Shown: piece after piece, positions 1-38,416 of the stretch
Layout of the letters: each line of letters begins with the position of its first letter
Position numbering within the stretch: position 1 is the stretch's first letter
Made by a program: the position numbers and the translations under genes
DNA from: Actinomycetes bacterium
GTDB taxonomy: Bacteria > Actinomycetota > Acidimicrobiia > Acidimicrobiales > RAAP-2
Reading direction: 5' to 3'
DNA length: 38,416 nt
Assembly: GCA_021831125.1 (NCBI GenBank)
Contig: JAKBNI010000010.1
Location: forward strand, 1-38,416
The notes under the pieces: generated by a model
Told to the model about the DNA's origin: nothing
Database searches by the model: none
What the model saw: only the letters and a program-made list of their open reading frames with translations

Positions 1-611
1 TCGCCGCGGTGCTCGGCGGCACCCAGAGCCTGCACACCAACGGCTTCGACGAGGCCCTCGGCCTGCCCACCGAGGCCGCGGCGCGCCTGGCGCTGCGCAC
101 CCAGCAGGTGATCGGCCACGAGTCGGGGGTCACCGGGACGGTCGACCCGCTCGCGGGCTCGTACTTCGTCGAGCGCCTGACCGAGGAGGTCGAGGCCCGG
201 GCCGGGGAGTACATCGCCGAGATCGAGCGCCGCGGCGGCGCGGTGGCGGCGATCGAGGCCCGCTTCCCCCAAGAGGAGATCGAGGCCGCGGCCTACGCCT
301 ACGCCCGCGCGATCGAGCGCGGCGAGAAGGTCGTGGTGGGCGTGAACCGCTTCGCCGACACCGCGCCCGCCGAGCCCGAGGTCTTCCCGATCGACCCGGC
401 GCTCGAGGCCCGCCAGCGCGAGCGGGTGGTGGCCCTCAAAGTCGCCCGCGACGGCGCGGCCGTGGCCGCGGCCCTCGAGGATCTCGGGGCGGCCGCGCGC
501 GGGAGCCAGAACGTCCTGTACCCGATGAAGGCCGCCTTGGCGGCCCGGGCGACCCTGGGCGAGGTGGCCGACGCTCTGCGCGAGGTCTTCGGGGTCTACC
601 AGCCGGCCTAG
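1..611 (+). CDS. methylmalonyl-CoA mutase large subunit, C-terminal part (truncated by window start)
   Basis: Motifs [54 protein letters not shown] typical of the MCM catalytic domain; stop at 609-611; N-terminus outside window. Confidence 0.93.
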
Positions 612-1765
612 CGGCGCGCGAGGAGCCGGGCCCGCAGGGGTGCGTCCTGGGCCACGGCGACGCCGGTCAGGGCGAGGGCCTTCGCTCCGTCGAGGACGGC
701 CCGGTCGGCCTCGGGCGTCGCACAGGCCGCGGTGAAGGCGGCCTGGTGGTTCACGGCGCCCCCGGTGGGGATCATGAGCATCGGATGGATCGAGGGCACG
801 ACGAGCGAGACGTTGGCCATGTCGGTCGAGATGGTCGGGCGGGGCTCGCCGGCGTCGTCCAGGTCGAAGCGACGCCCGAGCGACTCCGCGGCGTGTCGGT
901 AGTGGGCGAGCAGGTCGGGGTCGGACACCATGTGGCTGAAGGCGTGGCCGAGCTCGGCGACGCGCATCGAGGCGCCCGCGGCCAGCGCCCCGGCCTCGAA
1001 GCAGGCGCCGAGGCGTGCGCGCAGGGCGACCAGGCGCTCGGCGGTGAGCGAGCGGGCCATGAACCGCCCGACGGCGCGCGGGGGGATGACGTTGGCCGCC
1101 GACCCGCCCTCGAGGACGATCCCGTGGACCTGGTCCCCCGGGGGGAGGTGCTGGCGCAGCAGCCCGATGGCCACCTCGGCGACGGTCAGCGCGTCGAGGG
1201 CGTTCACGCCCTCCCACGGGGCGGCCGAGGCGTGGGCCTCTCGGCCGGCGTAGGTGACGTCGAAGTGGTCGACGGCGAGGCAGGTCGCCTCGAGCCGCTC
1301 GGTGGGGAAGGGGTGGACCATCATCGCGGCGTGGACCCCGTCGAAGGCGCCGGCGTCGAGAAGGTCGATCTTGCCGCCGCCGCCCTCCTCCGAGGGCGTG
1401 CCCAGCAGCACGACGGTGAGGTCGAGGTCCTCGGCCACGGCGGCGAGCCCCGCCGCCGCCCCCAGCGAGGAGGCCGCGATGATGTTGTGCCCGCAGGCGT
1501 GGCCCACCTCGGGCAGGGCGTCGTACTCGGCGCACAGGGCGAGGTGCAACGAGCCGGTCCCGGCCGTGGCCACGAAGGCCGTGGCCCGCCCGGCCACGCC
1601 GCGGGTGACGGTGAAGCCGGCCCGCTCGGCCGCCGCCGCCACGGCCTCGGCGCTCTGGTACTCCTCGTAACCGAGTTCGGGGTGGGCGTGGACGAAGTGG
1701 CTGAGCTCGATCAGCTCCTCGCGCGCGGCGTCGATCGTCGCGGCGGCGCGCCCGGCGACGCTCAC
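608..1765 (-). CDS. M20 family amidohydrolase/peptidase (M20D-like)
   Basis: [40 protein letters not shown] motifs. GTG start at 1765 overlaps the stop of the upstream biotin carboxylase gene (GTGA); the longer ORF to 2197 is an out-of-frame extension over accC. Confidence 0.88.
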
Positions 1766-3513
1766 TCGATCTCCACGACGACGTCGCCCGCGGCGACCGA
1801 GTCGCCGGTGGCGACGCGCACCGCCGAGATCACGCCGGACTTCTCGGCGGCGACGGTGTTCTCCATCTTCATCGCCTCGAGGATCACGACGGTGTCGCCG
1901 GCCTCGACCGGCTGGCCCACCTCGACGGCGACCTTCACGATGGTGCCCTGCATGGGGACGGTGACCCGGCCCGACCCACTGCCGAGCACCCCCGCGTGGT
2001 GCTGGCGACGGGGTTTGGCCGCGGTGGAGACGGGGCGGTTCAGCTCGTCGCCGTTCTCGGGCACCCAGAGGGCCACGGTGACGCGTCGGCCGTTGACCTC
2101 GGCGGTCACGTCCTTGCGCACCCGCCCGTCCCCGACGCTCACGGCGGCACCGGGGGCCGACGGGAGCTCGGAGAAGTCGAGACGGGTCTCGACCCACCGG
2201 GTCGAGTGGGTCCCCTCGACGAAGTCGTCGTCGGAGAGGATGACGACGTCGGCCGGGAGCGTCGTCGCGACGCCCTCGATGGTCGTCTCTTCGATCGCGC
2301 GCAGCATCCGGCGCCGCGCCCGCTCGCGGTCGGGCCCCCAGACCACCAGCTTGGCGATCAGGTTGTCGTAGTACTGGCTGATCGTGTCGCCCGCCTCGTA
2401 GCCGGCGTCCAGGCGCACCCCCGGCCCGGCCGGGGGCCGGAGCGACGTGATGGTGCCCGGCGAGGGGGTGAAGCGGCCCTGGGCCGGGTCCTCGGCGTTG
2501 ATGCGCACCTCGATCGCGTGCCCGTCGCGCGCGACGTCGTCCTGTCCGAAGGGCAGGGCCTCACCCGAGGCGACGCGCAGCTGCCACTCCACGAGGTCGA
2601 GCCCGGTCACGAGCTCGGTCACGGGGTGCTCGACCTGCAGGCGGGTGTTCATCTCGAGGAAGTAGAACGCTCCGTCTTGGTAGAGGAACTCGACCGTGCC
2701 GGCGTTCACGTAGCCGCAGGCGCGCGCCACGCGCACGGCCGCCTCGCCCATGGCGGTACGGACGTCGTCGGGGAAGTTCGGGGCGGGCGACTCCTCGACG
2801 AGCTTCTGGTGGCGCCGCTGGGCCGAGCAGTCGCGCTCGCCGAGCCACAGCACGGTCCCGTGGCCGTCGGCGAGGACCTGCATCTCGATGTGGCGCGGCC
2901 ACGAGAGGTACCGCTCGACGTAGCACTCCGAGCGTCCGAAGTAGCTCTGGGCCTCGCGCTGGGCGCTCTCGAGCGCGGCCTCGGCGTCGGCCGGGGACTC
3001 CACCACCTTCATCCCGCGCCCGCCGCCGCCGAAGGCGGCCTTGATCGCCACGGGCCAGCCGAACTCCTCGCCGAAGGCGACCACCTCGGCGGCGCCGGCG
3101 AGGGTCTCGCTGCGCCCTGGGACCCCGGCGACCCCGGCGGCCTCGGCCGCCCGACGCGAGGAGATCTTGTCACCCATCACCTCGATCGCCTCGGGCGGCG
3201 GGCCGATGAAGGTCACGCCCCGCGAGGTGATGGCCCGGGCGAAGTCCGCGTTCTCGCTGAAGAACCCGTAGCCGGGGTGCACGGCGTCGGCCCCGGAGCG
3301 CTCGAGCACCCCGAGGATTGCCTCGGTGTTGAGGTAGCTCTCGGCCGCGCTCTGGCCCCCGAGGGCGTAGGCCTCGTCGGCCAGGCGCACGTGCAGGGCG
3401 TTGCGGTCGAGCTCGGAGTAGACCGCGACGGTCTGGACGCCCAGCTCCCGGCAGGTGCGCATGACCCGCACCGCGATCTCACCGCGGTTGGCGATGAGGA
3501 CTTTCTTCAGCAC
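1762..3513 (-). CDS. acetyl-/propionyl-CoA carboxylase alpha subunit (biotin carboxylase + biotin carboxyl carrier domain)
   Basis: [26 protein letters not shown]-terminus, [26 protein letters not shown]-terminal biotinylation motif EAMKME; GTG start with upstream GGGAGG. Confidence 0.95.
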
Positions 3514-3562
3514 GCGGACCTCCCGGAGAACCCAACTTTTCTAGCACCGGACCCCGAAACCC

Positions 3563-3568
3563 TAATGT
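3563..3568 (+). promoter_or_regulatory. putative -10 box TAATGT of birA (leaderless)
   Basis: 7 nt upstream of GTG 3576. Confidence 0.5.
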
Positions 3569-3575
3569 TCTCATC

Positions 3576-4316
3576 GTGGCGGTGATGGTCTGGCGGGTCG
3601 AGCGGCTCGAGTCGGTGGGCTCGACCAACACCCACCTGCGCGCCCAGGCCGAGGCCGGGGCGCCCGAGGGCCGGGTGGTCGTGGCCGACTTCCAGAGCGC
3701 CGGTCGGGGTCGCCACGACCGCGTCTGGGAGGCGCCGAGTCGCTCGTCGCTCCTGTGCTCGGTGCTCCTTCGCCCCACCCTCGAGCCCGACCAGCGCCAG
3801 TGGGCCGTGGCGGCCGTCGCGCTCGCGGCGCGCGCGGCGCTGGTGCGCCTCTGCGGGCTGAGCGTCGGGCTCAAGTGGCCCAACGACCTCGAGGTTGACG
3901 ACGCCAAGCTCGCCGGAGTGCTCGCCGAGTCGAGCCCCGACGGGGCCGTCGTGGTCGGGCTCGGGGTGAACCTCACCTTCGAGGGACCCCCACAGGCCCG
4001 CGCGACGAGCGTGCGCGCGGCGGCCGGGGTCACCCTCGAGCCCGAGGCGCTGCTCGACATCGTCCTGGAGGAGATCGAGCGGCGCCGGCCGCTGCTCGAC
4101 GACGTCGAAGGGCGGGCCCGCCTGCGCGAGGAGTACCGGCGTGCCCTCGGCACCCTCGGGCGGCGCGTGCGCGTCGAGCAGCCCTCGACGACCTTCGAGG
4201 GCGAGGCCCGAGACCTCGACGACGCGGGGCGCCTCGTCGTGGCCACCGAGTCGGGCGAGGTCGCCGTGGCGGCGGGCGACGTCGTGCACCTGCGCACGGT
4301 GCGGGCCGAGCGATGA
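3576..4316 (+). CDS. birA: biotin--[acetyl-CoA-carboxylase] ligase
   Basis: VGSTNTHL, QSAGRGRHDRVWEAP, LKWPNDLEVDDAKLAGVL motifs of biotin protein ligase; no obvious N-terminal HTH. Confidence 0.92.
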   Translation: MAVMVWRVERLESVGSTNTHLRAQAEAGAPEGRVVVADFQSAGRGRHDRVWEAPSRSSLLCSVLLRPTLEPDQRQWAVAAVALAARAALVRLCGLSVGLKWPNDLEVDDAKLAGVLAESSPDGAVVVGLGVNLTFEGPPQARATSVRAAAGVTLEPEALLDIVLEEIERRRPLLDDVEGRARLREEYRRALGTLGRRVRVEQPSTTFEGEARDLDDAGRLVVATESGEVAVAAGDVVHLRTVRAER

Positions 4317-5221
4317 CGACCCGCGTCCTCGTCACCGGCGCCCACGGCCAGGTCGGCCAGGACCTGATGGACCACCTGCGCGGGGCCCTCCCGCCCGGGG
4401 GCGACCCCACCTTCGAGCCCGACGCCACCCCGGTCGAACCCGGGGAGTTCGCGGCGGTGGGCCTCTCCCGCGCGGAGCTCGACGTGAGCGACCCCGCGTC
4501 GGTGGCGCGCGCGCTCGCGATGTCCCGACCCGACGTGGTCGTCAACCTCGCGGCCTACACCGCGGTCGACCGGGCCGAGGACGACGCGGCGGCCTGCTAC
4601 GCGGTGAACGAGACGGGCCCGGCCCTGCTGTCGGCCGCCTGCGCCGAGACGGGCGCCCACCTCGTGACCGTCTCGACCGACTACGTCTTCGACGGCACCA
4701 AGGGCGCGGCCTACGTCGAGGGCGACGCGCCGAACCCCCTGGGCGTCTACGGCGCGTCGAAGTGGGCCGGGGAGCGCCGGTGCGCGCCGCGCGACACCGT
4801 CGTGCGCACGTCCTGGGTGATGGGCGTGCGCGGTCGCAGCGTGGTGCACGTGATGGCCGAGCGCGCGCGCCGGCGCGAGCCGGTGCGCTTCGTCGACGAC
4901 CAGCGCGGCACGGTCACCTCGGCGAGCGACCTCGCCCGGGTCCTGGTCACGATGGCCCGCGAGCGCCCGGGGGGACTCTGGCACGTGGCGAACCCCGGCG
5001 ACGCCACGTGGTACGACGTGGCGGTCCACGTCGGATCCCTCCTCGGGGCCGGCGAGGGTTTCGCCTCCCCGATCGCCACGAGCGACCTCGACCCGCCTCC
5101 GCGCGCCCGACGCCCGGCGCGCAGCGACCTCGACACCACCCGGTTCGCCGCACGCTGGCGGGCGCTGCCGCCGTGGCGCGAGGCGGTGGCGCGCCTGGTG
5201 GCCGACCGGGTGGCGCCGTGA
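4313..5221 (+). CDS. rfbD: dTDP-4-dehydrorhamnose reductase
   Basis: VTGAHGQVGQDL, VNLAAYTAVDRAEDD, STDYVFDGTKGAAYVEGDAPNPLGVYGASKWAGE; 4-nt ATGA overlap with birA. Confidence 0.92.
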   Translation: MTTRVLVTGAHGQVGQDLMDHLRGALPPGGDPTFEPDATPVEPGEFAAVGLSRAELDVSDPASVARALAMSRPDVVVNLAAYTAVDRAEDDAAACYAVNETGPALLSAACAETGAHLVTVSTDYVFDGTKGAAYVEGDAPNPLGVYGASKWAGERRCAPRDTVVRTSWVMGVRGRSVVHVMAERARRREPVRFVDDQRGTVTSASDLARVLVTMARERPGGLWHVANPGDATWYDVAVHVGSLLGAGEGFASPIATSDLDPPPRARRPARSDLDTTRFAARWRALPPWREAVARLVADRVAP

Positions 5222-6066
5222 CCTCGGTCGCGCGCGACGTGGCGGCGGTCGTCGTCGACTACCACACGGGCGACCTGCTCGTGGGGTGCGTCGACTCACT
5301 CGTGGCCAACGACGTCGAGTCGATCGTCGTGGTCGAGAACGGCGAGCCCGGCTCGGCCCCCCGAGACCTCGGCCATCCCGGGGTGCGCGTGCTCGAGGTG
5401 GAGGGCAACCTGGGCTACGGCCGGGCGGTGAACCGGGGCGCGGCCCTGGTCGCGGCGGCGCCCTACCTGCTCGTCTCGAACCCCGACGTCGTCGTCCACG
5501 AGGGCGCCGTCTCGGCCCTGGTGGACTTCCTCGAGACCCACCCCACGGTGGGCATCGTGGGCCCCCAGATCGAACGGCCCGACGGCTCGCCCTACCCCTC
5601 CGCGCGGGTCTTCCCCAACCCGTGGCTCGCGGCGGCCCACGCGCTGCTCGGCCCGTGGTGGCCCGACAACCCGGCGACCCGCCGCTACCGCTCACCCCAC
5701 CCCGACGGCTCGGCCGACTGGGTGTCGGGGGCGTTCTTCCTCGTGCGGCGGGCGGCCTTCGAGGAGGTCGGGGGGTTCGACGAGCGCTACTTCATGTTCG
5801 CCGAGGACATGGCGCTGTGCTGGTCCCTGCGCCGCGCCGGCTGGGGGGTCGCCACGACCCCCGACGGGGTCGTCACCCATGTCGAGGGCGCCGCGCGGGC
5901 CCGGGCGCCCCGGGCGATGCTCGTCGCCCACCACCGCAGCGCCCTGCGCTTCGAGGCCCAGACGGCCACGGGCCTGCGCCGGGCCCTGGTGCCGGTCGCG
6001 GCGCTCGTGCTCGGGCTGCGCCTCGTCGTCGTCCTGGCCCGGGGCCCCTCCGCTCCCCGGGCCTAG
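5218..6066 (+). CDS. glycosyltransferase family 2 (rhamnosyltransferase-like)
   Basis: GTG start overlapping the rfbD stop (GTGA); VVENGEPGS, NLGYGRAVNRGA, LLVSNPDVVV, GGFDERYFMFAEDMALCWSLRRAGW. Confidence 0.9.
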   Translation: MTSVARDVAAVVVDYHTGDLLVGCVDSLVANDVESIVVVENGEPGSAPRDLGHPGVRVLEVEGNLGYGRAVNRGAALVAAAPYLLVSNPDVVVHEGAVSALVDFLETHPTVGIVGPQIERPDGSPYPSARVFPNPWLAAAHALLGPWWPDNPATRRYRSPHPDGSADWVSGAFFLVRRAAFEEVGGFDERYFMFAEDMALCWSLRRAGWGVATTPDGVVTHVEGAARARAPRAMLVAHHRSALRFEAQTATGLRRALVPVAALVLGLRLVVVLARGPSAPRA

Positions 6067-6362
6067 GATGGGCGCGGGCTGCGCGTGGTCTGTGGTTGAA
6101 AGTCGAGGCCAGCCGCGGGCGAAGCGACCCACGTAAGGCGTCTTGTCGACGCTGAGCATGGCGCGGTTTAGAGGTAAGTCCTGCCTCGCCCGGGGCACCG
6201 TGCCCCGGGCGGGAGCCGGTGAAGAGTGCGGGTCCGGCCCGGGAGAGCGCCAGCTGCCCGAGCCGCGCACGGACACCGCCGCAGGCAGGTGTGGGGTCAA
6301 AGACCAGGTCAGCACGCGCAGCCCCTCGGATCGAGGTCCTCGACCGGTAGGGTGAGACGGTC
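6067..6362 (+). other. long structured intergenic region / putative secA leader
   Basis: About 296 nt without a convincing CDS; several nested inverted repeats including a 12-bp GC-rich stem at 6184-6212 with 5-nt loop. Confidence 0.4.
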
Positions 6363-9018
<2,656 letters not shown>

Positions 9019-9032
<14 letters not shown>

Positions 9033-10161
9033 GGCCGAGGCCCTCCGACAGGCCGACGCCGTCCTGGCCGACCTGCGTCAGCGCTGGGTGGCGGCGCGCG
9101 ACTACCTCAAGGTCGACGCCTCCCGCTCCCGGCGCGACGAGCTGAGCGCGCTGGCGGCCGATCCGCGGCTCTGGGACGACCAGGACCACGCTCGCCAGGT
9201 CACGACCGAGCTGGGCCGGCTCACCAACGACCTCGAGGCCTTCGACGACCTCGGGCGACGCCTCGACGACGCCGAGGTCCTCTCCGGGCTCATCGAGGAG
9301 TCCCTCGAGGGGGGCGAGGCCGACGATTCCCTGGCCGACGAGCTCTCCGCGAGCGTCGGTTCGCTCGAGGTGGACCTGGCGGCGCTCGAGACCCAGAGCC
9401 TGCTGAGCGGGCGCTACGACGAGAACGACGCCATCGTCGACCTCCACGCCGGAGCCGGGGGCACCGACGCCCAGGACTGGACCGAGATGCTGGTGCGGAT
9501 GTACACGCGCTGGGCCGAGCGCCACGGCTTCCAGGTCGAGGTCGACGAGGCGACCGAGGGCCAGGAGGCGGGCCTGCTGTCGGCGACGTTCATCGTGAAG
9601 GGTCGCTTCGCCTACGGCTGGCTCTCGGCCGAGCGGGGCGTCCACCGGCTCGTGCGCATCAGCCCCTTCGACGCCCAGGCGCGGCGCCAGACGAGCTTCG
9701 CCAGCCTCGACGTGACCCCGCTGCTCGACGACGACGCCTCCGAGGTCGAGATCGACGAGAAGGACCTGCGCGTGGACACCTACCGCTCCTCGGGCGCGGG
9801 CGGCCAGCACGTCAACAAGACCGACTCGGCGATCCGGATCACCCACCTGCCCACGGGGATCGTCGTGAGCTGTCAGAACGAGCGCTCCCAGCACCAGAAC
9901 CGCGCGCGGGCCATGCAGATCCTCGAGGCGAAGCTGGCCGAACGGGCCCGGGCCGAGCGCCAGGCCCAGCTCGACGCCCTCTCGGGCCAACGCGCCGAGA
10001 ACGCCTGGGGCAGCCAGATTCGCAGCTACGTGCTGGCGCCCTACCAGCTCGTGAAGGACCACCGCACCGACCACGAGACCGGCAACGTCGAGGCCGTGCT
10101 GGCGGGCGACCTCGACGGCTTCATGGAGGCCGAGTTGCGCCGCCTGCGCGCGGCCGGATAA
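9019..10161 (+). CDS. prfB: peptide chain release factor 2
   Basis: [38 protein letters not shown]; no internal TGA frameshift site; 14-nt overlap with secA. Confidence 0.95.
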
Positions 10162-10221
10162 GAATCGGCGATTCCCCTGGTGAGGACCGATGTGTGGTCC
10201 CAGGGTGCGGGGGCGTCCCAG

Positions 10222-10227
10222 TAGAAT
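10222..10227 (+). promoter_or_regulatory. putative -10 box (TAGAAT) of ftsE-ftsX
   Basis: TAGAAT in the prfB-ftsE intergenic region, implying a short leader. Confidence 0.35.
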
Positions 10228-10272
10228 GAGCGCGGACGCACCACCGTCGCGTCGAGAGTCGGAGCCCCAGAC

Positions 10273-10971
10273 GTGATTCGTTTCGAGAACGTGTCGAAGA
10301 CCTACAAGAACGGCACGCCCGCGCTGCGCAACGTGACCCTGGACATCGAGAAGGGGGAGTTCGTCTTCCTCGTCGGCGCGTCCGGATCGGGCAAGACGAC
10401 GTTCCTGCGCCTCTTGCTGCGCGAGGAGACTCCCGACGTGGGGCGGATCCTCGAGGCGGGCCGGGACATCGGCGAGCTGCCCAAGTGGCGCGTGCCCTAC
10501 CTGCGGCGCAACATCGGCTGTGTCTTCCAGGACTTCCGCCTGCTGCCGAACAAGTCCGTCTTCGAGAACGTCGCCTTCGCCCTCGAGGTGATCGGTCGGC
10601 CTCGCTCGACGGTCGACTCCCAGGTGCCCCAGATCCTCGAGCTGGTGGGCCTCACCGACAAGGCGAAGAACCTGCCCCACGAGCTCTCCGGCGGCGAGCA
10701 GCAGCGCGTCGCGGTGGCCCGGGCCTTCGTGAACCGGCCGCTCATCCTGCTCGCCGACGAGCCGACGGGCAACCTCGACCCCGCGAACTCCGAGTCGATC
10801 ATGGCCCTGCTCGAGCGGATCAACCGCACCGGCACCACGGTCGTCATGGCGACCCACGACAAGGCCCTGGTCGACCGGATGCGCCGACGCGTCGTGGAGC
10901 TCGACCGTGGCGAGATCGTGCGCGACCAGGTCCGGGGCGTCTACGGCATCGACGAGGGAGTGGCGATCTGA
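10273..10971 (+). CDS. ftsE: cell division ATP-binding protein FtsE
   Basis: [54 protein letters not shown] start; followed by ftsX. Confidence 0.95.
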
Positions 10972-11825
10972 TGCGCGTCTATCTGCGCTACGCCTTCAAA
11001 GAGACCTTCACCAACCTCTGGCGCAACCGGATGATGACCGTCGCGGCCGTGCTGACCGTCGCGGTCTCGCTCTCCCTGGTGGGCTCGGCCCTCCTGCTCA
11101 AGCAGTCGGCGGCCCAGGCCTCGGCGCAGTGGCAGCAGGGGACCCGGGTCACCGTCTGGATGCAGCCCAACGCCTCCCAGAGCGAGATCGACTCGGTGAA
11201 GACCCAGCTGACCAGCCTGCCCATCGTCAAGGACTGCCAGTACTTCACCCAGGCCCAGGACTACCAGCAGGCCAAGACGCTGCTGCCGGCCGACGAGTGG
11301 TCGGTCCTCACGCCCTCGGCGACCCCCTCGTCGTTCCGTTGCGTCCCGACGGTCCCCACTGACGCCTTCACGGTCCAGTCGACCTTCACCAACCAGCCGG
11401 GCGTCTACCAGGTCACCGCGCCCGAGCAGCAGATCCGCCAGATGAACCACGCCATCCGGATCCTCCAGATCGTCTTCCTGGCGCTGGCCGCGGTGCTCTT
11501 GCTCTCGGCGACCGTGCTCATCTTGAACACGATCCGCATGGCCATCTTCTCGCGCCGGCGCGAGGTCTCGGTCATGAAGCTCGTGGGGGCGACCAACTGG
11601 TTCATCCGCGTGCCCTTCATCACCGAGGGGTTCATCGAGGGGCTCCTGGGCTCGGCCGTGGCGATCCTGGCGGTCACCGCGCTGCACACGTGGTACCCGC
11701 TGCACAACGAGTTCGCCCTCAACGCCTCCGCGCTGGTCGGGACGAACACCGTCGTGCTCGTGGTGGGCGTGGTAATCGGCTCGGTGGGCTCGGCGATCGC
11801 CATTCGTCGCTTCCTCGACGTCTAG
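10971..11825 (+). CDS. ftsX: cell division permease-like protein FtsX
   Basis: RVYLRYAFKETFTNLWRNRMM, predicted TM segments, RREVSVMKLVGATNWFIRVPFITEG; 1-nt overlap with ftsE. Confidence 0.95.
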   Translation: MRVYLRYAFKETFTNLWRNRMMTVAAVLTVAVSLSLVGSALLLKQSAAQASAQWQQGTRVTVWMQPNASQSEIDSVKTQLTSLPIVKDCQYFTQAQDYQQAKTLLPADEWSVLTPSATPSSFRCVPTVPTDAFTVQSTFTNQPGVYQVTAPEQQIRQMNHAIRILQIVFLALAAVLLLSATVLILNTIRMAIFSRRREVSVMKLVGATNWFIRVPFITEGFIEGLLGSAVAILAVTALHTWYPLHNEFALNASALVGTNTVVLVVGVVIGSVGSAIAIRRFLDV

Positions 11826-11859
11826 GGGCGACCTCGGGCGGTGCCGGGCGGGCCCGTCG

Positions 11860-12261
11860 CTAGGCGCCCGCGCCGTCCTCGAAGTCGAGGGCGAGGGAGT
11901 TCACGCAGTAGCGCAGCCCCGTCGGGGTCGGGCCGTCGGGGAAGACGTGGCCCAGGTGACCGCCGCAGCGCGCGCAGAGGATCTCGGTGCGCTCACGGAA
12001 GAGCGAGTGGTCGGGGCGCTCGACGATCGTCCCCGGCTCGCAGGCGTCGAAGCTCGGCCAGCCGCAGCCCGAGTCGAACTTCTGCGCGGTGCGAAAGAGC
12101 ACCTGGCCGCACCCGGCACAGGTGAAGACGCCGTCGGCGTCGACGTGCAGGAGGGATCCCGAGAAGGGGGCCTCGGTCGCCGCCTGGCGCAGGACCGCGT
12201 AGCGATCGGGGTCGAGGGCGCGGCGCCACTCCTCGTCGGTCTTCTCGATCTCGTAGCTCAC
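11860..12261 (-). CDS. msrB: peptide-methionine (R)-S-oxide reductase MsrB
   Basis: CAGCGQVLF, KFDSGCGWPSF, CARCGGHLGHVFPDGP, RYCVNSLAL (two CxxC zinc sites and catalytic Cys). Confidence 0.96.
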   Translation of the reverse strand: MSYEIEKTDEEWRRALDPDRYAVLRQAATEAPFSGSLLHVDADGVFTCAGCGQVLFRTAQKFDSGCGWPSFDACEPGTIVERPDHSLFRERTEILCARCGGHLGHVFPDGPTPTGLRYCVNSLALDFEDGAGA

Positions 12262-12267
12262 GGCGCC

Positions 12268-12273
12268 ACCCTA
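12268..12273 (-). promoter_or_regulatory. putative -10 box TAGGGT of msrB (leaderless)
   Basis: 6 nt upstream of GTG 12261. Confidence 0.5.
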
Positions 12274-12296
12274 CCGGCGAGCGCCCGTCTCGGCCC

Positions 12297-14222
12297 CTAG
12301 GCGAAGCGGGCGCGAGGCGCCTCGGGCGCCGCGGGCGCGAACTCGGGCTCGTCGCGCAGCAGCCGGGTGAAGGCGCCGGCCAGTCCCTCGGGGTCGAGCC
12401 CGATCTCGGCGAGCAGGTGGTCGGGCCGGTCGTGGGTGAGAAAGACCCTCGGCACGCCCAGGATCCGCGTGGTGGGGAAGGGGCGGGCGAGCTCCTGGGC
12501 CCGGCCGCGCACCGCCGAGACCATGAGCGTGCCGGCCCCGCCGTGGCGGGTGCCGTCCTCGACGGTGATGATGCGCGTGTGGGCGACGGCGTCGTCGATC
12601 ATGGCCGGGTCCGGGGGCAGGACCCGCACGTCGTACAGGGTGACGCGTTCGGCGTCCTCGCCCATCAGCTCGAGCGCGGCGTGGGCCGCGGGGGCCATCT
12701 TGCCCAGCGCCAGGACGCAGAGCGACCCGTCGCCCGAGCGGACCCGGCGTGCCGAGAGGCCCTCACCGACCCGGCCGTCGAAGGGGCGCGGCATCGTCTT
12801 GGGGTAGCGGATCGCCGCCGGGGCCGAGAGCGAGAGCGCGGTGCGCAGCATCACCTCGACCTCCGCCGCGCTCGAGGGCGCGAAGACCGTCATGTTGGGG
12901 ATCGCCAGGCACAGGGCGAGGTCGAGCAGGCCGTGGTGGCTCGGGCCGTCGTCTCCGGTGATCCCGGAGCGGTCGAACACGAAGACGACGGGCAGGTCCA
13001 GCAGGCCCACGTCGAGGTGGGCCTGGTCGAAGGCCCGGGAGAAGAAGGTCGAGTACACCGCGACGACGGGCTTGAGCCCACCCATGGCCATACCGGCGGC
13101 GGCGGTGACCATGTGCTGCTCGGCGATCCCGACGTCGAAGAACCGCTCGGGGTACTTCGTCTCGAAGTCCAGCAGTCCCGTCGGGCCGGCCATCGCGGCG
13201 GTGAGCGCGACCACGCGGTCGTCCTCGGCCGCCGCGGCGAGCAGCGCCTCGGAGAAGGCCTGGCTGAACGACGGCGGGATCGCGACGTCGTCGTCGACGC
13301 GCGGAGAGAGCTTGTAGTCGTGCATGCGCAGGTCGTCGCTCACCGCCGGGCCGTAGCCGCGGCCCTTCTGGGTGAGCACGTGGACGACGATGGGCCCGTC
13401 CCACTGGGCGGCGCTCGTGAGGGCGTGCTCAAGGGCCTCGACGTTGTGACCGTCGATCGGCCCGACGTAGCGCACGCCGAGGGTCTCGAAGAAGGTATGG
13501 GGAGTGACCATCTCGCGCACGGCCGTCGTGACGCTGTCGATGCCCCGGTAGGCCGCCTTGCCCAGGCGCGGGAGCCGCGGGACGAGCCGGCGCACGCCGC
13601 TGCGCACACTGAGGTAGGTGCGGTTCAGGCGCAGCGCGGTGAGCGACTCGGAGAGCTTCGAGACGGTCGGGGCGTAGCTGCGTCCGTTGTCGTTGAGCAC
13701 GATGACGACGCGCTGGTTGGAGTGGCCCAGGTTGTTGAGGGCCTCGTAGGCCATGCCCCCGGTGAGCGAGCCGTCGCCCACCACCGCCACCACGTGGCGC
13801 CGGCCCCCCCGGCCGGCCAGCTCGCGGCGCCGCTCGAGGGCCACCGACAGGCCGTGGGCGTAGGAGAGAGCCGTAGAGGCGTGGGACGACTCGATCCAGT
13901 CGTGCTGGCTCTCGGAGCGGTTCGGGTAGCCCGAGAGCCCACCGCGCTGGCGCAGCGACTTGAAGCCGTAGCGCCGGCCGGTCAGGAGCTTGTGGACGTA
14001 GGCCTGGTGGCCGGTGTCCCAGAGGAGCACGTCCTGGGGCGACTCGAAGACCCGGTGCAGGGCGAGGGTGAGCTCCACCACCCCGAGGTTCGACCCCAGG
14101 TGGCCGCCGGTCTTGGTGACCGAGGCGATGATGAAGTCTCGGATCTCGCGGCTCAGTTGATCGAGCTGCTCGTAGGTGAGCGCCCGAAGGTCGTCCGGGC
14201 TCTCGATGGACGGCAGGATCAT
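12297..14222 (-). CDS. dxs: 1-deoxy-D-xylulose-5-phosphate synthase
   Basis: TGGHLGSNLGVVELTLALHRVF, DTGHQAYVHKLLTGR, GDGSLTGGMAYEALNNLG, DVGIAEQHMVTAAAGMAMGG; ATG at 14222 chosen over the 5'-extended ORF. Confidence 0.95.
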   Translation of the reverse strand: MILPSIESPDDLRALTYEQLDQLSREIRDFIIASVTKTGGHLGSNLGVVELTLALHRVFESPQDVLLWDTGHQAYVHKLLTGRRYGFKSLRQRGGLSGYPNRSESQHDWIESSHASTALSYAHGLSVALERRRELAGRGGRRHVVAVVGDGSLTGGMAYEALNNLGHSNQRVVIVLNDNGRSYAPTVSKLSESLTALRLNRTYLSVRSGVRRLVPRLPRLGKAAYRGIDSVTTAVREMVTPHTFFETLGVRYVGPIDGHNVEALEHALTSAAQWDGPIVVHVLTQKGRGYGPAVSDDLRMHDYKLSPRVDDDVAIPPSFSQAFSEALLAAAAEDDRVVALTAAMAGPTGLLDFETKYPERFFDVGIAEQHMVTAAAGMAMGGLKPVVAVYSTFFSRAFDQAHLDVGLLDLPVVFVFDRSGITGDDGPSHHGLLDLALCLAIPNMTVFAPSSAAEVEVMLRTALSLSAPAAIRYPKTMPRPFDGRVGEGLSARRVRSGDGSLCVLALGKMAPAAHAALELMGEDAERVTLYDVRVLPPDPAMIDDAVAHTRIITVEDGTRHGGAGTLMVSAVRGRAQELARPFPTTRILGVPRVFLTHDRPDHLLAEIGLDPEGLAGAFTRLLRDEPEFAPAAPEAPRARFA

Positions 14223-14230
14223 CGGCGTCC

Positions 14231-14236
14231 AGCCTA
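14231..14236 (-). promoter_or_regulatory. putative -10 box TAGGCT of dxs (leaderless)
   Basis: 8 nt upstream of ATG 14222. Confidence 0.45.
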
Positions 14237-14262
14237 CCGGCGGGTAGGCCCGGGAGGGGGCG

Positions 14263-14562
14263 TCAGTCGGCCGACGACGCGCCGGCCGTGGGAGCGGTCG
14301 CGGCCGGCGCGGGCGACGGCGCGGCCTCGGCGGCCGGGCTCGGCGAGGTCGCGCCCGACGTGGCGCCGCTCGACGAGGACCCCGACGGTCGGCTGTCGGT
14401 CTTGTAGAAGCCGCTGCCCTTGAAGACAATCCCCACCGAGGAGAAGACCCGGCGCAGCGGCCCCCCACAGCGCGGGCAGTCGGTCAGGGGAGCGTCGCTG
14501 AAGCGCTGGACGGCCTCGTGGCGCTCGCGGCAGTTCTGGCACTCGTACTCGTAAGTGGGCAT
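14263..14562 (-). CDS. FmdB family zinc-ribbon protein
   Basis: MPTYEYECQNCRERHEAVQRFSDAPLTDCPRCGGPLRRVFSSVGIVFKGSGFYKTDSR followed by a low-complexity S/A/P tail. Confidence 0.88.
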   Translation of the reverse strand: MPTYEYECQNCRERHEAVQRFSDAPLTDCPRCGGPLRRVFSSVGIVFKGSGFYKTDSRPSGSSSSGATSGATSPSPAAEAAPSPAPAATAPTAGASSAD

Positions 14563-14624
14563 GGGACCTCGGGACACGACGACCCGAGCAGTGTACCGGT
14601 CACGGACGGGGAAACGGCCGTGGG

Positions 14625-14630
14625 TAGCAT
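14625..14630 (+). promoter_or_regulatory. putative -10 box TAGCAT of moaC (leaderless)
   Basis: 6 nt upstream of ATG 14637. Confidence 0.5.
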
Positions 14631-14636
14631 GGCGCG

Positions 14637-15140
14637 ATGGACGACTTCCGCCAGCTGCGTCGGCCCGGCGGGGCCGGGGCCTTCGGGCGCGAGATCGGTC
14701 CGAGCGAGGTCAGCGCACGCCGCGCCCTGGCCCGCTGTCGGGTGACGATGCTGCCCTCCACGACCGAGGCCGTCGCCGCCAACACCCTGAACAAGGGGGA
14801 CGTCCTGGCGACCGCCCGGGTGGCGGGTATCCAGGCGGCCAAGCACGCGGCGACGCTGCTGCCCATGGCCCACCCGGTCCTGGTCGGCAACGTCCACGTG
14901 AACTTCACCATCGCCGACAGCCACATCGAGGTCGAGGCGGCCGTCGACACGGTCGACCGCACCGGAGTGGAGATGGAGGCCCTGACGGCCGCCACCGTGG
15001 CGGCGTTGACGATCTACGACATGTGCAAGTCGACGGACCGCACGATGACCATCGAGCAGGTGGCGCTGTGGGAGAAGTCCGGTGGTCGCTCGGGCACGTG
15101 GCGTCGCGACGGGTTCGGCGACGGCGCGAACGGCGCCTAG
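14637..15140 (+). CDS. moaC: cyclic pyranopterin monophosphate synthase MoaC
   Basis: AGIQAAKHAATLLPMAHPVL, DRTGVEMEALTAATVAALTIYDMCKSTDRTM. Confidence 0.94.
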   Translation: MDDFRQLRRPGGAGAFGREIGPSEVSARRALARCRVTMLPSTTEAVAANTLNKGDVLATARVAGIQAAKHAATLLPMAHPVLVGNVHVNFTIADSHIEVEAAVDTVDRTGVEMEALTAATVAALTIYDMCKSTDRTMTIEQVALWEKSGGRSGTWRRDGFGDGANGA

Positions 15141-15163
15141 TCCGCCCTCGACCCCGGGGCGAG

Positions 15164-15169
15164 TACCCT
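15164..15169 (+). promoter_or_regulatory. putative -10 box TACCCT of the PafBC-like gene (leaderless)
   Basis: 6 nt upstream of GTG 15176. Confidence 0.5.
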
Positions 15170-15175
15170 CCATCC

Positions 15176-17140
15176 GTGGCCGCCAAGGAGACCGCCGTCC
15201 GCGCGGGCGTCGAGCAGAGCCGTGAGAGGCTCGTCGCGCTCGTCTTGCTGCTCCAGCGCGCCTACCAGCGCGGGCCGCTCACCCAGGAGCAGATCGTCCG
15301 GGAGCTGACCGTCGACGAGTTCCCGGCCTCGGCCCGGGGGCCGCGCAAGGTACGGGCCTACGAGGGCAGTGACGTCGCGGTGCGCCAAAAGTTCGAGCGC
15401 GACAAGGCCCGGATCCGGGACCTCGGGTTCGAGATCGAGACGGTGACCCTGCCCGACGGCTCGATCGGCTACCGGATCGACCCGGCCAGCGCGTACGCCC
15501 CGGCCATCGCCTTCACCCCGGACGAGGCGCGGGTCGTGCGCCTCGCCCTCGCCCTGTGCGGGGTCGGGCGTCGCGGTGTCTTCTCGCTCTTCAGCGACGC
15601 GCCGTCGTTCGACGGCGGGCGTGAGGCCTCGCCCTACCTGACGCCCATCCTGCGCGCGCTCCACCTGCGCCGGGCGCTGGCCTTCGACTACCTCTCGTCG
15701 ACCAACAAGACCCGCCGGGTCGAGCCCCTCGTGCTCGACGTGATCCGCGGGGTGGGCTATCTCGTGGCCCGGGTCCAGGACGCGAGCGAGATCAAGGGCT
15801 ACCGGCTCAACCGCATCACCTCGATGCCCATCGTGCTCTCCGACGCCTTCGGGGTCGACGAGGAGACGCTGGCCCTGGCGCGCGCCTGGCGCCCCGAGTT
15901 CGCACGCCCCCCCAAGCCGCTGCGCGTCGTGGTGGCCACCAACGAGGCCTACGCCGAGCTCCTGGCCCGCCAGTACCCTGCGGCCGAGCTGGACCGCCAC
16001 GGTGACGGCGCCGTCGACGTGGTCATCGACTTCGACTCCCCGCGCAACGCCCTGCGCTTCGTCCTGGAGGGCGCCGACCGGGTCCGCCTGCGCTCGCCCA
16101 AGTCGCTGCGCACCGAGCTCGCGCAGTGGCTCGACGGGGTCAACCACGCCGCGGTCCCCGCGATCGAGCCCGGCCGGTTCGAAGCTGCCGGGGGTCAGGA
16201 CGTCCTCGGCCAGACCCTTCAGCTCCTGCACGCGGTCTACGCGAGCGAGGACGGGCTGCGCGTCACGGAGCTGGCGGCGCGCTTCGGCCTCGCCCCGGCG
16301 CACGTCCGGCTGATCATGGATCGACTCGTGACCATGGAGCCGCTCGTCGACACGACCGACGGCACCGACACCTTCCCCGCGCACGTCATCAAGGAGTGCG
16401 ACGACTGGGACGACGAGGAAAACGACGACTCCCTCTACCGTGCCGACTTCTCCGACCTCCCCCACGGGGCGCCCGAGCCGTCGCCGCTGATGTGGCGTGA
16501 CCTCTACGAGCTCAACATCGCCCTGCGAGAGGCCTCGCGAGTGTACGACGAGCCCTCGGTCCACTCGGCCATCGCCAAGATCGAGGCCGCGGTCGCCGCG
16601 CCGGTGCAGGTCGAGTCCGCGAGCGAGAGGCTGCTCGGCGACGTCGAGCGCGCCGTCGAGGAGCACGCGCAGATCAAGGTCGAGTACCTGAGCGCCGCCT
16701 CCGGGGAGGTGTCGGTCCGGGCGATCGAGCCCCGCGAGATCCGGGTCCTCAACGGACACGCCTACGTCCGGGCGTACTGCACGAGCCGCGAGGGCTGGCG
16801 GACGTTCCGGGTGGACCGGGTCAACGCGATCCTCGCCACGTCGCCGGTCACGTCCGTGCGGCCGGCCGACCCCGTGGCGAACTGGCTGACCCAGGTCGGC
16901 GAGGAGGGTCATCAGGTGGTGGTCGTCGTCGAGGCCGGCCAGCGCTGGCTGTTCGAGCCGCTCCCCGGCGCGCGCTGGCTGGCTCTGCCCGACGGGCGCC
17001 ACGCGGTGACCTTCCGGGTGGGGGACCCCGTGACGCTCGACCGGCTGATGGTCCAGGCCGGTCCCGGCGCCGCCGTCGCCTCCGCGGAGCTGCGCGACGC
17101 GGGCCGCGAGCTCGCCCGGCGCATCGCGGCGACCCTGTAG
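15176..17140 (+). CDS. WYL-domain transcriptional regulator, fused PafB-PafC-like
   Basis: Two successive HTH + WYL-like modules (SRERLVALVLLLQRAYQRGPLTQEQIVREL...; TLQLLHAVYASEDGLRVTELAARFGLAPAHVRLIMDRL...) in one ORF; GTG start. Confidence 0.8.
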   Translation: MAAKETAVRAGVEQSRERLVALVLLLQRAYQRGPLTQEQIVRELTVDEFPASARGPRKVRAYEGSDVAVRQKFERDKARIRDLGFEIETVTLPDGSIGYRIDPASAYAPAIAFTPDEARVVRLALALCGVGRRGVFSLFSDAPSFDGGREASPYLTPILRALHLRRALAFDYLSSTNKTRRVEPLVLDVIRGVGYLVARVQDASEIKGYRLNRITSMPIVLSDAFGVDEETLALARAWRPEFARPPKPLRVVVATNEAYAELLARQYPAAELDRHGDGAVDVVIDFDSPRNALRFVLEGADRVRLRSPKSLRTELAQWLDGVNHAAVPAIEPGRFEAAGGQDVLGQTLQLLHAVYASEDGLRVTELAARFGLAPAHVRLIMDRLVTMEPLVDTTDGTDTFPAHVIKECDDWDDEENDDSLYRADFSDLPHGAPEPSPLMWRDLYELNIALREASRVYDEPSVHSAIAKIEAAVAAPVQVESASERLLGDVERAVEEHAQIKVEYLSAASGEVSVRAIEPREIRVLNGHAYVRAYCTSREGWRTFRVDRVNAILATSPVTSVRPADPVANWLTQVGEEGHQVVVVVEAGQRWLFEPLPGARWLALPDGRHAVTFRVGDPVTLDRLMVQAGPGAAVASAELRDAGRELARRIAATL

Positions 17141-17166
17141 GCGACCGTTGGGCCCGGGAGGGCCCG

Positions 17167-18240
17167 ATGATCCGTGTCCTGGCGCGGCGCAGCCTGGATG
17201 TCACCTACTTCACCCGGGACCCGGCGCGCGAGCTGGAGGGCGTGCGCGAGGGCGGCCCGGGGTGGTGGCTTCGAGGAGGGGGTGATTCGACGGACCCGGC
17301 GCGCGTGGCGCGGGTGCTCACGGGCACGGCCCGGGCGAGGACCGTCGGCTACGACCTGGTGGTCGCGGCGCCCCGGGTCGTGTCGGTGCTCGTCGCGCTC
17401 GACGAGGGGCGCGCGAACGGCGTCGTCGCCGCGCACCGGGTCGCGGTGGGCGCCGCGATCGACTACCTCGAGGACCGGGCGCTCGTCGTGCGCGAACGGA
17501 CGGGGGGCGAGACGCGCACGCGCGCGGCACGGTGGGAGTCCGCGGTCGCCTTCACCCACGGGGTCAACCGCCACGCGGAGCCCCATCTGCACGACCACGT
17601 CCTGGTGGGCGCTCGGCCCGAGGGCGCCGACGTGGTGCTCGACGCCCGAGCCCTCGTCGCCCACACGCGCGCGGCCGACGCCCTCTACCGCGCGACCCTG
17701 CGCTACGAGGTGGCGCGGCGCGCCGGGTTCGAGGTGTGGCGCTCCTTCGCAGGGGTCGAGCACGTCAGCGATCTCGACGAGGGCTACCGTGCCCTGTGGC
17801 CCGGCCACCACGCGGCGCGCGGCGAGAAGGCCCACTGGGAGCGTGGGGAGGTCGTTGAGCGCTGGCGGGCCGAACGTCGACGGGTCGTGCTCGTGGGCGC
17901 GCGCCCCGCACCGACTCGTCACCGCGCCACGCTCGACGAGCACCGCTTCGCGGGCGCCTTCGAGGGACGCCTCGACGTGGCCCGTCGCCACGTCGTCGCG
18001 GCGTGGGCCGACGCCGCCGTGTTCGGCCAGCGCGCGCCCGAGGTGGTCGCCTCGGTCGACGTCCTCTACCCCGAGCTGCGAGGCGGACGCGGCGTGCACG
18101 AGGTGACCGTGGGCGTACCGCGGGCGCGGATGCTCGAGCGCGTGGCCGAGCGCGGCGCGCGCCCCCTGGAGCCGGCGGCGCTCGACGCGTGGTCTCAGCG
18201 CTCGCGGTCCCGTGAGAGGGCGCGCGAGCGCTCCTGGTGA
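17167..18240 (+). CDS. MobF/TrwC-like relaxase domain protein, lacking a helicase domain
   Basis: YDLVVAAPRVVSVLVALDEG and three-histidine motif FTHGVNRHAEPHLHDHVLVGARPEG; 357 aa only; upstream GGGAGG, 26 nt after the PafBC-like gene. Confidence 0.82.
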   Translation: MIRVLARRSLDVTYFTRDPARELEGVREGGPGWWLRGGGDSTDPARVARVLTGTARARTVGYDLVVAAPRVVSVLVALDEGRANGVVAAHRVAVGAAIDYLEDRALVVRERTGGETRTRAARWESAVAFTHGVNRHAEPHLHDHVLVGARPEGADVVLDARALVAHTRAADALYRATLRYEVARRAGFEVWRSFAGVEHVSDLDEGYRALWPGHHAARGEKAHWERGEVVERWRAERRRVVLVGARPAPTRHRATLDEHRFAGAFEGRLDVARRHVVAAWADAAVFGQRAPEVVASVDVLYPELRGGRGVHEVTVGVPRARMLERVAERGARPLEPAALDAWSQRSRSRERARERSW

Positions 18241-19526
18241 CGGGCGAGTCGGGGGTCGGCGTAGTAGGGCGTGAGGGCGACCCAGCGCAGGTCGTTCGTC
18301 GCCGAGAGCGCGAGGGCGTGGCCCGGGCGCCCGCGCCCGACGTCGCTCGCGGTGACCCTCGTGCGCTCGACCCACCCGCTCGAGAGGCTCCGCGCGCGCC
18401 CTCGATGGTCGCGGTGCACCGTGGGGTTCGCGACGAACTCGCGCCCGCCGAGGCGCTCGAGCGCCTCGAGCGTCGCGCGGTCGGCGATGCCCGGGAAGAC
18501 CAGGGTGGAGGGGAAGAGGGAGAGGAGGCCGTCCGCGCCCGCGCCCCACCGGGCGCGGGCCTGGCTGAGGTCCTGTAGGCAGGCGAGGGTCACGACCCCC
18601 TGGCCCCCGCCCTCGGAGACGATCGAGCCGAGCCGCGGCAGGGGCGCGACGTTGGCCAGCTCATCGAGAGCGAGCAGGAGCCGGGCGCCCTCGTGGTGGC
18701 GCTCGTAGGTGGCGTGGACGACCTCGTCGATCAGCCCGACCACGAGCGGCGTGGCCACGGCCTGGTGACGACTGGGCGAGACCACGTGGAGGTGGTGGCC
18801 GCCTTCGAGGAACGCGTCGAGGTCGAGGGGTGGCTCGAGGGACGCGGCCCGCGCCGCGTCGGTGCGCAGTCCGGCGAACAGCCCGGCCGCGGTCGACCAG
18901 ATCCCCGAGCGCTCGCGTTCCTCGGTGGCGAGCACGCCGCGCAGGGTGGCCACCGAGGCGTGGCGCTCCCCGTGGTGGGCGACGAGGGCGTCACCGAGCT
19001 CGCCGACCGAGCGCTCGTCGACGCGGGTCGCGAGTTGGCCGAGAGGCTCGTCGCGCAGCGCGGCGCCGTGGAGGAGGGGGGCGAGGAGGGCCGCCGCTCG
19101 CTCGCTCCAGTGGTCCTCGGCACGCTCCACGCTGCGTCGTGAGACGTCGAGCAGCGTGCGCGCGACGAGGACCGCGCCGTCCCATCGACGGGCCTGGCGC
19201 AGTGGCGAGTAGCCGACGCGCGTAGCGCCCTCGGGCGTCGCGACGGTGCCCGAGGGATCGAACAGGAGTGTCGCGACGTCACGACGTGCGCGGGCCATCG
19301 TCGTCACGACGTCGTCCTTTGTCGAGGTGACCACGCACGCGTCGGTGGTCATCAGGAGATTCGGGATGATGATCGAACTCGTCTTGCCACTACGCGTGGG
19401 TCCGAGGACGAGTGTCGAACGCTGCGCGCCACTCGTCGCGTCGCCGTGCGCGCCGCGACCGAGGTAGACACCGTCGAGTTCGACCACGCACCCATCGGTC
19501 GGAAAGTGGTGCGAAATGCTTGACAC
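18195..19526 (-). CDS. VirD4/TraG-like type IV coupling ATPase without evident N-terminal TM anchor
   Basis: Walker A LGPTRSGKTSSIIIPNLL, Walker B LLLALDELANVAPLPRLGSIVSEGGGQGV, TLACLQDLSQARARWG; GTG start. Confidence 0.85.
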   Translation of the reverse strand: MSSISHHFPTDGCVVELDGVYLGRGAHGDATSGAQRSTLVLGPTRSGKTSSIIIPNLLMTTDACVVTSTKDDVVTTMARARRDVATLLFDPSGTVATPEGATRVGYSPLRQARRWDGAVLVARTLLDVSRRSVERAEDHWSERAAALLAPLLHGAALRDEPLGQLATRVDERSVGELGDALVAHHGERHASVATLRGVLATEERERSGIWSTAAGLFAGLRTDAARAASLEPPLDLDAFLEGGHHLHVVSPSRHQAVATPLVVGLIDEVVHATYERHHEGARLLLALDELANVAPLPRLGSIVSEGGGQGVVTLACLQDLSQARARWGAGADGLLSLFPSTLVFPGIADRATLEALERLGGREFVANPTVHRDHRGRARSLSSGWVERTRVTASDVGRGRPGHALALSATNDLRWVALTPYYADPRLARHQERSRALSRDRER

Positions 19527-19771
19527 GCCCTCGCGTACCGAGTGAACTTTTCATTGTCCTTTGGCGGAGGGGGCCGAAAGGCGTGAGTCGTCCCAGACGA
19601 CGAGCGCCGCTCCTGCGTCACGGGGCCGTGCACTGCGGGCAGTCGCGGTACGGCCGAGAGGCCGGGCCGCACATGTGCGAGTTCACGTCAATCAAGGCGG
19701 TACCCGACGCGTCATCACAGTGGTGACCGGTGGTCCCAAGTTGATTCAACGTTGAGTCCCAAGGAGGGAAA

Positions 19772-20023
19772 GTGGCACCTGCCGCGAAGAAGAAGGCTGC
19801 GGCTAAGAAGGCCCCGGCCAAGAAGGCTGCGGCCAAGCGCCCGGCCAAGAAGGCTGCGGCGAAGAAGGCCCCGGCCAAGAAGAAGGCCCCGGCCAAGAAG
19901 GCTGCGGCCAAGCGCCCGGCCAAGAAGGCTGCGGCCAAGCGCCCGGCCAAGAAGGCTGCGGCCAAGCGCCCGGCCAAGAAGGCTGCGGCCAAGCGCCCGG
20001 CCAAGAAGGCTGCGGCCAAGTAG
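19772..20023 (+). CDS. histone H1-like Lys/Ala/Pro/Arg-rich basic protein
   Basis: AAGGAGG Shine-Dalgarno ahead of a GTG start; [27 protein letters not shown]...; 30 K and 5 R in 83 aa, no acidic residues. Confidence 0.85.
19898..20020 (+). repeat. 27-bp tandem repeat (aaggctgcggccaagcgcccggccaag), about 4.5 copies
   Basis: Four full identical 27-bp units plus a partial fifth, encoding (KAAAKRPAK)n in the H1-like gene. Confidence 0.95.
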
Positions 20024-20049
20024 TCACAGACTCTCGCCGAGAGAGTGGT

Positions 20050-20079
20050 GCTGGAGGGGGCCCCGGGGCCCCCTCCAGC
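20050..20079. terminator. perfect 15-bp inverted repeat, possible bidirectional terminator
   Basis: gctggagggggcccc/ggggccccctccagc between convergent genes; no clear U-tract. Confidence 0.6.
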
Positions 20080-20084
20080 GCTGT

Positions 20085-20636
20085 CTAGGGGCTAAGGCGC
20101 TCGAGGTCCCCCGGATCGTCCACGTCAAAGCGCCACGGGCTATCGGTGACGGTCCGCCACGCGAGCCCGAGACGGGCCGCCTCGCGCTCGTGGTGCGTCC
20201 GCGACGACGGGCCGAAGCAGAACCGGAAGTCCGCGCCGGTGGGGACGACGAGCACGGTGGTCCCGGTGCCGTGGTGGTCGGCGACGACGGTAACGCCCGG
20301 TTCGGGCAGGAAGTCCCCGAGGCCCGCCGGATCGACGAGGTCACCGTGGGCGACGACGGCCACGTCGACCACGTCCGCGATCCGCCGGTACGCCGCACCG
20401 ACGGCGGCGTTGAGCCCCGGTGGCGTGAGCACCACGCCCGCGCCGAGTGCGCGCGCCCAGCGGGCCACGTCGTCGTCGTCGGTCGCCACGAACGTGTCGC
20501 GGGGACGGGCGGAGAGCACGACGGCGCGCGCGAGCTCCTCGACGAGCCGCCGCACGTCGAGGCCCGCGACGGCGCGCAGGCGTGACTTGGCGCGATCGAA
20601 CGACCTCAGGGGCACGATGACGCCGACCTCCACCAC
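20085..20636 (-). CDS. cofC: 2-phospho-L-lactate/phosphoenolpyruvate guanylyltransferase (F420 biosynthesis)
   Basis: VIVPLRSFDRAKSRLR, VVAHGDLVDP, DHHGTGTTVLVVP, FGPSSRTHH, FDVDDPGDL as in CofC/FbiD. Confidence 0.88.
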   Translation of the reverse strand: MVEVGVIVPLRSFDRAKSRLRAVAGLDVRRLVEELARAVVLSARPRDTFVATDDDDVARWARALGAGVVLTPPGLNAAVGAAYRRIADVVDVAVVAHGDLVDPAGLGDFLPEPGVTVVADHHGTGTTVLVVPTGADFRFCFGPSSRTHHEREAARLGLAWRTVTDSPWRFDVDDPGDLERLSP

Positions 20637-20644
20637 GACGATGC

Positions 20645-20650
20645 ATGCTA
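20645..20650 (-). promoter_or_regulatory. putative -10 box TAGCAT of cofC (leaderless)
   Basis: 8 nt upstream of GTG 20636. Confidence 0.5.
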
Positions 20651-20667
20651 CGGGCCGACCGTCCCTG

Positions 20668-20673
20668 TACCGT
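20668..20673 (+). promoter_or_regulatory. putative -10 box TACCGT of rnhB (leaderless)
   Basis: 7 nt upstream of GTG 20681. Confidence 0.45.
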
Positions 20674-20680
20674 GGGCGCC

Positions 20681-21424
20681 GTGGCGGCGCCGACGGACCT
20701 CATGGCGCGCGAGCGGGCACTGCTCGCGGCGGGAGACGTCGTCGTCGGCATCGACGAGGTCGGTCGCGGCGCCCTCGCGGGGCCGGTCTGCGTGGGCGTG
20801 GTGGTGCTCGAGCGCGCGGTCGACCCGCCGCGGGGGCTCACCGACTCCAAGCGGCTCAGCGCCGGGCGCCGCCGAGCGCTCGTCGAGCCGTTGCTCGGCT
20901 GGGCCGCCGACTGGCGCCTCGGCTCGGCGAGCGCCGAGGAGGTCGACGCCTGGGGGATCGCCGCGGCCCTCGCCGTGGCGGCCGGCCGGGCCCTCGACGC
21001 GCTCGCGACGCGCCCGACCCACGCCCTCGTCGACGGGCCGTGGAACCTCCTGCGCGCGCCGCGGGACGTTCCCCTCGGGGCGCCGACCCCACCTCCCTCA
21101 CGGGCCGACGGGCTCGCCGTGACCCCCGTCGTCAAGGGAGACCTCCACTGCGCCTCGATCGCCGCCGCCTCGGTGCTCGCCAAGGTGGCCCGCGACGACC
21201 TCATGGTCGACTTGGCCTCCGAGTGGCCCGATTACGGGTGGGCGGCCAATAAGGGCTACGGCACGCCCGACCACCTGGCGGCCCTGCGTCGCCGCGGCCC
21301 CTCGCCCCACCACCGGGTCACCTGGCGCCTGCCCGGGGCGGCCGGGCGGGCCGCGGCCCCTGGCCCCACCACCGGGTCTCCGGGCGCCCGCCCCGACCGG
21401 CCGGGTCGTGGGCCCTCTGACTAG
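20681..21424 (+). CDS. rnhB: ribonuclease HII
   Basis: VVGIDEVGRGALAGPVCVG, LTDSKRLS, HCASIAAASVLAKVARD, WAANKGYGTPDH; GTG at 20681 preferred, ORF extends to 20645. Confidence 0.92.
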   Translation: MAAPTDLMARERALLAAGDVVVGIDEVGRGALAGPVCVGVVVLERAVDPPRGLTDSKRLSAGRRRALVEPLLGWAADWRLGSASAEEVDAWGIAAALAVAAGRALDALATRPTHALVDGPWNLLRAPRDVPLGAPTPPPSRADGLAVTPVVKGDLHCASIAAASVLAKVARDDLMVDLASEWPDYGWAANKGYGTPDHLAALRRRGPSPHHRVTWRLPGAAGRAAAPGPTTGSPGARPDRPGRGPSD

Positions 21425-21459
21425 GGCCGTCGGGCCGAGAACAGTAGGATTGAGCGGTT

Positions 21460-23505
21460 ATGGCCCCACTGCTCTCGGTCGAGAACCTCAAGGTCCAGTT
21501 CGCCTCTCGCGCCTCGCTCGCCACCGCCGTCGACGACTTCTCCTTCCGAATCGAGCCGGGCCAGTGCGTCGGGCTCGTGGGCGAGTCCGGCTGCGGCAAG
21601 ACGACGACGGGCCTGTCGATCATGCGCCTCCTGCCCCCCAACGGCCACATCGCCGGGGGACGCATCCTGCTCGACGACGTCGACCTCGCCTCGCTCAGCG
21701 ACAAGGAGATGCGCCGCCACCGGGGCAAGTCGGTGGCGCTCATCCCCCAGGACCCGATGAGCTCGCTCAACCCGACGACCAAGATCGGCAAGCAGATCGG
21801 CGAGGGACTGCAGATCCACGAGGGGGCCTCGGTCGACGAGGCGCGCAAGCGCGCCCTCGAGGTCCTCGAGATGGTCGAGATGCCCCGGCCGGCGGAGCGG
21901 CTGGACCAGTACCCGTTCGAGCTCTCCGGCGGTCTGCGCCAGCGCGTGATCATCGCGATGGGCCTGGTCTGCCGGCCGAAGCTCCTGATCGCCGACGAGC
22001 CGACGACGGCCCTCGACGTGACCATCCAGGCCCAGATCCTGGACCTGATCGACAACCTGCGCTCCGAGCTCAACATGGGCGTCCTGCTCATCACCCACGA
22101 CATGGGCGTCATCGCCGGCCGGGCCGACCGCGTGGTCGTCATGTACGGCGGCAAGAAGGCCGAGCAGTCCGAGACCAACGAGCTCTTCCACCGCATGCGC
22201 CACCCCTACGCCCAGGCGCTCCTGGCCTCGATGCCCAACCTCGAGCTCGCCTCCAAGCACCGTCTCGACTCCATCGCGGGTCTCCCGCCGGACCTCTCCA
22301 AGGAGATCATCGGCTGTCGCTTCGCGCCGCGCTGCGCCTACGCCACGGACCAGTGCCGGGCCCAGGAGCCCGCGCTCTCGGTCGAGGCCGACCACGAGTT
22401 CGCCTGCTTCCACCCGGTGAACGGCCCCGTGCCGGTCGAGGTCCGCGCGGCCGAGACGGCCGTGGCGGCCACCACGGAGCGCCCCGAGATCCTGCGGATC
22501 GAGGGCCTCGTGAAGGAGTTCCCCATCAAGTCGGGGCTGGTGCGTCACCGGGTCGGGGCCATCCACGCCGTCTCGGACGTCACCTTCTCGATTCGTGCCG
22601 GCGAGACCTTCGGCCTCGTGGGCGAGTCGGGCTGTGGCAAGACCACGATCGGGCGCATGGTGGTGGGCCTCGAGCACCCCACGGCCGGCGAGATCTACTT
22701 CGACGGCGACCTCGTCTCCTCCCGACGTCACAAGCCCACCCGGGCCCAGCGCCGTGACCGCCAGATGATGTTCCAGGACCCGTACTCCTCGCTGAACCCC
22801 CGTATGACGGTGGGCGACATCCTGGCCGAGCCCCTGCGCATCCAGCGCCAGGGCACCCGGGCCGAGCAGCGCGCGCGCGTCGAGGACCTCCTGCGGGTGG
22901 TGGGCCTCGAGCGCATGGCGGCGGACCGCTACCCCCACGAGTTCTCCGGCGGCCAGCGCCAGCGCATCGGCCTCGCACGCGCCCTCGCCCTCAACCCCCG
23001 GCTGATTGTGGCCGACGAGCCCGTCTCGGCCCTCGACGTCTCGATCCAGGCCCAGATCCTCAACCTGATGAAGGACCTCCAGAAGGAGCACAGCCTCACC
23101 TACGTCTTTGTCAGCCACGACCTGGCGGTCGTGTACTACATGGCCGACACGATCGGCGTGATGTACCTCGGCAAGATCGTGGAGATCGGCGACGCGGAGT
23201 CGGTCTTTCGCACCCCGGCCCACCCCTACACCCAGGGGCTCCTCGACGCGGTGCCCGTGCCCGAGCCCGAGGCCGCCCGCAGCCGTCGGGGGATCCAGGT
23301 TCGCGGCGAGCTGCCCTCCGCGGTGAACCCTCCGTCGGGCTGTCGTTTCCGGACCCGGTGCCCACGCGCCCAGGACCTGTGCGCGACCGAGGAGCCGGCG
23401 TTCAGGGCCTTCGGGCGCAGCCAGCAGGCGGCCTGCCACTTCCCGCTGCGCACCCCGGTCAGCGTGGGCTCGGCTCCGGCCAGCGGCGCGGCCTCCGCCT
23501 CGTAG
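21460..23505 (+). CDS. peptide ABC transporter, fused tandem ATP-binding protein (DppD-DppF type)
   Basis: Two Walker A motifs ([22 protein letters not shown]), two signature motifs ([18 protein letters not shown]), two Opp/Dpp C-terminal Cys motifs. Confidence 0.94.
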
Positions 23506-23582
23506 TCCCCGGCGAGGGACCAGCGGCGAGCCCGACTCTCACGCCACGGTTCGGACCGTCGCCTCGCCCCGCGGGCGAGGGG

Positions 23583-24578
23583 TCAGCGCTCGATCAGGCG
23601 GACCTCGAAGGCGTCGCGTAGGGCGTCACCGATGTAGTTGATCGCGACCACGACCAGGATGAAGATCCCCGCCAAGGGGTAGATCTCCCACCAGTAGCCG
23701 TTGGCGATCTGGTCTGACCCGTTCTGGAGCATCGTCCCCCAGTCCGTGTTGGGGGGCTGGATGCCGAGCCCGAGGAACCCGAGGGTCGAGAGGAAGAGGA
23801 TCGCGTCGGCGACCGAGAACGTGCCGACGGTCACGATGTTGCTGATCGAGTTGGGGAAGACGTGGCGGCGGATGATGTGCCACTTGCTCGCGCCCATGGC
23901 GGTGGCGGCCTGGGAGTACTCGAGCTTTCGGATCAAGAGGGCATCACCGCGCACGATGCGGGCGTTGCCGAACCAGCCGGTGAGCCCGATGAGCAGGATC
24001 AGGAAGGTCGCCGAGCGCGAGAACAGGGTGACCAGGGTGATGAGGAGGAACAGCAGGGGGATGGAGAGGGCCGCGTCGAGGATGCGCATCATGACCGTGT
24101 CGACGACGCCGCCGACGAAGCCCGAGACCATCCCGTAGATCGTGCCGACGAAGATCGTCACGAGTCCCGCGAGCAGGCCCACCGTGAGGGAGTACTCGCC
24201 ACCGAAGGCGATGCGTCCCAGCACGTCGAACCCGTTGGAGTCGGTGCCCAGCGGGTGGGCGGCCGACGGCGGGGCGTTGAAGGGCTGGGTGAGCGCGAGG
24301 TTCTGGTTGGTCTGATTCGTCGGGTGCAGGTGCGGCCACAAGAAGCAGAAGATGACCACGATGGCGAGGTAGATGACCGATACGATGGCCAGTTTGTTGT
24401 GCATGAAGATGCGCACGCGCTGGCGCCACATCGGGATGACGACGCCCGCCTGGTCGGACACGCCTTCGGGCTTGAAGGAGAGCTCGTCGACCATGCTCCC
24501 CGTGGCGAAGTCGTGAGGGACCTCGCGCGACTCGAGTTCCTTGGTCTCGAGCTCCTCGGTGCTCTTCTCGGTCGTCAC
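23583..24578 (-). CDS. peptide ABC transporter permease (DppC-like)
   Basis: Multiple TM segments, RIVRGDALLIRKLEYSQAATAMGASKWHIIRRHVFPN EAA-type motif; ATGA overlap with the upstream permease. Confidence 0.92.
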   Translation of the reverse strand: MTTEKSTEELETKELESREVPHDFATGSMVDELSFKPEGVSDQAGVVIPMWRQRVRIFMHNKLAIVSVIYLAIVVIFCFLWPHLHPTNQTNQNLALTQPFNAPPSAAHPLGTDSNGFDVLGRIAFGGEYSLTVGLLAGLVTIFVGTIYGMVSGFVGGVVDTVMMRILDAALSIPLLFLLITLVTLFSRSATFLILLIGLTGWFGNARIVRGDALLIRKLEYSQAATAMGASKWHIIRRHVFPNSISNIVTVGTFSVADAILFLSTLGFLGLGIQPPNTDWGTMLQNGSDQIANGYWWEIYPLAGIFILVVVAINYIGDALRDAFEVRLIER

Positions 24579-25549
24579 TGGTCTCCTTGGAGTCGAATGC
24601 GGGGGTTGACCACGCCCAGCAGGATGTCAGCGATGAGGTTGCCCAGGAGGGTGAAGATCGAAACCAGCAACGTGATCCCGAGGACGGTGGGCGAGTCGAG
24701 GAAGGTCGCGGCGTTCACCGTCTCGATGCCTAGGCCGGCGTAGTTGAAGACGCTCTCGATGATGAGGGCTCCGCCGAAGAGGCCGGGAATCGCGAGACCA
24801 AGGATCGTGACGATGGGGCCGAGGGCGTTGCGGAAGGCGTGGGCGAAGAGGACCCGGCGATTCGAGCAGCCCTTGGCGCGAGCGGTGCGCACGTAGTCCT
24901 GGACGAGCACCTCGAGGACGGTCCCGCGCATGAAGCGACTGAGCAGGGCGACGCTCGCGATCGTGAGCGTCCCCACCGGCAGGATGAAGCCCAAGGGGTC
25001 GGTGAAGATGGCCCAGGGAGCGACCCCGCTCGGCGGTGAGGCCGGCAGGTGGGTGATGCCGAAGCTGAAGACCTGCAGGACGAGCAGGCAGAGCAGGAAC
25101 AGCGGGATCGCGTAGAGGATAAAGGCCGAGCCGGTCGCGGTGTAGTCGAAGACGGTGTTGCGCTTGTTGGCCTGGAAGATCCCCAGGGGGACCGCGATGA
25201 GGAAGGTCAGCACGAGTGCGGTGAGGGCGAGCCAGACGGTGCGCGGAACGTAGAGCGAGATGATCCCCCACACCGAGAGGTTCTGCTTGTAGGAGAAGCC
25301 GAGGTTGTGGTGCCAGACGACCTGGACGATGTAGTCCCACAGTCGCACGAGGTAGGGGTGGTACATCCCGTGCTGGACGCCCCAGTTGTGCACGTTCACC
25401 GCGGAGGCCTTGGTGCCGAGCACCACGTACGCCGGTGCGAGGATGCCGTGGGGCTCGAAGTAGGGCAGCGTGAAGGTGAACACCAGCACGATGAACAGCA
25501 CGAACACCGCCTGGACCAGGCGACGGACGATGTAGGCGAACATGGCCAA
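24575..25549 (-). CDS. peptide ABC transporter permease (DppB-like)
   Basis: IVRRLVQAVFVLFIVLVFTFTLPY, VQDYVRTARAKGCSNRRVLFAHAFRNALGPIVTILG. Confidence 0.92.
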   Translation of the reverse strand: MAMFAYIVRRLVQAVFVLFIVLVFTFTLPYFEPHGILAPAYVVLGTKASAVNVHNWGVQHGMYHPYLVRLWDYIVQVVWHHNLGFSYKQNLSVWGIISLYVPRTVWLALTALVLTFLIAVPLGIFQANKRNTVFDYTATGSAFILYAIPLFLLCLLVLQVFSFGITHLPASPPSGVAPWAIFTDPLGFILPVGTLTIASVALLSRFMRGTVLEVLVQDYVRTARAKGCSNRRVLFAHAFRNALGPIVTILGLAIPGLFGGALIIESVFNYAGLGIETVNAATFLDSPTVLGITLLVSIFTLLGNLIADILLGVVNPRIRLQGDQ

Positions 25550-25597
25550 ACTCTAGCAGCGCAGCGGAAAATCTTCCTTTCGGGGCGACCCCAAAAA

Positions 25598-25635
25598 CCC
25601 GAGACCCGGGCCCCTCTCGGGGCCCGGGTCTCGGG
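25598..25635 (-). terminator. Rho-independent terminator downstream of the first binding-protein gene
   Basis: 17-bp perfect stem (cccgagacccgggcccc/ggggcccgggtctcggg), 4-nt loop, followed on the minus strand by TTTTT. Confidence 0.9.
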
Positions 25636-25657
25636 TCTCAGGAACTGACCGGGAGGT

Positions 25658-27523
25658 CTACTTGAAGTAGAAGTACTCCGGGTTGAAGTTCTGGAGCGGG
25701 TTCGGGGTGAAGCCGATGTCGTGGACGCCCACGTTCTTCTTCACCTCGCTCGGCGTGAAGGCGTTCGGCTGGAACAGCACCGGCACCTGCTGCATGAAGT
25801 ACTTGGCGTACTGGGTCAGGTTGGCCGTACCGAACGTCGTCGTCTTGATGATGGCCGTCATCTTCGGGTTGTTGTAGTCACCGATGTTGAAGCTGGCGCC
25901 CGGGACGAAGCCCCACTCACCCGAGGGGTAGTAGTCCGGAGCGTAGATCCAGCCCGCACCCCAGTCACACACGTCCCAGTTGGTGGCGTGGGCGGCGCAG
26001 TCGGAGATCACGTTGTTGAACGGCTCACCGATCTGCATCGTCTTGATGCCCAGCGTGTTCCAAGCCGAGAGCATGGTCTCCACCGTCTGGGTGAAGGCCG
26101 GGGTGCCCGTGCCGTACTCGAAGCGGATCGTCAGGCGGTTGCCCTTCGAGATGCCCTTACCGCAGTCCGAGGGCGCGGTGCCCGGCTTCTCACAGAGCAG
26201 CGCCCCGTGGACCTGCTTCCAACCGTGCGAGGCCAGCATCGACGCCGACTTCTTCAGGTCGTAGTTGTACATGTTCTTCGGAACCTGGCCGATGGACGCC
26301 GAGGCGGTCGGGGGCAGCGGGCTCCAGGTCGGCAGGCCGTAGCCCTTGTCGAGCTTGGCGATGATGCCGGTCTGGTTCACCGCGTACTGCAGGGCCTGGC
26401 GGATGTACAGCTGGTCCAGGTACTTGGCGAAGGGGTTCTTCGGGTTGAAGTTGTACTGGGCGTAGTCCATGCCCCAGTCACCGGCGCTCGCAACGATGTT
26501 GTAGTTGTTCGAGATGGCCGACCAGTTGGGACCGACCTTGCCCGGAGCCGGAGCCGGCTTGCTCAGGTACGACGTGTCGATGAACCCGAGGTCGACCAGA
26601 CCCGCGCGCAGGTCGTTGGCCTCGGCCTGGGCCGAGGTGTAGGCCTTGAGCTGAACCTCAGCGACCGAGCTCTTCACCGGGCCCGCGTACTTCGGGTTCG
26701 GCACGAACGACGCGTTGCCGAGGTTGTCGAACGACTTGAGCAGGTACGGGCCGTCCGTGCCGGACTGCCAGAACGTGTTCGTGTAGTTCGAGGTCGTCTG
26801 GGCGTACTGCTGCAGGTAGGTCACGACCGCCTTGCACGCCGTGTCCGTGGCGGCCGCACCGTAGGTGCCGGTCGCGCACGTCGAGGTCGTGTTGGCGCCG
26901 CTCACGTCCCAGGCGTCCGGGAGGGGGGTGATCTCCGACAGGTAGTTGTAGGTGATCCAGCCCGGGTTGACCGCGGCCTTGAAGTTGATCACCACGGTCT
27001 TGGCGTTCGGCGACGAGACCGAGCTCACCTGGTCGGGGATGCCGTAGCCCGGCACGTAGCCGCAGTAGGCCGACGGGTCCGAGTGGTACAGGTTCAAGAA
27101 GAACAGCACCGACTGGGCGTTCACGGCCTGGCCGTCGTAGAAGCTGTAGTTGCCCATGTTGATGGTCACGGTCTTGTTGCCGTTGCTAAAGACCGGGGCC
27201 GCCGCCAGCGACAGGCCGTTGGGGGCCTGCGCACCGACCTGGGGCTTGTCAACGATCGCCGCCGAGTTACCAAGTCCGAACCAGTACAGCGGCCGGTACA
27301 TGAGGTCCTCGAACTGGTTGATGTTGTCAACCGAGAAGTAGGTGCAACTCATATACGGGAAGATGTAGTTCGGGGCAGCGCCCGGACCCTCCGCAGCGAC
27401 CAGGGTGCCACTTGGTGCCGAGGCCCCACTGTTGGCGACACCGGTGGCCAGCGCACCGAGCGCCACCGCACCGGCGGCTGCACCAACGGTGACAAGCAGC
27501 CGTAACTTTCGTGTAAATCTCAT
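25658..27523 (-). CDS. peptide ABC transporter substrate-binding protein (family 5)
   Basis: N-terminal signal peptide; FEDLMYRPLYWFGL; FYDGQAVNAQSVLFFLNLYHSDP; GGAGG Shine-Dalgarno before ATG. Confidence 0.9.
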   Translation of the reverse strand: MRFTRKLRLLVTVGAAAGAVALGALATGVANSGASAPSGTLVAAEGPGAAPNYIFPYMSCTYFSVDNINQFEDLMYRPLYWFGLGNSAAIVDKPQVGAQAPNGLSLAAAPVFSNGNKTVTINMGNYSFYDGQAVNAQSVLFFLNLYHSDPSAYCGYVPGYGIPDQVSSVSSPNAKTVVINFKAAVNPGWITYNYLSEITPLPDAWDVSGANTTSTCATGTYGAAATDTACKAVVTYLQQYAQTTSNYTNTFWQSGTDGPYLLKSFDNLGNASFVPNPKYAGPVKSSVAEVQLKAYTSAQAEANDLRAGLVDLGFIDTSYLSKPAPAPGKVGPNWSAISNNYNIVASAGDWGMDYAQYNFNPKNPFAKYLDQLYIRQALQYAVNQTGIIAKLDKGYGLPTWSPLPPTASASIGQVPKNMYNYDLKKSASMLASHGWKQVHGALLCEKPGTAPSDCGKGISKGNRLTIRFEYGTGTPAFTQTVETMLSAWNTLGIKTMQIGEPFNNVISDCAAHATNWDVCDWGAGWIYAPDYYPSGEWGFVPGASFNIGDYNNPKMTAIIKTTTFGTANLTQYAKYFMQQVPVLFQPNAFTPSEVKKNVGVHDIGFTPNPLQNFNPEYFYFK

Positions 27524-27738
27524 TACTTCCTCCCCACGGAGTCGTTTCGACCCCGCCTCGATTCACCACGTCGGTGACTGAAAGGTCACGATAGCCCAGC
27601 GTCGGGCGCGACTACGTGGCGGGAACTGACAGGGGCTTGAGAAAAGACCCAGTGACCGTTCACCGCGCCCAGGTGGCGCCCGGTGATGGATGAATAAAAC
27701 TTCCGCTAGTGAGGAAAATCGCACTCGGCGGGGCGACT

Positions 27739-29502
27739 CTAAGTGAAGTACCAGTACTCGGGCGTAAGGACCCCCGTCGGGCAGGGCCGCAGGGGGACGG
27801 CCCCCGCCAGCCTCGTCGAGACCTCCCAGAGGGTGTCGGGCGCGGGGAGGTAGAGGACGGGCAGGGTCTGGGCCATGTAGGTGCCGTAGCCGGAGAGCTC
27901 GCCGCGGCGGATCTCGACGAGAGCCAGCCAGTGCGCGAGGACGGGATTCGCGAAGCCGCCGAGGCTGGTCGAGGGTGACGTCGCGTAGAACGGGTCGCCC
28001 GAGGGGTAGTAGTCGCCCAGGTACGCCCACCCCTGGCCCGACCAGCACAGGTCGGTGGCCGTGGCCGACGCGCAGTCCGCTGCCACGTTCGAGCCGGTGT
28101 CGAAGGTGACGCTGAGGGACACCCCGAGGGTGGCCCAGGCGGCCTTGACGACAGCGAGCTCCTGGTCAAGGGCGGGATTCCCGCTCGCCACCACGAGGCT
28201 GAGGGCGAGGGTCTGCCCCGCGGTGACCCCGGCGCCGCACTGGTTCGCCCCGGTGCCCGGGTCGGTGCAGGTCGCCGTGGCGCCCGCGAGGCTCCAGCCG
28301 TGGCTCGTGAGGGCCCGTCGGGCGCCGGCGGGGTCGCCCGGCGTTGCGCTGACCGTGGCGAGGGCCGCGGGGGTCGAGGGGGGGATCGGGCTCGCGCCCC
28401 CGGCGGCCCGGCCGTGGAAGACCGTTGCGATCAGGGACTTCTGGTCGATAGCCTGCTCGAGGGCGCTGCGCAGGTAGCCCTGGGCGACGAGGGGACCCCC
28501 AGAGTCGGTGGCCGCGAAGTTGACCTCGATCCCGTCGAACCCCCAGAAGGGCGCGGCGTAGAGGGTGTCGTGGGTCGAGAGGGCCGGCACGTTCGCCGAG
28601 CCCGCCGGGATCGCCGAGCCCGGGACGGTCCCCACGTCGAGCGTGCCCCGGGCGAGGGCGTCCTCCTCGGCGGCGTAGGAGCTGAAGGCCACCAGGCGCA
28701 CTACGCCGACCCGCGGGCGCACCGGGCCCGAGTAGCGGGGGTTGGCGCTGAAGGTGGCGTCGCCGGACCCGTCGAAGGCGGTGAGCAGCCACGGGCCGTC
28801 GACGCCCCCCTGCCAGAAGGCCGAGGTGAAGCCGGCGGCGGTGGTCCCGATCCCCTGGAGGTAGGCGAGGACCTGGCGACAGGCGGCCAGCGTGCGCGCG
28901 GCGCCGTAGGTCCCGTTCGCGCACGCCGGTGCGGGGCCGGTCGCCGAGCGCGACCAGGCGGGGTCGAGGGGCACGACGTTGGCGAGGTCGTTGCCCATCA
29001 ACCAGTCCAGGTTGACCCGGGTCGAGAAGGTCAGGGTCACGAGGTTCCCCTGGACCCGCACGGCTCGCAGGCCCGCGGGCACGCCCCGCACCGCGACCGC
29101 GTCGCAGAACGCGCTCGGGTCGGCCTCGGCCAGGTTCAAGAAGAACAGGACGCTCGTGCCGTCGACCGGGCGGCCGTCGGCGAAGTGCCAGCCGCGCATC
29201 GCGAAGCTCACCTGGGTGGTCGTCTTGTTGGTCGTGGGCGTCGTCGCCGGCGAGAGGGCGGCCTGGTAGCCGGGCGATCCTGAGAGGCCGTACCAGTAGA
29301 GGGGGCGATAGAGGAGGTCCTGGAACTGCTGGACGTTGGCGAGGGTGTCCTGGGCGCACCCCTCGAGTGGGAAGATGCTGGTCGGAGGGGCTCCGGGGGT
29401 CTCGCCCACGGAGAGCACCCCGGCCGCGCCGGCGCGCGGGGCCGCGACGACGAGGGCGGCGACCAGGGCGGCCGCGGCGAACGCTATCCGCAGGGGTTGA
29501 AT
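27739..29502 (-). CDS. second peptide ABC transporter substrate-binding protein (family 5), non-canonical start
   Basis: Paralog of the preceding gene (FQDLLYRPLYWYGL, DGTSVLFFLNLAEADPSAFC, ...EYWYF C-terminus). ORF-track GTG at 29418 would cut the signal peptide; in-frame upstream codons are ATT (29502) or CTG (29493). Confidence 0.82.
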   Translation of the reverse strand: MQPLRIAFAAAALVAALVVAAPRAGAAGVLSVGETPGAPPTSIFPLEGCAQDTLANVQQFQDLLYRPLYWYGLSGSPGYQAALSPATTPTTNKTTTQVSFAMRGWHFADGRPVDGTSVLFFLNLAEADPSAFCDAVAVRGVPAGLRAVRVQGNLVTLTFSTRVNLDWLMGNDLANVVPLDPAWSRSATGPAPACANGTYGAARTLAACRQVLAYLQGIGTTAAGFTSAFWQGGVDGPWLLTAFDGSGDATFSANPRYSGPVRPRVGVVRLVAFSSYAAEEDALARGTLDVGTVPGSAIPAGSANVPALSTHDTLYAAPFWGFDGIEVNFAATDSGGPLVAQGYLRSALEQAIDQKSLIATVFHGRAAGGASPIPPSTPAALATVSATPGDPAGARRALTSHGWSLAGATATCTDPGTGANQCGAGVTAGQTLALSLVVASGNPALDQELAVVKAAWATLGVSLSVTFDTGSNVAADCASATATDLCWSGQGWAYLGDYYPSGDPFYATSPSTSLGGFANPVLAHWLALVEIRRGELSGYGTYMAQTLPVLYLPAPDTLWEVSTRLAGAVPLRPCPTGVLTPEYWYFT

Positions 29503-29544
29503 GGCGGGGCCTTTCGGTCGGGTCGCCCCAACCCTACCCAGGCC

Positions 29545-30450
29545 CTAGGCGAGCGCGGCGCGCACGACGGCGTCGAGGGTGGGGTGCGCGAAGGCGAAGC
29601 CGGCCGCCTCGAGCCGACCCGGGAGCGCGCGCTGGCTGGCGAGCAGGAGCTCCTCGGCCATCTGGGCGCCGAGCGCGAGGCGCAGGGCGAACGACGGAAC
29701 GGCGACGAGGCCGGGTCGGTGAAGGGCCCGAGCCAGGGCGCGGGTCAGCTCGGCGTTGGTGGCCGGGGTGGGGGCGACGAGGTTCAGCGCGCCGCCGAGG
29801 CGGTGGTCGAGGGCGAAGAGCGTCGCGCGGACGTGGTCGTCGAGCGAGATCGGGCTCACCCACTGGGTCCCCGGACCGAGGCGTCCGCCCAGGCCGGCCC
29901 GAAAGAGGGGGAGCTGACGGGCGAGGGCGCCCCCGCGCGCGTCGAGGACGATCCCGGTGCGCAGCACGGCGACCTCGCCCCCGGCCACGGCGTAGCCCTG
30001 GGCCGCGTCCTCCCAGGCGACACAGACGTCGGCGAGGAAGCCCTCACCGGGGCCGGACGTCTCGTCGAGGATCTCGTCCCCGCGCGAGCCGTAGTAGCCG
30101 ATGGCCGACGCGCTCACGAGGTGGGCCCGCGAGTCGGCGCGCGCCAGGAGCTCGGCGACAAAGCGCGTCGCGTCGACCCGCGAGTCGCGGATCGCGCGGC
30201 GGCGGGCCAGGCTCCAGCGTCGCTCGCCGATGCCCGCCCCGGCCAGGTTCACCACGGCGTCGAGCCCTCCCAGGCGCCGGGCGTCCTCCGGGGCGATCGC
30301 TCGGGCGGAGGGGTCCCAGGGGATCGTCGGGCGCGTCGAGGGGGCCGACCCGGGCCGGGCGAGGACGACGACCTCGTCCCCGCGCGCCTCCAGCGCACCG
30401 GCGAGGGCGCGCCCGAGCAGGCCGCTCGCCCCGGTCAGGCCGACGCGCAC
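29545..30450 (-). CDS. TIGR01777-family NAD-dependent epimerase/SDR protein
   Basis: VGLTGASGLLGRALAGAL, VNLAGAGIGERRW, SASAIGYYGSRGDEILDE, WVSPISLDDHVRATLFAL. Confidence 0.9.
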   Translation of the reverse strand: MRVGLTGASGLLGRALAGALEARGDEVVVLARPGSAPSTRPTIPWDPSARAIAPEDARRLGGLDAVVNLAGAGIGERRWSLARRRAIRDSRVDATRFVAELLARADSRAHLVSASAIGYYGSRGDEILDETSGPGEGFLADVCVAWEDAAQGYAVAGGEVAVLRTGIVLDARGGALARQLPLFRAGLGGRLGPGTQWVSPISLDDHVRATLFALDHRLGGALNLVAPTPATNAELTRALARALHRPGLVAVPSFALRLALGAQMAEELLLASQRALPGRLEAAGFAFAHPTLDAVVRAALA

Positions 30451-31241
30451 GCGTCCTCCCACGCCGAGGCGACGGCGGCCGCGAGCTGGTCGGGGCTGGA
30501 CAGGTGCGCCCCGTGGACCGCCCCGGGGATCTCGAGGGTGCGCACGAGGGGGTTCGCGTCGGCGAGGGCGCGCGCGAGGGCGCGGTAGTGCGCCGCGTGG
30601 CCCGACCCGCCGTAGACGTAGACGAAAGGGACCGACAGGTCCGACGGGTCGAAGGGGCGCGGGCCCGCGAGCGCCGCGAGGTCGGCGCGCAGGGCGGGCC
30701 CGTCGGCGCGGCGCGAGTCGCGCTGGCGCTCGCTCAGCCGCTCCCACGCCTCGTCCGAGACGACCCGCCGGAAGAACCGCTCGGCCTCGAGCCGGGGGTC
30801 GTCCCCGGTGGGGGCGGGCGCCCCCGGACGGCGCACCAGCCAGGGGAAGGGGGACTCGTAGGCCACGACGAGGCCGATCGCTTCGGGCGTGCGCAGGGCG
30901 GCGCCCATCGCCACGAGCCCGCCGAAGCTGTGGCCCAGCACGAGGACCGGGCCCGAGCGCGCCTCGGCCTCCACCACCCTCACGAGGTCGCCGACGTGGT
31001 CCTCGAGGTCGCCCACGCCCCGGTCGCGCGAGCCCTGGTAGCCACGTCGGTCGTAGGCGACGACGGCGAGGTGGTCGAGGCGTCGCGCCACCCGGGCGAA
31101 GGACGCGGCCCGGTCCAGCGCGCCGTGGACGCAGACCAGCGTCGCGCTCGGGTGCTCCAGCGGTCGCCGGGCGAGGGCGAGCCCCTCGACCGGGCTGTCG
31201 GCGACGAAGTGGAGGGCACCGGGGGAGCGCGTCCGGGTCAC
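30435..31241 (-). CDS. alpha/beta hydrolase
   Basis: VCVHGALDRAASF, YDRRGYQGS, LGHSFGGLVAMGAAL, C-terminal GAVHGAHL. Confidence 0.87.
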   Translation of the reverse strand: MTRTRSPGALHFVADSPVEGLALARRPLEHPSATLVCVHGALDRAASFARVARRLDHLAVVAYDRRGYQGSRDRGVGDLEDHVGDLVRVVEAEARSGPVLVLGHSFGGLVAMGAALRTPEAIGLVVAYESPFPWLVRRPGAPAPTGDDPRLEAERFFRRVVSDEAWERLSERQRDSRRADGPALRADLAALAGPRPFDPSDLSVPFVYVYGGSGHAAHYRALARALADANPLVRTLEIPGAVHGAHLSSPDQLAAAVASAWEDACASA

Positions 31242-31247
31242 CTCGCG

Positions 31248-31253
31248 AACCTA
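31248..31253 (-). promoter_or_regulatory. putative -10 box TAGGTT of the alpha/beta hydrolase gene (leaderless)
   Basis: 6 nt upstream of GTG 31241. Confidence 0.5.
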
Positions 31254-31295
31254 GCGTCGCGCCGGCCCACCCCGTCGTTATCGAGGTGGCGGCCC

Positions 31296-31301
31296 TAGTC
31301 T
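31296..31301 (+). promoter_or_regulatory. putative -10 box TAGTCT of kgd operon (leaderless)
   Basis: 7 nt upstream of GTG 31309. Confidence 0.5.
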
Positions 31302-31308
31302 TGGAACC

Positions 31309-34913
<3,605 letters not shown>

Positions 34914-34917
<4 letters not shown>

Positions 34918-36065
34918 GCGCCGCGCGCGCCAAGGCGCGTGTCGTCGTCGACGGCTCGAACATCGCGACCGAGGGGCGCGTCACCCCGAGTCTCGCCCAG
35001 CTCGACGAGGCGGTGCGCGCCTACATCGAGGAGAACCCCGGTGCCGACGTGATCGTCGTGGTCGACGCGACCTTCGAGCACCGGGTGCCGGCGGCGGAGC
35101 GGGCGGCCTTCGGTGAGGCCATATTGGCCGGCGAGGTCGTGACCCCCCCGGCGGGGGCGATCGGGCGCGGCGACGCCTTCATCTTGAAGATCGCCGACCG
35201 GATCGACGCCGTCGTCTTGTCGAACGACTCGTTCCAGGAGTTCCAAGAGGAGTACCCGTGGCTCTTCGACGAGGGCCGCCTCGTCGGGGGCAAGCCGGTG
35301 CGTGGGGTCGGCTGGGTCTTCACCACGCGCCTGCCCGTGCGCAGCCCGAAGGTCCTGCGCCAGGTGAAGAGGGCGGCCAAGGCCGCCGCCCCCGCCGAGG
35401 CGCCGGTCAAGCGCGCCGCGAAGAAGGCGGCCAAGGCCCCCGCCCCCGCCGAGGCGCCGGTCAAGCGCGCCGCGAAGAAGGCCACCAGGGCCGTGACCGC
35501 GACCAAGCCCGAACCGGTGACCGGAGTAGAGCCGGTGGCCAAGGCGAAGAGGGCGGCCAAGGCCGCCGCCCCCGCCGAGGCGCCGGTCAAGCGCGCCGCG
35601 AAGAAGGCGGCCAAGGCCCCCGCCCCCGCCGAGGCGCCGGTCAAGCGCGCCGCGAAGAAGGCGGCCAAGGCGACCCCGGCGGCGACCCCGGCGGCGCCGG
35701 TCAGGCGCGCCGCGAAGAAGGCGCCGGCCCCCGCCCCCGCGCCCGAGGCCGCCCTCGAGCCGGCCGTGGCGCTGCGACGCGGGCGCCACCCGGTCAACCC
35801 CGAGGCGGAGTTCACCCGCTTCCTCGCCGCCCACCGAATCGGGGCACGCCTGACCGGCGAGGTCGTGACCTTCACCTCCCACGGCGCGGTCGTCACCGTC
35901 GAGGTGCGCGGCGGCGGGCGCGTCGAGTGCTACGCCCCCACCGCCTCGCTCGGCTCGCCGCCGCCGGCGCGGGCTCGCGACGTCCTCAGCCGGGGCGAGC
36001 GGCACGCCTTCAAGCTGGTCGCGGTGGATCCCGAGCGGCGGATCGCGGAGCTCGCGCTGGCGTGA
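34914..36065 (+). CDS. NYN/Zc3h12a-like ribonuclease domain + histone H1-like linker + S1-like C-terminal domain
   Basis: VVVDGSNIATEGR, IVVVDATFEHR, GDAFILKIADRIDAVVLSNDSFQEFQEEYPWL; KRAAKKAAKAPAPAEAPV repeats; S1-like GARLTGEVVTFTSHGAVVTVEV...KLVAVDPERRIAELAL; GTG start coupled to kgd. Confidence 0.78.
35366..35482 (+). repeat. 117-bp exact direct repeat, copy 1
   Basis: Identical to 35546-35662 by inspection, offset 180 bp; H1-like linker. Confidence 0.92.
35546..35662 (+). repeat. 117-bp exact direct repeat, copy 2
   Basis: Identical to 35366-35482 by inspection. Confidence 0.92.
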
Positions 36066-36496
36066 GCGATCTCTCCCTCGACCCGCTCCACTGGCTGCCC
36101 CACCGACCGCCCTTCCTCCTGCTCGACGCCATGACCTCGATCGAGCCCGGGGTCGCGGCCACCGGCCGCTGGACCCTGCGCGGGGACGAGTGGTTCTTCC
36201 CGGGCCACTTCCCTGGGATGCCGGTGACCCCGGGGGTCCTGCTGCTCGAGTCGATCGCCCAGTGCGGGGCGGTGGCGGTGCTCGCCGACCCCCGTTACGC
36301 CGGGCGGCTGCCCCTCTTCGGGGGCGTCGAGCGGGCCCGGTTCCGTCGTCAGGTCGTCCCGGGCGACACCGTCGAGCTCGAGTGCTCGATGTCGCGGCTG
36401 TCGGCGCGCGGCGGTCGGGGCTCGGGCCGGGCCAGCGTCGAGGGCACCCTCGCCGCGGAGTGCGAGCTCTTGTTCGTGCTGGCCGACCGCCCGTGA
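36062..36496 (+). CDS. FabZ-like 3-hydroxyacyl-ACP dehydratase family protein
   Basis: LPHRPPFLLLDAM, FFPGHFPGMPVTPGVLLLESIAQCGAV hot-dog motif; GTG overlapping previous stop. Confidence 0.88.
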   Translation: MSDLSLDPLHWLPHRPPFLLLDAMTSIEPGVAATGRWTLRGDEWFFPGHFPGMPVTPGVLLLESIAQCGAVAVLADPRYAGRLPLFGGVERARFRRQVVPGDTVELECSMSRLSARGGRGSGRASVEGTLAAECELLFVLADRP

Positions 36497-37248
36497 GGGT
36501 CGTCACCTGGAACGTCAACTCGCTCAACGCGCGCCTCGCGCGCGTGCTCGAGTGGCTCGAGGCGAACGCTCCGGACGTGGCGCTCCTCCAAGAGACCAAG
36601 CTGCGCGAGGCGGCCTTCCCGACCGAGGCGTTCGCCGCCCTGGGCTACGAGGGGGCCCACGTCGGCCAGGGCCAGTGGAACGGCGTCGCGGTCCTCTCGC
36701 GGGTCGGGATCGCCGACGTCGAGCGCGGCCTGAGCGACGGGGAGGCCCGCCTGGTGGGGGCGACCTGCGGGGGGCTGCGGGTCTACTCGTGCTACGTCCC
36801 CAACGGCCGGGCCCTCGACGACCCCCACTACGCGTACAAACTGCGCTGGCTCGACGAGCTGTCCGACCGGCTCGCCCGGCGGGACCGGTCGGGGCCACTG
36901 CTGGTCGCCGGCGACTTCAACGTCGCCCCGGCCGACCTCGACGTCTGGGACCCGGCGGCGCTGGCGGGGCTGACCCACGTGAGCGAGCCCGAGCGGGCCG
37001 CCCTCGAGCGGCTCGAGGCGACCGGCCTGGTCGACGTGGTGCGCGCGCTGCACCCCGACGAGCCCTGCTTCACCTGGTGGGACTATCGCGGGGGCGCCTT
37101 CCACCGGGGCTGGGGGATGCGCATCGACCTCGTCTACGTCGACGCCGACCACGCGACGGCCGTGCGCGCGGCCTACGTCGACCGCGACGCCCGCAAGGGC
37201 GTGAAGCCCTCGGACCACGCGCCGGTGGTGGTCGACCTCGACCTCTAG
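36493..37248 (+). CDS. xthA: exodeoxyribonuclease III
   Basis: VVTWNVNSLNARL, LLQETKL, GQWNGVAVLSR, VAGDFNVAPADLDVWDP, WGMRIDLVYV, SDHAPVVVDL; GTG overlapping previous stop. Confidence 0.93.
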   Translation: MRVVTWNVNSLNARLARVLEWLEANAPDVALLQETKLREAAFPTEAFAALGYEGAHVGQGQWNGVAVLSRVGIADVERGLSDGEARLVGATCGGLRVYSCYVPNGRALDDPHYAYKLRWLDELSDRLARRDRSGPLLVAGDFNVAPADLDVWDPAALAGLTHVSEPERAALERLEATGLVDVVRALHPDEPCFTWWDYRGGAFHRGWGMRIDLVYVDADHATAVRAAYVDRDARKGVKPSDHAPVVVDLDL

Positions 37249-38416
37249 CGCGGGGCGAAGACCGCCTCGACGAGGCGCGGCCCAGGCTCGGCGGCGGCCG
37301 CGAGCGCGCTGACGAGCTCCTCGGCGGTGGTCGCGCGCTCGCCCGGGACCCCGAGGCCGCGCGCGAGCGCGACGTAGTCGAGGTCGGGGCGCGAGAGGTC
37401 CATGAGCGACGCGCTCGACGAGCCCTCGGCGAAGGGCCCGAGTCGCTGGCGCTCCCACTCGAGGATGGCGTAGCGCCGGTTCACCAGGACCACGACGGTC
37501 ACGTCGAGCCCCTCACGGGCCATGGACCACAGGGCCGGCGCGCTGTAGAGGAAGGAGCCGTCGGCGACGAGGGCGAGCACCCGGGCCGAGGTGCCCACGG
37601 CGGCCCCCAGCGCGCAGGGCAGTCCGTAGCCGAGGGCGTGGCCGGTGAGCGTGGTGATCCGGTGCGCCGGCGAGGCGTCGGTCGCGGCGAAGAGGTGCAG
37701 GCCCGAGGTGATCGACTCGTCCACCACGACCGTCCCCTCGGCGAGAGTGGCGCCCACCGCCGCACAGAGGGTCTCGGGGGTGAGGGCGCCCGTCGGCGCC
37801 GGGGGTGGCCCGGGCGGCGCGTGGGTCGCGCGCGACGGCGCGCCGAGGCCCTCGGCGAGGGCCTCGAGGGCCCCGAGCGCGTCCTCGCCGGGCGCGGCGA
37901 GGGAGGAGACGCGGGCGTCCGGGCGCACGAGCCGTCCGGCCACCCCCTCGTAGTCGAAGGGGCCGACGGGCTCGCGCGCGCCCACGAGCACGAGCTCGTC
38001 GACCTCGCTCAGCTGGGCCTGGGCGAACTCGGGCACGTAGTTGACCCGCTCGAGGGTCGGCGCGCCCGCCCCGTGGTCGACGATGCCCGGGAAGGGCTCC
38101 ATGAGGAGGCGCACGCCCGCTCTCGCCGCGACCCGGGCCGCCCGCTCGAGTCCGCGTCGGGTGAGGGCCGCGCCCCCGAGCAGGAGGGCCGTGCGCGGTC
38201 CCCTCGCGCGGGCCACCGACTCGAGGGCGTCGGGGTCCACGGGACGCGCCGGGCCCGGAGCGACCGCCACGAGGGGTTCGGCGCAGGGCTGGCCGGCGGC
38301 GTCGGAGGCGACCGCGAGCACGGCCGGGCGGCCCGGCGGGCCGTAGGCGGCGCGCAGCGCGTCGGCGGTGTCGGTGCCGAGGCGCGCGCCCGACACGGCG
38401 CGCCGGTACCACCCGC
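37245..38416 (-). CDS. thiamine pyrophosphate-dependent enzyme (acetolactate synthase/decarboxylase-like), 5' end outside window
   Basis: HALGYGLPCALGAAVG, ALVADGSFLYSAPALWSMAREGLDVTVVVLVNRRYAILEWE TPP-binding region; frame stays open to the window edge. Confidence 0.85.
   Translation of the reverse strand, partial: GWYRRAVSGARLGTDTADALRAAYGPPGRPAVLAVASDAAGQPCAEPLVAVAPGPARPVDPDALESVARARGPRTALLLGGAALTRRGLERAARVAARAGVRLLMEPFPGIVDHGAGAPTLERVNYVPEFAQAQLSEVDELVLVGAREPVGPFDYEGVAGRLVRPDARVSSLAAPGEDALGALEALAEGLGAPSRATHAPPGPPPAPTGALTPETLCAAVGATLAEGTVVVDESITSGLHLFAATDASPAHRITTLTGHALGYGLPCALGAAVGTSARVLALVADGSFLYSAPALWSMAREGLDVTVVVLVNRRYAILEWERQRLGPFAEGSSSASLMDLSRPDLDYVALARGLGVPGERATTAEELVSALAAAAEPGPRLVEAVFAPR

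Follow-up and report, generated by a model that had tools for sequence, protein, structure and literature searches.

Conjugation machines are regarded as a property of plasmids and ICEs. For efficient transfer, MOBF systems need the helicase half of the relaxase and a second tyrosine in motif I (PMC12857230), and coupling proteins lacking a transmembrane domain (TMD-less T4CPs) are already known (PMC7434980). T4SS homologs have also been domesticated by cells: the archaeal Ced and Ted systems, found in Sulfolobales and Thermoproteales, respectively, take up DNA and are inducible by DNA damage (PMC9905601). Among the Patescibacteria, 109 relaxase homologs were reported in 103 genomes (PMC12102498). 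Our searches of open-access literature brought up no relaxase-bearing conjugation machine that is inherited vertically on the chromosome and divided between two housekeeping loci. The parts described below are of known kinds, and their relaxase-bearing chromosomal arrangement at fixed sites appears to be undescribed.

A relaxase facing a soluble coupling ATPase

The stretch of DNA analysed here (the window) comprises 38,416 nucleotides, and those of its genes that were identified by Pfam are housekeeping genes. The features relevant to the pair are the following (window positions).

14640 to 15140, plus strand: moaC, 5' neighbour of the pafBC-relaxase unit (context)
15137 to 17140, plus strand: fused PafBC-like WYL regulator, directly 5' of the relaxase order-wide; sole PafBC homolog found in the genome
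17142 to 17150, plus strand: 9-mer CGACCGTTG, with a copy 5' of the T4SS pilin gene on a different contig; may be a cis element common to both
17167 to 18240, plus strand: MOBF/TrwC-type relaxase, 357 aa (profile, PDB sequence, AlphaFold2 fold)
17206 to 17208, plus strand: codon of Tyr14, the predicted nicking tyrosine (alignments)
17557 to 17598, plus strand: HUH metal-binding histidines H131, H142 and H144 (PDB match, alignments)
18195 to 18240: overlap of the two convergent 3' ends, 46 bp
18195 to 19526, minus strand: T4CP1, VirD4/TrwB-type coupling ATPase, 443 aa, with nucleotide-binding and all-alpha domains and no TM segment (profile, fold)
18660 to 18671, minus strand: Walker B of T4CP1, ALDE (residues 286-289), intact
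19380 to 19403, minus strand: Walker A of T4CP1, GPTRSGKT (residues 42-49), intact
19512 to 19551, minus strand: bipartite motif AAAAGTTCACTC-N14-TGTCAAGCATTTCG, conserved in the genus alignment where T4CP1 begins and probably a promoter
19527 to 19771: unusually conserved non-coding DNA from T4CP1 to the H1-like gene
19651 to 19664: inverted repeat with a 5-bp stem and compensatory changes; candidate oriT hairpin or operator
19772 to 20023, plus strand: histone-H1-like Lys/Ala-rich protein, neighbour kept at T4CP1
20085 to 20636, minus strand: cofC, conserved T4CP1 neighbour (context)

A previous sequence-only reading of the window had described the first gene of the pair as a MobF/TrwC-type relaxase with a three-histidine motif and without helicase, and profile and structure checks confirmed the identities that it gave to both proteins. 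The relaxase exceeded the curated cut-off of the Pfam TrwC model (PF08751, E=7.9e-23, 81.9 bits; cut-off 25), scored slightly under the cut-off of the NCBIfam MobF model (86.6 bits; cut-off 100) and matched TrwC in the PDB by sequence (1omh, E=1.1e-8). Its AlphaFold2 model (pLDDT 79, pTM 0.83) matched TrwC 1s6m (E=2.5e-11) and TraI of pKM101. Tyr14, which lies near the N-terminus where a catalytic tyrosine had been suspected, and H131, H142 and H144 of the motif HxxxxxxxPHLHDH were invariant in a 15-member alignment and also among 25 relaxases. Motif I contains one tyrosine in the window's genus and Tyr-Tyr in nearly all other relaxases of the order, and the C-terminal helicase half is absent from the 357-aa protein. 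This short form was also found in families f21, f60 and f61. Because relaxases of other families still bear the helicase half (AAA_30, in homologs L043, L046 and L048), the short relaxase here is probably a derived reduction. The loss of the second tyrosine and the helicase could be compatible with a system that never has a plasmid to recircularise. The relaxase of the window's genus is fast-evolving and sits on a long branch, as does its VirB4. In one genus member (G074; loci L041 and L081) VirB4 and relaxase are the most diverged within the genus, and the system there may be degenerating or changing function.

The second gene had been read as a VirD4/TraG-like ATPase with intact Walker A and B motifs and no TM segments, which we could substantiate. 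T4CP1 matched PF02534 (T4SS-DNA_transf, E=3.7e-22) and TraG-D_C (PF12696, E=1.7e-13), and the fold of its model (pLDDT 86) matched Cag-beta 8dol and TrwB 1e9s; the two genes, their folds and their intact motifs are direct observations. No TM-like segment was found anywhere in the T4CP1 open frame. In 46 of 47 orthologous frames the part preceding Walker A was likewise free of such segments, and the single TM-like match in the remaining frame was located far upstream of the homologous region. The true start of T4CP1 may lie at about residue 14, since residues 1-16 are disordered and overlap the conserved promoter-like DNA motif. Both open reading frames and their facing orientation are as previously given, with the correction that their 3' ends overlap.

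T4CP1 and the H1-like gene diverge around a 245-bp non-coding stretch (19527-19771) whose conservation exceeds that of the coding DNA on either side: identity among six genomes is 94%, versus 71-73% for the pair's third codon positions. No Rfam match was found in this stretch. The spacer of the bipartite motif at the T4CP1 start has a constant length of 14 bp. The stem of the inverted repeat showed two compensated pairs among nine sequences, so to judge from the alignment it could be an oriT or an operator, the latter being also possible because symmetric operators vary likewise.

In genomes of the genus, copies of the 9-mer CGACCGTTG stand ahead of the relaxase gene as well as the pilin gene; in G074 the copy at the relaxase has one mismatch. 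A cis element shared between relaxase and pilin is only suggested by this, because the 9-mer has 15 sites in the window's genome, dnaB included. There and in one other genus genome (G142) it lies 7 nt before the dnaB start codon.

Fixed chromosomal sites and a partner T4SS

The relaxase gene starts 26 bp past the stop codon of the PafBC-like gene in the same orientation. In 30 of 33 evaluable loci, drawn from 14 families, the relaxase came immediately after a PafBC-type regulator in the same orientation, and this also held if T4CP1 was located elsewhere. At E<=0.001 the regulator's relatives in the PDB were PafB/PafC-type regulators only (6sj9, E=8e-19). T4CP1 has a site of its own, often after cofC with gpsA and the H1-like gene nearby, or a few kb from ddl. 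The Lys/Ala-rich H1-like repeat protein beside T4CP1 is kept at the same site in many families. The relaxase and T4CP1 sites are contiguous in several families including that of the window, which gives rise to the convergent pair. In about half of the T4CP1 genomes the relaxase is not adjacent to T4CP1.

PafBC of mycobacteria is activated by ssDNA, which is sensed via its WYL domains (PMC11804915). By analogy, the link to PafBC suggests damage-coupled expression of the relaxase, and an ssDNA-activated regulator combined with an ssDNA-handling relaxase would form an attractive, hypothetical loop.

The absence of VirB-type secretion genes, noted earlier for this DNA, holds within the window but not for the genome, and the picture of a minimal stand-alone pair was incomplete: the partner T4SS lies on another contig, which rules out an islet without T4SS. 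Contig C66 of the same genome encodes, all on the minus strand, virB4 (2-958), sco6880 (989-1714), a VirB6-like protein (2040-3140) and a pilin (3152-3427), and this cluster adjoins genes for a histidine kinase and a response regulator as well as serS. Since the contig ends inside virB4, the second coupling ATPase (T4CP2) was not seen in this genome. Across the genus the cluster contains a 2-TM pilin, a 7-TM VirB6-like protein, a SCO6880-family protein, a VirB4-like ATPase and T4CP2. The pilin belongs to DUF6112, which is related to TrbC/VirB2 and T4SS_pilin. VirB4, VirB6-like and VirB2-like genes thus occur together in the window's own genome, as expected of a monoderm (MPF-FATA-like) T4SS. 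No VirB8 or VirB1 homologs were recognised among the cluster proteins scanned. The T4SS of the window's genus is reduced; its VirB4 has no separate domain corresponding to the N-terminal half. Of six close MAGs, all of which keep the pilin, three gave no VirB4.

The cluster occupies the same histidine kinase/response regulator/serS site in many other families. It had been anticipated that a T4SS or integrase linked elsewhere would mark the pair as an ICE fragment. The genome indeed has a T4SS at a distance from the pair, yet this T4SS occupies a housekeeping site that is fixed order-wide and is not an ICE.

In the VirB4 clusters of many families, T4CP2 has a Walker A lacking the glycine before the lysine (GPTQTxKT), that of T4CP1 being canonical; judging by these motifs, each cell would possibly hold one active and one altered coupling ATPase. 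T4CP1 is a distinct ortholog group limited to the order among the sampled genomes. In a phylum-wide search no orthologs were found outside the order at E<1e-60, and the examined homologs from outside the order (about 30% identity) adjoin VirB4, score higher as T4CP2 and lie off the serS/histidine kinase site. Clusters of VirB4 and T4CP2 from other families and classes of the phylum (L130-L137) have T4CPs 27-34% identical to T4CP1, also away from that site. Four genomes of family f75 carry such a cluster, which may thus be fixed in a second lineage as well.

Distribution, inheritance and selection

We screened 148 genomes of the window's order, a partial sample of mostly draft assemblies in which the named source genomes are Actinomycetota MAGs. 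A T4CP match was obtained in 67 of the 148, and in 47 of these T4CP1 was strong and ortholog-like (E<1e-40), so that the pair is conserved in about a third of the sampled genomes. T4CP1 was accompanied by a strong VirB4 in 46 of its 47 genomes (Fisher p=2.9e-22) and by a relaxase likewise in 46 of the 47. A strong VirB4 occurred without T4CP1 in 18 genomes, most of which we take to be cases of mobile copies or incomplete assemblies. In a single-contig genome of 2.16 Mb (G032), relaxase (581 kb), PafBC (590 kb), T4CP1 (610 kb) and VirB4 (210 kb) were all found on one replicon.

Both genes of the pair are under purifying selection. Among seven close genomes with 82-91% protein identity, the recommended dN/dS comparison gave 0.21 for the relaxase and 0.15 for T4CP1, within the 0.09-0.33 range of housekeeping neighbours (pafBC 0.14, cofC 0.25, rnhB 0.33, dxs 0.09), and no internal stops were found in either gene across the seven.

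Distances of the unlinked genes were correlated in Mantel tests (relaxase vs VirB4 r=0.83, T4CP1 vs VirB4 r=0.73, p=0.0005). This is weak evidence for congruence with the host tree, because VirB4 distances were uncorrelated with those of serS or the histidine kinase, and these two were uncorrelated with each other (r=0.09). As the Mantel comparison with these housekeeping genes was uninformative, family-labelled maximum-likelihood trees were used instead. The number of family-label changes was 19 for T4CP1 (minimum 18, shuffled 33), 15/15 for VirB4 and 7/7 for the relaxase. All three genes track host taxonomy, with a vertical signal at family level.

The purifying selection, the vertical signal, the fixed sites and the co-occurrence of the two loci, also within one genome, were observed directly. 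We hold with high confidence that the pair forms part of a chromosomal system which is conserved, passed on vertically and equipped with a partner T4SS. Two alternatives had been offered for the pair from the start. A decayed or mobilizable conjugation module is not supported in view of the fixed sites, the dN/dS values and the trees following taxonomy; a domesticated DNA-processing pair is supported by the fixed chromosomal sites, the vertical signal, the purifying selection and the conservation in about a third of the sampled genomes.

Proposed function and comparison with known systems

As for function, we consider it rather probable that the pair is the relaxosome and coupling half of a conjugation apparatus which became a fixed chromosomal trait of the order and exports the cell's own chromosomal DNA; nicking, DNA transfer, its direction, its regulation and an oriT are what we infer in this reading. 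The relaxase would be co-expressed with the DNA-damage regulator PafBC and would nick an origin on the chromosome, remaining covalently attached to the strand via Tyr14; one candidate for this origin is the conserved non-coding stretch beside T4CP1. Soluble T4CP1, presumably as a hexamer, would bring the strand to a membrane channel of VirB6 and VirB4, perhaps via T4CP2. The second half of the machine would be supplied by the other fixed locus, next to serS and the two-component system, with its VirB2-like pilin, VirB6-like protein, SCO6880, VirB4 and T4CP2. Chromosomal ssDNA might then exit to a sister cell or into the medium, resulting in chromosome exchange and not in self-transfer of an element. 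Several observations speak against this explanation: the lack of the helicase half and of the second motif-I tyrosine in the window's genus, its reduced T4SS, the close MAGs in which VirB4 was not found, and the T4CP1 genomes whose relaxase lies apart. The more complete proposal, an order-wide domesticated, relaxase-driven conjugation encoded at two fixed loci, tied to PafBC and exchanging chromosomal DNA between sister cells as a relaxase-bearing bacterial counterpart of Ced and Ted, is tentative, and we give it slightly less than an even chance.

A rival reading assumes the opposite direction. Domesticated T4SS homologs import DNA in Ced and Ted, the relaxase stands behind a regulator whose mycobacterial relatives sense ssDNA, and the single tyrosine and missing helicase matter less for import. 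The T4SS-like machine and the pair could thus have been taken over for the uptake of DNA or for repairing DNA ends inside the cell, the relaxase acting on ssDNA instead of initiating export. We regard this as unlikely, since Ced and Ted lack a relaxase, and since a VirD4-type T4CP and a nicking enzyme whose HUH motif is intact together make up the exporting half of conjugation.

Some chromosomal T4SSs have turned into effector systems. The T4SS here might likewise secrete proteins by now, with the relaxase as a secreted or docking substrate that has no role on DNA, and the chromosomal T4SSs of Patescibacteria, mostly without relaxase (PMC12102498), would be in line with this. The catalytic tyrosine and histidine triad are however kept under purifying selection, the relaxase accompanies T4CP1 in nearly every genome, and no effector genes were recognised beside the loci, which makes protein secretion a decidedly unlikely explanation.

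The truncated, fast-evolving relaxase with its one tyrosine might be expected if an ICE, IME or mobilizable plasmid had entered the chromosome of an ancestor and its remnant were slowly decaying; T4CPs with 33-36% identity do occur on small plasmids of Rhodococcus and Mycobacterium. Against this, no integrase was recognised in the window, in keeping with the first reading, and neither a linked integrase or recombinase nor a replication gene was among its Pfam-identified genes; in place of the patchy distribution and variable site of such elements, the relaxase site is fixed in 14 families; and the pair, with its low dN/dS and uninterrupted frames, is co-retained with an unlinked T4SS. Given synteny, selection and trees, a decayed ICE was rejected, and the remnant explanation as a whole, to which we assign very little probability, is already largely refuted.

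A plasmid origin was rejected as well: T4CP1 had at most about 36% identity to plasmid homologs among the matches listed, and no plasmid match was obtained for the relaxase. The inspected small plasmids of Rhodococcus and M. kansasii encode a larger T4CP (about 605-620 aa) with no annotated relaxase gene near it. These plasmids (14-18 kb, typed as non-mobilizable) are odd in that they carry a VirD4-type T4CP among unknown neighbours with no annotated relaxase or T4SS channel.

The least credible explanation, and a highly improbable one, is that the pair alone forms a nuclease-translocase for defence or chromosome maintenance, unrelated to transfer: WYL regulators are often found with defence loci (PMC9122601), and the T4CP fold is common to HerA-like translocases, but the pair co-occurs with a T4SS channel, and PADLOC models, by which a known defence system was rejected, gave nothing for the relaxase and only mad8 at E=0.005 for the T4CP.

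If this order-wide system with its retained catalytic relaxase does export chromosomal DNA, the capacity for chromosome exchange can be heritable as a property of the cell itself. It would provide a recombination route for largely uncultured actinobacteria and a testable link between the ssDNA-sensing damage regulator PafBC and ssDNA export. Annotators should also not take a lone relaxase/T4CP pair for ICE debris.

Compared with known systems, Ced and Ted are similar in having chromosomal VirB4, VirB6 and VirB2-like T4SS homologs that serve a cell function linked to DNA damage. Such chromosomal, vertically inherited homologs are present here too, with DNA transfer as their predicted function. 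Ced and Ted differ in being archaeal importers with no known relaxase (PMC9905601), whereas the system described here is bacterial, has a MOBF relaxase and VirD4-type T4CPs and is encoded at two fixed loci. The T4SSs of Patescibacteria are likewise widespread, chromosomal, lineage-specific and of monoderm type, but they mostly lack the relaxase that is present here in nearly every T4CP1 genome. TraJ of pIP501, a TMD-less T4CP, and TrwB of R388 share with T4CP1 the nucleotide-binding and all-alpha domains without TM anchor; in contrast to them, T4CP1 is an ortholog group limited to the order among sampled genomes and is paired with a T4CP2 in a T4SS cluster. The same protein families (TrwC, T4SS-DNA_transf and AAA_10) are used by actinobacterial ICEs that have a T4SS and a TrwC relaxase (PMC3218068), but these ICEs are mobile and need an integrase, while the loci here are vertically inherited at housekeeping sites. 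The relaxase itself has the HUH fold, catalytic tyrosine and histidine triad of TrwC (R388) and TraI (F, pKM101), from which it differs in lacking the helicase half, in its single motif-I tyrosine and in its chromosomal position behind pafBC. The gonococcal T4SS is an acquired genomic island of one genus. It resembles the present system in being chromosomally encoded, in having a TraI relaxase and in secreting ssDNA (PMC8716806), and differs from it in being neither order-wide nor split over housekeeping loci.
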